Part shown: positions 1-64,000 of the stretch, piece after piece
Layout: each line of letters opens with the position of its first letter
Numbering within the stretch: the first letter of the stretch is position 1
Assembly (NCBI RefSeq): GCF_018905915.1
Contig: NZ_CP064782.1
Coordinates: forward strand, 1,922,001-1,986,000
Direction: 5' to 3'
Origin: Azospira inquinata
GTDB taxonomy: Bacteria > Pseudomonadota > Gammaproteobacteria > Burkholderiales > Rhodocyclaceae
DNA length: 64,000 bases
Translations under genes and position numbers: made by a program
The notes under the pieces: generated by a model
Seen by the model: the letters and a program-made list of their open reading frames with translations, nothing else
Told to the model about the DNA's origin: nothing
The model's database searches: none

Positions 1-145
1 CCAGCCGACGCTCTCAGAAAGCGTGGGGAAGAACTACTTGGGGGGTAAAACAAGGGCGACGCCAAGCCCCCGCTGCTTTGGGGCGCCAAGGGGAGACACT
101 GGGCGCTTCCACAACCGTTGCCCCGCCGCCGGCCGGATCAGTCCC

Positions 146-766
146 TTACAAGGGGTAGCCGCATTCCCGCAGCAGTTCGCCGGTCTCAAACAGGGGTAGG
201 CCCATGACGCCGCTGTAGCTGCCTTCCAGGCGTCGGACAAATAGTCCGGCCCGGCCCTGGATGCCGTAGGCCCCGGCCTTGTCCATGGGTTCGCCGCTGG
301 CGATGTAGCGGGCGATTTCCCCCGGTTCCAGGGGACGGAAGTGCACCATGGTTTCCGACAGGGTGCTGCGGGTCTGGTCGTTCCAGACCAGGGCCAGGGC
401 GGTGAGCACCCGATGGCTGGAGCCGGACAGCAGTTTCAGCATCCGTTCCGCATCCGCTCCGTCCTTGGGTTTACCCAGAATCTGGCCGTCCACCGCCACC
501 GTGGTGTCGGCGGCCAGCACCGGCTGGGCGATGAGGTGGCGCATGGTCATGAGCCGGACCCCGTGTTCCGCCTTGGCCAGGGTGACCCGTTGCACATAGG
601 CCACCGGGTCTTCCCCGGGGAAAGGGGTTTCATCCACTTCCGGGTCCTGGCGGGGGGAGCCCCGGGAGATGAGGCTGTCGAACAGGACGCCGATCTGGGT
701 CAGCAGCTCCCGCCGGCGGGGGCTGTGGGAGGCCAGGTAAATGCGGGGCGGCAGGGGAATGGTCAT
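146..766 (-). CDS. maf: Maf-family nucleotide pyrophosphatase
   Basis: House-cleaning nucleoside triphosphate pyrophosphatase of the Maf/HAM1 fold (206 aa, full family length). The N-terminus carries the signature ASHSPRRREL, which forms the phosphate-binding loop. The middle has AADTTVAVDGQILGKP, with the catalytic Asp region, and the C-terminal part has DKAGAYGIQG, all typical of Maf. The arginine-rich SPRRREL form resembles the dTTP/UTP-hydrolysing YhdE branch, but substrate cannot be fixed by eye. It is the last visible gene of a minus-strand nadD-rsfS-rlmH-maf group, 12 bases after rlmH. In many relatives rng follows, but its start is not visible in the remaining 145 bases. Confidence 0.93.
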   Translation of the reverse strand: MTIPLPPRIYLASHSPRRRELLTQIGVLFDSLISRGSPRQDPEVDETPFPGEDPVAYVQRVTLAKAEHGVRLMTMRHLIAQPVLAADTTVAVDGQILGKPKDGADAERMLKLLSGSSHRVLTALALVWNDQTRSTLSETMVHFRPLEPGEIARYIASGEPMDKAGAYGIQGRAGLFVRRLEGSYSGVMGLPLFETGELLRECGYPL

Positions 767-778
767 GGGCGGGCTTCC

Positions 779-1249
779 CTATTCCCGATGGTAGGGATGG
801 TTGTGGATGACACTCCAAGCCCGGTAAATCTGTTCGCAAAGCATCAGGCGGGCGAAGGCGTGGGGCAGGGTCAGGCTGGAGAGCCGCAGCATACCGTCGG
901 CCTGGGATTTCAGGGCCGGGTCCAGGCCGTCGGCGCCGCCAATGAGAAAGGCCACGTCCCGGCCGTCCTGCATCCACTGTTCCAGGCGCTGGGCCAACTG
1001 GAGCGTGGTGAGATTGTCGCCCCGCTCGTCCAGGGCGATGATCCGGGCGTTGTGGGGCAGGGCGGCCTGAATCCGCTGCTTTTCCGCCGCCATGAGCTGT
1101 TCCCGGGTTTTGCCGCCGCTCCGGGGTTCGGGCTTGATTTCGTGCACCGCCACGGGCATTTCCCGGGGCATGCGCTTCAGGTATTCCTGGCAACCTTCGG
1201 CGACCCAGTCCGGGAGCCGGTGGCCCACGGCGAGAATAGCCAGTTTCAT
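779..1249 (-). CDS. rlmH: 23S rRNA (pseudouridine1915-N3)-methyltransferase RlmH
   Basis: SPOUT-class methyltransferase that methylates pseudouridine 1915 in helix 69 of 23S rRNA on the assembled 70S ribosome. The protein is 156 aa, the usual length. The SAM-binding knot is visible as FLIGGADGL, and the C-terminus ends [15 protein letters not shown], matching the family's conserved YRA...PYHR tail; the residue before PYH is Asn, where I would expect Gly. The start codon overlaps the end of rsfS by 4 bases, so translation is probably coupled. The rsfS-rlmH order is highly conserved in proteobacteria. Confidence 0.95.
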
Positions 1250-1623
1250 AGGACCGGGCGGCCGTCTCCGTTAAAGAGGCCGGTGCGGCGGGGCGCCACC
1301 GGTTCCCCGCCCCAGATTTCTTCCAAGTTGTAATAGCTGCGTACGGCGGGCTGCATGACGTGGACCACCACGTCCCCCAGATCCACCAGCACCCATTCGC
1401 CGTTTTCTTCCCCTTCCACGGAAATGACTTCCCCTCCCGCTTCCCGGACCATTTCCTGGACACTGCGGGCCAGTGATTTGACCTGCCGGTTGGAGTCACC
1501 GCTGGCGATGATGACCCGGTCGAAAAGGGAGGTAAGGGGGGTGGTGTCGATGATCTGAATGTCCTTGCCCTTGATGTCTTCCAGGGCTTCCACCACCAGG
1601 TGTTCCAGTTTGCTGACTTCCAT
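1246..1623 (-). CDS. rsfS: ribosomal silencing factor RsfS
   Basis: RsfS (Iojap/YbeB family, 125 aa) binds ribosomal protein L14 and blocks joining of the 30S and 50S subunits when nutrients fall. The family core is clear: a short N-terminal helix, then [20 protein letters not shown], followed by [17 protein letters not shown] and YYNLEEIWG. The protein extends about 15 residues past the usual end, with no recognisable motif there. It lies between nadD and rlmH, the classic setting, and overlaps rlmH by 4 bases. Confidence 0.95.
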
Positions 1624-1707
1624 GAATTGTCGAAGATTGGGGAGTAAAAAGGTTGAAAAATGAGGCGAACGGCTGATAAATCGCGGCAGCTTGCCGGGGG
1701 CGAAGCC

Positions 1708-2373
1708 CTAGGTGTTGCGGTACAAACCGTGGGCTTCAATATAAGCGATAACTTGGGCGGGCAGCAAATAGCGGGGACTGCGGCCGTTGAGCAGGAGATT
1801 GCGTACCTGGGTGGCGGAAATGGCCAGCTGGGTCATGGCAAAGGTGGCGATGCAGCCCGCCGGGGACGCCGCCAGGGCTTCCGGAGAACAGCGCCGGGCC
1901 TGGAATTCTGGAGCCAAAGCCGGGGGCAGGTTGGCAGCGGCCACGGTAAAGCCGGGCCGGTGGGCTACTGCCACATGGGCTAGGCCCAGAATGTCCTGCC
2001 AGCGGTGCCAGGACGCCAGCCCGGCAAAGGCGTCGGCGCCCAGGAGCAGCACCAGGGGCCGCTCCGCTCCCTCCTGGGTGCGCAGCCGTTCCAGGGTACG
2101 GACCGTGTAGCTGGGTTCCCGGGCTGCCACTTCGGCGTCATCCAGGGAAAACAGGGGGTTGTCCCCAATGGCCAGGCGCACCATCTCCAGGCGATGGGCC
2201 GGGGTGACCCGGGGGGCTTCCCGGTGGGGGGGCTGACCGGCGGGAATCCAGCGCACCTGGGCCAGGCCCAGGCTTTCCGCCCCTTCTTCCGCCAGGCGCA
2301 GATGGCCCAGATGCACCGGGTCGAAGGTGCCGCCGAAAAGTCCGAGGGGGCGCGCCTCAGGCCTGGATGACAT
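1708..2373 (-). CDS. nadD: nicotinate-nucleotide adenylyltransferase
   Basis: NadD transfers AMP from ATP to nicotinate mononucleotide, giving deamido-NAD in NAD synthesis. The 221-aa protein shows the nucleotidyltransferase signature GLFGGTFDPVHLGHL with the HxGH motif near residue 20, LLLGADAF in the middle, and ISATQVRNLL (the ISST-type motif) near the C-terminus. The start codon overlaps the end of the upstream membrane-protein gene by 17 bases, so it probably depends on that transcript. The gap to rsfS is 84 bases. Confidence 0.95.
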   Translation of the reverse strand: MSSRPEARPLGLFGGTFDPVHLGHLRLAEEGAESLGLAQVRWIPAGQPPHREAPRVTPAHRLEMVRLAIGDNPLFSLDDAEVAAREPSYTVRTLERLRTQEGAERPLVLLLGADAFAGLASWHRWQDILGLAHVAVAHRPGFTVAAANLPPALAPEFQARRCSPEALAASPAGCIATFAMTQLAISATQVRNLLLNGRSPRYLLPAQVIAYIEAHGLYRNT

Positions 2374-3136
2374 CGTCTTCGAGGAAGATTTCCCGGTAGC
2401 TGACGTAGAAGCTGGCCATCAGGGTGGGGGCCAGGATCAGCACCAGGGGCACGGTCAGCAGGGCAGAAACGAAACCGGCGGCGTCGGCGAACAGGGCGGC
2501 GCAGAGGGCGAGCAGGGCGGCGGGAAAAATACCGCTCCACAGGGCCACATTCAGGGCATAGGCCAGAAAGGGGCGCCAGTTACGCTTGCAGGCGACAAAG
2601 CTGAAAAACAGGGCTTTTACGGGCTTGCAGCCGTGCCAGGCCACCAGCAGGGGGGCGAACCAGTAGGCCATGACCACGGGGGTCACCAGCAGCAGGGCGA
2701 GTCCGGCGGAAAGCGCGAACTGGCCGTTTTCCAGGGCGTCTTCCGGCACGCTTTTGCCAGCAAAAATGAAATTGAACAGGGCGCCCTGATCCACCAGGGC
2801 GCTCAAACCCATGATGCACACCAGGGCCACCAGATAGATGCCTCCCAGCAGCACTAAGGCCTGGGGCTGGCGCTGGATGCCGGTGAGCAGGAGGGGCAGC
2901 TTGGGCCGCTGCTCCCGTTCCACCAGGCGGCAGCCGTTCATGAGCATGACGGACAGGGCGGGCAGGGCCAGATAGGAAATGACGCCCCCCACCAGGGGGA
3001 AAATGCTGATCAGGGCCAGGCACAGCCAGTAGGTGAGGACCAGCAGGGTCAGCAGGGGCGGGTTGCGGCGGAACATCCGGTACCCGGCGGGCAACCAGCG
3101 CCAGCCTTGGCCGGCGGACAGGGTCAGGGCTTGCAT
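2357..3136 (-). CDS. BPSS1780-like integral membrane protein (downstream paralogue)
   Basis: A protein of 259 aa, mostly hydrophobic, with about six predicted membrane segments and no catalytic motif. It resembles the BPSS1780-type betaproteobacterial membrane family (name recalled, not searched). I chose the ATG at 3136 (MQALTLSAGQGWRWL) because the longer reading frame begins inside the preceding gene with a non-membrane, Pro/Trp/Ser-rich stretch. Shared features with its neighbour include GW..L..GYRMFRRNP (compare GWGVFEKNP), PLVGG and SYREIF at the C-terminus, indicating a tandem duplication. It starts 10 bases after its paralogue and overlaps nadD by 17 bases. Function is unknown. Confidence 0.8.
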   Translation of the reverse strand: MQALTLSAGQGWRWLPAGYRMFRRNPPLLTLLVLTYWLCLALISIFPLVGGVISYLALPALSVMLMNGCRLVEREQRPKLPLLLTGIQRQPQALVLLGGIYLVALVCIMGLSALVDQGALFNFIFAGKSVPEDALENGQFALSAGLALLLVTPVVMAYWFAPLLVAWHGCKPVKALFFSFVACKRNWRPFLAYALNVALWSGIFPAALLALCAALFADAAGFVSALLTVPLVLILAPTLMASFYVSYREIFLEDDVIQA

Positions 3137-3146
3137 GAAGAGACGA

Positions 3147-3899
3147 TCAGGAGCCGGGGAAAATATCCCGGTAAGAAGCATAGAGGGCGCCGAACATGAC
3201 CGGTCCCAGGACCAGGAAACCCAGGCCCATGGGCAGGGCGGCCACGAAGGCGAGTACGGCGAAGATGATGCCAAACACCAGGAAAGGCACCAGATTTTTC
3301 AGGCAGGCGTGGAAACTGGCCTTGCAGGCGGCCCAGGGCTGCATGTGGTTGAACAGCACCAGGGCCGGGGAAAACCAGGTGGCCATGAAAAGGGGAATGG
3401 AGAGGGCCAGGCTGAGGATAAAAGCCAGGAACATGCCGCCGATGGCGATGCTCATGCCCATGAGGGGATGGCCGCTGAGAAAGCCACCCAGGATGGCGCT
3501 GCCCCCCAGCAGGGTCATGCAGACTTCGATAATCAGCCAGCCCGCCATGTACAGCACCCCCAGAAGCACCAAGCCGCTGGTTTCTTCCTTAAAGCCCAAA
3601 AACAGGTCGCCGATGCGGAATTCTTCGTCCATTTCCGCCTTGCGTACCGCCGTGAGCATTCCGGCGATCAGCAGGGGCAGTAGCAGATGGGCGGCCAGCC
3701 CGCCCACCAGGGGCACCATGGCGGTGGCGATGATGAGTACCAGGAAGAGGGCCATCAGGCCCACCCAGACCCCGGGATTTTTCTCAAAAACACCCCAGCC
3801 GTAGCGCAGCCACTCCACCGGGGCACCGGGGTCGGCGATGCGGCTATCTCCGGAGAACGGCGTCGGAGGAAGGGGAAAAGAGTGGGGATCGGCGGTCAT
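3147..3899 (-). CDS. BPSS1780-like integral membrane protein (upstream paralogue)
   Basis: A 250-aa hydrophobic protein with roughly six membrane segments. The N-terminal soluble part (about 25 residues, Pro/Ser-rich) leads into WLRYGWGVFEKNPGVWVGL, then PLVGGLAAHLLLPLL. It ends LYASYRDIFPGS, parallel to the neighbouring gene's FYVSYREIFLED. It is the first gene of the three-gene run with its paralogue and nadD; thrB lies 144 bases upstream. The pairing with thrB and polA is familiar from betaproteobacterial genomes, but no function has been assigned that I can support. Confidence 0.82.
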   Translation of the reverse strand: MTADPHSFPLPPTPFSGDSRIADPGAPVEWLRYGWGVFEKNPGVWVGLMALFLVLIIATAMVPLVGGLAAHLLLPLLIAGMLTAVRKAEMDEEFRIGDLFLGFKEETSGLVLLGVLYMAGWLIIEVCMTLLGGSAILGGFLSGHPLMGMSIAIGGMFLAFILSLALSIPLFMATWFSPALVLFNHMQPWAACKASFHACLKNLVPFLVFGIIFAVLAFVAALPMGLGFLVLGPVMFGALYASYRDIFPGS

Positions 3900-4043
3900 G
3901 GATGGGGGGCAGGGGAAAATACGGGGCAGGGACAGGGGTGTCGATGCATCCTGAATTATCGCAGCCTTTGCCCCGGGTGACTACCGCTCCGGCGCGGGAT
4001 TTGGCGGCTTTTCGGGAAAATCCGCCCCCGTGGCCCGGGGGCC

Positions 4044-5018
4044 TCAGGGGGCCGGGGTGAGCTGGGCCGGGGTGGCGTCCAACAACCAGACCAGCAAGCG
4101 GCGGAAATGTTCCGGGTCCTTCACCGTTACCAGCTCTCCCGGACGGGGTGCCAGGGCGTCCTCCTGGCGGGAGAGCCAGAAGCGCAGGGCGGCGGCCCGC
4201 AGCTGGCGGGGCCAGTCCGCCAGTTCTGCCGGGCTCAAGGGGCGCACTTTCCGGTAGGCCTGGAACAGGGCGGCGAGGCGAGTGGGGTCCAGGCATTCCT
4301 GGCCCCGGGCCTCGGCCTCGGGGGGCAGGCACCAGTCATTGACCACCACCGCCAGATCGAAGACCAGGTCTTCCTCTCCGGCGAAGTAGAAGTCCAGGAT
4401 GCCGGTCAGCTGATCTCCCTGGAACAGGGTGTTGTCCCGAAACAGGTCGGCGTGGATCAGGCCCCGGGGCAGGGCCGGGCCGGCTGCGGTGGCGGTCAGG
4501 GCCCGGGCCAGCAGGGCTTGCCGGGGCGCTCTCAGGCGGGGAGCCAGGGCGGCGCCAGTGCGCTGACGCCAGGCCTGGTCCCGGCAATGGGGGGGTAGGG
4601 TCAGGCCGGGGGGCTGGAAGTCCCGGGACGCCAGATGGAGACGGGCCAGGGCCTGGCCCATGGCGGCACATTGGGCGGGATTGGGGGCTTCCGGCGGACG
4701 TCCCGCCAGACGGGTAAAGAGGGCGGCGGGACGGTCGCAGAGGCGGCCCAGGTGCTGCCCCTGTCGGTTCGCTACGGGGGCGGGGCAGGGAATGTGCCGA
4801 GCGGCCAAATGGGCCATGAAGGCCAGATAGACGGCCAGGCTTTCCGGGGTATGGCGTTCGAAGAGGGTGAGTACCCAATCGCCCCGACCGGTGGAAACGA
4901 AGAAATTGCTGTTTTCCACCCCGGCGGCGATGCCCTGGAATTGCTCCAGGGGGCCCAGATCATAGGCTGTCAGCCAGGCGGCCAGAGCCTCCCGGCTGAC
5001 GGGGGTGAAGACGGACAC
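4044..5018 (-). CDS. thrB: homoserine kinase (ThrB, aminoglycoside-phosphotransferase fold)
   Basis: Homoserine kinase of the non-GHMP, APH-fold type used by many betaproteobacteria and pseudomonads; it phosphorylates L-homoserine for threonine synthesis. At 324 aa it is the normal length. Visible kinase motifs are GVENSNFFV near residue 33, the Brenner/catalytic loop LIHADLFRDNTLF (HxDxxxxN) near residue 190, and the metal-binding GILDFYFAGEEDLVFD. The next gene downstream on the same strand is a membrane-protein gene 144 bases away. The DUF2782 gene lies 16 bases upstream and is probably cotranscribed. Confidence 0.92.
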   Translation of the reverse strand: MSVFTPVSREALAAWLTAYDLGPLEQFQGIAAGVENSNFFVSTGRGDWVLTLFERHTPESLAVYLAFMAHLAARHIPCPAPVANRQGQHLGRLCDRPAALFTRLAGRPPEAPNPAQCAAMGQALARLHLASRDFQPPGLTLPPHCRDQAWRQRTGAALAPRLRAPRQALLARALTATAAGPALPRGLIHADLFRDNTLFQGDQLTGILDFYFAGEEDLVFDLAVVVNDWCLPPEAEARGQECLDPTRLAALFQAYRKVRPLSPAELADWPRQLRAAALRFWLSRQEDALAPRPGELVTVKDPEHFRRLLVWLLDATPAQLTPAP

Positions 5019-5034
5019 GGAAACAGCCGGAGGA

Positions 5035-5379
5035 TCAGAAGGTGCCGATCACCCACATGGGGACTCGAACGCCAGAGTCGTTGGATTCCTTGCGCACGAA
5101 ATTGCCCGTGCCCTGTTCGTCCACCAGGAAGTAGGGGGTGCCGTGGGTGGGGATGACCTTGACCATGTAGAGCTTGCCGTTGACCCGGTACTCTTCCACC
5201 GTGTCGTTTTCCCGCTGTTTGATGGTCACCTGGGGCTCAGCGCTGTCGTCCACCGGCGCCATGGCGGGGGGGGGCGGGGGATCGGCGGGCAGGGGCTTGG
5301 CGTCCGCAGCTTGGGCGCTCAAGGCGAAAAGGGGAGTGGCCAGGCAGGCAAAGGCCAGCAGGGAAAGCAGACGGCGCAT
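5035..5379 (-). CDS. DUF2782 periplasmic protein
   Basis: A 114-aa exported protein. The first 24 residues form a Sec signal peptide (MRRLLSLLAFACLATPLFA, then LSAQAADA with a probable cleavage after AQA). A proline-rich linker follows, then a small beta-rich domain with VEEYRVNGKLYMVKVIPTHG and PYFLVD. This pattern matches DUF2782, whose function is unknown. It precedes thrB by 16 bases on the same strand, as in other betaproteobacteria, and follows the LOG-family gene, so the three may be one transcript. Confidence 0.85.
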   Translation of the reverse strand: MRRLLSLLAFACLATPLFALSAQAADAKPLPADPPPPPAMAPVDDSAEPQVTIKQRENDTVEEYRVNGKLYMVKVIPTHGTPYFLVDEQGTGNFVRKESNDSGVRVPMWVIGTF

Positions 5380-5412
5380 GAGAGTTCCTGTGGGTGTCGT
5401 GGGCTGATTCTA

Positions 5413-6150
5413 TTACAAATTGAGGAGCATCTCCCGCTCCGCCGGCAGGGGATTGAAGCCCCGGCTCTCGTAGTGCTTGAAGATGGCCTCCACCACTTCT
5501 TCCGGTTCGTTAATCACCTGGATCAGATCCAGATCCTGGGGGGCGATCATGTGTTCGCTTACCAGACGGTCCTTGAACCAGTCCAGCAGGCCCCGCCAGA
5601 AGGGTTCATGGACCAGGATCAGGGGAATCTTGCGGCTTTTGCCGGTCTGGATCAGGGTCAGGGCTTCCAGCAATTCGTCCAGGGTGCCGAAGCCCCCGGG
5701 CATGACCACGTAGGCGCTGGCGCACTTCACGAACATGAATTTGCGGGCGAAAAAGTGGCGAAAGGTCTGGGAAATGTCCTGGAACGGGTTGGATACCTGT
5801 TCGTGGGGCAGCTGGATGTTGAGGCCCACGGAAGGGCTTTTGCCGAAATAGGCGCCCTTGTTGGCCGCTTCCATAATGCCCGGACCGCCGCCGGAAATCA
5901 CCGAGAAGCCCGCGTCGGACAGGAGCCGGGCGATTTTTTCCGCCTGCATGTAGTAAGCCGAATCCGGGGGCACCCGGGCGCTGCCGAAGATGGAAACGGC
6001 GGGCCGGATGGCGGACAGCCGTTCGGTGGCCTCAACGAATTCTGCCATAATGCCGAATACCCGCCAGGATTCCCGGGCCGAGTAAGCCGGATTCGTGGGA
6101 TCGGCGCTATGGGCGCTGGCCATGCGGGGTAGCTTGTCTTTTTCGCTCAT
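5413..6150 (-). CDS. LOG-family (TIGR00730-like) Rossmann-fold nucleotide phosphoribohydrolase
   Basis: A 245-aa protein with the LOG-family signatures GGGPGIMEAANKGAY near residue 90 and PGGFGTLDE near residue 150. Members cleave nucleoside 5'-monophosphates (AMP or cytokinin ribotides) to free base and ribose 5-phosphate; which substrate applies here cannot be told. The N-terminal 45 residues precede the Rossmann core (ESWRVFGIMAEF, then SIFGSARV). Its ATG is 19 bases from the divergent polA ATG, so at least one of the two promoters must lie inside the other gene's coding sequence. Confidence 0.88.
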   Translation of the reverse strand: MSEKDKLPRMASAHSADPTNPAYSARESWRVFGIMAEFVEATERLSAIRPAVSIFGSARVPPDSAYYMQAEKIARLLSDAGFSVISGGGPGIMEAANKGAYFGKSPSVGLNIQLPHEQVSNPFQDISQTFRHFFARKFMFVKCASAYVVMPGGFGTLDELLEALTLIQTGKSRKIPLILVHEPFWRGLLDWFKDRLVSEHMIAPQDLDLIQVINEPEEVVEAIFKHYESRGFNPLPAEREMLLNL

Positions 6151-6169
6151 TCTCAGTGTGGATGGATTT

Positions 6170-8905
6170 ATGCCGATGTTGTTGCTGGTGGACGGCTCGT
6201 CGTACCTTTACCGTGCGTTTCATGCACTGCCGGACCTGCGCAACAAGGCAGGCGAGCCTACGGGGGCCATTTATGGCGTCCTGAACATGCTACGCCGGCT
6301 GGAAAGTGACTTCAAGGCACGGGATATCGCCTACAAAGCCTGCATTTTCGACGCCAAAGGCAAGACGTTCCGCGACGAATGGTACCCGGAGTATAAAGCA
6401 CAGCGGCCCCCCATGCCGGTGGATTTGGTGCGCCAGATCGAACCCCTCCACGAATGCATCCAGGCGGCTGGCTGGCCCCTGCTCATGGTGGACGGGGTGG
6501 AGGCGGACGATGTGATCGGCACCCTGGCCAAGCAGGCGGCGGCCCAGGGGCTGGAGGTGGTGATTTCCACCGGGGATAAGGACATGGCCCAGCTGGTGAA
6601 TCCCCGGGTCACCCTGGTGAATACCATGAGCGACGAAACCCTGGACGAAGCGGGGGTGGAAGCTAAATTTGGCGTGCCTCCCCAGCGCATCGTGGATTAC
6701 CTGGCCCTTATGGGGGACACGGTGGACAACGTGCCCGGGGTGACTAAATGCGGTCCCAAGACTGCGGTCAAATGGCTGAGCCAGTACGGCTCCCTGGACA
6801 ATCTGGTGGCCCACGCGGATCAGGTGCCCGGGGTGGTGGGCCAGAATCTGCGCCAGGCCCTGGATTTTCTGCCTTTGGGGCGCAAACTGGTGACCATCGT
6901 CTGCGATCTGGAGTTGCCGGCCCAGGTTGCCGAGCTGGCGCCCCGGACCCCGGACCGGCCCAAACTGGCCCAGCTCTACAGCCGTTTCGATTTCCGCAGC
7001 TGGTTGAAGGAAGTGAGCGGGCCCCAGGGAGATAGCGCCCCCGTCCCAGGGGCCGGGGAAGGAACCCCGGCGCCGGTGGCGGCGGATGGGGCCCATCGCC
7101 AAGCCTATGAACTGATTCTGGACTGGCCCACCTTCGACGCCTGGTTGGCCCGCCTGGAAGCCGCTCCCCTGGTGTCCCTGGATACGGAAACCACCAGCTT
7201 GGAGCCCCTGGACGCCCGTCTGGTGGGCATGTCCTTTGCCCTGACCCCGGGCATGGCCGCCTATTTGCCCCTGGCCCACCATTACGCCGGGGTGCCGCCC
7301 CAGCTGCCCCGGGAGGAGGTCCTGGCCAAGCTCAAGCCCTGGCTGGAAGACCCCACCAAGGCCAAACTGGGCCAGAACCTGAAATACGACCAGCACGTTT
7401 TTGCCAACCACGGCATTGCCCTGGCCGGAGTGGCCCACGACACCCTGTTGGAATCCTATGTGCTGGAAAGCGACAAGGGCCACGACCTGGAGCAGCTTTC
7501 CCGGCGCCACCTGGGCATTAACGACCTGCTGTCCTACACCGATGTGTGCGGCAAGGGGGCGAACCAGATCGGTTTTGCCGAGGTGGACCTGGAAAAGGCC
7601 CGGGAATACGCGGCGGAGGATGCGGATCTCACCCTGCGGGTCCATGAAGCCCTCTATCCGGCTATCTGCAACGAAGACAGCCTGGCCCGCATTTACCGGG
7701 ACATCGAACTGCCGGTGCGGGAGGTGCTGTTCGCCATGGAGCGCCAGGGGGTGCTCATCGACAGTGGCCTGCTGGAACAGCAAAGCCTGGATCTGGGCGT
7801 CAAACTCAATGAGCTGGAAGCCCGGGCCCACGAAGCGGCGGGACGGCCCTTCAACCTCAATTCTCCCAAGCAGCTGGCGGAAATTCTCTTCCAGCAACTG
7901 GGCCTGCCGGTGCTGAAAAAGACCCCGGGGGGCGCTCCGTCCACGGACGAAGAGGTGCTCACCGAACTGGCCCTGGACTATCCCCTGCCCAAGCTGCTGC
8001 TGGATTACCGTGGCCTGGCCAAGCTGAAAAGCACCTATACGGACAAGCTGCCCCGCATGGTCAATCCCCATACGGGCCGGGTCCATACCAGCTATTCCCA
8101 GGCGGTTGCGGTGACCGGGCGCCTGGCCTCCAGCGACCCCAATTTGCAGAATATTCCGGTGCGTACCCCGGAAGGACGGCGTATCCGCGCCGCCTTTATT
8201 GCCCCTCCGGGCTGCCGCATTCTGTCCGCCGACTATTCCCAGATCGAGCTGCGCATCATGGCCCACCTGTCCCGGGACAAGGGCCTGACCCAAGCCTTTG
8301 CCCAGGGAGAAGACGTACACCGGGCCACGGCCGCGGAAATTTTCGGGGTAACGCCCCTGGAAGTGAGTTCCGAGCAACGGCGTACCGCCAAGGTGATCAA
8401 TTTTGGCCTCATCTACGGCATGTCCGCCTTCGGTCTGGCCCGCAATCTGGGACTGGAGCGGAGCGCTGCCCAGGCCTACATTGAGCGCTATTTCGCCCGC
8501 TACCCCGGGGTGGCCAAATACATGGAAGACACCAGGGCCCTGGCCAAGGATCGGGGCTATGTGGAAACCGTGTTCGGCCGTCGTCTCTGGCTCCCCGACA
8601 TCCGGGCCAGCCAGGCCGGGCGCCGTCAGGCTGCCGAACGGGCGGCCATCAACGCCCCCATGCAGGGGACGGCGGCGGATTTGATTAAGCTGGCCATGAT
8701 CGGCGTCCAGGGCTGGATTGAGAAAAATGGCCTGAAAACCCGCATGGTGCTTCAGGTCCACGATGAACTGGTGCTGGAAGTGCCCGAGGACGAATTGGCC
8801 CGGGTGCGTCAGGAGCTGCCTCCCCTCATGACCCAGGTGGCCAGCCTGGGGGTGCCCCTGGTGGTGGACGTGGGGGAAGGGGACAATTGGGATCAGGCCC
8901 ACTGA
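6170..8905 (+). CDS. polA: DNA polymerase I
   Basis: Full-length DNA polymerase I (911 aa) with all three activities. The 5'-3' exonuclease domain spans about residues 1-290, starting MLLLVDGSSYLYRAFHAL and including GVEADDVIGTLA and VISTGDKDMAQL. The proofreading domain is intact, with the metal-binding SLDTETTSLEP near residue 337. The polymerase domain carries motif A DYSQIELRIMAHLS (about residue 687), the O-helix RRTAKVINFGLIYGMS and motif C VQVHDELVLEVP (about 863). I start at the ATG at 6170; a second ATG two codons later is also possible, while the longer frame runs into the divergent LOG-family gene. Confidence 0.97.
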   Translation: MPMLLLVDGSSYLYRAFHALPDLRNKAGEPTGAIYGVLNMLRRLESDFKARDIAYKACIFDAKGKTFRDEWYPEYKAQRPPMPVDLVRQIEPLHECIQAAGWPLLMVDGVEADDVIGTLAKQAAAQGLEVVISTGDKDMAQLVNPRVTLVNTMSDETLDEAGVEAKFGVPPQRIVDYLALMGDTVDNVPGVTKCGPKTAVKWLSQYGSLDNLVAHADQVPGVVGQNLRQALDFLPLGRKLVTIVCDLELPAQVAELAPRTPDRPKLAQLYSRFDFRSWLKEVSGPQGDSAPVPGAGEGTPAPVAADGAHRQAYELILDWPTFDAWLARLEAAPLVSLDTETTSLEPLDARLVGMSFALTPGMAAYLPLAHHYAGVPPQLPREEVLAKLKPWLEDPTKAKLGQNLKYDQHVFANHGIALAGVAHDTLLESYVLESDKGHDLEQLSRRHLGINDLLSYTDVCGKGANQIGFAEVDLEKAREYAAEDADLTLRVHEALYPAICNEDSLARIYRDIELPVREVLFAMERQGVLIDSGLLEQQSLDLGVKLNELEARAHEAAGRPFNLNSPKQLAEILFQQLGLPVLKKTPGGAPSTDEEVLTELALDYPLPKLLLDYRGLAKLKSTYTDKLPRMVNPHTGRVHTSYSQAVAVTGRLASSDPNLQNIPVRTPEGRRIRAAFIAPPGCRILSADYSQIELRIMAHLSRDKGLTQAFAQGEDVHRATAAEIFGVTPLEVSSEQRRTAKVINFGLIYGMSAFGLARNLGLERSAAQAYIERYFARYPGVAKYMEDTRALAKDRGYVETVFGRRLWLPDIRASQAGRRQAAERAAINAPMQGTAADLIKLAMIGVQGWIEKNGLKTRMVLQVHDELVLEVPEDELARVRQELPPLMTQVASLGVPLVVDVGEGDNWDQAH

Positions 8906-9075
8906 CGTTCCCTGGGGCTGCCGTCGGCGGGCTAATTTCGGCCCGGGAGGCAACCAACGGGCGTTTTTGCGGTCAGCAGCAAGGGTGGGCCGGGGGCCTG
9001 CCCGGGGTGGGTGGAGACTGGCGTGTGCCGGTGCGCTCCCATCCCCTTTGAACATAAAAACAAGCGAGATTTGTC

Positions 9076-9906
9076 ATGGCTATTTACGCTGTCGGCGACA
9101 TCCAGGGCTGCTACGACTCCCTGCGCCGCCTGCTGGATCGTTGCCACTTCGATCCGAAAAAGGACCGGTTGTGGCTGGTGGGTGACCTGGTGAACCGGGG
9201 GCCCCGTTCCCTGGAAACCCTCCGTTTCGTTAAATCCCTGGGGGACGCGGCCCTCACCGTGCTGGGCAACCACGACCTGTCCCTCATCATGCTGGCGGAA
9301 GGTTTTGGTAAGCGGGGCAAGGACGACACCTTGGACGAGGTGCTGGCCGCCCCGGATCGGGAAGAGCTGCTCTTCTGGCTGCGCCACCAGCCCCTAATGC
9401 ACCTGGAGGATGGCTATGTCCTGGTCCATGCCGGGCTGCTGCCCCAGTGGTCCGCGGTCCAGGCCCGGGCCCTGGCCCGGGAAGTGGAAACCGCCCTGCA
9501 AGGAGAAAATTTCCGGGATTGTCTGGCCCACCTCTGGGGCAGCGAGCCCAACGCCTGGGACGACGGTCTGACCGGCTGGGAGCGGCTGCGGGTGGTGGTC
9601 AATGCCATGACCCGGATGCGGTTCTGCTCCCCCAAGGGGGTGATGGAGTTCAAGGCCAAGGGCAAGGTGAGCAACGCCCCCAAGGGCTACCTGCCCTGGT
9701 TTGCCGTGCCCGAGCGGCGCAGCCGGGACGTGACCATTGTCTGCGGCCACTGGTCGGCCCTGGGGCTCCATGTGGAACCCAATCTCATGGCCCTGGATTC
9801 GGGCTGCCTATGGGGCGGTTGCCTGACCGCCATGAAGTTGCCCAAGCGCAAGATTTATCAGGTGGATTGCGCTCCCGGGGAAGCGGTGCCCCAGCTCTTC
9901 GACTAG
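9076..9906 (+). CDS. apaH: symmetrical bis(5'-nucleosyl)-tetraphosphatase
   Basis: ApaH hydrolyses diadenosine tetraphosphate to two ADP, limiting this stress alarmone, and can also decap NpnN-capped RNA. The 276-aa protein shows the calcineurin-like metallophosphatase motifs in order: VGDIQGCYDS, GDLVNRGP and VLGNHDLSLI in the first 75 residues, then VLVHAGLLPQW and IVCGHWSALG. GCLWGGCLTAMKL near the end is typical of ApaH. It follows polA by 170 bases and ends 68 bases before a strong bidirectional terminator. Confidence 0.95.
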   Translation: MAIYAVGDIQGCYDSLRRLLDRCHFDPKKDRLWLVGDLVNRGPRSLETLRFVKSLGDAALTVLGNHDLSLIMLAEGFGKRGKDDTLDEVLAAPDREELLFWLRHQPLMHLEDGYVLVHAGLLPQWSAVQARALAREVETALQGENFRDCLAHLWGSEPNAWDDGLTGWERLRVVVNAMTRMRFCSPKGVMEFKAKGKVSNAPKGYLPWFAVPERRSRDVTIVCGHWSALGLHVEPNLMALDSGCLWGGCLTAMKLPKRKIYQVDCAPGEAVPQLFD

Positions 9907-9973
9907 GCCGGGAGCCAGCGAGACGGGTTGCTCTGTCTCCGTCGCCATGGCCCGTTTAGGCAACCAGCCCCAT

Positions 9974-10000
9974 AAAAAAGCCCCCTGTTTGGGGGCTTTT
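9974..10000. terminator. bidirectional intrinsic terminator between apaH and olsA
   Basis: The hairpin AAAAGCCCCC-tgttt-GGGGGCTTTT has a U-tract on both strands. It sits between the converging ends of apaH (9906) and the acyltransferase (10020), so it can serve both. Confidence 0.9.
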
Positions 10001-10019
10001 CGTGGTTACTGCTAGGGCT

Positions 10020-10841
10020 TCAGGCCAGGGCGGGCCGGGCTGGGAGTCCGGTTTCCTGGCCCGGATCGTTGGCGGCCCTTTCCCCCGGTAAATCCAGACC
10101 GGCGGCAATGGCGGCCCGGGCGGCGGCGGCCAGTTCCCGCCGGTGATGGCCCTGATCCGTGGCCAGGGCGGGGGCAGGATGGAGGCTGACCCGGATGTCC
10201 CCCCGGGCGGCCAGAATGGCCAGCAGGCTTTGCCACATAGTGGTGTCCCCCGCATAGGCCGGGGCGGTCTGGGGCAGGCCCGCCGCCGTGCGGTAGGTCA
10301 GGGCCAGGGGCGTAATGGGGCGGCCCGCGTCTATGGCCGGTTGCAGCAGGGCGGCGTGGAAGGGCAGGAGCTGGCGGCCGTCCGTAGTGGTGCCTTCCGG
10401 AAACAGGGCGACCCGTTGCCCGGCTTGGAACAGGGCGGCGATCTGCCCATTCACCACCTTGGCGTGGCTGCGGCTGCCCCGCTCCAGAAAAACCGTGTCC
10501 GTGTGGGCGCAGAGCCAGCCGATCAGGGGCCATTGGCGCACCTCCGCCTTAGCGATGAAGGCGCTGGGCTGAACCGCGTTGATGAGGTAAATGTCCAGCC
10601 AGGACACGTGATTGGCCACAATCAGGGAGGCGGCGGGGAGGGGGGCTTGCGGGGTTTCCAGGCGGATGCCCAGAATGGCCAGCAGGCGGCGGGACCAGCG
10701 CTTTTTCAGGGCCAGGCGCCAGGCCAGGGGCAGCCAGGGATAGACCAGGGCCACGGTGGCCGTGCCCTGGGCTAGATGGAGCCCCAAAAGCGCCAGACGC
10801 AGCCAGCCTCCCAGTCCGATGGTAGGGGTGGAAGCCGCCAT
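10020..10841 (-). CDS. olsA: 1-acyl-sn-glycerol-3-phosphate acyltransferase family, probable OlsA
   Basis: PlsC-family O-acyltransferase, 273 aa. The catalytic NHVSWLD (HX4D) is near residue 77 and the phosphate-binding FPEGTTTDG near residue 149; a membrane segment lies near residues 12-40. The upstream neighbour, 4 bases away, is an OlsB-type N-acyltransferase. In ornithine-lipid synthesis OlsB makes lyso-ornithine lipid and OlsA adds the second acyl chain, so the pair is read as olsB-olsA. From sequence alone it could also be a general lysophosphatidate acyltransferase; the OlsA role is inferred from the neighbour. Confidence 0.8.
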   Translation of the reverse strand: MAASTPTIGLGGWLRLALLGLHLAQGTATVALVYPWLPLAWRLALKKRWSRRLLAILGIRLETPQAPLPAASLIVANHVSWLDIYLINAVQPSAFIAKAEVRQWPLIGWLCAHTDTVFLERGSRSHAKVVNGQIAALFQAGQRVALFPEGTTTDGRQLLPFHAALLQPAIDAGRPITPLALTYRTAAGLPQTAPAYAGDTTMWQSLLAILAARGDIRVSLHPAPALATDQGHHRRELAAAARAAIAAGLDLPGERAANDPGQETGLPARPALA

Positions 10842-10845
10842 GGAT

Positions 10846-11613
10846 TTAGCCCTGACGCCCCAGGAAGTGCTTGGCGTAGCGCTGGTCGATGCGGGACATG
10901 GGCATGAGCACGGGCAGGTCGGCGGTGTTGAAATCCGGATCCCAGGCCGGTTCGCCGCAGATCCAGGCCCCGGCCCGGAGGTAGCCCTTGATCAGGGGCG
11001 GGGTTTCCGCCGGACCGTCCTGGTCCAGGGCCGCCAGGGGCAGGGGGCAGCGGGGGAAGACCCGGTATTCCAGGGGGCTCATGTGGGTTTGCAGGCGATG
11101 GTAGAGGGAGGCGGCGCCATGGCCCCCATCCGCCATGCTTACGGAAGCGCAGCCCACCAGGTATTCATAGCCATTTTCTAGCATGTAGCGGGCCAGTCCG
11201 GCCCACAGCAGGGTAATGGTGGCACCGCTGCGGTAATCCGGATGAACGCAGGAGCGGCCGATTTCCACCAGCTGGGGACGCAGATGCTGGAGCCGGGTCA
11301 GGTCGAACTCGTTTTCTGTGTAGTAGCTGCCGATGCGCCGGGCGTTGGCGGGGGACAGAATGCGATAGGTGCCGATCACCTCCCCGGTGTTTTCGTCCCG
11401 GCACACCAAGTGATCGCAGTAGGCGTCGTAGATGTCCTGATCCACGCCGGGAATCCGGGTGGGCAGCTTGGCCCCCATTTCCTGGCCGAAAACCCGGTAG
11501 CGCAGGCGTTGGGCATCCAGGATTTCCCGCTCGCTTTCGGCGATGCTGACGGAGAGGTTGCGGGCGACGGTCTTGGCCGTCTGTTGCTGAAGCGAGGCTT
11601 GTTGATCGCGCAT
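10846..11613 (-). CDS. olsB: L-ornithine N-alpha-acyltransferase-like protein (OlsB/hemolysin-type GNAT)
   Basis: An acyltransferase of the GNAT-related OlsB/putative hemolysin family (255 aa). Diagnostic stretches are AQRLRYRVFGQEMGA, GTYRILSP, EIGRSCVHPDYRSG and LVGCASVSMADGG. OlsB moves a 3-hydroxyacyl chain from ACP to ornithine, the first step of ornithine-lipid synthesis. I chose the ATG at 11613 (MRDQQASL) because AGGGA lies 8 bases upstream; the alternative at 11637 has no ribosome binding site. It lies 4 bases before the second acyltransferase, forming a two-gene operon. Confidence 0.85.
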   Translation of the reverse strand: MRDQQASLQQQTAKTVARNLSVSIAESEREILDAQRLRYRVFGQEMGAKLPTRIPGVDQDIYDAYCDHLVCRDENTGEVIGTYRILSPANARRIGSYYTENEFDLTRLQHLRPQLVEIGRSCVHPDYRSGATITLLWAGLARYMLENGYEYLVGCASVSMADGGHGAASLYHRLQTHMSPLEYRVFPRCPLPLAALDQDGPAETPPLIKGYLRAGAWICGEPAWDPDFNTADLPVLMPMSRIDQRYAKHFLGRQG

Positions 11614-11765
11614 ATCTTTTATCCCTGTCGTTATCATGGGGACAAAAGATAGGCAGCAGCGGTTACGGCCAGGTTGCCGCCGAGTTAAGTTTCCGTGACG
11701 GGCCGGGGGCGAAAATGGAGCCCCGAACCAGGACGGCCGCCGGAGCGGGCCGTCCCGAAAAAGGC

Positions 11766-12233
11766 CTAGTGGGTGACCCGGCTGGTGCCGTTGCCGGAGA
11801 GAATGCGCACCTTTTCCCCGGGGGCGAAGGCTTCCCCCGTGGCTTCCTGAACGATGGCCGTGTATTGGCCGTTATCCAGGCGCACGGTGATTTCCAGGCC
11901 AGCCTTGCCCGTGGTCTTGTTTTCCAGGGCGGAGCCTGCCAGGCCGCCAGCCACGGCGCCCAGAATGGCGGCCACGGTGGAACCCTTGCCTTCACCCACG
12001 TTGCTGCCGGCCACGCCGCCGATGGCGGCCCCCGCCACGGTGCCTACCCCGCTCCGGGTGCCTTCAATGGTGACCTGACGCACGGATTCCACCACCCCCA
12101 TGCGTACGGTCATTTCCTGCTGGGCCTGATCCCGGGAATAGACGTCACCGGATTGGGAGGTGGCGCAACCGGCCAGGGTCAGGGCGGCCATCAGGGCCAG
12201 TACGAGGGAGGGACGACGGGAAAGGGTGTTCAT
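11766..12233 (-). CDS. glycine-zipper outer-membrane lipoprotein, SlyB-like
   Basis: A 155-aa lipoprotein. The signal peptide ends in the lipobox LAGC (Cys near residue 23). The core has two hydrophobic glycine-zipper stretches, GVGTVAGAAIGGVAGSNVG and STVAAILGAVAGGLAGSAL, joined by the short VGEGKG turn, as in the SlyB/Pcp/17-kDa antigen family. A soluble C-terminal part (LEITVRLDNGQYTAIVQ ... GEKVRIL) follows. Such proteins sit in the outer membrane and help stabilise it. It follows the PfkB kinase by 24 bases; a GC-rich inverted repeat at about 11733-11757 downstream lacks a U-tract. Confidence 0.88.
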   Translation of the reverse strand: MNTLSRRPSLVLALMAALTLAGCATSQSGDVYSRDQAQQEMTVRMGVVESVRQVTIEGTRSGVGTVAGAAIGGVAGSNVGEGKGSTVAAILGAVAGGLAGSALENKTTGKAGLEITVRLDNGQYTAIVQEATGEAFAPGEKVRILSGNGTSRVTH

Positions 12234-12257
12234 GGGTTTCTCCTTGGGACGGATTTT

Positions 12258-13193
12258 TTACCAGAGGCGGCTGCCGAATTCCTGACAATAGCGCTGGGCC
12301 AGGGAATCCCGGGTGAAATGGTGGTTCTGGGGCCCGGCGCAGGCGATTTTCAGGGCACCCAGCAGGGAGGCCAGCCGGCCGGTCTGATCCCAGTCCATGC
12401 CCTGTTCAATGCCGTACAGCAGACCGGCCCGGTAGGCGTCGCCGCAACCCGTGGGGTCCAGCAGGGCTTCCGCCTTGGCGCTGGGAATGACCAGCCTTTG
12501 CCCGCCGTGGTAAATGTGGGAGCCGTCTCCCCCCAGGGTGACGATCAAGGCGTCCACCCGGGTGGCTAGCTGGTCCAGGGACAGGCCGGTGCGTTCGCAG
12601 AGCAGCTTGGCCTCGTAATCGTTGAAGGTGGCGTAGGTGGCCTGATCCAGGAAGGTCAGCAACTCTTCTCCGGAGAACATGGGCATGCCCTGACCCGGAT
12701 CGAAGATGAAGGGAATGCCGCATTCGGCGAATTGCTGGGCGTGGCCGATCATGCCGTCCCGGCCGTCCGGCGCCACAATGCCCAGGCGCACCCCATCTTC
12801 CGCCGTGACCTTGAGCAGGTGGGAATAGGTCATGGCCCCTGGGTGGAAGGCGGTGATCTGGTTGTCGTCCAGGTCCGTGGTGATGAAGGCCTGGGCGGTG
12901 AAGCTGTCGTCCAGGCGGCGCACATGGCGGCGATTCAGGCCCAGCTCGTCCAGCCGTTGCAGATAGGCATCCCCATCCTGGCCCACGGTGGCCATGATCA
13001 GGGGCTCACCCCCGAGCAGCTTGAGGCTGTAGGCGATGTTGCCGGCGCAGCCGCCGAATTCCCGGCGCAGTTCGGGCACCAGGAAGGAGACGTTAAGGAT
13101 GTGGATCTGTTCCGGCAGAATGTGGTTCTTGAAACGGTCCGGAAAGACCATGATGTTGTCGTAGGCGACGGAGCCGCAGATCAGGGCGCTCAT
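12258..13193 (-). CDS. PfkB-family carbohydrate/nucleoside kinase (adenosine kinase-like)
   Basis: A ribokinase-fold kinase of 311 aa. The N-terminal signature FGGCAGNIAYSLKLLGG and the C-terminal catalytic signature DPTGCGDAYRAGLLYG are both present; the catalytic Asp sits in GCGD, where most PfkB proteins have GAGD. The overall form resembles bacterial proteins annotated as adenosine kinases, but the substrate cannot be assigned. A TATAAT box at 13225-13230 could be its own promoter. It lies 80 bases downstream of the terminator that ends the structured RNA region and 24 bases upstream of the lipoprotein gene. Confidence 0.88.
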   Translation of the reverse strand: MSALICGSVAYDNIMVFPDRFKNHILPEQIHILNVSFLVPELRREFGGCAGNIAYSLKLLGGEPLIMATVGQDGDAYLQRLDELGLNRRHVRRLDDSFTAQAFITTDLDDNQITAFHPGAMTYSHLLKVTAEDGVRLGIVAPDGRDGMIGHAQQFAECGIPFIFDPGQGMPMFSGEELLTFLDQATYATFNDYEAKLLCERTGLSLDQLATRVDALIVTLGGDGSHIYHGGQRLVIPSAKAEALLDPTGCGDAYRAGLLYGIEQGMDWDQTGRLASLLGALKIACAGPQNHHFTRDSLAQRYCQEFGSRLW

Positions 13194-13224
13194 GGGAGAA
13201 AAGGGGAAGGGATGAAAGCTGGAG

Positions 13225-13230
13225 ATTATA
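13225..13230 (-). promoter_or_regulatory. possible -10 box for the PfkB kinase gene
   Basis: A perfect TATAAT on the minus strand, preceded by GG, stands 32 bases before the kinase ATG. No convincing -35 is found 17 bases upstream (GC-rich). If used, the kinase is transcribed independently of the structured RNA upstream. Confidence 0.4.
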
Positions 13231-13272
13231 CCTGCCCCGGCTTCTTGGGCGGTGTTGGCGGGGGATGGGGAT

Positions 13273-13299
13273 AAAAAACGAGGGGCCGATTGGCCCCTC
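13273..13299 (-). terminator. intrinsic terminator ending a minus-strand transcript
   Basis: The stem GAGGGGCC with loop AATC and partner GGCCCCTC is followed on the minus strand by GTTTTTTATCC, a textbook U-tract. On the plus strand the same hairpin has no U-run. The only sequence upstream of it on the minus strand is the non-coding stretch 13300-13640, so it appears to end that transcript rather than a protein gene. Confidence 0.88.
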
Positions 13300-13634
13300 C
13301 AAATCGATCAAGGAATGGGAAGCTCCTCAACTCACCCGCTCGCTTGTTTCCTGCTTGCCAAGAAAAGGCTGCCGTCCGTCAGAAGTGGGATGCTCCGCCC
13401 GGACTTGAAGTGGGCGGCTCTGACGGGTGTCGAAGGGGAAGAAAGGCCTTCGACGGGAAAGGGTGACGGCGACCGGAGGGCGCCTAGCGCCAAGATGCTC
13501 CGGGAACGGCCAGGGAGAAGGTGCCCTAAGGGCCTGGTCCTGATGGCCGTCATTGCTGGAAGAGGGGAAGGGTTTAAAAGTAGAACCGGAAAGCTTCCGA
13601 TCCCTGCCGGTTTGGGCTTCCCCTCAAAAATCAT
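13273..13634 (-). ncRNA. candidate structured non-coding RNA, about 360 nt, unassigned
   Basis: This gene-free stretch forms a complete minus-strand transcription unit: promoter at 13642-13670, predicted start near 13634 and terminator at 13273-13299. Five perfect outer stems follow each other. Their paired arms (plus-strand positions) are 13562-13570/13617-13625, 13506-13512/13544-13550, 13473-13478/13498-13503, 13429-13436/13447-13454 and 13376-13383/13419-13426. Several enclose inner stems, such as 13395-13400/13412-13417 and 13479-13483/13487-13491. Three loops are C/U-rich on the minus strand (ACCUUCUCCC, CCUUUCUUCCC, ACUUCAAGUCC), which could pair with ribosome binding sites. I find no tmRNA tag or tRNA-like ends and no RNase P core signature. 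A 100-codon frame within it (ATG at 13634) has no ribosome binding site and looks non-coding. It could instead be a long regulatory leader of the PfkB gene. Confidence 0.6.
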
Positions 13635-13641
13635 TGTTATC

Positions 13642-13670
13642 AATATAATTTATATAAATATATAATGCAA
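13642..13670 (-). promoter_or_regulatory. sigma-70-type promoter for the structured RNA
   Basis: On the minus strand TTGCAT (13670-13665) and TATATT (13647-13642) are separated by exactly 17 bases, inside a 50-base A/T-only-like tract that stands out sharply from the GC-rich surroundings. The predicted start is near 13634. The same tract (TATAAT at 13641-13646 and near 13659 on the plus strand) could also drive the divergent marR gene. Confidence 0.65.
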
Positions 13671-13752
13671 GCTTTACCTTTTCCGCCCCTGGGCGCCGGG
13701 GGACTTGCCCGCCAGCGGGCCGGCCCCGGGCGACGGAGCGGAAGCTGCGCCC

Positions 13753-14253
13753 ATGGCGTTTGTGGAGTTTGGTTTGACAGAAGAAGACAAGCAGCAACTA
13801 CCCCTTCAGGTATTGAAGAAATTTCGCCTCATCTTTGGCTCGGTGCGTCAGCATTTCCGCCAGGTGGAGCATTCCTGCGGGGTGTCCGGCTCCCAGCTGT
13901 GGCTGTTGCAGGAAGTGGTCCATACCCCGGGGGTGGGCATTTCCGAATTGGCGGAGCGCCTTTCCATTCACCAGTCCACCTGCAGTCAGCTGGTGGAAAA
14001 GCTGGTGGCCCGGGGCTTTGTGCGCAAGGAGCGCAGCCAGGCGGACCTGCGTCGGGTGGGGCTGGTGCCCGGCCCGGCGGCAGAAGCCACCCTGGCCCAG
14101 GTGCCCGGCCCGGTGGAAGGCATTTTGCCGGAAGCCCTGCTGGCCTTGCCGGACGCCACCTTGAACCGGCTCGACGCCTCCCTTTCCGAGGTCATCGGCC
14201 AGCTACGGATGCGGGACGACAAGTTTGCGGATAAACCTTTGGCGGATTTGTGA
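13753..14253 (+). CDS. MarR-family transcriptional regulator
   Basis: A winged-helix regulator of 166 aa. The central part reads as a MarR DNA-binding domain: SQLWLLQEVVHTPGVGISEL, then LAERLSIHQSTCSQLVEKL (recognition helix) and GFVRKERSQADLRRVGL (wing). I chose the ATG at 13753 with GGAAG 8 bases upstream; the longer frame adds a Pro/Gly/Ala-rich stretch. It is followed 2 bases later by an OmpA-like lipoprotein, which may be its target or simply a cotranscribed partner. The AT-rich region upstream is a likely operator/promoter shared with the divergent structured RNA. Confidence 0.85.
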   Translation: MAFVEFGLTEEDKQQLPLQVLKKFRLIFGSVRQHFRQVEHSCGVSGSQLWLLQEVVHTPGVGISELAERLSIHQSTCSQLVEKLVARGFVRKERSQADLRRVGLVPGPAAEATLAQVPGPVEGILPEALLALPDATLNRLDASLSEVIGQLRMRDDKFADKPLADL

Positions 14254-14255
14254 CC

Positions 14256-14807
14256 ATGACTATCAATCTCAGCCGGTCCTGCCGGTGTTTTGCCCTGGCG
14301 GCCTTAAGCGGGCTGCTGCTCCTCACCGGGGGCTGTGCCACCCTGGGTAGTGCTCCCGCCGGGGAGGATCAGGCCCAGGCGGATGACGACGGAACTGATG
14401 CCGGTGTATTGCCCACCAAGGCGTCCCCCAAGCGCGCCCGCATTACCAAGGGGGGGGTGGCAACAGCGGCGGTGGACCCTAGCCGGAGTATCTTTTTCGC
14501 CAGCGATTCCTCCCGGGTGCCCAATAGCGCAGCGCCCCTGCTGGACGAGGTGGCGGACCAGTTGAAGGGGGATCGGCACAAGAATGTGCTCCTGGTGGCC
14601 CATACGGATGACCAGGGCAGCCCGGAATTCTGTGTGGCCCTGGCTGAGCGCCGGGCCAGCGCCGTGGCCTCCGAATTGGTGAAGCGGGGAGTGCGCTCCG
14701 CCCAAATTCAAAAAATGCCCGTGGGCAGTGAGGGGGCCTCCCCCACCTGCCGCAACGAAACCTGCCTCCAGCAGGAGCGTCGGGTGGAAGTGCGCCTCAT
14801 CGAATAG
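14256..14807 (+). CDS. OmpA-like domain lipoprotein
   Basis: A 183-aa lipoprotein with a lipobox (LLTGGC) near residue 28, a low-complexity linker, then a C-terminal OmpA-like peptidoglycan-binding domain. That domain has SIFFASDSSRVPNSAAPLLD, LLVAHTDDQGSPEFCVALAE and RRASAVASELVKRG. It probably anchors the outer membrane to peptidoglycan, like Pal. I chose the ATG at 14256, 9 bases after GGCGGA; a GTG at 14250 overlapping marR is possible but too close to that site. Several Cys residues (PTCRNETCLQQ) near the C-terminus could form a disulfide. Confidence 0.85.
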   Translation: MTINLSRSCRCFALAALSGLLLLTGGCATLGSAPAGEDQAQADDDGTDAGVLPTKASPKRARITKGGVATAAVDPSRSIFFASDSSRVPNSAAPLLDEVADQLKGDRHKNVLLVAHTDDQGSPEFCVALAERRASAVASELVKRGVRSAQIQKMPVGSEGASPTCRNETCLQQERRVEVRLIE

Positions 14808-14903
14808 GGGCGTCCCGCCTGCCCGTTGGTCCCTCTTCGGCTATCTGATCCGCCCAGGGTGACGCTGTCGTCGCCCCTTTCCGCTTTTTAGGACGGCCCC
14901 GTG

Positions 14904-16148
14904 TCAGTCCGGGGCCATGACGATGGCGGAGGCAGCCTGCTGGCGCCGCTCGTGGCTTTTGACGGCGCGCACCAGGGCTCCCGCGAAGGCGTCGTGAATC
15001 CGCTCCCAGTCGTGATCCAGAATGCTTTCCCGGGCATTGGCCCGCAAGCGCAGAAGGGTCTCTGGGGCGGCGGCCTGGGTGGCCGCCTGGCAAAAGGCGG
15101 GTAAATCCCCCGGGGGGGCGAGCAGGCCGTTTTCCCCGGGGCGCACCAGTTCGGCGGCCGCCGCATAGTCGTAGGCCACCACCGCCAGGCCGCTGGCCAG
15201 GGCTTCCAGGGTCACATTGCCGAAAGTTTCCGTAACGCTGGGGAAAAGGAACAAATCCCCGGAGGCGTAGTGGGCGGCCAGGTCTTCTCCCCGCCGCATC
15301 CCGGCAAAAACGTGTTCTCCGTGGCGATTCTGCAAGGGCTGGCGGGCCGGTCCGTCCCCCACGAACACCAGCTTGGCCTCGGGCCGGACGGTCCGGATGG
15401 CGGCAAAGGCTTCCAGTACCTGGGGCAGGTTTTTTTCCGGGGCCATGCGCCCCACGGAGAGCACCACCAGATCCTCCGGTCCCGCGCCCCAGCTGGAGCG
15501 CAAGGCTTCCGAGCGCCGTTCCGGGGAGAACAAGCGGGTGTCCACTCCCCGGGCCACTACCTGAAGATTGGCGTAGCCGTCCACCTCCAATTCCCGGGCC
15601 AGCTGGTGGGTGGGGACGAAGGTGGCTTCCGTGTGATTGTGAAAGCGCCGCAGGTAGGCGGCGATGGGCCGTTGCAGCCAGCCGATGCCGTAATGGCGGC
15701 TGTAGGCGTGAAAATTGGTGTGGAAGTCGGAGGTGACGGGCAGCTTTAGCTTGTGGGCGGCGGCGATGGCTGAATTGCCCAGGGGGCCTTCCGTCACCAC
15801 GTGGACCAGGTCGGGCCGTTGCAGGGCCCAGAGCCGGTTCAACGCCCGCTTGGCGGGCATGCCCAGCTTCAATCCGGCATAGCGGGGAATGGGGACGCCG
15901 GTGGCGAGGAATTCTTCCAGACCCCCGTCCTGCTGGGGCCGGTCCTCCGGGGTCTGGCGGGGGCGCACCAGTTGGACCTGATGGCCCCGGCGGATGAGGC
16001 CCTCCACCATGCGGCCTAAAGTCATGGCCACCCCATTCACTTCCGGCGGATAGGTTTCGGTGACTACAGCTACCCGCAGCTGGCGCTGGGCGGGCGCGTA
16101 GTCCTGGATACAGAGGGGGAGGAGGTCGCTATCGCTCATGCCAGCCAT
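14904..16148 (-). CDS. glycosyltransferase family 4 protein (alpha-mannosyltransferase-like)
   Basis: A 414-aa GT-B glycosyltransferase. The N-terminal domain starts RVAVVTETYPPEVNGVAMTL with VEGLIRRGHQVQLVRPR, and the donor-binding C-terminal domain has LSVGRMAPEKNLPQVLEAF, FVGDGP and SVTETFGNVTLEALASGLAV. This form resembles GDP-mannose-dependent alpha-mannosyltransferases acting on lipid acceptors (MgtA/PimB-like), but donor and acceptor are not proven. ATG codons occur at 16148 and 16139. It lies 53 bases downstream of dgkA on the same strand, consistent with a lipid- or glycolipid-related operon. Confidence 0.85.
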   Translation of the reverse strand: MAGMSDSDLLPLCIQDYAPAQRQLRVAVVTETYPPEVNGVAMTLGRMVEGLIRRGHQVQLVRPRQTPEDRPQQDGGLEEFLATGVPIPRYAGLKLGMPAKRALNRLWALQRPDLVHVVTEGPLGNSAIAAAHKLKLPVTSDFHTNFHAYSRHYGIGWLQRPIAAYLRRFHNHTEATFVPTHQLARELEVDGYANLQVVARGVDTRLFSPERRSEALRSSWGAGPEDLVVLSVGRMAPEKNLPQVLEAFAAIRTVRPEAKLVFVGDGPARQPLQNRHGEHVFAGMRRGEDLAAHYASGDLFLFPSVTETFGNVTLEALASGLAVVAYDYAAAAELVRPGENGLLAPPGDLPAFCQAATQAAAPETLLRLRANARESILDHDWERIHDAFAGALVRAVKSHERRQQAASAIVMAPD

Positions 16149-16201
16149 GCTGGCGGGGGCCGATTGCGGCCCGGTGACGGTTCTATGAAACTTGGGTGAC
16201 G

Positions 16202-16597
16202 TCAGCCCAGGAGCACCAGGGCCCAGACCAGGATGACGTTGGTCAGGGCCGTGAAGACGGCGGCGCTGCCGATGTCCTTGGCCCGCTTGGCCAGCCGGTG
16301 GTTTTCCAGGGAAATGCGATCCACCGCCGCTTCAATGGCCGAATTGACCAGCTCCACGATCAGCACCAGGAACAGGCTGCTCACCATGAGGGCCTTGCCT
16401 ACCGGGGCCGCCGGGCTGAAAAGGGCGGTGGGGATGAGTACTAGGGCGAGCCAGACTTCCTGGCGGAAGGCGTCTTCGTGGCGGTAGGCGGCCCGCAGGC
16501 CGTCCAGGGAATAATGGGTGGCGTTCCACAGGCGTTCCAGACCGGTTTTGCCCTTGAAGGGGCTTTCCTGGGGAGTTTTGTCGTCGGCTGGGGTCAT
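16202..16597 (-). CDS. dgkA: diacylglycerol kinase
   Basis: A small integral membrane kinase (131 aa) that phosphorylates diacylglycerol to phosphatidic acid. The sequence shows an amphipathic N-terminus (GLERLWNATHYSLDGLRAAY), EDAFRQEVWLAL, the conserved active-site stretch IVELVNSAIEAAVDRIS, and three membrane helices. ATG 16597 was chosen; the frame can be extended to a TTG at 16609, and neither has a clear ribosome binding site. Unusually, a hairpin plus U-tract ends only about 12 bases before the start. Confidence 0.93.
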   Translation of the reverse strand: MTPADDKTPQESPFKGKTGLERLWNATHYSLDGLRAAYRHEDAFRQEVWLALVLIPTALFSPAAPVGKALMVSSLFLVLIVELVNSAIEAAVDRISLENHRLAKRAKDIGSAAVFTALTNVILVWALVLLG

Positions 16598-16609
16598 GGG
16601 CGGGGGCAA

Positions 16610-16634
16610 GAAAAAGCCCTTCCCGAGGAAGGGC
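16610..16634 (-). terminator. hairpin with U-tract immediately upstream of dgkA
   Basis: On the minus strand GCCCTTCC-tcg-GGAAGGGC is followed by TTTTTCTTG. It reads as an intrinsic terminator for the zinc-ribbon gene that ends at 16711. It stops just before the dgkA start, leaving almost no room for a separate promoter, so partial read-through is likely. Confidence 0.75.
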
Positions 16635-16710
16635 GGAGACGGTTGGAAGCTCGGCTTTGCGCCTGTTCTTGCCCCCAGCTTAAGGCGCCCGTGTTACGGC
16701 GCCGTGACGG

Positions 16711-17954
<1,244 letters not shown>

Positions 17955-17958
<4 letters not shown>

Positions 17959-18842
17959 GCTTTACGCCCTTCCAGGCACACCCATCCTTCCCGCTCGTCG
18001 GCCACGGCCATGGCAAAGTAGGTGCGATAAATGGCCATCAGTTCTTCCGCCTGCTGGGCCAGGATGCCGGACAGAGCCAGCCAGCCGCCGGGGCGGACGT
18101 GGGAGGCCAGGGCGGGGGCCAGGGCTTTCAGGGGATTGGAGAGAATGTTGGCGACCACGATGTCGTATTGGCCCGTCACCGGTTGGTGGGAATCGCTGAA
18201 TTCTATACCCACCTGGTTCCGTTCCGCATTGGCCCGGGCGGCTTCCACCGCCTGGGGGTCAATATCCACCCCCGTGACCTGCCCGGCGCCCAGGCGGGCA
18301 GCGGCAATGGCCAGAATGCCCGAGCCACAGCCGTAATCCAGCAGGCTGCATCCGGCGGTGACATGGCGTTCCAGCCACTCCAGGCAGAGCCGGGTGGTGG
18401 GGTGGGAGCCGGTACCGAAGGCCATGCCCGGGTCCAGAATCAGGTTAATGGCCTCCGGGTCCGGGGCCTGGTGCCAGGAGGGCACGATCCACAGTCGGGG
18501 GGAAATGGGGATGGGGTCAAATTGGGCCTGGGTGATCTGCACCCAGTTTTGTTCTTCCACCTCTTCCAGGGTGTAGGCGGGCAGGGGCAGATTTACGGCG
18601 GCGCAGGCCGCCCCCAGGGCGATTACCGGGTCCTTGTCCGTACCGAACAGGGCGGTAAGGCGGGAATGGTCCCAGGCGGCGCTGGAATCCATGCCCGGTT
18701 CGCCGAACTGGGGGGTTTCCGCCGGGGTACCCGCGTCCGCGTCCTCAATGCTGGTGGACAGGGCGCCCACGTCCATGAGGGCTTCCGCCAGGGCTTCGGC
18801 CCCGGCGGCATCCAAAAGACAATGCAAATTGAGCCAGGGCAC
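17955..18842 (-). CDS. prmA: ribosomal protein L11 methyltransferase
   Basis: PrmA trimethylates lysines and the N-terminus of ribosomal protein L11. At 295 aa it is the standard length. The N-terminal L11-recognition domain (ALMDVGALSTSIEDADAGTP, EEVEEQNWV) is followed by the Rossmann SAM-binding motif LLDYGCGSGILAIAAARLGA and GVDIDPQAVEAARANAERN. The active-site NPPY-like position reads VANILSNPLKALAP. FGTGSHPTTRLCLEWLE is diagnostic. It lies 8 bases after accC and overlaps the zinc-ribbon gene by 4 bases. Confidence 0.96.
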
Positions 18843-18850
18843 GTTGAGCC

Positions 18851-20212
18851 TCAGTTTCCTTTCACCTCGCCTTTAGCGGCGAGTTTGTGTTCCAGGTAAT
18901 GAATGCTGGTGCCGCCTTTGATGAAATTGGCGTCCAGCATCAGTTCCTGGTGCAGGGGAATATTGGTCTTGATGCCTTCCACCACGGTTTCGGAGAGGGC
19001 AATGCGCATCCGGCGGATGGCCTGCTCCCGGGTGTCCCCGTAGGTGATGATCTTGCCGATCATGGAATCGTAGTAGGGCGGAACCCGGTAGCCGGAATAA
19101 ACGTGGGAATCCACCCGCACCCCTGGGCCGCCGGGTGGATGCCACCATTCGATGTTGCCCGGACTGGGGACGAAGGTGAAGGGATCTTCCGCGTTAATCC
19201 GGCATTCCACCGCGTGACCGCGAATTTCAATGTCCCGCTGCTTGTAGCGGAGCTTTTCCCCGGCGGCGATGCGGATTTGTTCCTGGACGATATCCACCCC
19301 GGTGATGAACTCGGTGACCGGGTGTTCCACCTGAACCCGGGTGTTCATTTCGATGAAATAGAACTCCCCGTTTTCGTAGAGGAATTCAAAGGTGCCGGCG
19401 CCCCGGTAGCCGATGCGGCGGCAGGCTTCGGCGCAGCGTTCGCCGATGCGGGCGATGAGCCGGGGCGGAATGCCCGGGGCCGGCGCTTCTTCGATGACCT
19501 TCTGGTTGCGGCGCTGCATGGAGCAGTCCCGTTCCCCCAGATAAATGGCGCTCTTGTATTCGTCGGCCAGTACCTGGATTTCCACGTGACGGGGATTTTC
19601 CAGGAATTTTTCCATGTACACCGTGGGATTGCCGAAAGCCGCCTGGGCTTCCGTCCGGGTGGTCTGGACGGCGTTGATGAGGGCGGCTTCCGTATGCACC
19701 ACCCGCATGCCCCGGCCGCCACCACCGCCAGAGGCCTTGATAATCACCGGATAACCCACTTCCCGGCCGATTTTGATGATTTCCTTGGTGTCTTCCGGCA
19801 GGGCGCCGTCCGAACCCGGTACGCAGGGCACGCCGGAGGCCTTCATGGCGGCCTTGGCGGACACCTTGTCCCCCATCAGGCGGATGGTGTCGGCCCGGGG
19901 GCCGATGAAGACGAAGCCGGATTTTTCCGTGCGTTCGGCGAAATCCGCGTTTTCCGAGAGAAAGCCGTAGCCCGGGTGAATAGCCTGGGCGTCCGTGACT
20001 TCGGCGGCGGAAATGATGGCCGGAATATTGAGGTAGCTCTGGGCGGAGGCGGCCGGACCGATACAGACGGATTCGTCAGCCAGCTTCACGTACTTGGCTT
20101 CCCGATCCGCTTCGGAATGGACCACCACGGTCTTGATGCCCAGCTCCCGGCAGGCCCGCTGGACCCGCAGGGCAATCTCGCCCCGATTGGCGATAAGAAC
20201 TTTGTCGAACAT
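18851..20212 (-). CDS. accC: biotin carboxylase subunit of acetyl-CoA carboxylase
   Basis: AccC carboxylates biotin on AccB using ATP and bicarbonate, the first half of the acetyl-CoA carboxylase reaction. The 453-aa protein starts [17 protein letters not shown] and has the ATP-grasp glycine loop [29 protein letters not shown], and [16 protein letters not shown] with the catalytic Arg. It ends with a short basic tail. It sits 13 bases after accB, the universal order, and 8 bases before prmA. Confidence 0.97.
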
Positions 20213-20225
20213 GGAGGGCGGCTCC

Positions 20226-20681
20226 TTAGCCGATGACGAACAGGGGTTCGCCGAATTCCACCGGCTCCCCGTTGTCCAGCAAAATGGCCTTGATGGTGCC
20301 GGAGGCGTCAGCCTCGATTTCGTTGAGCAGCTTCATGGCTTCGATGATGCACAGGGTATCCCCCTGTTTGACCGTCTGACCCACTTCCACAAAGGCTTCG
20401 GCGCCGGGGGAGGGAGCCCGGTAGAAGGTGCCTACCATGGGGGCTTTGACCACATGCCCTTCCGGAATACCGTCATCTTCATCCGCCGTCGGCGCAGCGG
20501 CGGGGGCCGCAGCGGCCGGTGCGGCCATCATGGGTTGGGCTTGGACATAGGTGGGCTGGGCGGAAACGACCGGGCCTTGCTTGGCGATCCGGACTTTTTC
20601 TTCCCCTTCCGTGACTTCCAGTTCGGAAATGCCGGATTCCTGTACCAGGTCGATGAGTTTTTTCAGCTTGCGCAAATCCAT
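20226..20681 (-). CDS. accB: biotin carboxyl carrier protein of acetyl-CoA carboxylase
   Basis: AccB carries the biotin that shuttles carboxyl groups for malonyl-CoA synthesis. The 151-aa protein starts [18 protein letters not shown], followed by an Ala/Pro-rich flexible linker and the biotinyl domain with the biotinylation site [12 protein letters not shown] near residue 117. The ATG at 20681 has GGGAGA upstream; a longer frame would run into the preceding terminator hairpin. That hairpin ends only 14 bases before the start, so accBC may depend on terminator read-through or attenuation. Confidence 0.96.
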
Positions 20682-20694
20682 GATCTCTCCCGAG

Positions 20695-20717
20695 AAAAAA
20701 CCGCCCAAGTCGGGCGG
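20695..20717 (-). terminator. intrinsic terminator between aroQ and accB, possibly an attenuator
   Basis: On the minus strand CCGCCC-gactt-GGGCGG is followed by six T. It lies 30 bases after the aroQ stop and 14 bases before the accB ATG. There is no room for a promoter between it and accB, so it may modulate rather than end transcription. Confidence 0.85.
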
Positions 20718-20747
20718 TGGGGGTGAACAACCAATAAGAAACCGGTT

Positions 20748-21248
20748 TTAGTTGGGGCTGAGGCGGTTCAGCAGGAATTCCAGGGCCAAGGCATAGCCCT
20801 CGTCACCCAGACCGCTGATGACGCCGATCGCCAGATCGGAAAAATAGGAGTGGTGGCGGAAGGGTTCCCGGGCGAAGACGTTGGAGAGATGGACTTCCAC
20901 AAAGGGAATATCCACCCCTGCCAGGGCGTCCCGGATAGCCACGCTGGTGTGGGTGTAGGCCGCTGGATTGAAAATGATGGCGTTCACGCTCTGGTCCCGG
21001 GCGGCGTGGATGCACTCGATCAAGGCGCCTTCGTGGTTGCTCTGGAAACTTTCCAGCACGATGCCTGCCTCTTTGGCGCGGCAGGCCAGGCGACGATTGA
21101 TATCCGCCAGGGTGGTGTGCCCATAGATTTCCGGTTCCCGGGTGCCTAACAGGTTGAGGTTAGGACCATGTAGCACCAGGATCCGCAGTTGTTCTGCCTG
21201 AACTCCGCTTTTGGCGGACTTCGAGGACTGGGAAGTCTGCTTCTTCAT
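20748..21248 (-). CDS. aroQ: type II 3-dehydroquinate dehydratase
   Basis: AroQ dehydrates 3-dehydroquinate to 3-dehydroshikimate in the shikimate pathway. The 166-aa protein has a short Ser/Lys-rich N-terminal extension, then the signature [21 protein letters not shown] with the active-site Tyr. [16 protein letters not shown] and [18 protein letters not shown] follow. The family His and Arg ([19 protein letters not shown]) are present. It precedes accB on the same strand, the common aroQ-accB-accC arrangement, but here with a hairpin terminator between aroQ and accB. Confidence 0.95.
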
Positions 21249-21314
21249 GTCTGCAAGTTTGCCGTAAATCGGCGCATTTTGTCCAGTTTCGCCGGAGTTC
21301 CTTGTGGGGCGGCC

Positions 21315-21863
21315 CTATTGGCCTTGAGCTAATGACGATAGCAAGTTTTCCGTTTCCGTTTCGTTGATGGCGCCCAGCAGGACTTTGCGCACCTGTCCGG
21401 AGCGATCCAGGATCACGGAGAAGGGCAGTCCCCCCTGGGGATTGCCCAGGCTAGCCATGAGCCGGGCGGTTTGGGGTGTGGCCAGCCACAGGGGGTAATG
21501 GCTCGGATGCTTATCCACATAAGTCTGCAAATTAGCGGCTTGATCAATGGTGATACCCACTATTTGTACCCCATGGGCCTGGAGTTTCTCTTCCAGTCGC
21601 TGGAGGGCCGGACCTTCTTTTTGGCAGGGGGGACACCAGGTGGCCCAGAAGTTGATCAGGAGAATCTTGCCCCGATATTCCTGAAAACTGTGGGGACGGC
21701 CTTCCAGGTCCGTTCCCCCCTGGGCCCAGGTGCTTTCCGGAAAAGCGCGGGGAGCGGCGGCTGGGGCGGCGTCGGAACGGGGGGCTTGGCCACTCAGGTA
21801 GCCGATCAGGGTGGCGCCCAGAGCCAAGGCCAGGACGGTGAGGGATTTGCCGAGAGTGCTCAT
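21315..21863 (-). CDS. TlpA-like membrane-anchored thioredoxin
   Basis: A periplasmic thiol-disulfide oxidoreductase of 182 aa. An N-terminal signal anchor (SLTVLALALGATLIGYLSG) is followed by an Ala/Pro linker and a thioredoxin-fold domain with LLINFWATWCPPCQKEGPAL (CxxC) near residue 77 and the cis-Pro loop GGLPFSVILDRSG. Members reduce periplasmic disulfides, often for cytochrome c maturation; the target here is unknown. It overlaps the end of the upstream hypothetical gene by 4 bases and lies 66 bases before aroQ. Confidence 0.88.
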   Translation of the reverse strand: MSTLGKSLTVLALALGATLIGYLSGQAPRSDAAPAAAPRAFPESTWAQGGTDLEGRPHSFQEYRGKILLINFWATWCPPCQKEGPALQRLEEKLQAHGVQIVGITIDQAANLQTYVDKHPSHYPLWLATPQTARLMASLGNPQGGLPFSVILDRSGQVRKVLLGAINETETENLLSSLAQGQ

Positions 21864-22468
21864 GAAATTTCCGTTTCAATGGAGGCCGGGCCCTGGAGCA
21901 GGGCGGCCAGGGCTTCTGCCCGGGCCCGGTTACGAGTAGCGATCCGTTCTTCCTGGGGGGGGTAAAGGCTCAACTGCACCTCATCTCCCTTCCAGTCCAG
22001 GCGGATATTGGCCTCTTCCCGGGCGTGGCGCAGGGGCTGGTGGACGTAATCCTGGCGCCGGTTGAGGAGAAAAATTTCCACGTCCTTGGGGCTTTCCGGG
22101 TACAGCAGAAGTTCGATTTCCGCATATTTCCCGGCGGTGCCATCCAAGACGGGGCCGGTGAGATAGGGGCGAAATGCCCGGAAGATGTCCAGTAATTCCA
22201 GGGATTTTTGCCGAAGATCCCGCAAATGAGCGGGTTGCTCGTCCTTTTGGTAGAGGGCCTGGTAGGTGCGCAGGGCGCTCTCCACTTCCCGATCGGAGGG
22301 CAGGGCGTCCGTGTCGGAAATGCCTAACTGGCGAGCTGCCTTGCGCTTGGCGCTGGCGTAGTCCGGGAGCCCATCCTGGGCCATGAGCCGGGCGGCTGCC
22401 TCGGCGATGTGATGGCGCTGATGGCTGCTGCGGGCGGCAAGAACGGTGGCGCGGCGGGAAGTTTTCAT
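21860..22468 (-). CDS. conserved hypothetical protein
   Basis: A 202-aa soluble, charged protein with no signal peptide or membrane segment. I do not recognise a named family. The N-terminus is basic (SRRATVLAARSSHQRHHIAE), followed by helical AARLMAQDGLPDYASAKRKA and ALRTYQALYQKDEQPAHLRD. The C-terminal half has LTGPVLDGTAGKYAEIELLL and SPKDVEIFLLNRRQDYV, which loosely recalls nucleotidyltransferase-type sheets (G-K-x-x-x-I-x-L-L-L-Y), but this is a guess. It is divergent from mpl (58-base gap) and overlaps the TlpA-like gene by 4 bases. Confidence 0.75.
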   Translation of the reverse strand: MKTSRRATVLAARSSHQRHHIAEAAARLMAQDGLPDYASAKRKAARQLGISDTDALPSDREVESALRTYQALYQKDEQPAHLRDLRQKSLELLDIFRAFRPYLTGPVLDGTAGKYAEIELLLYPESPKDVEIFLLNRRQDYVHQPLRHAREEANIRLDWKGDEVQLSLYPPQEERIATRNRARAEALAALLQGPASIETEIS

Positions 22469-22526
22469 GATTGCTCAGGCCCCGGCTGTTAAAATCTCGG
22501 CACCATTCTAACCGCCGGTAGATTGC

Positions 22527-23894
22527 ATGCATATTCACATTCTGGGCATTTGCGGAACCTTTATGGGGGGCATTGCCCTCATTGCCCGGGCCGCAGGTCA
22601 TCGGGTCACGGGTTGCGACGCCAATGTCTATCCGCCCATGAGCACCCAGCTGGAAGAGCAGGGTATCACCCTGGTTCAGGGCTATGGCAAGGAACAGGTG
22701 GATTTGGCGCCCGATGTGTTCATCGTGGGCAACGCCATTTCCCGGGGCAATCCCCTGCTGGAGGAAATCCTGGACCGGGGCCTGCCCTATGTGTCCGGTC
22801 CCCAGTGGCTGGCGGAAAACGTTTTGCAGGGTAAGTGGGTGCTGGCGGTGGCGGGAACCCATGGCAAAACCACTACCACGTCCATTCTCACCTGGATTCT
22901 GGAGTCGGCGGGGCTGAACCCGGGTTTTCTGATTGGCGGGGTGCCCCAGAATTTCGGTGTTTCCGCCCGGCTGACCGATTCCTCCTTTTTTGTCATCGAG
23001 GCAGACGAATACGACACGGCCTTCTGTGACAAGCGCTCCAAGTTTGTCCATTACCATCCCCGAACCGCCATTCTGAATAATCTGGAATTCGATCACGCAG
23101 ACATCTTCCCCGATCTAGCGGCTATCGAGACCCAATTTCACCATCTGGTGCGGACCATCCCCGGTCAGGGGCGGATCATCGCCAACGGCATGGAGGCTAG
23201 TCTGGACCGGGTCCTGGAGCGGGGCTGCTGGTCCGAGGTGGAGCGTTTCGGGGCTGGCCAGGAATGGGGCGCCGACGGGGATGACGCCACTGGCCGCTTT
23301 GTTTTATTGCACCGGGGACAGCCCGTGGGGGAATGCGCCTGGGAACTGACCGGGGACCATAATCGGGCCAACGGGGTGGCCGCCCTGCTGGCCGCTCGCC
23401 ATGTGGGGGTTTCCCTGGAGCACGGTCTGGCCGCTCTGGCGGGCTTCCGCAATGTGAAGCGGCGCATGGAAGTGCGGGGTTGCGCCGCTGGGGTCACGGT
23501 CTACGACGACTTTGCTCACCACCCCACGGCCATCGCCACCACCGTGGCGGGCCTGCGCCACAAGGTGGGTGCGGCCACCCGTATTCTGGCCGTGCTGGAA
23601 CCCCGGTCCAACACCATGAAACTGGGGGTGTTGAAGGATCGCCTGGCCGCTAGTCTGACGGAGGCGGACCGGGTGTTTTGCTTCAGTGCCGGTCTGGGCT
23701 GGGACGCCCAGGCGGCCTTAGCGCCCCTGGGGGCGAAAGCCCTGACCCGGGATTGCCTGGAAACCCTGGTAGCGGATGTGGTGGCGGAAGCCCGGTCGGG
23801 GGACCAGATTCTGGTAATGAGCAACGGGGGCTTTGGCGGTATCCATGAAAAACTGCTGGCTGCCTTGAAGGCTAAGGCCTCCACTGCCCCTTAG
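22527..23894 (+). CDS. mpl: UDP-N-acetylmuramate:L-Ala-gamma-D-Glu-meso-DAP ligase
   Basis: Mpl reattaches recovered murein tripeptide to UDP-MurNAc in peptidoglycan recycling. The 455-aa protein starts MHIHILGICGTFMGGIALIA, has the Mur-ligase ATP loop VAGTHGKTTTTSILTWIL, and EADEYDTAFCDKRSKFVHY, which distinguishes Mpl from MurC. VYDDFAHHPTAIATTVAGL and VLEPRSNTMKLGV belong to the C-terminal domain. It is transcribed alone, ending 16 bases before a strong bidirectional terminator. Confidence 0.95.
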   Translation: MHIHILGICGTFMGGIALIARAAGHRVTGCDANVYPPMSTQLEEQGITLVQGYGKEQVDLAPDVFIVGNAISRGNPLLEEILDRGLPYVSGPQWLAENVLQGKWVLAVAGTHGKTTTTSILTWILESAGLNPGFLIGGVPQNFGVSARLTDSSFFVIEADEYDTAFCDKRSKFVHYHPRTAILNNLEFDHADIFPDLAAIETQFHHLVRTIPGQGRIIANGMEASLDRVLERGCWSEVERFGAGQEWGADGDDATGRFVLLHRGQPVGECAWELTGDHNRANGVAALLAARHVGVSLEHGLAALAGFRNVKRRMEVRGCAAGVTVYDDFAHHPTAIATTVAGLRHKVGAATRILAVLEPRSNTMKLGVLKDRLAASLTEADRVFCFSAGLGWDAQAALAPLGAKALTRDCLETLVADVVAEARSGDQILVMSNGGFGGIHEKLLAALKAKASTAP

Positions 23895-23910
23895 TTTGTC
23901 GAGGAGTCAG

Positions 23911-23946
23911 CCAAGAAAAAGGCCGGGAAACCGGCCTTTTTCTTGG
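23911..23946. terminator. bidirectional intrinsic terminator between mpl and phaM
   Basis: A 16-base perfect inverted repeat, arms 23911-23926 and 23931-23946 with a GAAA tetraloop. It has GGCCGG at the tip and A5/T5 tracts at the base on both strands, serving the converging mpl and phaM genes. Confidence 0.93.
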
Positions 23947-23967
23947 GTTTGGAGAAAATCCAGGATT

Positions 23968-24486
23968 TTAGGTGCTTTTTTTCGCTGGGCGGGGCCGTTT
24001 GGGGGCGGCTTTTCCCGTACTGGCCTTGGCGGCTGCCTGGGCCGTGGCATCCGGGGCGGCGGCCGGGGGCGTATCCCCAGCGGCAGCTTCCTGTTGTTGC
24101 AGATGTTCCTGCATCTGGTTCATTACATTCCAGGGCCACATGGCGGCCTGGGAAAAGGCATTGGCGGCCGCTCCGGCGGCGGCTTCCGCCGCTGCGCCCA
24201 TATCCGGGTCGGGGGCTTCTCCCTCGGCGGGGGCCGGGGCCGCCTTGCCCATTTGCCCCATGGCCTTGACCGCGTTCAGGGTGGCCCGTTGCATTTCCAT
24301 GCCCTGGATGGTCATTTGCAGCATGGAAAGATTCATGCGCAGCCAGCCTTCTACAGCTTTCAGGTCCGTAATGCGTTTTTCCAGTTCATCCGTATCTAGG
24401 GTGGGGGTGACCATGCCGGGCAGGGAAAAACCCATGTTGCCCCACAGGGATTGGAGGGGATCCTGGGCGTTGTGATCGTTGCTCAT
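23968..24486 (-). CDS. phaM: PhaM-like polyhydroxyalkanoate granule regulator
   Basis: A 172-aa protein matching PhaM, which binds both PHA synthase and DNA, activates granule formation and distributes granules at division. The family core is LDTDELEKRITDLKAVEGWL and LRMNLSMLQMTIQGMEMQRA (residues about 30-75). A Met/Gln-rich middle and an Ala/Lys/Pro-rich basic tail (KAAPKRPRPAKKST) follow; such tails bind DNA in PhaM. No pha synthesis gene is nearby, so it stands alone. The call rests on pattern memory of PhaM and was not searched. Confidence 0.8.
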   Translation of the reverse strand: MSNDHNAQDPLQSLWGNMGFSLPGMVTPTLDTDELEKRITDLKAVEGWLRMNLSMLQMTIQGMEMQRATLNAVKAMGQMGKAAPAPAEGEAPDPDMGAAAEAAAGAAANAFSQAAMWPWNVMNQMQEHLQQQEAAAGDTPPAAAPDATAQAAAKASTGKAAPKRPRPAKKST

Positions 24487-24606
24487 GGTGCCGTCCTTAG
24501 TCTGAAAGCATTAGTGTATGCCCGATTAAATGCACCCGGGGATATGCCGGAACGGGTGCTCGGTGATACAGTATGAGCTTAATTCCAAAGTCATCTCAAG
24601 GCTGTC

Positions 24607-25257
24607 ATGCTGAAGTTACTCGTCATTGAGGATCATGCGCTGGTCCGGGAGGGGTTGGTGCAGGTCCTGCATCAACTGGAAGATAAAATGGAAGTGCTGG
24701 AGGCGGGCACCTGTGAGGCGGGTCTGGCCCTCATGGCCCAGACTCCCGAGCTGGACCTGGTGCTCCTGGACCTGGCCCTGCCCGGCATGGACGGCATGAC
24801 CTGTCTGTCTGAGGTGCGGGAACATTATCCGGCGGTGCCGGTGGTGATCGTCTCCGCCTACGATGATGCCCATACGGTGAACCGGGCCCTGAAACACGGG
24901 GCCTCCGGCTTCATTCCCAAGGCCTATTCCACGGATCGCCTGCTGGCGGCCCTGCGCAGTGTTCTGGATGGCAACATCTACACCCCGGACCGGCTCATGC
25001 CCGTGAGCATGGGGGTGGATCTGGCGCCTCCCGCCGCCGTCAAGGAAGCGGAACCCTCCGAATTCGGTTTGACGGAACGTCAGGCCGAGGTGCTGGGCCT
25101 CATGACCAAGGGCAAGTCCAATCGGGACATTGCCAATTTGCTGGGTCTTTCCGAAGGCACGGTGAAAATCCACATTACTGCCATTTTCAAGGCCCTGGGG
25201 GTGAATAGCCGGACCCAGGCCCTGGTGGCCGTGACCCGCCTGGGTATCAGGCTGTAG
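24607..25257 (+). CDS. LuxR/NarL-family response regulator
   Basis: A two-component regulator of 216 aa. The receiver domain (1-120) starts LLVIEDHALVREGL with the phospho-acceptor Asp55 in LVLLDLALPGMDG, the switch Ser in VIVSAYDD and Lys in FIPKAYS. The C-terminal LuxR helix-turn-helix (about 153-210) has LTERQAEVLGLMTKGKSNRD and GLSEGTVKIHITAIFKALG. Its 3' end overlaps the 3' end of the converging histidine kinase by 11 bases. That kinase is the likely partner, though they are not in one operon. Confidence 0.92.
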   Translation: MLKLLVIEDHALVREGLVQVLHQLEDKMEVLEAGTCEAGLALMAQTPELDLVLLDLALPGMDGMTCLSEVREHYPAVPVVIVSAYDDAHTVNRALKHGASGFIPKAYSTDRLLAALRSVLDGNIYTPDRLMPVSMGVDLAPPAAVKEAEPSEFGLTERQAEVLGLMTKGKSNRDIANLLGLSEGTVKIHITAIFKALGVNSRTQALVAVTRLGIRL

Positions 25258-27109
25258 GGACGGCGGGCAGCAGACTCTGTAACAGGGCCCGGAGTTTCGC
25301 CGGGCGTACCGGATGGGGCAGGGTCTGCCAACGGGGATTGGCGCAGCTTTCCCCCGCCGGGCAGATGAGAATGCCCGAGGCCTCGGGGGCGTCCGTCAGC
25401 AACTCAGCCAAAACGCTGCCATTGCCGATGGCCAGGAACACCCCTTGCCCGGCCGCACTCATGGCCTCCCGGGCCGCCTCCGCCGAGGGGGCATTCACAT
25501 AGGGCAGATTCCACTCGCTGAGCCAGTGGCCCAGGGTTTGGGCGGTGGCGGACATGAAGCCCGTGCCGTAGCAGGGCAATACCACCCGGGGGCTGGGGGC
25601 GGGGGCTTCCGCCTCGGCGGCGGCCAGGGGCAATTGAAAATAGAAGCAGCTGCCCCGCTCCGGTGCCGACTTGAGATGGATGGGGGCGCCCATGGCCTTG
25701 GCTAGCCGATCCACAATGGCCAGCCCCAGGCCCAGGCCCTTGTGCTGCTCCCGGGCCTTGTTTCCCACCTGGAAAAATTCCTGAAAAATGGCTTCGTGGT
25801 ACTGGGGGGCGATGCCGATGCCGCTGTCCCGCACTTCCACTTGAATTTGATTCCCCCGACGCCGGGCGGCCACCAATATGGTGCCCTGGGCCGTGTATTG
25901 CAGGGCGTTGGCCAGCAGATTGGCGAGCACCCGTTCCACCAGGGCCTGATCTCCCAGGAGCCAGTAGGGGCCGGGGCGGCAGTGCAGGCGCAGGCCCTTG
26001 TCCCGGGCCCCGGCCTGGAAGGCCGCTTCAATGCGGGCAAATAGTCGGGCCACGGGAAAGGGCTTGGGTTGGGGATGGATACCGGCTACGTCGAGGCGGG
26101 ATATGTCCAACAGGGCGCTGAGCAGCTCGGACATGGCGGTAATGGAAGAGGCGATCTGGCCCGCCAGGCGCTGGCCGTCGGCGGGCAGGGGGGAGTGTTG
26201 CAGATCGGCGACGAACAGGTTCAGCGCGTGGAGCGGCTGGCGCAGGTCGTGGCTGGCGGCGGCGAGAAAGCGGGATTTGGCCAGACTGGCCCGTTCCGCT
26301 TCGGCCCGCTTTTGTTCCAGCTGGGCGGTGGCTTCCCGGATGCGGGTTTCCAGATTGCTGCGGGAGGTATCCAGCTCCTCCGCCATGGTGTTGAAGCCTT
26401 CTTCCAGACGCTGCATTTCTCCGCCCCCGTCCGCCGGCAGCCGCAGGCGCAGATTGCCCTTGCGGATGTCCGCCACGCCCCGTTCCAGGCGCAGGATGGG
26501 GCGGGTTACCTGACGCACCAGGATGGTGGCCAGAAGACTGGTGCCGGCCACGGTCAGGGTGACAATGGTGAGGATGAAAATCACCGTGTCTTTCTTGCGC
26601 TGCTTGACCGAATCCTTGGACACCTCCACCGCCACCCAGCCGAGGAGGGCCGGGCGTCCCGGATTGGCGGTGAGGTTATCCACTAGGAAGGGGTCCTGCA
26701 TTTCAAACCGGTGTTGCAGAATGGGGGCGATGAGGCGCAGGTGCTCCTCATCATCCTCCGCTACAAAGCTGGTGGTCTGTCGGGGCAGGGGATGGAGGCT
26801 GCCGGGCAGGGCGCCGCTGGAAGCCAGGGGGTCTCCCTTGGCATCGAACATTTCCACCGCGCCCACGTGGGTTTCGTCCAGGGCGGCCAGGGCGATACCG
26901 TTCAGAGTCTGCCGGTCCCCGGTAAAAGTGCTGTATTCCGCAATGGCCGCCAGCTGGCGGGCCAGCCCCAGGCCGTATTCCCGCAGATCCCGATCCACGT
27001 CCCGGGCGGAGGTGTAGATGAAGTAGCCGGAGAGCAGGGCGGCCACGCCGATGGCGGGGGCCAGGGCGAGAAGAAGGATGCGGGCGCGGATGCCCCAATT
27101 CTTGAACAT
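25247..27109 (-). CDS. membrane sensor histidine kinase with degenerate C-terminal receiver
   Basis: A 620-aa kinase. Order: membrane helix (9-32), a periplasmic sensor of about 145 residues, a second helix (175-198), HAMP, coiled coil, HisKA with the phospho-acceptor His287 in FLAAASHDLRQPLHAL, then an ATPase domain (N box LLANALQYT, G1 DSGIGIAP, G2 HKGLGLGLAI). Residues about 507-615 have receiver-like spacing, but the acidic pocket and acceptor Asp are missing (VVLPCYG for the acidic pair, VFLAIGNGS for the Asp strand), so it is probably a pseudoreceiver. It is 9 bases after the methyltransferase-like gene and converges on the LuxR regulator. Confidence 0.9.
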   Translation of the reverse strand: MFKNWGIRARILLLALAPAIGVAALLSGYFIYTSARDVDRDLREYGLGLARQLAAIAEYSTFTGDRQTLNGIALAALDETHVGAVEMFDAKGDPLASSGALPGSLHPLPRQTTSFVAEDDEEHLRLIAPILQHRFEMQDPFLVDNLTANPGRPALLGWVAVEVSKDSVKQRKKDTVIFILTIVTLTVAGTSLLATILVRQVTRPILRLERGVADIRKGNLRLRLPADGGGEMQRLEEGFNTMAEELDTSRSNLETRIREATAQLEQKRAEAERASLAKSRFLAAASHDLRQPLHALNLFVADLQHSPLPADGQRLAGQIASSITAMSELLSALLDISRLDVAGIHPQPKPFPVARLFARIEAAFQAGARDKGLRLHCRPGPYWLLGDQALVERVLANLLANALQYTAQGTILVAARRRGNQIQVEVRDSGIGIAPQYHEAIFQEFFQVGNKAREQHKGLGLGLAIVDRLAKAMGAPIHLKSAPERGSCFYFQLPLAAAEAEAPAPSPRVVLPCYGTGFMSATAQTLGHWLSEWNLPYVNAPSAEAAREAMSAAGQGVFLAIGNGSVLAELLTDAPEASGILICPAGESCANPRWQTLPHPVRPAKLRALLQSLLPAVPTA

Positions 27110-27118
27110 GTAAATCGG

Positions 27119-27937
27119 CTATGACGATGGCTTCGGGGAGTCCGGATTCTCGGCGCTTTGCCGGGCGACCGCAAGGGCCTGGCGCAGGCTTTCGGCCCGA
27201 TAGCAATAAAGCCGGGTGGTGCGCCGGTCCTCCAGGGTTGCCGTCCAGTCGGCCTCGGCCCAGGGAATGGGGAAACTGTTGCTGACCAGCAGGCCGTCCG
27301 CCGGCATTTCCTCTGCCGCCTTAACCCCCAGTTCCGCCATGGGCTCGGGGGAAAGGAAGGTGTACACCCAGTTTTCTTCTGCCAGGGAGCGTTGCCAGAG
27401 GTCACCGAATTCCAGCCGCACATTGGCTTTGCCCCGCCCCCGCAGATGACCGATCAGCCAGGTGAGGGGGGCGTTTTCCAACCCCCGGAGTTGCCAGTCC
27501 GGGCGTTGCCGGGCAATGGGATAAATGAGGCTGCCGATTCCGGCGCCCAGATCTAGCAAGGCGGTTTTGTGCTGCTGCTCCCCCATGGCTAGGAGGGCCT
27601 GGGCGGTGATGGCATTGGAAAAATACAGGGGCACCCGGCCCGTTACCGCGCCCCGGTAAACCAGCATGAGAACCATGAATGCCACCAGATACACCAGGGG
27701 CGGCAGGTGGAGCTGGGCGGCTCCGTAGGCCAGGGGCACGAAGAGGCAATGGATCAGGCGCCACCACCAGGGTTGCCGGGTCAGCCAGGCCAGAAATCCG
27801 GCGCAGCCCCCGATGGCCAGGGACAGGGGGAGCCAGGGCCAGGGGCCAGCATGGAGACCGTAAATAGGCCAGGCCAGGGACAGGACCAGGATGAAGGCGG
27901 CAAGTTGCAGGGTCAGTTGGCGGGTGGCGGGTGGCAA
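27119..27937 (-). CDS. membrane-anchored class I methyltransferase-like protein
   Basis: A 272-aa protein with about four N-terminal hydrophobic segments (residues 8-95), followed by a soluble domain containing LLDLGAGIGSLIYPIARQRP (SAM-binding motif I) and LRGLENAPL (motif II). It is therefore a Rossmann-fold methyltransferase-like protein tethered to the membrane; substrate unknown. The only in-frame start after the upstream stop is a TTG at 27937, with no strong ribosome binding site, so expression may be low. It lies 9 bases upstream of the histidine kinase, in the same direction. Confidence 0.72.
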   Translation of the reverse strand: MPPATRQLTLQLAAFILVLSLAWPIYGLHAGPWPWLPLSLAIGGCAGFLAWLTRQPWWWRLIHCLFVPLAYGAAQLHLPPLVYLVAFMVLMLVYRGAVTGRVPLYFSNAITAQALLAMGEQQHKTALLDLGAGIGSLIYPIARQRPDWQLRGLENAPLTWLIGHLRGRGKANVRLEFGDLWQRSLAEENWVYTFLSPEPMAELGVKAAEEMPADGLLVSNSFPIPWAEADWTATLEDRRTTRLYCYRAESLRQALAVARQSAENPDSPKPSS

Positions 27938-28227
27938 GGGGCGTTAATCCATAGGGTTAGGGATTCTATTTTACGTGCAAGCCCGGTAAAACGGTCCCCT
28001 TCCCGGCCGGGGAGCCGGGTGGGGCGGGAAGGTCCGCCCCGTGAATTTCCCGGGAAAACGGTTAAGCTACGCCATAACGAAGTTCGGCGTCGGTGTGGGC
28101 GCCCGCTCCCCGGGGGGCGGAGCCGCTGACGAAAGATCGGACAATAAATACAGGAGGAGGGGGAGTTTTGCCCCTGTCCCCGGTCCGGCACCCATTGATC
28201 CGGGGCCGACCTTCGGGATCACTCAGG

Positions 28228-31200
28228 ATGGGGGAGAAAGTATTGCCCGATGTTTGGCTGGCGGTGATTTGGCAGGTGCTCTGCGGCGGTGGGATGGTTC
28301 TGGCGATGGGGCGGGGAGCCCCCCTGCTCCGGCGCCTGGCCTGGATGCTGTTTATCAGCCTGCCGGTGGCAGATTGCGCCCGTCGGCTGGTGATCAGCCT
28401 GGGCGGGGAAGGGGCCGTGTCCGGCGCCTGGCATCCTGCCTGGACCGTGGCGGGTTTGGTGTCGGGCCTGCTCCTGGCCGGATGGCATCGGACCTGGCCC
28501 GCCTGGGCCTGGGCCTTATGGGGGGCAAGCCGTTCCCTGCTGGCCCTGCTGGCCCTGACCCTGGTACTGCTGGCGGCTTACGGAGGAGGACGCCCGCCCC
28601 CGGATGCCTTAGGGGATGACCCCTCCCGGATTTTTTCCCAAGTACTGGATCAGGAGTCTCGCCGGGCCTTGGCCGAGGGCCGCTTTGCCCCCACCGAGCC
28701 CTTGTCTCCCGGCACCCGGCTGGCTTTGCTGGGGACCGGGGCCGGGGGGGCGAACGGATACTGGTGGGAATATTCCTCCCAAGGCTGGCGCCTGCTGTTT
28801 CGCTCCGGAGAACGCTGGGAAGGCCGGGCACTGCCCGTGACCAGCGCCTACTGGCGCAGTCTGGCGCCGGACTTTGTCACCCAGGTTTGCCCCACGGTAC
28901 CCGGCGGGGCTTGCCGGGTACTGGCCGACCGGGGGAATTGGGAAATGGGGGCGCCCGCCCGGGTGGCGTCCGTTGCCTCCCCGGACGCCACCGAGATGGC
29001 GGATTGGGGCTGGACCTTCCGTTTCGAGCCCCAGGGGCCGGAGCAACGTTACCCCCTGCCCGTGGCCCTGGGCTGTTGTCTGGCCGGGGTGGGGGCCTAC
29101 GGGGGTGGCCGGATGTGGCTGGTGCGGCGCCGGCGCTTTCGCCGCAAGGCCCGGCAGGCCGCTAGGTGGTATCAGAACTGGCGCTTTCTCCTGGAACATT
29201 TCCCCGACCCGGTGCTGGCCTTTGACGGCAAGGGCATCATCCTGCACCGCAATCCGGCCGCTGCTCGCCTGCTGGCCCCGGGGGGGCGGCTGGTGGACCT
29301 CCTTCCGGATTTAATGGATCTGGATTGGGCCGCCTTTCCTCTGCTTTCGCCGGCCCAGGTGTTTGCCCGCATTGCGGCCCGCACCGGGCGCCTGGGGGGG
29401 GTGCATAGGAGCGGCAAGGTGTTTCCCCTGGAGGTCTATTTCTATGCCATGGATGGGGCGGCGGGCTACCCCTTCCTGGCGGTCATGCGGGATGCCTCTT
29501 CCCTGAGCCTGGCCAAGGAACAGCTCAACCAGCGGGAAAATCTGCTGCAACGGGTGCTATCCGCCCTGCCCGTGGGGGTCTGGGTGGCCGATGCGGCGGG
29601 CAAAATTCTTCTGGAGAATGAGGCGGCCCGGGACATCTGGGCTGGCCATATGCCCTTCGACGGCACCACCCCCTATCGGGCTCGGCATCTGGTGGGGGGG
29701 CGGCTGGGGGAGCCCCAGGACAATCCCCTGCTGCGGGCCCTGGCCGGGGTGACCGTGGCGCCCCCGGAAACCGTGGAAATCTGGCGGGGCGATGGTTCCG
29801 CCCGCACCGTACTGAGTTCCGCTGTGCCCCTGGTTTTTCCCGAGGGCAAACGGGGCGGCGCCATTGTGGTACAGCAGGATGTGACCGCCCTGCGCACGGC
29901 GGTGGATGAACTGAAATTTTCCGTGAATCTGCTCCAGCGCCTGTTCGGCAGCTCCCCCGTGGCCATGTGCGTGGTGGATTTGAGCGGCCGCTATCTCATG
30001 GTCAATGCCACCTTCTGCCACTTCCTGGGCATGGAGGAGGGGGAGTTGTTACAGCGCACCGCCTGGGAGGTGACCTATGAGGAGGACATTCCCCTGCGCC
30101 AGGAAGCCTGGGTCTCCCTCTTCGCCGGGGGAGAGAGCGCTTTCCAGTGTGAGATCCGTTACCGGCACCGGCTGGGGCACCCCCTCTGGGGCTGGCTGAC
30201 CACCACCCTGGTGCGGGACGAGGGGGGGCATCCCCTCTATCTGATGTCCCAGATGTTGGACATTACGGAGCGCAAGGCCATGGAAAGCCGCCTCCAAGCC
30301 CGGGAAGCGGCCCTTTCCCTGGCCCAGCGCATTGGTCGCCTGGGCTTCTGGGAATGGCATCCGGCGACGGACGAACTGATCTGCTCCGACGAGGCTATCC
30401 AGATGCTGGGATTGCCCCCCGGCCCCAAGGGGGGCATTGCCGACCTGTTCCTGACCATGGCTGCCAAGGACGTGCGGGCCATCGAAGCGGCCCTGTCCCG
30501 GGCGGTGCAGGACGGCACCCCTTCGAGTCGGGACTGCACCCTGTCCCTGCCCGCCTACGGGGCTCGGGACCGGGTGCCTCGCATTGTCCATTGGCAGGTA
30601 GAGGTGCTCTCCGGGGCCGGGGGGGTGCCCCGGCTGGTGGGTACGGTGCAGGATATTTCCGACCGCAAGGCCATTGAGGCGGAACTGCGGGTTTCCAGCC
30701 AGAATCTGCGCCGTTTGTCCGCCTACCACGAGCAATCCCTGGAACAGGAGCGCAAACGCATTGCCCTGGAATTGCACGATGAACTGGGCCAGTACCTGAG
30801 CGGTCTGAAAATGTCCCTGTCCGTGCTACGCCTCTCCCATCCGGATGATGGGGCCATTCAGGGGAAGGCCCAGGAAATGGGCCAGCTGGTGGGGGAATGC
30901 TTCCGGGTGGTGCGCCAGGTGGTGAGCAATCTGCGCCCTTCGGCGTTGAATCACGGTCTGGTGGCCGGGATCGAATGGCTGGTCCAGGAATTCCGCCGCC
31001 ACACGGACATGGAGTGCGGCTTCCGTCGGGAAGGCCCGGAGCCGGATCTGGGGGAATTCGAGGCCACCACCCTGTTCCGCATTGTGCAGGAATCTCTGAA
31101 CAACGCGGCCCGCCATTCCCTGGCCCGTTCGGTGAATATCGGCCTGTTTTTCGGCGAAAAGGTGATCTTATTGAAAATCGACGACGATGGCCGGGGCTTC

Positions 31201-31344
31201 GATCCGGACCATCTGCCCCCCGGCAAAGCCTTTGGTCTGCTCGGCCTCAAGGAGCGAGCCACAAGCCTGGGGGGCGTATTTCGCTTAAAATCCGCACCGG
31301 GACAGGGAACTCACATTTCCTTGTCCCTCCCCATCGCCCGTTAG
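28228..31344 (+). CDS. multi-PAS sensor histidine kinase (HisKA_3 type)
   Basis: A large sensor kinase of 1038 aa. The N-terminal third has about four membrane helices and an extracytoplasmic loop of roughly 150 residues that I cannot match to a known sensor domain. About four PAS/PAC modules follow between residues 325 and 815 (PAC ends DITERKAMESRL and DISDRKAIEAEL are visible). The kinase core is of the NarX/UhpB type: ERKRIALELHDELGQYLSGL with the acceptor His850, and an ATPase domain with IVQESLNNAARHS and IDDDGRGFDPDHL. I start at ATG 28228 with GGGA 9 bases upstream. The partner regulator starts 6 bases downstream. Confidence 0.9.
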   Translation: MGEKVLPDVWLAVIWQVLCGGGMVLAMGRGAPLLRRLAWMLFISLPVADCARRLVISLGGEGAVSGAWHPAWTVAGLVSGLLLAGWHRTWPAWAWALWGASRSLLALLALTLVLLAAYGGGRPPPDALGDDPSRIFSQVLDQESRRALAEGRFAPTEPLSPGTRLALLGTGAGGANGYWWEYSSQGWRLLFRSGERWEGRALPVTSAYWRSLAPDFVTQVCPTVPGGACRVLADRGNWEMGAPARVASVASPDATEMADWGWTFRFEPQGPEQRYPLPVALGCCLAGVGAYGGGRMWLVRRRRFRRKARQAARWYQNWRFLLEHFPDPVLAFDGKGIILHRNPAAARLLAPGGRLVDLLPDLMDLDWAAFPLLSPAQVFARIAARTGRLGGVHRSGKVFPLEVYFYAMDGAAGYPFLAVMRDASSLSLAKEQLNQRENLLQRVLSALPVGVWVADAAGKILLENEAARDIWAGHMPFDGTTPYRARHLVGGRLGEPQDNPLLRALAGVTVAPPETVEIWRGDGSARTVLSSAVPLVFPEGKRGGAIVVQQDVTALRTAVDELKFSVNLLQRLFGSSPVAMCVVDLSGRYLMVNATFCHFLGMEEGELLQRTAWEVTYEEDIPLRQEAWVSLFAGGESAFQCEIRYRHRLGHPLWGWLTTTLVRDEGGHPLYLMSQMLDITERKAMESRLQAREAALSLAQRIGRLGFWEWHPATDELICSDEAIQMLGLPPGPKGGIADLFLTMAAKDVRAIEAALSRAVQDGTPSSRDCTLSLPAYGARDRVPRIVHWQVEVLSGAGGVPRLVGTVQDISDRKAIEAELRVSSQNLRRLSAYHEQSLEQERKRIALELHDELGQYLSGLKMSLSVLRLSHPDDGAIQGKAQEMGQLVGECFRVVRQVVSNLRPSALNHGLVAGIEWLVQEFRRHTDMECGFRREGPEPDLGEFEATTLFRIVQESLNNAARHSLARSVNIGLFFGEKVILLKIDDDGRGFDPDHLPPGKAFGLLGLKERATSLGGVFRLKSAPGQGTHISLSLPIAR

Positions 31345-31350
31345 CGCTCC

Positions 31351-32007
31351 ATGCCCAAATTCTCCGCAGCCATCCAAATCTCCGTCATCATCGCCGACGA
31401 TCACGCCATTGTGCGCGGCGGTTTGCGACAGATCATGGCCATGACCTCCGATCTCAAAGTGGTGGGGGAAGCTCGCAGCGGCGATGAAGTGCTGGAATTG
31501 GCCAAGGGCCTGCAACCCGACGTGCTGCTGCTGGACATTTCCATGCCCGGTTGCCACGGGGTGGATCTGGTGCAGCGCCTGAAGGTGGCCTATCCCCGGT
31601 TGCCCATCCTCATTCTCTCCATGCACAACGAGGGCCAGATCGTGGCCCGCATGCTCAAGGTGGGGGTCTCCGGTTACATCACCAAGGATGCGGAGCCGGA
31701 AATACTCCTGGCCGCCGTGCGTAAAGTGGCGGGGGGCGGGCGCTTCATCGACCCTTCCCTGGTGGACACCATGATTTTCGACGGAGCCCACCACCACGAT
31801 TCTCCCTACGATCTCCTCTCCGATCGGGAGTTGCAGGTACTTCAGCTCCTGGTGTCCGGGATGCCGGTCACCGAGGTGGCCGACTCCCTTCATCTCTCCG
31901 CCAAGACCATCAGCACCCACAAAACCCGGCTGATGCAAAAACTCCATCTGGGCTCCAATGCGGACATGGTCCGCTACGCCATCCGCCACGGCCTGATCGA
32001 GGGCTGA
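31351..32007 (+). CDS. LuxR/NarL-family response regulator paired with the multi-PAS kinase
   Basis: A 218-aa regulator. The receiver starts SVIIADDHAIVRGGL, with phospho-acceptor Asp62 in LLLDISMPGCHG, ILILSMHNEG and ITKDAEP (Lys). The DNA-binding domain has LSDRELQVLQLLVSGMPVTE and HLSAKTISTHKTRLMQKLHL, resembling the UvrY/GacA/NarL group. It starts 6 bases after the kinase gene, so the pair is a classic two-component operon. The adjacent chemosensory operon 269 bases downstream is a possible but unproven target. Confidence 0.93.
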   Translation: MPKFSAAIQISVIIADDHAIVRGGLRQIMAMTSDLKVVGEARSGDEVLELAKGLQPDVLLLDISMPGCHGVDLVQRLKVAYPRLPILILSMHNEGQIVARMLKVGVSGYITKDAEPEILLAAVRKVAGGGRFIDPSLVDTMIFDGAHHHDSPYDLLSDRELQVLQLLVSGMPVTEVADSLHLSAKTISTHKTRLMQKLHLGSNADMVRYAIRHGLIEG

Positions 32008-32104
32008 GCTCCTAAAGGCCTGTATGACTCCGGTTTAGTTAGCTATATGACGTTTGCTGTAGGAAAACCCCGAATCAGGGTGTAAGACTTTCCGAAGCGG
32101 ATTT

Positions 32105-32259
32105 AAATGTCGGCTGATAGCTGGACTGGTTTCTGCAATGCACCATGAATACATCCTTCATGCCAAGCGGAAACCATGAACCAGCCGTTTCAAATTGAAC
32201 GCAGCCATGGCCTTGCTTCCCTATCCGGAATTGCGGATCGGGCCGAAACGTCGGCTGAT
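32105..32259 (+). promoter_or_regulatory. intergenic region with a 14-base direct repeat upstream of the chemosensory operon
   Basis: The 269-base gap before the first receptor gene has AAAYGTCGGCTGAT twice, at 32105-32118 and 32246-32259, in the same orientation with one mismatch. An inverted TTCATG/CATGAA pair lies near 32158-32180. These could be regulator sites; no clear sigma-28 promoter is seen. Confidence 0.35.
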
Positions 32260-32276
32260 CAGGTCGGAGATCGACC

Positions 32277-33443
32277 ATGACTCAGGGCATCGGGCATCGT
32301 CTGGGATGTTGGGGGCTGCCCCCCCTGCTGGCCCTGGGGGCCATGCTGCTTGCCTCCCTGCTTCCTTCTTCCTTGCTGGCCTGGGGTGTGGCCCTGGGCT
32401 TGGCATTGGCCGCGGCTTGGCTCCTGGATTGGAGTCGGCCTCGGAACGAACTTCCTCCCCTGCCGGAGGAGGTGGCTACAACCCCGGCGGACGCCCCCTC
32501 CGCCGGGGTGGTGGGCCTGGATGACCTTTGCCGTCAGGTGCTGCCGGTATGGGGCGACCATCTGGGCACGGTACGCCACCAGGCAGAAGACGCCATCGCG
32601 ACTCTTTCTTCCCAATTCTCCACCCTGGCCCAGCGCCTGGATGCGGCGGTGCAGGCTTCCCGCCACGGGGTGGAAGGCCGGGACGGGGGCGGCCTGGGGG
32701 CGGTGCTGGATGACAGCCAGAACCGTCTCGCCGGGGTGGTCCAGTCCCTGCGCGCTTCCCTGGACAATAAACAGGTCCTGCTCAAGGACATCGGGGAATT
32801 GAACGCCCTCACCGAACAATTGCATGCCATGGCAGAAGACGTAGGCAAGATCGCGTCCCAGACCAATCTCTTAGCCCTGAATGCGGCCATTGAAGCGGCC
32901 CGGGCGGGGGAAGCGGGGCGGGGGTTTTCGGTGGTGGCAGACGAAGTGCGGAAGCTCTCCAACGAATCAGGGCAGACCGGTTCCCGGATACGGGAAACGG
33001 TGGGGGTGGTGAACAGCACCATCGCCTCGGCCCTGGCGGCGGCGGAGCAATACGCCAAAGAAGAACAACAGGTGATCAGCACGGCGGAAGGCGAAGTGGC
33101 GGGGGTGCTGGAAGGCTTCCGGCGTTCCATGGAAAGCCTGGGGGAAGCCTCGGCCCACCTCCAGGAAGAATCCGCCGGCATCGGCAGCGAAATCGCCGGG
33201 GTACTGGTATCCCTCCAGTTCCAAGACCGGATCGACCAAATCCTCTCCCACGTCTCCCGGGACATGGACAAACTCAAAGACCTACTGAGCCACCCGGACA
33301 CGGACGAAGGCCAGGTGCCGGACGCCCGGAGCTGGCTGGGAGCCCTGGAAGACACCTACACCACGGCAGAACAACACGCCGTGCATCACGGCAATGCCCC
33401 GGGCGGCAGCCAACCAGAACCGGCGGGCATCACCTTTTTCTAG
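32277..33443 (+). CDS. methyl-accepting chemotaxis protein without a periplasmic sensor domain
   Basis: A 388-aa chemoreceptor. Two hydrophobic segments (about 12-50) form a hairpin with almost no periplasmic loop, so sensing must be cytoplasmic or membrane-based. The signalling tip is clear: [20 protein letters not shown] (residues 192-211), then [17 protein letters not shown]. Near the C-terminus, [14 protein letters not shown] (313-326) places Asp317 and Gln321 with the spacing of the CheZ phosphatase motif. The start has GGAGA 7 bases upstream. It is the first gene of the chemosensory operon, 13 bases before cheY. Confidence 0.9.
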
Positions 33444-33456
33444 GAGAGCGCAACCC

Positions 33457-33825
33457 ATGGCTAAAACGATCCTCATCGTGGACGACTCCACCTCCCTGCG
33501 GCAGGTGGTCAAGATCGCCCTCAGTGGCGCGGGCTACGACGTGATCGAAGCCTGCGACGGGGTAGATGCCCTAAGCAAGCTGGACGGACGGAAAGTACAT
33601 CTGGTGGTGAGCGACGTGAATATGCCCCGGATGGACGGCATCACCTTCGTGCGGCAACTGAAACAAAAGCCCGGCTACCAATTCACACCGGTGATCATGC
33701 TCACCACCGAATCCGAAGCGGAAAAGATGAAACAGGGCCAAGCCGCCGGGGCCAAAGCCTGGGTGGTGAAACCCTTCCAGCCAGCCCAGATGCTGGCCGC
33801 GGTGGGCAAGCTGGTGATGGCCTAA
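33457..33825 (+). CDS. CheY-like single-domain response regulator
   Basis: A stand-alone receiver of 122 aa. It starts MAKTILIVDDSTSLRQVV with the acidic pair Asp9-Asp10, acceptor Asp53 in LVVSDVNMPRMDG, Thr in VIMLTTESE and Lys in AWVVKPFQP. Start at ATG 33457 with AGGAGA upstream; the longer frame overlaps the receptor gene. It is presumably phosphorylated by the CheA encoded two genes downstream. The output (motor, pili or an enzyme) is not evident, since no motor gene is nearby. Confidence 0.93.
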   Translation: MAKTILIVDDSTSLRQVVKIALSGAGYDVIEACDGVDALSKLDGRKVHLVVSDVNMPRMDGITFVRQLKQKPGYQFTPVIMLTTESEAEKMKQGQAAGAKAWVVKPFQPAQMLAAVGKLVMA

Positions 33826-33901
33826 AGCAAATTCCCAAGCGGCGGATCGCCGCTCCACACCCGGAAGTTCAAACATTCATGGATAGATGAAGGGGGGCTT
33901 C

Positions 33902-34228
33902 ATGTCGCTACGTATCGAGCAACAAGGGCAAATCAGCCGGGCCATTCTGGACGGAGAACTGACCATCTACAGCGCCACGGACGTGAAAGACGCCCTGATG
34001 GGCGAACTGGAACGCTGCCAGGAAATGGAAATCGACCTGTCCGGCGTGGAAGAAGTGGATACGGCAGGGTTTCAAGTGCTGATCCTGGCCAAGCGGGAAG
34101 CGGCCAAAGCCTTAAAGACCCTGCGCATGGTGGCCCACAGCCCGGCCACCCTGGAAGTGCTGGAACTGCTGGACATGTCCGCCTATTTCGGAGATGCCCT
34201 GCCGGTGAAAGAAAACTGGGCAGCGTAA
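33902..34228 (+). CDS. STAS-domain protein of the chemosensory operon
   Basis: A 108-aa single STAS domain, the fold of anti-sigma-factor antagonists. The core MEIDLSGVEEVDTAGFQVLI shows the usual acceptor loop, with Thr in the position where SpoIIAA has its phosphorylated Ser (DTAG against DSSG), so phosphorylation is still possible. I chose ATG 33902 with a strong AGGGGGG 5 bases upstream. It sits between cheY and cheA with a 10-base gap to cheA. STAS proteins in chemosensory operons are known in some alternative pathways, but the role is not settled. Confidence 0.87.
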   Translation: MSLRIEQQGQISRAILDGELTIYSATDVKDALMGELERCQEMEIDLSGVEEVDTAGFQVLILAKREAAKALKTLRMVAHSPATLEVLELLDMSAYFGDALPVKENWAA

Positions 34229-34238
34229 AGGAGCGGAC

Positions 34239-36554
34239 ATGGACAATCCCCTAGCCGGCCTGGAAGCAGCTCTCCAGACCTTTTACGAAGAAAGCCGGGA
34301 TCTGCTCCAGGTCATGGAAGAGAACCTGGAAGCCCTGGCGGATGGCGACGCAGATCCGGAGCGGGTCAATGCCCTGTTCCGGGCGGCCCACACCATTAAA
34401 GGGTCGGCGGGCATGTTCGACCTGGCCCCGGTGGTGAGCTTCACCCACAACGTGGAAACCCTCATGTCCCAGGTACGGGACGGCAAAGTGAGCCTGGACG
34501 GCAACCTGGTCCAGCTGCTCCTGGAATGCCGGGACCACCTGGAAGACCTGATCGCCTGCACGGAACGTCAAGAAACCCCGGCCGCCCCCATGGCGGCCCG
34601 GGAGCAAACCCTGGTGACTCGCCTGCACCAGGCCGTGGGCGCCCCGGAGGCCACCCCTGGCCCGGCGGGCGTGGGTACGGGAGTGGGGGCAGGGAGCGAC
34701 AGCGCCGCCCCCTCCGCCTCCGCCCCCGGGGTCATTCCGGAAGCCGTGGAAGACGGCGCCCCGGCGGGGGACGCCCCGGGCCGGGACGCCTGGCACCTTT
34801 CCCTGCGCTTTAAGCCCGGGGTGCTGCAAAACGGCATGGACCCCTTGGGCTTCCTCCGCTACCTCTCCCAGATCGGCCGCATCGCCCACATCACCACCCT
34901 GCCGGACGCCATGCCGGAGGCCGACCAGATGAATCCCCTGGACTGCTACCTGGGGTTTGAAATCGAGCTGGAATCCGAGGCGGACAAAGCCACCATCGAA
35001 CACGTCTTCGACTTCGTCTGGAGCGACTGCCAGCTGCGCCTCCTGCCCCCCCGGAGCCGGGCCCAGGACTTTGTGGACCTGATCCACGAACTGCCGGAAG
35101 GACCGGAGCGGCTAGGAGAAATCCTGGTGGCGGCCGGCGCCCTGACCCCCAAGGAACTGGAACTGGGCTTGGCCCACCAGGCCAAGATCGGCAATGCGGC
35201 GGAAGTACCCCTGGGGGAAATCCTGGTGGAGCAGGGCATGGTCCAGCCCAAGGTGGTGGAAGCCGCCCTGGAACACCAGCACGTGGCCAAGGAAAAAGAA
35301 AAGCGCGCAGGAGAAAACCGCTTTGTGCGGGTCCATGCGGAAAAGCTGGACATGCTCATCAACCTGGTGGGGGAACTGGTCATCGCTGGGGCCACGGCCC
35401 ACCTGGAAGCCAAGCGGCGCAAGGACCGGCAGCTGATGGAATCCTCCTACTCCGTCTCCCGGCTGGTGGAAGAAATCCGGGACGTGGCCTTAAAGCTACG
35501 CATGGTGGAAATCGGCGATAGCTTCAACCGCTTCCACCGGGTGGTGCGGGAAATGAGTAAGGACCTGGACAAGGTCATTGCCCTGGACATTACGGGAGCG
35601 GAAACCGAGCTGGACAAAACCGTGGTGGAAAAGATCGGGGACCCCCTGATGCACCTGGTGCGGAACTCCATCGACCACGGCCTGGAAACCCGGGCCGAGC
35701 GGCTGGCGGCGGGGAAGGCGGAACAGGGCCATATCCGGCTCAACGCCTTCCACGACTCGGGGAGCATCGTGGTGGAAGTGGGGGACGACGGCCGGGGCCT
35801 GAATCGGGAAAAGATCCTCAGCCGGGCCCGGGAACGGGGCCTGGTGCCGGAAGGCCAGGACCCGGAAGACGGGGAACTGTACGCCCTGATCTTCGAACCC
35901 GGCTTCTCCACCGCAGAAAAGGTCACCAACATCTCCGGGCGAGGCGTGGGGATGGACGTGGTGAAACGGGAAATCACCGGGCTCCGGGGCAATGTGGAAA
36001 TCGATACGGAGGCGGGGAAGGGCACCACCATCCGGCTGCGCCTGCCTTTGACCCTGGCCATTATCGACGGCTTCCTGGTGCGGGTCGGGGGCGTGCCCTT
36101 TGTTCTGCCCCTGGAAGCGGTACGGGAATGCGTGGCCCTGCAAGACATCGGCAATGACCGGCGGCACTACACCAACCTGCGGGGGGAAGTGCTGCCCTAC
36201 GTACGGCTGCGGGAACTGTTCGGGGTGGAAGGGGAAGTGCCCCGGCGGGAAAACATCGTGGTGGTCCATTACCTGGGCCGGCGCATCGGGGTGGTGGTGG
36301 ATGAACTGCAAGGGGAATTGCAGACGGTAATCAAACCTCTGGGCCAACTCTTCCGGCACCTGCGGGGCATCTCCGGCTCCAGCATCCTGGGCAGTGGAGA
36401 AGTGGCCCTGATCGTGGATGTCTCCGCCCTGGCCCAGATCGCCGCTAACCACGAGAAAAGCGTGGATGGCTCCCAGCACAACCAATTTGCAACACCTGCT
36501 TCTGAATCCTCGAAGACTTCTTTGGAAAGGAATCTCCCATGTTCAGCAATTTGA
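34239..36554 (+). CDS. cheA: chemotaxis histidine kinase CheA with MshEN-like repeats
   Basis: A 771-aa CheA. HPt domain (1-110) has the acceptor His51 in [14 protein letters not shown] Pro/Ala linker is followed by a domain with [20 protein letters not shown] (about 190-275). Two 24-residue motifs then occur at 291-314 (starting [10 protein letters not shown]) and 324-347 (starting [10 protein letters not shown]), matching the MshEN c-di-GMP-binding pattern with a 9-residue spacer. The dimerisation domain, the ATPase ([25 protein letters not shown]) and a C-terminal CheW-like domain follow. A 35-residue tail overlaps the next receptor start by 16 bases. It forms the core of this chemosensory system. 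Confidence 0.95.
35109..35279 (+). other. tandem MshEN-like motifs inside cheA
   Basis: Codes for CheA residues 291-347. Both halves follow xLGxxLVxxGxxxxxxxxxxLxxQ: the first has R1, L2, G3, L6, V7, G10, L12, L17, L21, Q24. The second keeps L2, G3, L6, V7, G10, L21 and Q24 but has Pro at position 1. Linker length is 9 rather than the usual 5. Binding of c-di-GMP is inferred, not shown. Confidence 0.6.
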
Positions 36555-38140
36555 AAATCGGCCTGCGTCTGGCCATCGGCTTTGGTCTCGCCATTCTTCT
36601 GACCATTGCCATTGTGATGGTGGCTTTGGTGCGTCTGGATGCTTTGAACGATCACATTCAGGAGCTGGCCAACCAGCGCTGGGCGGCGGCTCAGACCGCC
36701 AATCGGGTGGTGCAGAATCTGGCGAACTTCAATGTAGCTTTTCGCTCCCTGATCATTACTAACGACAAGGCGGAGGAAAAGCGCCAGATCGAAGCGATTG
36801 ATCGCTTACGTCGGGACAACAGCGAACAGTTCGATAAGCTGGAAAAGCTCATGTCTACCGACAAAGAAAAGGAGCTGATGCACACCATTAACGATGTGCG
36901 TAAGCGCTTGGCCGGTCCCGTGGAAAACATGAAGGCCTACGCGGACACTTCTTCGCCCCAATACAACGCTACCAAGGCATCCGAATACCTGTTCGGGGAA
37001 TTCAGCCAAATTACCAACGAAGAAAACTCCGCCTTACAAGCTTTGTTGGACTATGAAAGCGACTCCTTTACGGAAGCGGCCAAATCTGCGGCGGATGCCA
37101 ATGCCCAGAGCCGTAACCAGCTAATCATCATCGCCATCATTTTGGTGATTGTTTCCTCCGGCCTGGCTTTCTGGATTACCCGTTCCATTACCAAACCGGT
37201 GATCGAAGCTCTGGGCGCGGCCAATGCCCTGGCGGAAGGGGATCTGAGCGTGCGCCTGGTTGCCAGCTCCCGGGATGAGGTGGGCCAGTTGATGGAAGCC
37301 ATGGCCAACATGATTGCCAAGCTCAACCAGATCATCGGGGAAGTGCGGTCGGCGGCGGACAATCTATCCAGCGCCTCCGAGCAGGTGTCCGCCACCTCCC
37401 AGTCCCTGTCCCAATCCTCTTCCGAACAGGCGGCCAGCATTGAGGAAATGAGCGCTTCCGTGAATCAGAATACGGAAAACGCCAAGGTCACCAATGGCAT
37501 GGCCTCCCAATCCGCCGGTCAGGCCAACGAGGGCGGGGATGCGGTGCGGGAAACGGTGACCGCCATGAAACGCATCGCGGACAAAATCGGCATCATCGAC
37601 GATATTGCCTACCAGACCAATCTGCTGGCCCTGAACGCGGCCATTGAAGCGGCCCGGGCCGGGGAACACGGCAAGGGTTTTGCGGTGGTGGCGGCGGAAG
37701 TGCGCAAGCTGGCGGAACGGAGCCAGGAAGCGGCCCAGGAAATCGGCGAAGTGGCCAGCGGCAGTGTGCAACTGGCGGAAAAGGCGGGCAATCTGCTGGA
37801 TCAAATGGTGCCGGCCATCCGCAAAACCTCCGATCTGGTCCAGGAAATTACCGCTTCTTCCCAGGAACAGGCTACCGGCGTGGGCCAGCTGAATCAGACC
37901 ACCCAGCAGAATGCCGCCGCTTCCGAAGAACTGGCGGCCACCGCCGAAGAAATGAGCGGTCAGGCGGTGCAACTGCAAGAGCTCATGTCCTTCTTCAAGC
38001 TGAAGAACGATGGCAAGGCCGGCCAAGGGGAAGCCAAGTCCGTGAAGCGTAGCGGTTCCCCCAAGGTACTAGCCCGGCCCTCCGCCGAGGATAAGGACTT
38101 CGAACACTTCGAAGGAGGTGCGGCATGGGTGCGCTCGTAA
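36539..38140 (+). CDS. methyl-accepting chemotaxis protein with four-helix-bundle sensor
   Basis: A 533-aa transmembrane chemoreceptor. Membrane helices at about 11-32 and 194-214 enclose a 160-residue helical periplasmic domain of the 4HB_MCP type. HAMP (about 215-270) and the signalling domain follow, with [20 protein letters not shown] at the tip and [19 protein letters not shown]. Gln/Glu pairs typical of methylation sites are present ([29 protein letters not shown]), yet no cheR or cheB lies in this operon. No CheR-binding pentapeptide is at the C-terminus. It overlaps cheA by 16 bases and cheW by 16. Confidence 0.93.
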
Positions 38141-38673
38141 CCACCAAACAGCCGGGCCGGGAGGCGGCCCGGGATGGGGGGGCGGTGGAACAGCAGCAAT
38201 TCCTCACTTTCCAGCTGTCCGGGGAACTGTTCGGCCTGAGCATCCTGACCATCAAGGAAATTATCGAGTTCGGCGCCCTGACCCCGGTGCCCATGATGCC
38301 CGCCTATATGCGGGGGGTGATTAACCTGCGGGGCGCCGTGGTACCGGTCATCGATCTGTCCGTGCGCTTTGGCCGTCCCCCTTCCCAGGTCACCCGGCGC
38401 AGTTGCGTGGTGATCGTGGAGGTGGAGACCGAGGTGGGCCAGCAGGTGCTGGGGGTGCTGGTGGATGCGGTGAATGAGGTGCTGGATATTCCGGCGGATC
38501 AAATCGAGCCGCCCCCCAGCTTCGGTGCCCGCATCCGCTCCGAATTCATCGCTGGCATGGGCAAGGTGGCCAAGGGCTTCGTCATTCTTCTGGACGCGGA
38601 TCGGGTGTTGTCCGTGGAAGAACTGGCGGCCATTGGCGGTCTGGCGGATGCCTCTCCGGCCCAAACCATGTAG
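38125..38673 (+). CDS. cheW: CheW scaffold protein
   Basis: CheW couples receptors to CheA. The 182-aa protein has an N-terminal 25-residue extension, then the CheW fold: [52 protein letters not shown] and [22 protein letters not shown] is the hallmark motif. A strong AAGGAGG lies just before the ATG. It overlaps the receptor gene by 16 bases and precedes the GGDEF-EAL gene by 28 bases. Confidence 0.95.
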
Positions 38674-38701
38674 GGGAGGGCCTTTGGCAAGGAGATGGGT
38701 C

Positions 38702-40744
38702 ATGTCGTTACCGTTTTTGCGCCATGGTTTTACCCGGGGTGTGGCGGACTCCCTGAGCCATTTGCTCCTGGCCCAGGTGGGGACGCCCGGCCTGGTGTGC
38801 GACGAGCGGGAATGTATCGTTACCTGCAACGGCGCGGCGGAAAGCCTGTTTGGCCGACCCCTACAGGAATTGCGCGGCCAGTGCCTGGAAGTCCTGATGG
38901 AGGCTCTGGAAGGCAGTCGGGTGACGGTGTTGCGGGGGGACGGGGGCCGGGAAACGGCCCAGGTCCAACGCACGCCTTTTGCTGGCGCCCATGGTCAAGG
39001 TGCCCTGTGGTTGCTGGCCCCGGAGAAGGTGGAGGGGGGGCAGCGGGAGCGCATCGGCCAGCTGGCGGAATTTGCTGGGGAAGCCATGCTGGTGGCCGGG
39101 CCGGATCGGCGCATTCAGCACATTAACACCGCCGGTTACCGGCTCCTGGGGATGCCAGAACAGCAGCCCCGGGAGCTCTTTCTCGACCGGCTCTTTCCTG
39201 ACTGGCTGCAAGGCCTGGATCCCCTGCACCAGGGGCAGAATTTCCGCGCCTGGCAGGGGGACGCCATTCTGCTGCGTCCGGATGGGGAAAAGGTGCCCGT
39301 GCGCCAGGTGCTGATGGCCCATTTTGACCAGGGGGGCGGCTGGAGCACCCTGCTCACCCTGCGCCGGGATAAGTCCCGCTGGAAGGAAGAGCTGCGCCGC
39401 TGGCAGCACCACGACGTACTGACCGGCCTGGCCAACCGGCGCTACCTCAACGGCCTGCTGGAAGCCACGGTGGGCATGGCCCGCCAGCAAAAGCGCCGCA
39501 TGGGAGTGATCTGCATGGATCTGGATCACTTCAAGGACATTAACGATACCTTCGGCCACCGGGTCGGGGACAAGGTGCTGAAGGCCCTGGCCCAGCGCAT
39601 CGGTGACACGGTGGGGCCGGATAATCTGGTGGCCCGTAGCGGTGGCGATGAATTTACCGTGATCCTGCCCCAGCTGCGGGATACGGAAGAATTGAAATTC
39701 CTGGCCGACCGTCTGCTCCAGGTGGCTCATGGAGCCTTGCAGGAGGATGGGGCGGAGATCAAACCTTCCCTGAGCCTGGGCATGGCGGTGTTTCCCGAGG
39801 ACGGCCAAGGGGCCGAATCCCTCTTTGCGGCGGCGGATATTGCGGTGCGCCGGGCCAAGGAGGATGGGCGGGACACGGCCCGCTTTTTCAGCGCCGAGAT
39901 GAACCGCCGGGTGCGGGATCAGGTGCTGCTGGAATCCCACCTGCGCCGGGCCCTGGCGGAAGGGGAGATGTACCTCCACTACCAGCCCCAGGCCTGCCTC
40001 AAGACCGGCACCATTGTGGGGGTGGAGGCCCTGGCCCGCTGGCGTCATCCGGAATGGGGGGAAGTGACCCCGGACCGGTTTATTCCGGCGGCGGAACGGA
40101 GCGGCCTGATTCTGGAACTGGGAGAATGGGTGTTGCGCACCGCCTGCCGCCAGTATCGGGCCTGGTGCGACGGGGGCAATCCGCCCCTGCGCCTGGCGGT
40201 GAATCTGTCGCCTCGCCAGTTTCGCCAGCACAATCTGTCCACCCGGGTGGAGGCCATTCTGGCCGAGACCGGTGTTTCCCCCCGCTCCCTGGAATTGGAA
40301 ATTACGGAGGGCTCCCTGATGCACGACCCGGGCCGGGCGGTGGCCGTGCTCCAGCATTTTTCCGACCTGGGAATCCGGGTGGCCATCGACGACTTCGGCA
40401 CCGGCTATTCCTCCCTGGCCTATCTCAAATCCTTTCCCCTGGACCGGATCAAGATCGATCGTTCCTTCGTCCGGGGGGTGCCCGGGGATGCGGACGACAT
40501 GGCCATTATCCGGGCCATTCTTTCCCTGGCCCGCAACCTGGGGCTACAGACCATTGCGGAAGGGGTGGAGACGGAGGCCCAGCGAGAGTTTCTCGCCCGT
40601 CAGGGCTGCGAGGAAATGCAGGGCTTTTTGCTGAGTCGGCCCATTGCCGGCCAGGCCCTGCGGGAATTGGTGGCCCAATACAATCTGGGCGGGAATGGCC
40701 AGTATTCCAGCCTGGCAGCCATGGTGCCCCAGGGCCGCGGTTAA
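38702..40744 (+). CDS. PAS-GGDEF-EAL cyclic-di-GMP turnover protein
   Basis: A 680-aa cytoplasmic protein. N-terminal PAS-like regions (about 25-120 and 125-240, the second with AEFAGEAMLVAGPDRRIQHI) precede a GGDEF domain with an intact RSGGDEF (314-318). The RxxD inhibition site five residues before it is absent (GPDN). The EAL domain is intact: VEALARW (EAL at 442-444), ELEITEGSLM, IDDFGTGYSSL and DRIKIDRSF. Either synthesis or hydrolysis, or both, is possible. Start at ATG 38702 with AAGGAGA upstream. It is the last gene of the chemosensory operon, ahead of a strong terminator. Confidence 0.92.
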   Translation: MSLPFLRHGFTRGVADSLSHLLLAQVGTPGLVCDERECIVTCNGAAESLFGRPLQELRGQCLEVLMEALEGSRVTVLRGDGGRETAQVQRTPFAGAHGQGALWLLAPEKVEGGQRERIGQLAEFAGEAMLVAGPDRRIQHINTAGYRLLGMPEQQPRELFLDRLFPDWLQGLDPLHQGQNFRAWQGDAILLRPDGEKVPVRQVLMAHFDQGGGWSTLLTLRRDKSRWKEELRRWQHHDVLTGLANRRYLNGLLEATVGMARQQKRRMGVICMDLDHFKDINDTFGHRVGDKVLKALAQRIGDTVGPDNLVARSGGDEFTVILPQLRDTEELKFLADRLLQVAHGALQEDGAEIKPSLSLGMAVFPEDGQGAESLFAAADIAVRRAKEDGRDTARFFSAEMNRRVRDQVLLESHLRRALAEGEMYLHYQPQACLKTGTIVGVEALARWRHPEWGEVTPDRFIPAAERSGLILELGEWVLRTACRQYRAWCDGGNPPLRLAVNLSPRQFRQHNLSTRVEAILAETGVSPRSLELEITEGSLMHDPGRAVAVLQHFSDLGIRVAIDDFGTGYSSLAYLKSFPLDRIKIDRSFVRGVPGDADDMAIIRAILSLARNLGLQTIAEGVETEAQREFLARQGCEEMQGFLLSRPIAGQALRELVAQYNLGGNGQYSSLAAMVPQGRG

Positions 40745-40759
40745 AAAGAGGACGCGTGG

Positions 40760-40796
40760 AAAAAAGCCCGCCGGGGAAACCCGGCGGGCTTTTTTT
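40760..40796. terminator. bidirectional intrinsic terminator after the chemosensory operon
   Basis: A 10-base GC stem (GCCCGCCGGG, GAAA loop, CCCGGCGGGC) flanked by A6 and T7. It lies between the converging GGDEF-EAL gene and ftsX and can stop both transcripts. Confidence 0.95.
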
Positions 40797-40826
40797 ATGG
40801 GGACGATGCAGCGGGGCGGACGGCCT

Positions 40827-41732
40827 TTAATCCCGGCCCATGCGCCGCAGGTAGAGGCCCACGGAAAGCTGGGCGCCGAGCCAGCCCAGGAAGGCCCCGG
40901 CTAGCACCAGCAGGACGCTGCCCACCGGGTCTAAGCCCTGGAGGCGGAAATTGGCGCCGTAGAGTCCGGCCAGTTCGGCCACCGAGGGACTCAGGGTATG
41001 CACCCCCAGGGCCACCAGCCCCAGGGCCAGCAGGCCCCCCAGGGCGCCCTGAATGGCGCCGAAATAATAGAAGGGACGGCGGATGTAGCCGGAGGTGGCG
41101 CCGATCAGCTGGGCTACCTCAATTTCCGCGCCCTGGGCCAGGATTTGCAGGCGAATGGTGTTGAAGGTAATGGCGGCCAGGGCCACGGCCAGCAGTCCGG
41201 CCAGCATGGCCATGGTCAGCCGTCCCAGGCGGAGGAAGCTGTCAAAACGATGGGCCCAGGCCGAATCCAGCTGCACATGCTCCACCCCCGGCCAGGAGGA
41301 CACCTGCTGGGCCAGGGCTTCCATGCGGCTCGGGGTGGTATCCCGGGGCTCCAGCACAAAGGCGTCGGGCAGGGGGTTGCGGGGCAGGCTGGCGAGCAGG
41401 TCGGCCATGCCCTCGTTGTCCTGCAACTGGGCCATGGCCTGTTCCTTGGAGACAAAGCTCAGGTGGCCCGCCCGGGCCTGTTCCAGACGGCTCTGGACGG
41501 CCAGTTCATCCTCCCGGGTGGCGCTGGAGGCGAGAAAGATGCTGATCTGCTGTACCCCGGAAGCCCGGGCAGCGGCTTGGCTCAGATTGTCCAGGGCGAT
41601 CCACCCGGCGGCGGGCAGGACCAGGGCGATGCCGATCACCAGCAGGGAGAGCAGGGTGTTCAGGGGGGCAGTGGCCAGACGGCGCAGGGCGGCGGCCTGG
41701 GCGTGGGCGTGTTGAACGAGCCAGGTATGCAT
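40827..41732 (-). CDS. ftsX: cell division protein FtsX
   Basis: FtsX is the membrane subunit of the FtsEX complex, which activates septal peptidoglycan hydrolases through periplasmic partners. The 301-aa protein has four membrane helices and a large periplasmic loop (residues about 55-160, including VQQISIFLASSATREDELAV). I chose ATG 41732, which overlaps the ftsE stop (TGATG), giving coupled translation; the longer frame lies within ftsE. Its typical FtsX ABC-permease C-terminus (AEIEVAQLIGATSGYIRRPF) is clear. Confidence 0.95.
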   Translation of the reverse strand: MHTWLVQHAHAQAAALRRLATAPLNTLLSLLVIGIALVLPAAGWIALDNLSQAAARASGVQQISIFLASSATREDELAVQSRLEQARAGHLSFVSKEQAMAQLQDNEGMADLLASLPRNPLPDAFVLEPRDTTPSRMEALAQQVSSWPGVEHVQLDSAWAHRFDSFLRLGRLTMAMLAGLLAVALAAITFNTIRLQILAQGAEIEVAQLIGATSGYIRRPFYYFGAIQGALGGLLALGLVALGVHTLSPSVAELAGLYGANFRLQGLDPVGSVLLVLAGAFLGWLGAQLSVGLYLRRMGRD

Positions 41733-42400
41733 CAGTTTTCTCCTTCCGCCGGGACCAGCTTGCCCTTGTCCAGCCATAGCAGGCGGGGATGGAGCTGGTC
41801 GGACCACTGGGTATCGTGGGTGGCGAGAATGACCGTCACCCCCACCTGGTGGAAGGCCTTGAAGAGGGCGATGACTTCGGCCGCGGAATCCGTGTCCAGA
41901 TTGGCGATGGGCTCGTCGGCCAGGAGCACGGCGGGCCGGTTTACCACCGCCCGGGCAATGGCCAGACGCTGCTGTTCCCCGCCGGAAAGGGCGATGGGAT
42001 TGGCCTTTTCCCGGGGCAGCAGGCCCACCTTATCCAGGGCCGCCCGGGCCCGTTTCAGGGCCTCCTTGGGGGGCGTGCCCACAATGGCCAAGGGCAGGAG
42101 CACATTGTCCAGAACGCTGCGGTCAAAAAGCAGTTTCTGATCCTGGAAGACCAGGCCGAAATTGCGCCGCACATAGGGAATGGCGCTGGGGCGCAGGGCG
42201 GCCAGATTCTGGCCATTGACCACCACGCTGCCGGAAGTGGGTTTTTCCAGGGCGGCGGCGATTTTGCACAGGGTGCTTTTACCGGCGCCGGAGGGGCCGA
42301 CCAGGTACACCATCTCCCCGGCCTGAATGTCGAAACTCACCCCCTTTAGGGCTTCGTAGCCCGTGGGGTAGCGTTTGGTGACGGATGAAAAGGAAATCAT
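41732..42400 (-). CDS. ftsE: cell division ATP-binding protein FtsE
   Basis: ABC ATPase partner of FtsX, 222 aa. Walker A GPSGAGKST, signature LSGGEQQRLAIARA, Walker B VLLADEPIANLD and the switch HD in LATHDTQW are all visible. ISFSSVTKRYPTGYEALKGV at the start is characteristic. I use ATG 42400 with GAGAAG 7 bases upstream rather than the TTG at 42415. It lies 90 bases after ftsY on the same strand, the conserved ftsY-ftsE-ftsX order. Confidence 0.96.
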   Translation of the reverse strand: MISFSSVTKRYPTGYEALKGVSFDIQAGEMVYLVGPSGAGKSTLCKIAAALEKPTSGSVVVNGQNLAALRPSAIPYVRRNFGLVFQDQKLLFDRSVLDNVLLPLAIVGTPPKEALKRARAALDKVGLLPREKANPIALSGGEQQRLAIARAVVNRPAVLLADEPIANLDTDSAAEVIALFKAFHQVGVTVILATHDTQWSDQLHPRLLWLDKGKLVPAEGEN

Positions 42401-42490
42401 GGGGGGACTTCTCAAAAATGCGGACCGGGGTGGGCCCAGGGGCCAACGGGCCGGGGGGCGGGGCGGAGCGCAGGAAGGGGCACGGGGGCC

Positions 42491-43480
42491 TCAATCGCCC
42501 AGCAGGGCATCCACAAAGTCCCGTACCGCGAAGGGGCGCAGATCGTCGATGCCTTCCCCCACGCCGATAAAGCGGATGGGCTTGGGGCACTGGCGGGCAA
42601 TGGCGGCGATGACCCCGCCCTTGGCGGTGCCGTCCAGCTTGGTCAGCACCAGGCCGGTGACGTTGAGGGACTTATCGAAGGCTTTCACCTGGGCCAGGGC
42701 GTTCTGGCCGATATTGGCGTCCAGCACCAGGATCACCTCGTGGGGGCCGGTGGGGTCCGCTTTCTGAATGACCCGGCGCACCTTGGCGATTTCTTCCATG
42801 AGGTGCAGCTGGGTGGGCAGGCGCCCGGCGGTGTCCGCCAGCACCACGTCGATGCCCCGGGCCTTGGCGGCGGCGATGGCGTCGAATACTACGGCGGCCG
42901 GATCGCCGCTTTCCTGGGCGATCACCGTCACATTGTTCCGTTCGCCCCAGGTCTGGAGCTGTTCCCGGGCGGCGGCCCGGAAGGTGTCCCCGGCGGCCAG
43001 GAGTACGCTCTTGCCCTGGCTCTGGAAATACTTGGCCAGCTTGCCGATGGAGGTGGTTTTGCCCGCCCCGTTGACCCCGGCGATCATGATTACGAAAGGG
43101 CGGTGGCCGGAAATGTCCAGGGGCTGTTCCAGGGGCGCTAGCAGTTCGGCCAGACAGTCCCCCAGGGCCTGCTGGATGGCTTCCGGCGTATCCAGCTTGT
43201 CCTGCTTGGCCCGGGCTTTGAGAGCGTTGAGCAGGTGCTCCGTGGCTTCCATGCCCACATCGCTGGTGAGCAGGAGAGTTTCCAGTTCTTCCAACAATTC
43301 CTCATCCACCTTGCCCCGGGCGAAGACGGCTTTGAGCTTGCCCCCCAGCTGGGCCCGGGTGCGGGCCAGCCCCTTGAAAAGGCGCTCCCGCCAGGAAAGG
43401 GCGGCGGGGGCGGCGTCCGCTCCGGCCTCCGGCGTGGCGGTGGAAGTGTCGGTGGCAGATTTTTTCAGGAAACCAAACAT
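42491..43480 (-). CDS. ftsY: signal recognition particle receptor FtsY
   Basis: SRP receptor GTPase that docks ribosome-nascent chain complexes at the membrane. The 329-aa protein starts MFGFLKK, with a short acidic/Ala region (much shorter than in E. coli), the NG domain with GVNGAGKTTSIGKLA (P-loop), DTFRAAAREQL, VVLADTAGRLPT and LTKLDGTAKGG. The start at 43480 matches the common MFGFFKK-type FtsY start; a longer open frame adds unsupported sequence. It is divergent from the M16 peptidase pair (157-base gap). Confidence 0.95.
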   Translation of the reverse strand: MFGFLKKSATDTSTATPEAGADAAPAALSWRERLFKGLARTRAQLGGKLKAVFARGKVDEELLEELETLLLTSDVGMEATEHLLNALKARAKQDKLDTPEAIQQALGDCLAELLAPLEQPLDISGHRPFVIMIAGVNGAGKTTSIGKLAKYFQSQGKSVLLAAGDTFRAAAREQLQTWGERNNVTVIAQESGDPAAVVFDAIAAAKARGIDVVLADTAGRLPTQLHLMEEIAKVRRVIQKADPTGPHEVILVLDANIGQNALAQVKAFDKSLNVTGLVLTKLDGTAKGGVIAAIARQCPKPIRFIGVGEGIDDLRPFAVRDFVDALLGD

Positions 43481-43637
43481 GGGCGTTCCGGGACAAAGAA
43501 GATGAGCCATGAACCGCCGCCAGGGGGACTTGCGCGGAAGCGGAGCCTCGGGGCGGGCGGGGATGGACGGCGCCTGGGGCGCCGCGAGTAGAATGGCGAT
43601 TTTATCGTAACCGACCTTCTTTTGCCGGATTCCGCCT

Positions 43638-45008
43638 ATGCGACCCATGCAATGTTTCCGTCCCCTGGCCTTGGCCTGGGGCTTGATGGCCGTTGCCACG
43701 GCTTTCGCCAATCCCTTTGAAACCACCCTGCCCAACGGCCTCAAGGTGGTGGTGAAGGAGGATCATCGGGCGCCCACGGTGGTGCACATGGTCTGGTACA
43801 AGGTGGGCAGCATCGACGAGGTGGATGGCACCTCCGGGGTGGCCCATGCCCTGGAACACATGATGTTCAAGGGCACCCCCAAGGTGGGACCGGGAGAATT
43901 CAACCGCCGGGTGGCGGCGGCCGGGGGCCGGGACAACGCCTTCACCAACTACGACTACACCGCCTACTTCCAGCAGGTGCCCAAGGCCAAGCTGGGGGAA
44001 ATGATGAGTCTGGAGGCGGACCGGATGCGTCACCTGAATCTGGACCCCAAGGAATTCGCCAAGGAAATCAAGGTGGTCATGGAAGAGCGGCGTATGCGCA
44101 CCGACGACCAGCCCCAGGCCCTGCTGTTTGAAAGCCTCAATGCGGTGGCCTTCCAGGCCCACCCCTATCGGCGTCCGGTAATCGGCTGGATGCCCGATCT
44201 GGAGCGCATGACCGCCGCCGACCTGCGGGACTGGTACGACCGCTGGTATGAACCCAACAACGCCACCCTGGTGGTGGTGGGGGATGTGGATCACCAGCAG
44301 GTGTTCCGCCAGGCCCGCCAGTACTACGGTCCCCTCAAGGCCCGGGCCCTGCCGCCCCGCAAGGTGGTGGAAGAGCCGGATCAGAAGGGGGAACGGCAGG
44401 TGACGGTTAAGGCTCCCGCTGAGCTGCCCCAGGTGCTGCTGGCCTGGAAGGCGCCGGTAATCCGCAACGTGGCCAAGGATGAAGATCCCTACGCCCTGGA
44501 TATGCTGGCGGCGGTGCTGGACGGTTACGAAGGGGCCAGACTGAACCGCCATCTGGTGCGGGAAAACCAACTGGCCACCGAGGTGGGGTCCGCCTATGAG
44601 GACACCTCCCGGGGTCCCTCCCTTTTCTATCTCCTGGGCACTCCTGCCGAGGGCCATACCCTGGCGGAGGTGGAAGCTGGCCTGAAGGGGGAAATCGCCC
44701 GCATCCAGAAGGAAGGGGTGGGGGCGGATGAACTGGCCCGGGCCAAGGCCCAGCTGGTGGCCGGACAAATTTACAAGCGGGATTCCATGTTCGCCCAGGC
44801 CCTGGAAATCGGCCAGCTGTCCGTGCTGGGACTCTCCTATCGGGATGTGGAACCCATGATCGCCAAGCTCCAGGCCGTCACCGCTGCTGATGTGCAACGG
44901 GTGGCCCAGCGCTATTTCGATGACGACCATCTGAGCGTAGGCCGTCTGGACCCCCTGCCCCTGTCTGGCAAACGTCCCCAACCGGCGGACCTGGGCCCTC
45001 TCCATTAA
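43638..45008 (+). CDS. M16 zinc metallopeptidase, catalytic subunit
   Basis: A 456-aa secreted M16 (pitrilysin/insulinase-like) peptidase. The N-terminal signal peptide ends near AFA. The inverted zinc motif HALEH (HxxEH) is at residues 70-74, and downstream VVMEERRMRTDDQP supplies the third ligand Glu. RWYEPNNATLVVVGDV and the C-terminal domain are normal. It pairs with the following gene, an M16 homologue without the zinc motif; such pairs form heterodimers in the periplasm. The natural substrate is unknown. Confidence 0.92.
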   Translation: MRPMQCFRPLALAWGLMAVATAFANPFETTLPNGLKVVVKEDHRAPTVVHMVWYKVGSIDEVDGTSGVAHALEHMMFKGTPKVGPGEFNRRVAAAGGRDNAFTNYDYTAYFQQVPKAKLGEMMSLEADRMRHLNLDPKEFAKEIKVVMEERRMRTDDQPQALLFESLNAVAFQAHPYRRPVIGWMPDLERMTAADLRDWYDRWYEPNNATLVVVGDVDHQQVFRQARQYYGPLKARALPPRKVVEEPDQKGERQVTVKAPAELPQVLLAWKAPVIRNVAKDEDPYALDMLAAVLDGYEGARLNRHLVRENQLATEVGSAYEDTSRGPSLFYLLGTPAEGHTLAEVEAGLKGEIARIQKEGVGADELARAKAQLVAGQIYKRDSMFAQALEIGQLSVLGLSYRDVEPMIAKLQAVTAADVQRVAQRYFDDDHLSVGRLDPLPLSGKRPQPADLGPLH

Positions 45009-45038
45009 TGTCCGTTCCCGTCTTTTCTGGAAGCGACT

Positions 45039-46345
45039 ATGCGTAAATTGAATTGCTCTCTCCTGCGTTCCGCCGCCGCCCTGGTGCTGGCCGGCACCGC
45101 CGCCCTGGCCCAGGCCGGGGTGCGCATCGACCATTGGCAGGCCCCCTCCGGGGCCCAGGTGTACTTTGTGGAAACCCACGTGCTGCCCATCCTGGACGTG
45201 CAGGTGGATTTTGCCGCCGGGGGGGCCTATGCCCCGGCTGAGAAGGCCGGGGTGGCCGGGCTTACCCACGGCCTGTTGGATCTGGGGGCCGGGACCTATA
45301 GCGAAGATGCCATCGCTGACCGGCTGGCGGACCTGGGGGCCCAGCTGGGGGGCAGCGTGGATCAGGATCGGGCCAGCCTTACCCTGCGCACCCTGTCCGC
45401 CGCGGACAAGCAGGAAGGGGCGCTGGACGTGCTCCAGGCCGTGCTGCAACAACCCCATTTCGGTACGGCAGAGTTCCAACGGGAAAAGGCCCGGGCCATC
45501 CTGGGGCTGAAGGAAGCCCTGACCAAGCCGGACGTGCTGGCCAGCCGGGCCTTCTGGCAGACCCTTTATCCCCATCACCCCTATGGCATTCAGGTCACCC
45601 CGGAAAGCCTGGAGAAGGTGAGTCGGGAGGATGTGCAGGCCTTCTGGCGCGACCATTACAGTGCCTCCCGGGCCACCGTGACCCTGGTGGGGGACCTGAC
45701 CCGGGCCCAGGCGGAAGCCATCGCCCAACGCCTCACCGGCCATCTGCCCGCGGGTACGCCCCTGGCGCCCCTGCCCGCCGTGACGGCCCCGGCCGCCGCC
45801 CAGGTGGCTGTGCCCCATCCGGCCGCCCAGGCCCATCTCTACCTGGGCCTGCCCGCCATTCCCAAGGGGGACCCGGACTACTTCCCCCTGCTGGTGGGCA
45901 ATTACACCCTGGGGGGCGGTGGCTTCATGTCCCGGCTCATGCATGAGGTGCGGGATGAGCGGGGGCTGGCCTACAGCGTTTACAGCTATTTCATGCCCAT
46001 GCGGGCCGCCGGCCCCTTCCAGATCGGCCTCCAGACCAAGCGGGATCAGGCGGGTCAGGCCCTGAAGGTGGTGGATAAGGTGCTCAAGGACTTCCTGGCC
46101 CAGGGCCCCACGGCGACGGAATTGCAGGCGGCCAAGGCTAATCTGGCGGGCAGCTTCCCCCTGCGCCTGGACAACAATCGGAAAATTCTGGAAAACGTGG
46201 CGGTGATCGGTTTCTACGGCCTGCCCCTGGATTACCTGGATACCTACGTGGCCCAGGTGAACCGGGTCAGCGCCGCCGACATCCGGGCCGCCTTCGCCCG
46301 CCACGTGACCCTGGATCATCTGATTACCGTCAAGGTGGCGGCAGA

Positions 46346-46349
<4 letters not shown>
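45039..46349 (+). CDS. M16 peptidase-like protein, non-catalytic subunit
   Basis: A 436-aa secreted M16 homologue. A signal peptide (cleavage near AQA) precedes the two M16 domains. The position of the HxxEH motif reads HGLLD (residues 77-81), so zinc binding and catalysis are lost. The C-terminal domain keeps the substrate-binding Arg/Tyr stretch DERGLAYSVYSYF. It follows the catalytic partner by 30 bases and overlaps rsmD by 4, so the three genes are cotranscribed. Confidence 0.9.
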
Positions 46350-47721
<1,372 letters not shown>

Positions 47722-47766
47722 GTTCGGCCTCCCGGGCCGTTCCCTTGGGAAGCGCCCGCCGGAATG

Positions 47767-47793
47767 AAAAAAGCCCCGCTTGCGGGGCTTTTT
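47767..47793. terminator. intrinsic terminator after the ferredoxin gene
   Basis: AAAAAAGCCCCGC-tt-GCGGGGCTTTTT with U-tracts on both strands. It can stop the rsmD-coaD-ferredoxin transcript and the converging dynamin gene. Confidence 0.92.
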
Positions 47794-47859
47794 CTTTGCC
47801 TGTTTTTCCTCTGACGCGGGATCTTTGACCCCGGGCTAGCCGGACCAGTTGCTGTTCTG

Positions 47860-49818
47860 TCAGGCTGCCGCCTGGACTGCGGGGGCTTCCTCCGGATGGA
47901 GCAGGCGGTGCAGTTCCCGGCCCAGGGTGTGGAGGGCCAGGAGCTGGTCCTGGAGGGTGGCTTCCACGTGATTCAGCTCCCCGATCCGGTCTTCCAGGGT
48001 GTCCGTGGCCTGGTGAATGCGCTTGATGCTTTCCAGGCGCCGTTTCAGTTGCATCTGGTGTTCCCGGATCTGGGTTTCCATGGGGGCCATGACCGCCTTG
48101 AGCCAGATTTCCACATCCCGGTTGGCGTGTTCAAAGGCCTTGCGCACCTGGACCGCCACTTCCTCGAAAAACTTCTGGATGAGCTTGTGCTTTTCGTGGG
48201 TGAGGAGCTGGAACATGGTGTTCAGATGGTCGTCACACCATTGCTCCAGGCGCTCCAGCTCTTTTTCGTAGCGGAGCAGGTTGAAGGGGGTGGGATTGCC
48301 CAGCTTGAGTCCGTGCTCCACGGCGAATTTCTTGTAGATGGCGTCCATCATGTCGAGAATTTCGCCGATTTCCTTGCCGGAATTGATCAGATTGTTGCGG
48401 GCGATGAGGAAGAACTGGGTCATGGCCTCGGACAGGCCCCGGGAGAAGGTGGCCTCGTTCATGGCTTCCCGGGTGTTTTGGGTGAGGCTGCGCAGGGCAT
48501 CCAGGCCCAGGTGGCCGAAAAGGTTGTTGGTGAGGGAGGAAAAGACGCTGCGCACGGCGTAATAGCGTTGCAGGGCCCCCTCGAACTCTTCCTTCTCGGC
48601 CTTGATCTTGGCCATCATGTATTCCACCACCCCCTTGTTCTTGCCCTTCAGCTCCATGAGTTCGGTGAGCTGTTCCTTCAGGCCGTTGAGGCGGGAGTCC
48701 AGCAGGCTCTGGATGCGGGTCTGGAGATCCTGGAGTTCCTGTTCCGTGTTGTCCCGGACAATGTCCTGCTTGGCCGGAATGAGTTCCGCGGAAAGGGCGT
48801 ATTCCAGGGCCGGCAGCCGGCTTCTTTCCAGTAGGGCTGGGTCCCCGTTGATCTTGGCTACCAGACCCTTTTGCGCCGAGACCGGATAGACCTGGGTGGC
48901 GGGCAGGCCCAGGATGTCCGCACAGGACTGGGCCTGACGGGCGATTTCCCCGTCAATTTCCTCCGTACTCTTGAGCTCGTCCCACAGACCGTCGATCTTG
49001 TTCATGACCACCATGCGGCCCGCTTTCCGACCGCCCCGGTTGCCGATGTGCTCGTTCCAGATTTCCAGGTCGGATTGGGTGACCCCCGTGTCCGCCGCCA
49101 GGATGAAGAGCACCGCATGGGCGTTGGGCAGCAGGGACAGGGTCAATTCCGGTTCGGCGCCGATGGCGTTGAGCCCCGGAGTGTCCAGAATCACCAGCCC
49201 CTGTTGCAGGAGGGGATGGGGAAAATTGATGACGGCGTGGCGCCAGCGGGGGATTTCCACCTGGCCGTCCGGGCCCACCTGATAGGCGGCCTGGCCCGGC
49301 TCTCCCACGGCGAAGCCCAGCTTTTCTGCCTCTTCCCGAGGCACCCGGATCACTTCGCTGACGTGGTGCAGGGTTTCCTGCATGGCTTCCGGGGAATCCA
49401 CATGCAAATCCACCCGTTCCCAATCCTGGGGAAAGCGCTTGTATTCGCTGATGCTGGCGTTGTTGCCCCGGGTCTGGATGGGCAGCAGGTCGATGCAGGG
49501 AGGGCGACTGGGGTCGAACAGCAGTTCCGTCGGGCACATGGTGGTGCGGCCGGCGGAGGAGGGCAGCATCCGGTTGCCGTAATCGGCAAAGAAAATGGCG
49601 TTAATCAGCTCCGACTTGCCCCGGGAGAATTCCGCCACAAAGGCCACATTGAGCCGATCTTCCTGGAGCTTTTCGGTGAGCTGGGTGAGGCGCAGATCGG
49701 TCTGGGCGTCCCCCAGTTCATTTTCCGCAAGCCAGTTGCGGAAGCCTTCAATGGCGGCGGACAGGTCGGCGCGCCATTGGCTGTAAGCGGCAAAATTCTG
49801 GGCGAGGGAGGCGGTCAT
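47860..49818 (-). CDS. bacterial dynamin-like GTPase
   Basis: A 652-aa dynamin-superfamily protein. The GTPase domain has the P-loop AEFSRGKS (residues 62-69; first Gly of the usual GxxxxGKS replaced by Ala), switch Thr in TTMCPTELLF, DTPG in LVILDTPGLNAIG and the G4 motif VMNKID. A long helical stalk follows, with coiled-coil segments in the C-terminal third (LNHVEATLQDQLLALHTLGR). Two membrane-related segments are not obvious. Start at ATG 49818 with AGGTG 6 bases upstream. Such proteins remodel membranes, but this one is stand-alone, without a second dynamin gene nearby. Confidence 0.9.
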   Translation of the reverse strand: MTASLAQNFAAYSQWRADLSAAIEGFRNWLAENELGDAQTDLRLTQLTEKLQEDRLNVAFVAEFSRGKSELINAIFFADYGNRMLPSSAGRTTMCPTELLFDPSRPPCIDLLPIQTRGNNASISEYKRFPQDWERVDLHVDSPEAMQETLHHVSEVIRVPREEAEKLGFAVGEPGQAAYQVGPDGQVEIPRWRHAVINFPHPLLQQGLVILDTPGLNAIGAEPELTLSLLPNAHAVLFILAADTGVTQSDLEIWNEHIGNRGGRKAGRMVVMNKIDGLWDELKSTEEIDGEIARQAQSCADILGLPATQVYPVSAQKGLVAKINGDPALLERSRLPALEYALSAELIPAKQDIVRDNTEQELQDLQTRIQSLLDSRLNGLKEQLTELMELKGKNKGVVEYMMAKIKAEKEEFEGALQRYYAVRSVFSSLTNNLFGHLGLDALRSLTQNTREAMNEATFSRGLSEAMTQFFLIARNNLINSGKEIGEILDMMDAIYKKFAVEHGLKLGNPTPFNLLRYEKELERLEQWCDDHLNTMFQLLTHEKHKLIQKFFEEVAVQVRKAFEHANRDVEIWLKAVMAPMETQIREHQMQLKRRLESIKRIHQATDTLEDRIGELNHVEATLQDQLLALHTLGRELHRLLHPEEAPAVQAAA

Positions 49819-49938
49819 GGAGGCACCTGGGATTTCAAGAAAACCGGTAGCTTTCACTTTATCACATATATTCAAATCGAATCAGTGACCTAGCCGGGCA
49901 AGTTCATGCGCCTTGCCCGGTTTCTGGGGCGGGGCGCC

Positions 49939-50769
49939 TCAAGGCCGCTGGCAGCGGGGGCAGTAAAAGCTGCTCCGCCCGCCCTGGCGTACCACCTTGA
50001 CCGGCTTGCCGCAGACCGGACAGGGTTCCCCGGCCCGGCCATAGACGGCGCAATGGAGCTGGAAGCTACCGGCGCCCCCATCGCTATGCACATAGTCCCG
50101 CACACTGGAGCCCCCCGCTGCGATGGATTCAGCCAGCACTTCCCGCACCGCGGCGGCCAGCCGGGCGCACCGTTCCCGGCTGAGGCGGCCAGCCGGGGCG
50201 AGGGGGGAAATGCGGGCCCGGAACAGGCTTTCCGCCGCATAAATATTGCCCACCCCCACCAGCCGGTGGGCGTCCATGAGCAACTGCTTGATGGGCTGCT
50301 GGCGCCCCCGGGTGGCTTGGAATAGCCAGTCTCCATCGAATTCCCCGGCCAGGGGCTCGATGCCCAGGGGGGCCAGGAGGGGATGATCCAGCACCTGGGG
50401 CCCCCGCACCCAGACCAGGGAACCGAAGCGTCGCGGGTCCTTGAGGCGCAGCACCTTGTGGGGAAATACCAGATCCACGTGGTCGTGCTTGCCCGGGGGA
50501 GTGCCCGGCGCCACCAGGCGCAGGCTGCCGGACATGCCCAGATGGAGGATGAGCCAGCCGCCCCCGGTCTGGCTGTCAAAATCGAAGAGCAGGTACTTGC
50601 CTCGCCGGGCGATGCCCTGCAGGGTGTGGCCCGCCATTTCCTCGGCCCAGATGGGGGAGAGGGGCTGGCGTAGCTTGGGGACGCGGAACAGGGCGGCCTG
50701 TAAGGGGTGGCCGGGCAAATAGGGAAGCAATCCCTGGCGGCTGACTTCAACTTCCGGAAGTTCTGGCAT
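49939..50769 (-). CDS. mutM: formamidopyrimidine-DNA glycosylase
   Basis: MutM (Fpg) removes 8-oxoguanine and other oxidised purines from DNA and nicks the strand. At 276 aa it is normal length. The mature N-terminus MPELPEVEV supplies the catalytic Pro-Glu; GKYLLFDFD gives the conserved Lys near residue 58, RFGSLVWVRG is present, and the C-terminal zinc finger is CPVCGKPV...YCPRCQRP. GIGNIYAAESLF (here VGVGNIYAAESLFRA) is intact. It is divergent from the TPR gene, sharing a 125-base intergenic region. Confidence 0.97.
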   Translation of the reverse strand: MPELPEVEVSRQGLLPYLPGHPLQAALFRVPKLRQPLSPIWAEEMAGHTLQGIARRGKYLLFDFDSQTGGGWLILHLGMSGSLRLVAPGTPPGKHDHVDLVFPHKVLRLKDPRRFGSLVWVRGPQVLDHPLLAPLGIEPLAGEFDGDWLFQATRGRQQPIKQLLMDAHRLVGVGNIYAAESLFRARISPLAPAGRLSRERCARLAAAVREVLAESIAAGGSSVRDYVHSDGGAGSFQLHCAVYGRAGEPCPVCGKPVKVVRQGGRSSFYCPRCQRP

Positions 50770-50894
50770 GGTGGGGAAAAGGAGGGGATCCTGGCTTGTG
50801 GGTTGGGGGAAAACTGCCTAACATGCGGGGCACTTATCTTAAGCGAAAGCCTCCAACCCGGTAGCCCGTCTTTCCTTTGGAGGCCCTCCACCCT

Positions 50895-52667
50895 ATGCGA
50901 AACATCTACCTTGCGGCCTGGTTTGCCGCGCTGGCGTTACCGCTGGCCGGCTGGGCCGAAGAGGCCGCTTCCGCCAAACCCCATCCTGCGGCGGCGGGCA
51001 AACCCGAACACAGCGTCAAGGCGCCTAAAGCCGCGCCCAAGCCCTCCCGGTCCGCCCTCCACCTAGCTGATCCCGGCCCCCTGGCCCCCGGTCAGGTGGT
51101 CTATCAGGTGCTGCTGGCGGAAATCGCCCTGCAACGGGGGCGTAACGACCTGGCGGTGAGCGCCTACGCCAATCTTTCCTACCGTACCCGGGATCCCCAG
51201 ATTCTCGCCCGTACCGTGGAAGTGGCCAGCTACGCCCGGCGTTTTGACGTGGCCTACGAGGCCGCCCGGGTCTGGGTGGAGGTGGCTCCCGATTCCACCA
51301 AGGCTCGGCAAACCCTGGCGGGCCTCATGGTGGTGATGAACCGGGTGGATGATCTGGCCCCGGAACTGGGCAAGCTGCTGGAGGCGGACCCTCCCCATCT
51401 GGCGGATAACCTGGCCCAGCTCAACACCCTCTTTGCCCGTTATCCGGACAAGGCTGCCGTGCTGCGCCTGGTGCAGCGGGTCACCTCCCCCTATCTGACC
51501 ATGGCGGAAGCCCACTATGCCCTGGCCCAGGCATCCCTGACGGCGGGAGATCGGGCTCAGGCCCTGGCGGAGGTGCGCCGGGCCCGGGAACTGAAGCCGA
51601 CCTGGGATGCCCCGGTACTGCTGGAAGCCCAGGTGTTGTCCGGGGACTCGGTGCCCCAGGCCATCAATCTCCTGGAAACCTATCTGGTGGCCCATCCCCA
51701 AGCCCAGGACGTGCGCCTGACCCTGGCCCGGGCCTATGTGCTGAATAAGCAGTTCGAGCAGGCCAGCACCCAGTTCCGCCGCCTGTTGCAGGACAACCCG
51801 GACAATCCGGACGTGATTTATCCGGTGGCCATCCTGGCCCTGCAACAGGGGGACAACGCCATGGCGGAAATCCAGCTGCGCCGCCTCCTGGCCCTGGATT
51901 TCAATCGCCCGGATCTGGTCCACTTCTACTTGGGCCAGCTGGCGGAAAGCGACGGCCGCAACGAGGAAGCCCTGTCCCAATACGCCGCCATTACGGCGGG
52001 GGACCAGTATTTCCCTGCCCTGGGCCGCCGCGCCCAGCTGCTGGCCAAGACCGGCCATCTGGGGGATGCCCGGACCCTGTTGCAAGGCGCCGCCGTGCGC
52101 AGCGAAACGGAGCGGGATCAGCTGGTGCTGGCGGAAGCCCAGCTGCTGCGGGAAAACCAGCAGCCGGAAGAAGCCTTCCGGGTGCTGGAAGCCCGTCTCA
52201 AAATCCAGCCGGATCAGACCGATCTGCTCTACGACGCGGCCCTGCTGGCGGAGAAACTGGGCAAGCTGTCCGTCACCGAAACCTATCTGCGCCATTTGGT
52301 GAAGCTCCAGCCGGACAACGCCCATGCCCTCAATGCCCTGGGCTACACCCTGGCTGACCATCAGCTGCAACTGGAGGAAGCACGGCGCCTCATCGCCAAG
52401 GCCCTGAGCCTGGCGCCGGACGACCCCTTCATCATGGATAGCATGGGCTGGGTCATGTTCCGTCAGGGGGATCTGGCCGGGGCCCTGGACCAATTGCGCA
52501 AGGCCTACGGGGTGCGTCCCGATCCGGAAATTGCCGCCCACCTGGGGGAAGTGCTTTGGTCCATGGGACGTCAGGATGAAGCGCGCCAAACCTTGCAGGA
52601 TGCCCAGCGCAAAGATCCGGGCAACGAGGTCTTAAGCGCCGCCGTGCGTAAATTTGCCGCGCCCTGA
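50895..52667 (+). CDS. exported tetratricopeptide-repeat protein
   Basis: A 590-aa protein with a Sec signal peptide (MRNIYLAAWFAALALPLAGWA) and then roughly 12-14 TPR helices pairs across the whole length (for example ALNALGYTLADHQLQLEEAR and AHYALAQASLTAGDRAQALA). No enzyme motif is visible; it probably acts as a periplasmic protein-interaction scaffold. I chose the ATG at 50895 with GGAGG upstream, giving a complete signal peptide. It precedes lolB by 1 base, an arrangement common in betaproteobacteria, so a role in outer-membrane assembly is possible but unproven. Confidence 0.88.
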   Translation: MRNIYLAAWFAALALPLAGWAEEAASAKPHPAAAGKPEHSVKAPKAAPKPSRSALHLADPGPLAPGQVVYQVLLAEIALQRGRNDLAVSAYANLSYRTRDPQILARTVEVASYARRFDVAYEAARVWVEVAPDSTKARQTLAGLMVVMNRVDDLAPELGKLLEADPPHLADNLAQLNTLFARYPDKAAVLRLVQRVTSPYLTMAEAHYALAQASLTAGDRAQALAEVRRARELKPTWDAPVLLEAQVLSGDSVPQAINLLETYLVAHPQAQDVRLTLARAYVLNKQFEQASTQFRRLLQDNPDNPDVIYPVAILALQQGDNAMAEIQLRRLLALDFNRPDLVHFYLGQLAESDGRNEEALSQYAAITAGDQYFPALGRRAQLLAKTGHLGDARTLLQGAAVRSETERDQLVLAEAQLLRENQQPEEAFRVLEARLKIQPDQTDLLYDAALLAEKLGKLSVTETYLRHLVKLQPDNAHALNALGYTLADHQLQLEEARRLIAKALSLAPDDPFIMDSMGWVMFRQGDLAGALDQLRKAYGVRPDPEIAAHLGEVLWSMGRQDEARQTLQDAQRKDPGNEVLSAAVRKFAAP

Positions 52668-52668
52668 T

Positions 52669-53277
52669 ATGGGGAGCATGGCGGCAGGGGGCCGGGGACG
52701 GCGCCATTTTCTCGGCCTGGGCCTGGGTGTGGCCCTGGGTCTGGCGGGCTGCGCCCAGACCGGTCCCACGGTGCAAGGCCCGGTGGGGGAGCGGAGCCGC
52801 ATTGAGGACTTCTATGTGGAAGGCCGCTTCGCCCTGCGCCAGGAAACGAAAAGCTACGCGGGAAAATTGACCTGGGACCATCGCCAGGGCCGGGACGAGG
52901 TGTTGCTCATGTCCCCCCTGGGCCAGGGCGCGGCGGAAATTGTCCAAGATGAATCCGGCGCCCGGCTCACCACCGCCGACCACCGCTATTACCAGGCGGC
53001 GGACGGCGGCGCCCTGGTGCGGGAGGTGCTGGGTTACGAACTGCCCCTGCGCCACATGTCCGAATGGCTGCTGGCCCGCACCGTACCCGGCACTGGGGTG
53101 CGCCGGGACGCCATCGGCCGGGTACGGCGTTTTACCGAATCGGGCTGGGAAGTGGAATACGGCTATGGGGATGAGGCGGCGGATGCCCTGCCCCTGTCCA
53201 TGACCGCCCGCTACGGGGAAGAAGTGGAGCTGCGCCTCCATTTCGACGCCTGGCGTCTGGAGGGGGGCGAACCGTGA
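52669..53277 (+). CDS. lolB: outer-membrane lipoprotein insertion protein LolB
   Basis: LolB accepts lipoproteins from LolA and inserts them into the outer membrane. The 202-aa protein has a lipobox GLAGC and the LolB core: FYVEGRFALRQETKSYAGKL, DEVLLMSPLGQGAAEI, and YELPLRHMSEWLLA. Its signal peptide carries GRRHFLGLGL, which resembles a twin-arginine motif. ATG codons at 52669 and 52678 are both possible; neither has an ideal ribosome binding site, so translation is probably coupled to the TPR gene ending at 52667. It overlaps ispE by 4 bases. Confidence 0.93.
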   Translation: MGSMAAGGRGRRHFLGLGLGVALGLAGCAQTGPTVQGPVGERSRIEDFYVEGRFALRQETKSYAGKLTWDHRQGRDEVLLMSPLGQGAAEIVQDESGARLTTADHRYYQAADGGALVREVLGYELPLRHMSEWLLARTVPGTGVRRDAIGRVRRFTESGWEVEYGYGDEAADALPLSMTARYGEEVELRLHFDAWRLEGGEP

Positions 53278-54155
53278 GCGCTCCGGTGCCGGGCAATACC
53301 GCCCTCTGGACCTGGGACAGCGCCTATCCGGCTCCCGCCAAACTCAATCTCTTTCTCCACGTGGTAGGGCGCCGTGGGGACGGCTACCACCTGTTGCAGA
53401 CCGTCTTCCGCCTCCTGGATCGGGGGGATGTGCTGGGCTTTTCCCCCCGGGAAGATGGCCGCATTGTTCTGGATACCCCCCTTCCCGGGGTGGCGCCGGA
53501 GCAGGACCTCACCGTTCGGGCGGCCCGCCTGCTCCAGGAAGCCGCCGGGCCCGGTCGCTGTCCCGGGGCCCATATCCGGGTGGAAAAGCATCTGCCCATG
53601 GGGGGCGGCCTGGGGGGCGGCAGCTCGGATGCGGCCACGGTTCTCCTGGCCCTCAACCACCTCTGGGGTCTGGGCTTTTCCCGAACTCGGCTGCAAGTCC
53701 TGGGGCTCACCCTGGGGGCGGATGTGCCCTTTTTCATTTACGGCCGCAGCGCCTTTGGGGAAGGGGTGGGGGAAGCCTTCACCCCGGTGGCCGTGGGAGA
53801 CCCCTGGTATCTAGTGCTGGAGCCCCCGGTGGGGGTGCCCACCGCCGCCATCTTTACCGACCCGGATCTGGTGCGGAATACGCCCTCCATCCGCCCCGCC
53901 GATTGGCGGGAAGGCTGGGGCCACAACGATCTGGAAGCGGTGGCCTGCCGCCATTTCCCCGCGGTGGCCGAACATCTGGCCTGGTTGCGCTCCTGGGGCC
54001 CCGCCGCCATGAGCGGCTCCGGCGCCTGCATCTTCGTGCCCCTGAACCACCGGGAGCAGGGGGACAAGGCCTTGGCCCAGCTGCCGGCGGGCTGGCGGGG
54101 CTGGCTCAGTCGGGGGCTGGCCCAGCATCCGCTCCACGCCCTGGCTTCTGACTGA
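53274..54155 (+). CDS. ispE: 4-diphosphocytidyl-2-C-methyl-D-erythritol kinase
   Basis: IspE is the GHMP kinase of the non-mevalonate isoprenoid pathway. The protein (293 aa) has YPAPAKLNLFLHVVGRRGDG at the N-terminus, the ATP loop PMGGGLGGGSSDAATVLLAL near residue 105 and the third motif WGPAAMSGSGACIF. It begins with GTG overlapping the lolB stop (GTGA), giving coupled translation. The lolB-ispE-tRNA-Gln-prs order is typical of betaproteobacteria. Confidence 0.96.
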   Translation: MSAPVPGNTALWTWDSAYPAPAKLNLFLHVVGRRGDGYHLLQTVFRLLDRGDVLGFSPREDGRIVLDTPLPGVAPEQDLTVRAARLLQEAAGPGRCPGAHIRVEKHLPMGGGLGGGSSDAATVLLALNHLWGLGFSRTRLQVLGLTLGADVPFFIYGRSAFGEGVGEAFTPVAVGDPWYLVLEPPVGVPTAAIFTDPDLVRNTPSIRPADWREGWGHNDLEAVACRHFPAVAEHLAWLRSWGPAAMSGSGACIFVPLNHREQGDKALAQLPAGWRGWLSRGLAQHPLHALASD

Positions 54156-54288
54156 GAAGCCCGTGTTTCCTGGCTTAGCGCCGGGTTTATGCCAAAAGTC
54201 CAATAGGTTTTTCTAGCCGCTGTCGTCATAATGTAAAGCCACGAGCGTAGGTTCGTCGGTTTTTGATTTTTGGCAGAGGGTGGTGGCA

Positions 54289-54618
54289 ATGTCGGTGCAG
54301 GTCTCCAGTGAATCCACATGTGGCGGGGAATGCCGGATGGTGTTTGATGGTCCGTTGACCCTGGACCAATCCCGCCAGCTGGAGGATCGGGTGTTCGACG
54401 CCCTGCGCCGCTACCGCCGTTTCCGGGTGGATTTGTCCGGGGTGTCGGAAATCGACGCCAGCGGCGCCCACCTGCTGCTCACCTTCCTCCATCTGGGGGG
54501 CGACGGGGTGCGCCTGGCCCGGATCAATGAACTGGTACGTCGGGCCTTGCCGGAAACGGTGTGGTCTCCCTTTGTGGCCCCGGCCGTTAAGGGGAGCCGG
54601 GGCGGACGTAAGGCCTGA
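54289..54618 (+). CDS. stand-alone STAS-domain protein
   Basis: A 109-aa protein with a central STAS domain: LTLDQSRQLEDRVFDALRRY and FRVDLSGVSEIDASGAHLLL. At the antagonist phosphosite the sequence is DASG (Ala then Ser), so the usual first Ser is missing. The C-terminus is basic (VKGSRGGRKA). Start at ATG 54289, three codons into the longer GTG frame. It lies between ispE and tRNA-Gln on the same strand, not next to any anti-sigma kinase. Function unknown. Confidence 0.8.
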   Translation: MSVQVSSESTCGGECRMVFDGPLTLDQSRQLEDRVFDALRRYRRFRVDLSGVSEIDASGAHLLLTFLHLGGDGVRLARINELVRRALPETVWSPFVAPAVKGSRGGRKA

Positions 54619-54666
54619 GGGCGAGGCAAAAGCGTCCCCGGTGCGGGGAAATTTTTGCCAAAGGGT

Positions 54667-54695
54667 TTGCCTCCCGGAAAAAAGTTCGGTAATAT
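54667..54695 (+). promoter_or_regulatory. sigma-70-type promoter upstream of tRNA-Gln
   Basis: TTGCCT (54667-54672) and TAATAT (54690-54695) are separated by exactly 17 bases, giving a start near 54702, about 95 bases before tRNA-Gln. It could drive tRNA-Gln, prs and the following genes. Confidence 0.75.
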
Positions 54696-54795
54696 GCGCG
54701 CCTCGCTGGTGTTGAGCTGCTTTCCCATCACCAGCTTCGATTTCTAGCCTGGGCACCCAGCAAGATTCACGGGATGCTCAGCCGGTTGTGGTTAC

Positions 54796-54872
54796 TGGGG
54801 AGTCGCCAAGTTGGTTAAGGCACCGGATTTTGATTCCGGCATGCGAAGGTTCGAATCCTTCCTCCCCAGCCA
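54796..54872 (+). tRNA. tRNA-Gln (anticodon UUG)
   Basis: The cloverleaf is complete: acceptor TGGGGAG/CTCCCCA, D-arm GCCAAGTTGGTTAAGGC, anticodon arm CCGGATTTTGATTCCGG with anticodon TTG, and T-arm GAAGGTTCGAATCCTTC. The 3' CCA is encoded. It lies just upstream of prs, as in many betaproteobacteria. Confidence 0.97.
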
Positions 54873-54939
54873 AAGAACTTTGCGATAAAAAACGGGCAGG
54901 AATTTCCTGCCCGTCTTGCTTTTCTAGGGGCGCCCCCAA

Positions 54940-55890
54940 ATGAGCTTCGATAGCTTGATGGTCTTTACCGGTAACGCCAATCCGAAGCTGGCGTCTCATG
55001 TTGTTGATCGTCTGGGCCTGCCCCTGGGGCGCGCCAAGGTGGGCCGCTTCTCCGACGGGGAAGTGAGCGTGGAAATTGAGGAACATGTGCGGGGCCACGA
55101 CGTCTTCGTGCTCCAATCCACCTGCGCTCCCACCAACGACAATCTGATGGAAATTCTGGTGCTGGTGGATGCCCTGAAACGCGCCTCCGCCCGCCGCATC
55201 ACCGCTGCCATCCCCTATTTCGGTTACGCCCGTCAGGACCGCCGCTCCCGTTCCGCCCGGGTGCCCATCGCCGCCAAGCTGGTGGCCGATCTGCTCACCG
55301 CCGCCGGGGTCAGCCGGGTCATGACCATGGACCTGCACGCGGAACAAATCCAAGGTTTCTTCGACATTCCGGTGGATAACATCTACGGTCTGCCGATCAT
55401 GCTTGAGGATATCCGCAAGCACAGCTACGACAATCTGATGGTGGTTTCCCCCGACCACGGCGGTGTGGTCCGGGCCCGTTCCCTGGCCAAGCGCATGGAA
55501 TGTGATCTGGCCATCATCGACAAGCGCCGTCCCAAGGCCAATGTGGCCGAAGTGGCCAACATCATCGGCGACGTGCGGGATCGCACCTGCCTGATCATGG
55601 ACGACATCGTGGATACGGCCGGCACCCTGTGCAAGGCTGCCACGGCCCTGAAGGAAAAGGGCGCCAAGCGGGTGCTGGCCTACTGTACCCACCCGGTGCT
55701 GTCCGGCCCCGCCGTGGAACGGGTGAATAGCTCTGATCTGGATGAACTGGTGGTCACCGACACCATTCCCCTGCGGGATGAGGCCGCCAATTGCTCCCGT
55801 ATCCGCCAGCTTTCCGTGGCGGACCTGCTGGCGGAAACCATTCGCCGCATCAGCAACGAAGACTCCGTGTCTTCCCTGTTCATCGAATAA
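54940..55890 (+). CDS. prs: ribose-phosphate pyrophosphokinase
   Basis: Prs makes PRPP from ribose 5-phosphate and ATP for nucleotide, His and Trp synthesis. At 316 aa it is standard. [57 protein letters not shown] and the PRPP-binding [17 protein letters not shown] are all present. It follows tRNA-Gln and precedes rplY by 54 bases, the conserved order. Confidence 0.97.
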
Positions 55891-55944
55891 GTTTTTTTCA
55901 ACCCCTTGCCTGGTCGCGGGCAAGGTCAATTACCTGGAGTCTTT

Positions 55945-56589
55945 ATGACCATCGACATCAAAGCTGAAAAGCGTACGGAACAGGGTACCGGAGCGAGCCG
56001 CCGCCTGCGCCGTGCCAAGAAGGTCCCTGCCATTGTTTACGGCGCCGGCCTGGCCCCGGAAACCGTGCAACTGGACCACAACGACATCTACCTGAACCTG
56101 CGCAAGGAAGCCTTCCACTCTTCCATCCTGAATCTGATCGTGGATGGTCAAAAGCAAATGGTTCTGCTGCGGGATTCCCAAGTCCACCCCTACAAGGCCA
56201 TCGTCCTGCACGTGGATTTCCAACGGGTCGATCCCAAGCAAAAGCTGCACATCAAGGTGCCCCTGCACTTTGTTAATGCGGAAATCGCTCCGGGGGTGAA
56301 GGAATCCGGTGGCATCGTTTCCCACACCATGACCGATCTGGAAATCGCCTGTCTGCCCGCCGATCTGCCCGAATTCGTGGAAGTGGATCTGAAGGATCTG
56401 CACGCCGGTCACTCCCTGCACGTCAGCGATCTGAAGCTGCCCAAGGGCGTCAGCGCCGGTCTGCACGGCGAAGACCCGGTGGTGGCCACCATCCTGTCCG
56501 TGCGTGCCACGGCTGAAGACGAAGCGGCCGACGCTGCTGCTGCCGCTCCTGCGGCTGAAGGCGCCGCTCCCGCTGCTCCCGCGGCCTGA
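55945..56589 (+). CDS. rplY: 50S ribosomal protein L25/general stress protein Ctc
   Basis: L25 of the long Ctc form (214 aa), which binds 5S rRNA. The N-terminal L25 domain has [32 protein letters not shown] and [13 protein letters not shown]. The C-terminal TL5-like beta domain carries [18 protein letters not shown] and [20 protein letters not shown]. An Ala/Pro-rich tail ends the protein. ATG 55945 is preceded by TGGAG. It lies between prs and pth. Confidence 0.95.
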
Positions 56590-56664
56590 GTTTCGTCCGC
56601 CCATAGAACCGCCGCCTGGCACTCCGGTGCCCGCGGCGGTTTGTTTTTGTAGGAAGCCCGTTCA

Positions 56665-57252
56665 ATGGCAACTGCCTGTCCTCCCCGTCTTATCGTCGGT
56701 TTGGGCAACCCCGGTCCCAATTATGCGGATACCCGGCATAACGCCGGATTCTGGCTGGTGGACCGACTGGCCGACCAACTCCATGTTTCCCTGGCCCCCC
56801 AAAAATCCTTCTTCGGCCTGGTGGCCAAGGCGGGAGAGCGCTGGCTTCTGGAGCCCGGGACCTATATGAACAAGTCGGGCCAGGCCGTGGGGGCTTTGGC
56901 CCGGTTTTATAAAATCGCCCCGGAAGAAATTCTGGTGGTCCACGATGAGCTGGACCTGCCCCCGGGGGGTATCCGCCTGAAACAGGGCGGTGGCAACGGG
57001 GGGCATAACGGCTTGAAGGACATCCAGGCCGCCCTGGGCAGCCCCAATTTTTGGCGCCTGCGCCTGGGGACGGGCCATCCCCGTTCCCTGGGCCTGAATC
57101 AGGAAGTGGTGGATTTTGTTTTGCACCGCCCCCGGGCTGAGGAGCAGGCAGAAATCGACCGGGCCCTGGACCGCTGTCTCCTAGCCTGGCCCCTCCTGGC
57201 CGCCGGGGATTTTGCCGCGGCCCAGCAGCAGTTGCACGGCAAGGCAGTCTAG
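56665..57252 (+). CDS. pth: peptidyl-tRNA hydrolase
   Basis: Pth cleaves peptidyl-tRNAs released from stalled ribosomes. At 195 aa it is normal length. [20 protein letters not shown] with the catalytic His, [30 protein letters not shown] and [15 protein letters not shown] are all present. It follows rplY by 75 bases and precedes ychF by 129. Confidence 0.97.
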
Positions 57253-57381
57253 GTCCGGCTCCGGCTACAATAGCGCTTACCCAGAAGGGCCCGCCGCCCT
57301 TCTCCCTTTGTCAGTCATCCCGTTCGGGGCCCTCCGGACGGCAGGGGATTCCTCCGGGAATCCCGTCAGCGAGGAATTTTC

Positions 57382-58473
57382 ATGAGCCTGAAATGCGGCA
57401 TCGTCGGCCTGCCCAACGTGGGCAAATCCACCCTGTTCAACGCCCTGACCAAAGCGGGCATTGCGGCGGAAAACTATCCCTTCTGCACCATTGAGCCCAA
57501 TGTGGGCATCGTGGAAGTGCCCGATCCCCGGCTGGCGGGGCTATCTGCCATCGTTAAGCCCCAGAAAATTCAGCCCGCCATTGTGGAATTCGTGGATATC
57601 GCCGGGCTGGTAGCTGGCGCCTCCAAGGGGGAAGGCCTGGGCAACCAGTTCCTGGCCAACATCCGGGAAACGGACGCCATCGTCAATGTGGTGCGCTGCT
57701 TTGACGATGCCAACGTGGTCCACGTTTCCGGCCGGGTGGACCCCATCGCGGACATTGAAACCATTGTCACCGAACTGGCCCTGGCGGACCTGGCAGTGGT
57801 GGAACGGGTTCTCAACCGGGATAGCAAAAAGGCCAAGGCCGGGGACAAGGAAGCCCAGAAGCTGGTGCCCGTCCTGGAAAGGCTCCTGCCCCACCTGAAC
57901 GAAGGCAAGCCTGCCCGTACCCTGGGCCTGAGCAAGGACGAAGTGGCCCTGCTCAAGCCCCTCTGCCTGCTGACCATTAAGCCCGCCATGTACGTGGGCA
58001 ACGTGTTGGAAGACGGCTTCGAGAACAATCCCCACTTGGACCGGCTGCGGGCTTTTGCCGCTGCCGAAAACGCCCCCGTGGTGGCCGTTTGCGCCAAGAT
58101 CGAAGCGGAGCTGGCGGATCTGGAAGATGAGGACAAGGCGGCTTTTCTGGCCGATCTGGGGCTGGAAGAGCCGGGGCTGAACCGGGTGATCCGGGCTGGC
58201 TACGACCTCCTGGGCCTGCAAACCTATTTCACCGCCGGGGTGAAGGAAGTCCGGGCTTGGACCATCCACAAGGGCGACACCGCGCCCCAGGCCGCCGGGG
58301 TGATCCACACCGACTTCGAAAAAGGCTTCATTCGCGCCCAAACCATTGCCTTTGCCGACTTCATCGCCTGTGGCGGGGAACAGGGAGCCAAGGAAGCGGG
58401 CAAAATGCGGGCCGAAGGCAAGGATTACGTGGTGCAGGACGGGGACGTGATGAACTTCCTGTTCAACGTTTAA
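57382..58473 (+). CDS. ychF: redox-regulated ATPase YchF
   Basis: An Obg-family P-loop protein that prefers ATP and interacts with the ribosome. At 363 aa it is full length. P-loop [19 protein letters not shown], the switch [18 protein letters not shown] and a G4 motif replaced by NVLED (NVxE) instead of NKxD, which explains ATP use. A C-terminal TGS domain starts around residue 280 ([20 protein letters not shown]). It ends the tRNA-Gln-prs-rplY-pth group, and a terminator lies 116 bases downstream. Confidence 0.96.
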
Positions 58474-58835
58474 GTAGAAAGCTCTGTTCTTACGTCGTTC
58501 GTGAATCTTTAACGTCTAATTAGCGAGGTATGGGCTCCGGCCTGGGATAAGCTCTTCCCCCGTTTTTTCGACTCCTCTCCTGACCGGGAAACCCCGTTGT
58601 AGCGTTGGCTACGGCGGGGTTTTTCTTTTTGGGGAGTGGAAGCGGCGGACTGGCGTGGTGCTGCGTTTTTCCCGCTAGCGTTTGCTTTGCCGTTCCTGAG
58701 TAAAGCGGTGGGATAACGCCAGGGCTTTTCCACCGGCTGTCGGGAAAGCGGTTTGTGAAAGGGCATGGACATTCCAGAACCGGAGGGGGGCCTATCCTTG
58801 GGGGGGCGCGGCTCGGGAAGGGAATGGCCCGGTCC
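58474..58835. other. gene-free interval between ychF and the diguanylate cyclase
   Basis: The 362 bases contain a terminator at 58590-58627 and no open frame with a convincing start, codon pattern or family resemblance. The remainder, including the segment 58640-58835, shows no tRNA, repeat or promoter that I can support. Confidence 0.6.
58590..58627 (+). terminator. intrinsic terminator after ychF
   Basis: The stem ACCCCGTTGTAGC-gttg-GCTACGGCGGGGT is followed by TTTTTCTTTTT. Two GU wobbles occur mid-stem. It lies 116 bases after ychF on the plus strand. Confidence 0.9.
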
Positions 58836-60770
58836 TTAGTGGCTGTTTTGATTTTCTTCCGGGGCTCCCTCCGGTCCCTCGGAATCCCCGTCTTCGTGAA
58901 AGGCCCGGGTCTGCTGGCCGCCCCGTTGTTTGCTGGCGTACATGGCGAAATCGGCCCGGTTCAGGAGGGTTTCGCTGTTTTCTCCGTGGTCCGGGTAGAG
59001 GCTGATGCCGATACTGGCGCCCACCTGGTATTGGTGCTGGTCGTGGAGCACGGGCATGTCGGTGATCTGGAGTATTTTTTCCGCCACGATTTCCGCTTCC
59101 CCTAACTCCCGGATTTCCGGCAGGAGAATGACGAATTCGTCCCCTCCCAGGCGAGCCACCGTGTCCATGCCCCGCACCGCATTGCGCAGGCGCTGGGCCA
59201 GGGTTTCCAGGACCCGGTCTCCGGCAGCGTGGCCGTAGCGGTCATTCACCTGTTTGAACCGATCCAGGTCCAAGAGCAGCAGGGCTACCTTGTGTTCCTT
59301 GCGGCGAGCGGTGAAGATGGCCTGATCCAGCCGGTCCGCCAGCAGGCGCCGGTTGGGCAGGCCGGTGAGGGTGTCGTGGTAGGCCTGGTGCCGGTATTTG
59401 GCCTCGGTCTGGACCCGGGTGGTGATGTCGGAGACGGTGCCGTGGTAGCCCTGGAAATGCCCATCCCCGTCCAAAACCGGGTTGCCGCTGGAACATAGCC
59501 AGCGGAAGCTGCCATCCATGCCCTTCATCTGGTAGATAAAATTCCGGAACGGCTCGTGGCGCTCCAGGCGCTGGCGATGCTTGTCCCAGGCCGCTTCCGC
59601 AATGCCCCGCAGGCCCCGGATTTCCCAGTCCGCCTTGCCCAGGAAGCGGGGGGTGCCCAGGTGGTCCAGCAAGTCCTGAGCCCCTTCCAGGGTGGTGTAG
59701 CGGAACTGGCCATCCTGTTCCCAATAGAGGTCGGAGGAGAGGGCGATCAGATCCCGCAGGCGCTGCTGGGAGCGGGCCAGTTCCTCCTGATTGCGGCGCC
59801 GCTCCGTAACGTCCGAGACCACCCAGACCGTGCCCAGTTCCGGGGCTTCCGGAGCTACCAGGCGGCCCGATACTTCGGCCCAGAAGCGGCTACCGTCCTT
59901 GCGTTTGAGCTCCATTTCCCCATGGAAGGGGCGGCGTTCCGTGCCTATGGCGGTCCGGGCGGCTTCGTCCAGTTGGTGCCAGTCTTCCGTTTCCGGTAGC
60001 CATTCCCAGGGGGGCATTCCCTTCAGCTCCCCCGGCTCATAACCCAGCATCTGGGCAAAGCGGGGGTTACTTTTTACCGTGTGATGGGGGGCCGGGCGCA
60101 GAAGGAGAATGCCTTCCCCGGCGGACTCAAAAATCACCCGCTGCTGGCGCAGTAAATCCTGGGTCAGCCGATGGTGGGCGAAGGCTTGCAGGAGCCGGTG
60201 GTGCTGGCGGGTGAAGGCCCAGGCCAGGAGGGCGCCGAGGACGGCACTGCCCACCAGAATGAGCCAGGCCCCCGCCGAATACAGGAGGGCGATGCGCAGG
60301 GCCAGGGGCAGGAACAGGGCGGCCATGAAGGCCGTGTAGGCGGGGGCGCAGCCGAATAGGGGAAAGGCGTTGATCAGGGCAAGGCAGCTGGCGATGCCCA
60401 GGGCCAGGAGCATCTGGGTCGGTGGGGTCAGGCCCAGGGGCAGCCAAGCCAGGGCGGACCAGGCCAGTCCCTGAAAGCCCAGGCTCAGGGCGGAGATAGC
60501 CTGCCAGCTTCCATGGGCTTCTCCCGAGCAGCGTAGGCGAAAACGGAGGGACAACAGGGCATGGACGCTGACACTCAGCCCGGCGCTCACCAGGGGCCAG
60601 AGCCAGGCCCGGGACTGGCCTTCCAGGGCCAGGGCGAAGGCCGTGGCTACCCCCAGGAACAGCATCAGGATCAGGGAGATGGGCATGCCGCTGTAGAGCA
60701 GGCTGAGTCCGTCTTCCCGGGCTTGCTGGAGCCGGGGATGGGTGGGGGGGCGATGGCGGGCTGGGTGCAT
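58836..60770 (-). CDS. membrane PAS-GGDEF diguanylate cyclase
   Basis: A 644-aa protein with six predicted N-terminal membrane helices (residues about 25-190), then two PAS/PAC modules (LRPAPHHTVKSNPRFAQML and GHFQGYHGTVSDITTRVQTE among them) and a C-terminal GGDEF domain with an intact motif (542-546). An RGMD inhibition site lies five residues before it, implying product feedback. There is no EAL. Start at ATG 60770; the longer frame extends across the divergent gluQRS region. It is divergent from gluQRS with an 80-base gap. Confidence 0.9.
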   Translation of the reverse strand: MHPARHRPPTHPRLQQAREDGLSLLYSGMPISLILMLFLGVATAFALALEGQSRAWLWPLVSAGLSVSVHALLSLRFRLRCSGEAHGSWQAISALSLGFQGLAWSALAWLPLGLTPPTQMLLALGIASCLALINAFPLFGCAPAYTAFMAALFLPLALRIALLYSAGAWLILVGSAVLGALLAWAFTRQHHRLLQAFAHHRLTQDLLRQQRVIFESAGEGILLLRPAPHHTVKSNPRFAQMLGYEPGELKGMPPWEWLPETEDWHQLDEAARTAIGTERRPFHGEMELKRKDGSRFWAEVSGRLVAPEAPELGTVWVVSDVTERRRNQEELARSQQRLRDLIALSSDLYWEQDGQFRYTTLEGAQDLLDHLGTPRFLGKADWEIRGLRGIAEAAWDKHRQRLERHEPFRNFIYQMKGMDGSFRWLCSSGNPVLDGDGHFQGYHGTVSDITTRVQTEAKYRHQAYHDTLTGLPNRRLLADRLDQAIFTARRKEHKVALLLLDLDRFKQVNDRYGHAAGDRVLETLAQRLRNAVRGMDTVARLGGDEFVILLPEIRELGEAEIVAEKILQITDMPVLHDQHQYQVGASIGISLYPDHGENSETLLNRADFAMYASKQRGGQQTRAFHEDGDSEGPEGAPEENQNSH

Positions 60771-60850
60771 GGGCGGGGTGGGCAGGGTAAACTGGAAACT
60801 GTCTCCGATCCTCTTCCTCCCGGTCCGTTCCCTTGTCCAGTCTTGCCCTG

Positions 60851-61774
60851 ATGCCCCCGTCTCCGCCGGTGACCTATCGGGGGCGTTTTGCCCCGACGCC
60901 CAGCGGACCTTTGCATTTCGGGTCCCTGGTGGCGGCACTGGGCAGTTATCTGGAGGCGCGCAGCCGGGGAGGGGAATGGCTGCTGCGGATGGAGGATGTG
61001 GATGGGCCCCGGACGGTGCCCGGGGCGGCGGCGGATATCCTCCGGACCCTGGAGGCCTTTGGCTTCCAGTGGGACGGCCCCGTACTCTACCAGAGTCAGC
61101 GCCTAGATGCCTATGGCGTGGCCCTGGAACGCCTGGTGGCGGCGGGGCTGGCCTATCCCTGCGGCTGTTCCCGCAAGGAGGTTCAGGCGGCCGGAGGCGG
61201 TCTTTCCGTGGATGGGGCGCCCCGCTACGATGGCCGTTGCCGCCGGGGCCTGGCCCCGGGACGTCGGCCCCGGGCCTGGCGTTTGGCGGTGCCGGACCGC
61301 TATTACGGCATTCAGGATGGTCTTCTAGGGGATTTGGGCCATGACCTGGGCCTGGCCGTGGGGGATTTTGTCCTGCGCCGGGCCGATGGCCAGTACGCCT
61401 ACCAGCTGGCGGTGGTGGTGGATGACGCCTTTCAGGGCATCAACCGGGTGGTGCGGGGCGCGGATCTGGTGGATTCCACTCCCCGCCAGCTTTACCTCCA
61501 GGATTGCCTGGGTTATCCCCGGCCCGCCTATGTGCATTTGCCTGTGGTGACCAATGCCCGGGGGGAAAAGCTCTCCAAGCAAACCCGGGCCCGGGGCCTG
61601 GATCGGGAGCGGCCTCTGCCCACCCTGTGGCAGGCCTGGGCTTTTCTGGGGCAGGAAGCGCCCCGGGAGGAGGGGGGGAGTCTGGCGGATTTCTGGGCCT
61701 GGAGTCTGGCCCACTGGGACCTGGCCCGGGTGCCCGCCGTGCGTGGCCGTTACTGGCCAGATGGGATGGCTTGA
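60851..61774 (+). CDS. gluQ: glutamyl-Q tRNA(Asp) synthetase
   Basis: GluQRS attaches glutamate to queuosine in tRNA-Asp. The 307-aa protein lacks the C-terminal anticodon-binding domain of full GluRS. Motifs: RFAPTPSGPLHFGSLVAALG (HIGH-like HFGS), zinc ligands in CGCSRKEVQ and YDGRC, and ARGEKLSKQ (KMSKS-like). I start at ATG 60851; a TTG 18 bases upstream would add six residues. It stands alone between two divergent or convergent genes. Confidence 0.93.
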   Translation: MPPSPPVTYRGRFAPTPSGPLHFGSLVAALGSYLEARSRGGEWLLRMEDVDGPRTVPGAAADILRTLEAFGFQWDGPVLYQSQRLDAYGVALERLVAAGLAYPCGCSRKEVQAAGGGLSVDGAPRYDGRCRRGLAPGRRPRAWRLAVPDRYYGIQDGLLGDLGHDLGLAVGDFVLRRADGQYAYQLAVVVDDAFQGINRVVRGADLVDSTPRQLYLQDCLGYPRPAYVHLPVVTNARGEKLSKQTRARGLDRERPLPTLWQAWAFLGQEAPREEGGSLADFWAWSLAHWDLARVPAVRGRYWPDGMA

Positions 61775-61819
61775 AGCGGGAGAAGTTGGGCCGAGGCGGG
61801 AAAATAGGGGGAAAAACGC

Positions 61820-62986
61820 CTATTGGCGGAATTCCCGGCCCCCGTAGCCGGCCAGGCCGATGGCCAGCCGCACCAGGGCATAGCAGGACCAGCGCAGCAG
61901 ACGGGAATAGAGGGGCAGGCGCTTCCAGCGTTGGGCCGGCAGTTCCCGGGCCCCTTCCGCCATGGCCTGATGCAGGCTGTCCTTTAATTCCTTGGCGAAC
62001 TGCTGATCCCGAACCAGTACATTGGCCTCCCGGGCCAGGAGCAGGCTGAAGGGGTCGATGTTGCTGGAGCCCACCGTGGCCCACTGGCCGTCTACCACCG
62101 CCACCTTGGCGTGGAGAAAGCTGCGCTGGTAAAGGAAAATACGCACCCCGGCTCCCAGGAAGAAGCCGTAGAGGGCCTGGGAGGCGTAGTGGAGCAGCCG
62201 GTATTCCACCCGGCCCTGTAATAGCACGGTGACCTTGACCCCCCGGCCCACGGCGGCCGCCAGGGCATGGCGGAAGCGGGCCCCGGGGAGGAAGTAGGCG
62301 TTGGCCAGCAGCACTTCCTCCCGGGCGCTGTTGATGGCCTCCAGATAGGCGTTCTCAATTTCCCCCCGGTGGCGGATGTTGTCCCGGGTGACGAAGGCGG
62401 CCCACTGGTGACCAGCCGGGTAAGTCTGGGCGATGAGCCGGGAGGTGTTGTGGTAGCGGTGGCGGAAATTGGCCCACACCACCATTTCCCAAAGCCGCCC
62501 CACGGTCCGGTGGATGGGGGCCAGGAGCGGCCCTTCCACCTGAATGGCGTAGTCGTAGCGGGGCGGCACCTGGTGGGGGGTGTTCATGTCATCGATGATG
62601 TTGATGCCACCCACGAAGGCGATACGGGCATCCACCACGGCGATCTTCCGATGCATCCGTCGCAGCCGGTGGCGGCGCAGGCGCCAGGGGGCTAGTTCCG
62701 GGCGGAAGATGAGTACCTGGACCCCGGCGGCCAGCAACTGGGGCATCAGGGTTTGGGGAAAGCTCCGGGCGCCAAAGCCGTCCACCAGCAGACGCACGGT
62801 AATGCCCCGGCGGGCCGCTTCCCCCAGGGCGGCAGCGATGTGGCGGCCGGTGGCGTCATTTTCGAAAATGTAGGTTTCCAGGTGGATTTCTTTCTCCGCT
62901 TCCCGAATGGCCTGGAGCAGGGCGGGAAAATATTCCCCGCCGCTGTTGAGGAGGCGCAGCCGGTTGCCGGGGAGGAATTCCGCCAT
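61820..62986 (-). CDS. clsB: cardiolipin synthase B
   Basis: A 388-aa phospholipase D-fold enzyme that makes cardiolipin. Two HKD motifs are visible: MHRKIAVVDARIAFVGG near residue 130 and LHAKVAVVDGQWATVGSSN near residue 300, the second with the GSxN that follows. No N-terminal membrane helices are present, matching ClsB rather than ClsA. The upstream neighbour, 5 bases away, is an EEP-family gene like ybhP, as in E. coli ybhP-clsB. Both are on the minus strand. Confidence 0.93.
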   Translation of the reverse strand: MAEFLPGNRLRLLNSGGEYFPALLQAIREAEKEIHLETYIFENDATGRHIAAALGEAARRGITVRLLVDGFGARSFPQTLMPQLLAAGVQVLIFRPELAPWRLRRHRLRRMHRKIAVVDARIAFVGGINIIDDMNTPHQVPPRYDYAIQVEGPLLAPIHRTVGRLWEMVVWANFRHRYHNTSRLIAQTYPAGHQWAAFVTRDNIRHRGEIENAYLEAINSAREEVLLANAYFLPGARFRHALAAAVGRGVKVTVLLQGRVEYRLLHYASQALYGFFLGAGVRIFLYQRSFLHAKVAVVDGQWATVGSSNIDPFSLLLAREANVLVRDQQFAKELKDSLHQAMAEGARELPAQRWKRLPLYSRLLRWSCYALVRLAIGLAGYGGREFRQ

Positions 62987-62991
62987 GGGGC

Positions 62992-63762
62992 TCAGGGGGC
63001 CAGGGTAAGACGGGCGGAGAGGGCGGCGTGGTCCGAGAGCTGGGACCAGGGCTCGCCGAAATGGACTTCCGCCCGATGCACGTGGAAGCCCCGCACATAG
63101 ATCCGGTCTAAGCGCAGCAGGGGCAGGGTTGAGGGAAAACTGCGCACCGGCTGGCCGGCGGCGCCGCCGAACACTTCCGTGAGATGGAGCCGTTCCGCTA
63201 GCAGGTCGTCCGCCTTGTTGCGCCAGTCGTTAAAGTCCCCGGCGATGATCAGGGGAGATTCGGGGGGCACCAAGCCTTCCACCCGGTCTGCCAGGGACTC
63301 CATCTGCTTGCGTCGGCTGCGCCCGAACAGGGACAGATGGACGCAGATGCAATGCAGGGGCACTTCCCAGCCCGCCACCTGGATAATGGCGTGGAGCAGA
63401 CCTCGGCGTTCGAACTGGTGCTGGGAAACGTCTTGGTTTTCCGAGGACAGAATGGGGTAGCGGGAGAGGATGGCGTTACCGTGGTGGCCGCCGTGATAGA
63501 CCATGTTGCGGCCATAGGCCGTGGCTTGCCAGACATCTTCCGCCAGGAATTTGTGCTGGGGTTCCTCCGGCCAGTCCTCCAGTTTTTTTGCGTGGCCCCG
63601 GTGCAGGCCCTGGACCTCCTGGAGAAAGACCACGTCCGGAGCCAGCTCCCGCAGACAGTCCCGCAGCTCATGGACCATCACCCGGCGGTTGAACTGGGTG
63701 AAGCCCTTGTGGATGTTGTAGGTGGCGACGTGGAGTTGGGGGAGCTTGCGGGGGGTAGTCAT
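62992..63762 (-). CDS. endonuclease/exonuclease/phosphatase family protein, YbhP-like
   Basis: A 256-aa EEP-fold protein. Active-site elements are LHVATYNIHKGFT, DVVFLQEVQGLH, LIIAGDFNDWRN and the C-terminal SDHAALSARL. These groups include phosphodiesterases acting on lipids or nucleic acids; the target is unknown. It lies 5 bases before clsB and is probably cotranscribed, which suggests a membrane-lipid role. It has no signal peptide. Confidence 0.9.
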   Translation of the reverse strand: MTTPRKLPQLHVATYNIHKGFTQFNRRVMVHELRDCLRELAPDVVFLQEVQGLHRGHAKKLEDWPEEPQHKFLAEDVWQATAYGRNMVYHGGHHGNAILSRYPILSSENQDVSQHQFERRGLLHAIIQVAGWEVPLHCICVHLSLFGRSRRKQMESLADRVEGLVPPESPLIIAGDFNDWRNKADDLLAERLHLTEVFGGAAGQPVRSFPSTLPLLRLDRIYVRGFHVHRAEVHFGEPWSQLSDHAALSARLTLAP

Positions 63763-63819
63763 GGCAAAGAGTATAAGCCAAGGCCCGGCGCCGGGCTCCG
63801 GGGGCGTCCGGTCAAGCCC

Positions 63820-64000
63820 TCAGGGCCGGGCGGGGGCCTTTTCCAGAAAGGCGGCGAAGGCTTCCGCCGCCAGGGGCTTGGCGTAGAGGTAGCCCTGGGC
63901 CTGCTGACAGCCGTAGTCCCGCAGCAATTGGGGCAGGCGCTGGTCTTCCACCCCTTCCGCAATGGTTTCCAGGCCCAGGCTCTGGGCCATCTGAATAATG
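63820..64000 (-). CDS. C-terminal end of an EAL-domain phosphodiesterase (cut by the window edge)
   Basis: The last 60 codons of a minus-strand gene that continues past the right end. The visible part reads IIQMAQSLGLETIAEGVE, then QLLRDYGCQQAQGYLYAKPL, ending AAFLEKAPARP. This is the C-terminal part of an EAL domain, with the second-shell Glu in AEGVE. The catalytic EAL motif and any sensor or GGDEF domain lie outside the window. Confidence 0.9.
   Translation of the reverse strand, partial: IIQMAQSLGLETIAEGVEDQRLPQLLRDYGCQQAQGYLYAKPLAAEAFAAFLEKAPARP

Follow-up and report, generated by a model that had tools for sequence, protein, structure and literature searches.

We have found a candidate non-coding RNA of about 360 nt between a pfkB-family kinase gene (minus strand) and a divergent MarR-family gene (plus strand) in a 64-kb window, that is, the whole stretch of DNA analysed here, bases 1922001-1986000 of a one-contig genome of 3.28 Mb. 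Our best reading, to which we give even chances, is that of a species-specific, stand-alone RNA that acts in trans and is controlled by MarR, in an arrangement like that of OxyR and OxyS; by species-specific we mean not found in the genomes searched, which sample the family rather than exhaust it. To judge from the sequence, the locus combines a promoter, a terminator, a bidirectional layout that recurs beside MarR and the lack of a gene signal; that the RNA is made and acts in trans, that MarR binds and that a ligand releases it, we infer. In the proposed scheme transcription of the RNA would run leftward, beginning at a promoter that shares bases with that of the divergent marR and stopping at the RNA's own terminator ahead of pfkB. 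MarR, sitting on an ATTG-N4-CAAT repeat, would repress marR (together with the OmpA-domain gene) and the RNA alike, and a MarR ligand or a stress signal would release marR-ompA and the RNA together, the RNA then serving as a trans-acting regulator in the way of OxyS next to OxyR. The features are collected in Table 1.

Table 1. Features of the marR-pfkB region (window coordinates) and short putative RNAs of related loci (locus coordinates)
Feature	Position	Strand	Details
marR, MarR-family regulator gene	13705..14253	+	Pfam MarR_2 (9.2e-13) and MarR (1.3e-9)
OmpA-domain protein gene	14250..14807	+	Pfam OmpA (2.8e-14)
pfkB-family kinase gene	12258..13193	-	Separate unit, own TATAAT at 13225-13230
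Promoter of the candidate RNA	13642..13670	-	TTGCAT 13665-13670, 17-nt spacer, TATATT 13642-13647; read directly
Predicted marR promoter	13637..13666	+	TTATCA-18-TATAAT; pattern scan; overlaps the RNA promoter
ATTG-N4-CAAT inverted repeat, possible MarR operator	13632..13643		Covers the presumed start of the RNA
Putative non-coding RNA, about 360 nt	13273..13636	-	Promoter, terminator, strand-specific folding, no coding signal
Hairpin P1	13562..13625	-	GAGGGGAAG / CTTCCCCTC, with inner stem
Branched element P2	13464..13552	-	TGACGGC / GCCGTCA around inner hairpins
Hairpin P3	13429..13454	-	GTCGAAGG / CCTTCGAC, loop CCTTTCTTCC
Hairpin P4	13376..13426	-	CCGTCAGA / TCTGACGG, inner GCCGCC / GGGCGG
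Intrinsic terminator	13273..13299	-	GC-rich stem 13280-13299, T run 13273-13278 (six T)
Short MarR-divergent RNAs	L163:2043-2122, L188:1381-1462, L196:1466-1544, L162:2022-2096, L165:2022-2093
Short MarR-divergent RNAs, continued	L189:610-683, L197:555-634, L209:1472-1547, L192:617-688, L215:610-682

The ATG at 13753 is the better candidate for the start of marR, and most of the homologues listed align from about residue 23-34. The OmpA-domain product reads as lipoprotein-like, and its gene is probably in an operon with marR. In a genome of the same genus (G002), a putative glycosyltransferase gene, assigned by reading its sequence and lying beyond ompA in the window, stands directly before pfkB, so that the RNA, marR and ompA make up one extra block in the window genome; it looks like a block gained in this genome or lost in G002. 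Elsewhere in the window, positions 16711-17958 (minus strand) hold proline/alanine-rich repeats (APAPAP, TAPTAP) inside an ORF of 415 aa.

The initial annotation had proposed a sigma-70-type promoter, TTGCAT-17-TATATT, on the minus strand, and it is present at the positions given in Table 1; transcription would start near 13633-13636. The pattern scan, which applies a stricter rule, omits this promoter and lists the plus-strand marR promoter alone, and a second plus-strand TATAAT for marR can be read directly at 13644-13649. The annotation had further described a complete transcription unit for an unassigned RNA. The recurring promoter, the terminator, the strand-specific folding and the lack of a gene signal all support a stand-alone unit outside Rfam. 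The annotation overlooked the overlap with the divergent MarR promoter. This overlap is the best clue to function: as in sRNAs divergent from a regulator, the RNA appears to have its own promoter within the regulator's control region, with the repeat to which MarR would bind lying over the presumed start. Comparison with 394 other genomes of the family, in which two candidates were scored per genome, returned the promoter stretch as the sole part of the region with matches at E <= 1e-3. They lie beside MarR homologues in G156 (query 9-41, 91%, E 8e-6) and G033 (query 11-48, 87%, E 9e-6), and weaker matches next to MarR occur in G251 (E 0.007) and G399 (E 0.14). The match in G314 was rejected as MarR-adjacent because it sits on another contig than the MarR gene of that genome.

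MarR homologues were collected from 395 genomes drawn from the larger family. We analysed 96 loci from among the matches and counted the 61, window included, with at least 50% identity to the window MarR. Nine loose patterns, written after viewing some of these sequences, picked out a promoter segment in 53 of the 61 (window included); the pattern-negative loci (L158, L160, L194, L195, L206, L213, L215 and L220) were left out, L215 later matching a covariance model of short RNAs (R2, see below), and L142 was left out of the promoter and terminator counts as the same place as L187. An exact ATTG-N4/5-CAAT is found in 23 of these 53 segments (window included) against 0.2 expected from mononucleotide shuffles, for a motif first noticed in these same sequences and in loci of related genomes that are not independent. 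In 22 of these 23 segments the repeat is placed on the -10 box or beyond it, a position suited to a repressor. The gene order behind MarR was examined in 34 loci, 33 of them distinct, and some loci with little sequence on that side were left out; in 12 of the 33, window included (11/32 among the others), the same strand carries an OmpA relative after MarR.

Ten of the 53 loci, window included, carry a strict terminator within 390 nt on the divergent strand, with 0.15 expected from shuffles, and none of the 53 carries one on the opposite strand. By genus code, six of the ten belong to g102 and one each to g1, g2, g23 and g76. The terminator lies at a distance of 361 in the window (L112), 108 in L117, 200 in L161, and 71-79 in L162, L163, L188, L189, L196, L197 and L209; L165, L146 and L147 have terminator-like ends missed by the strict rule. 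In the remaining 43 loci the strict rule finds no terminator behind the promoter, and in several MarR loci an apparent ordinary gene follows the divergent promoter, for example an OmpA-related one in L113, L114 and L142. The terminators after the MarR-divergent promoter (10/53) offer a clue to the way new RNAs emerge next to a regulator that stays in place.

Within the window, the terminator with six T that the annotation described was recovered by the terminator scan and is the only terminator-like site in 12500-14500, a region for which the same scan averages 1.6 in shuffles. The claim that the 360 bases before it hold no credible gene also stood. A minus-strand ORF of 103 aa with a TTG start covers most of the RNA stretch, which speaks for a small protein gene inside it, and a second ORF, of 137 aa, lies on the plus strand. 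In neither does GC content vary over the codon positions as it does in the genes on either side (0.55/0.59/0.64 in the 103-aa ORF vs 0.66/0.42/0.85 in pfkB), neither has a Pfam match at E <= 0.001, and a search of about 5.8 billion proteins left 0 of 26 and 30 word-sharing candidates, for the minus-strand and plus-strand ORF respectively, at E <= 0.001. A small protein gene is therefore very improbable. As in a regulator-divergent sRNA, the unit appears to carry its own intrinsic terminator and no internal gene.

The RNA strand of the whole unit folds at -154 to -156 kcal/mol, with a z of -4.38 to -4.79 when the terminator is included (0 of 100 shuffles as good) and of -3.23 without it, while the opposite strand gives z values of -0.95 and -0.06. 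Over 124 background windows of 340 nt the mean z is -0.30 and the minimum -4.19; none reaches -4.79, and two have z <= -3.5, that is, below the unit without its terminator. Among 180-nt tiles (30 shuffles each), 8 of 710 have z <= -3.5. The core of the RNA (13376-13555) has z -3.66 on the RNA strand and -2.96 on the other (30 shuffles), and -4.26 for 13376-13554 with 200 shuffles. The z of real sequence thus has a heavier tail than shuffles suggest, so that we grade the structure minus the terminator as unusual, at about the top 1-3% of the window background. For DNA so rich in GC it stands out without being one of a kind. Plus-strand tiles at 59221-59400, 58501-58680, 17461-17640 and 13861-14040 have z values of -4.3 to -5.4, beyond that of the RNA core; the last of them lies within marR.

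Inside the unit, the annotation had counted five consecutive perfect stems. Five Watson-Crick stems of at least 7 pairs within 100 nt are indeed present, but two of them exclude each other, their 5' arms (13546-13552 and 13544-13550) having bases in common. In P2 the stem TGACGGC / GCCGTCA is mutually exclusive with a shorter hairpin, ACGGCCA / TGGCCGT, and the shorter one is preferred in the full-length fold. Shuffles average 2.2 perfect stems of at least 7 pairs and reach five in 36 of 500 cases. Three stems have at least 8 pairs, against a shuffle mean of 0.54; three are reached in 9/500 shuffles and in 6 of 186 genomic tiles. Hairpin P3 alone (13428-13455) folds with z -4.60, with 0 of 200 shuffles as good.

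Three C/U-rich loops had been noted in this structure, with the suggestion that they might pair with Shine-Dalgarno sequences. The stretches exist, and the ensemble leaves CCTTTCTTCC and ACCCTTTCCC unpaired, as would suit a sponge or regulator whose C/U-rich loops cap ribosome sites. Their composition, by contrast, is not enriched: the unpaired pyrimidine fraction is 0.66 vs 0.65 in shuffles, a value attained or surpassed by 15 of 60 of them. When six loops were paired with 57 start regions, taken from putative window genes picked by ORF length and codon GC, the mean pairing energy was matched or beaten by 5, 8, 11, 24, 30 and 40 of 40 shuffled loops. With loops at composition level that pair no better than shuffled ones with the start regions of window genes, the anti-Shine-Dalgarno idea lacks support, and we give it hardly any credence. 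Staphylococcal RNAIII and sX13-type sRNAs are multi-hairpin RNAs with C-rich loops; the window RNA resembles them in having many hairpins and C/U-rich stretches, and differs in that its C/U content is only at composition level.

The annotation had also left the RNA unassigned and proposed an Rfam scan: no family of release 15 matches the RNA at gathering or relaxed scores. At the gathering score the sole match in the whole window is a tRNA elsewhere, and a relaxed scan of 13200-13720 gave at best E 0.08 and 18.7 bits (gathering 58.6), on the other strand. Eleven related loci gave no Rfam match either. Searches for a homologue of the RNA body came up empty in 60 relatives, in the 394 other family genomes, in the collected loci and, by covariance model, in 296 family genomes, and neither plasmids nor phages showed DNA similarity to it; the marR protein had no match in plasmids at E <= 1e-20. 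A single-sequence covariance model of 13376-13554 (R1) scores 226.7 bits at its own locus. In the 296 other genomes, 13 had a match at E <= 1, the best reaching 24.1 bits (E 0.001 per genome); we regard these matches as chance because each of the best four (L229-L232) falls within a long open frame whose GC pattern is coding-like. Many genomes also have weak BLAST matches to short pieces of the body (about 17-70 nt); 291 of 395 give some match at E <= 1. One such match turns up in six genomes of genus g6 (query 358-380, E 0.10-0.23), and in G007 it is located in an open frame of coding-like pattern. These weak matches were likewise counted as chance. The genera of G156 (2 genomes) and G033 (1 genome) contain no closer locus. 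With no body homologue in the genomes searched, covariation speaks neither for nor against the structure, and the body shows no sign of selection. Among the literature titles and abstract openings listed, none reports this RNA or a MarR-divergent sRNA in this family.

The lack of a body homologue bears on the main rival to a MarR-controlled RNA, a relic unit in which promoter and operator were kept for marR, the terminator was left by a lost divergent gene, and the filler between them is functionless, its folding reflecting GC-rich composition. This is possible, though we would wager against it. Besides the absence of body homologues in the genomes searched and loops that behave as shuffles do, it draws on loci where an OmpA-related gene is divergent to marR behind a like promoter: L113 in G033, L114 in G023 and L142/L187 in G156, with opposite-strand OmpA matches at E 4e-13, 2e-11 and 6e-12. 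At a second MarR locus of G156 (L186, G156:C1:1729000-1735000) the divergent OmpA-related gene looks degraded, the promoter is kept, and behind the gene comes a terminator whose stem is similar. Against the relic, the body has no detectable likeness to the divergent genes of L113, L114, L142 and L186 (local scores 26-32, within the range of 60 shuffles each), and the folding of the whole unit is strand-specific and better than in 100 of 100 shuffles. A degraded lipoprotein gene was considered as the origin of the RNA body and dropped, no similarity being detected. A local score of 41 in L147 (best of 60 shuffles 38; 14 loci tried) was not counted as similarity, since it falls beyond the divergent RNA of L147, in the apparent next gene.

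On the other side of the RNA, the annotation had weighed a long leader of pfkB and disfavoured it on account of the gene's own TATAAT, which we read directly at the position in Table 1. An exact TATAAT lies within 70 nt of pfkB in 21 of 78 relatives and in 0/78 in a control window (78 of the 80 named loci, L041 and L077 left out). Among the pfkB loci L001-L111, marR is present only in L001 and L002, both the window's own. The other 109, at least five of which are the same place entered twice, yielded no marR within their flanks, which extend 1.5-4 kb or stop short where a contig ends, so that pfkB looks like a recent neighbour. Conservation of the RNA beside pfkB was not found. A 5' leader or attenuator, in which the terminator of the RNA decides read-through into the next gene, finds a possible precedent in L165, L189, L197 and L209, where a divergent RNA of about 75 nt has a terminator-like stem and T run abutting the downstream ATG of a frame that reads as antiporter-like (L165 failing the strict terminator rule). 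For the window, this explanation is improbable: pfkB has its own TATAAT, exact in 21 of the 78 relatives with pfkB and without an exact match in the other 57, marR is missing from the other pfkB flanks, and the model of the short RNAs (R2) has no match in the window at E <= 2.

For the preferred reading, a MarR-controlled RNA acting in trans, the nearest parallel is the oxyS-oxyR pair of E. coli, a non-coding RNA divergent from the gene of a transcription regulator (PMC7967276), as at the window locus. OxyR is of the LysR type, whereas the regulator here is of the MarR type; the sequences of OxyS and the window RNA were compared through the Rfam scan alone, and the likeness appears to be one of arrangement. 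OxyS is about 110 nt long, the window RNA about 360 nt. In SgrR/SgrS and other regulator-adjacent pairs, too, an sRNA is divergent next to its own regulator, and the regulator family differs from that of the window locus. NfiS of Pseudomonas stutzeri, a species-specific regulatory non-coding RNA with experimental support (PMC6761216), shares with the window RNA the apparent restriction to one species; the latter is known from sequence. Provided that it is expressed, the window RNA would count as a candidate for a regulatory RNA under MarR control, in bacteria for which the titles and abstract openings listed hold no such description. The shared promoter leaves MarR control open to direct test.

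Related genera carry shorter putative RNAs at the same place. Ten loci of three genus codes (g102, g76 and g19) have MarR-divergent RNAs of 72-82 nt (Table 1), composed of a CCTTTTCGAC(G/A)AGG-type hairpin and, mostly, a G5-6/C5-6 terminator. Eight of them (L162, L163, L165, L188, L189, L196, L197 and L209) share with the window RNA the type of promoter next to a MarR homologue, a start free of genes and a terminator-like end; they differ in being four to five times shorter and in sequence, and R2 fails on the window. Seven of the ten loci were scanned against Rfam and gave no match, and a two-sided change was seen at only one of ten predicted pairs. In 39 sources R2 picked up L192 and L215, each at the homologous position, and L117 weakly (E 2); over 199 family genomes, which may include none of the known members, it found no match, an outcome that is uninformative. 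A wider reading, which we consider doubtful, is that in this family one recurring MarR operator-promoter repeatedly drives short terminated RNAs whose bodies (about 75, 108, 200 and 360 nt) have been swapped between genera. The window RNA would be the longest of them and would act in trans on behalf of a stress switch in which MarR is linked to envelope proteins of the OmpA type. The 72-82 nt set may be a more testable lead than the window RNA.

Two further observations concern the ends of these divergent transcripts. In L165, L189, L209 and L197 the T run reaches the ATG of the frame that translates as antiporter-like, directly or within a base, a junction that looks like an attenuator or an overlap of terminator and start. 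L146 (1343-1430 and onward) and L147 (2030-2187) carry MarR-divergent leaders that both have TCCGGTGACCATCCTGCA(A/C)AGGAGAGCTTT before a large terminator-like hairpin, and in L146 the ATG of the next frame follows directly after that hairpin.
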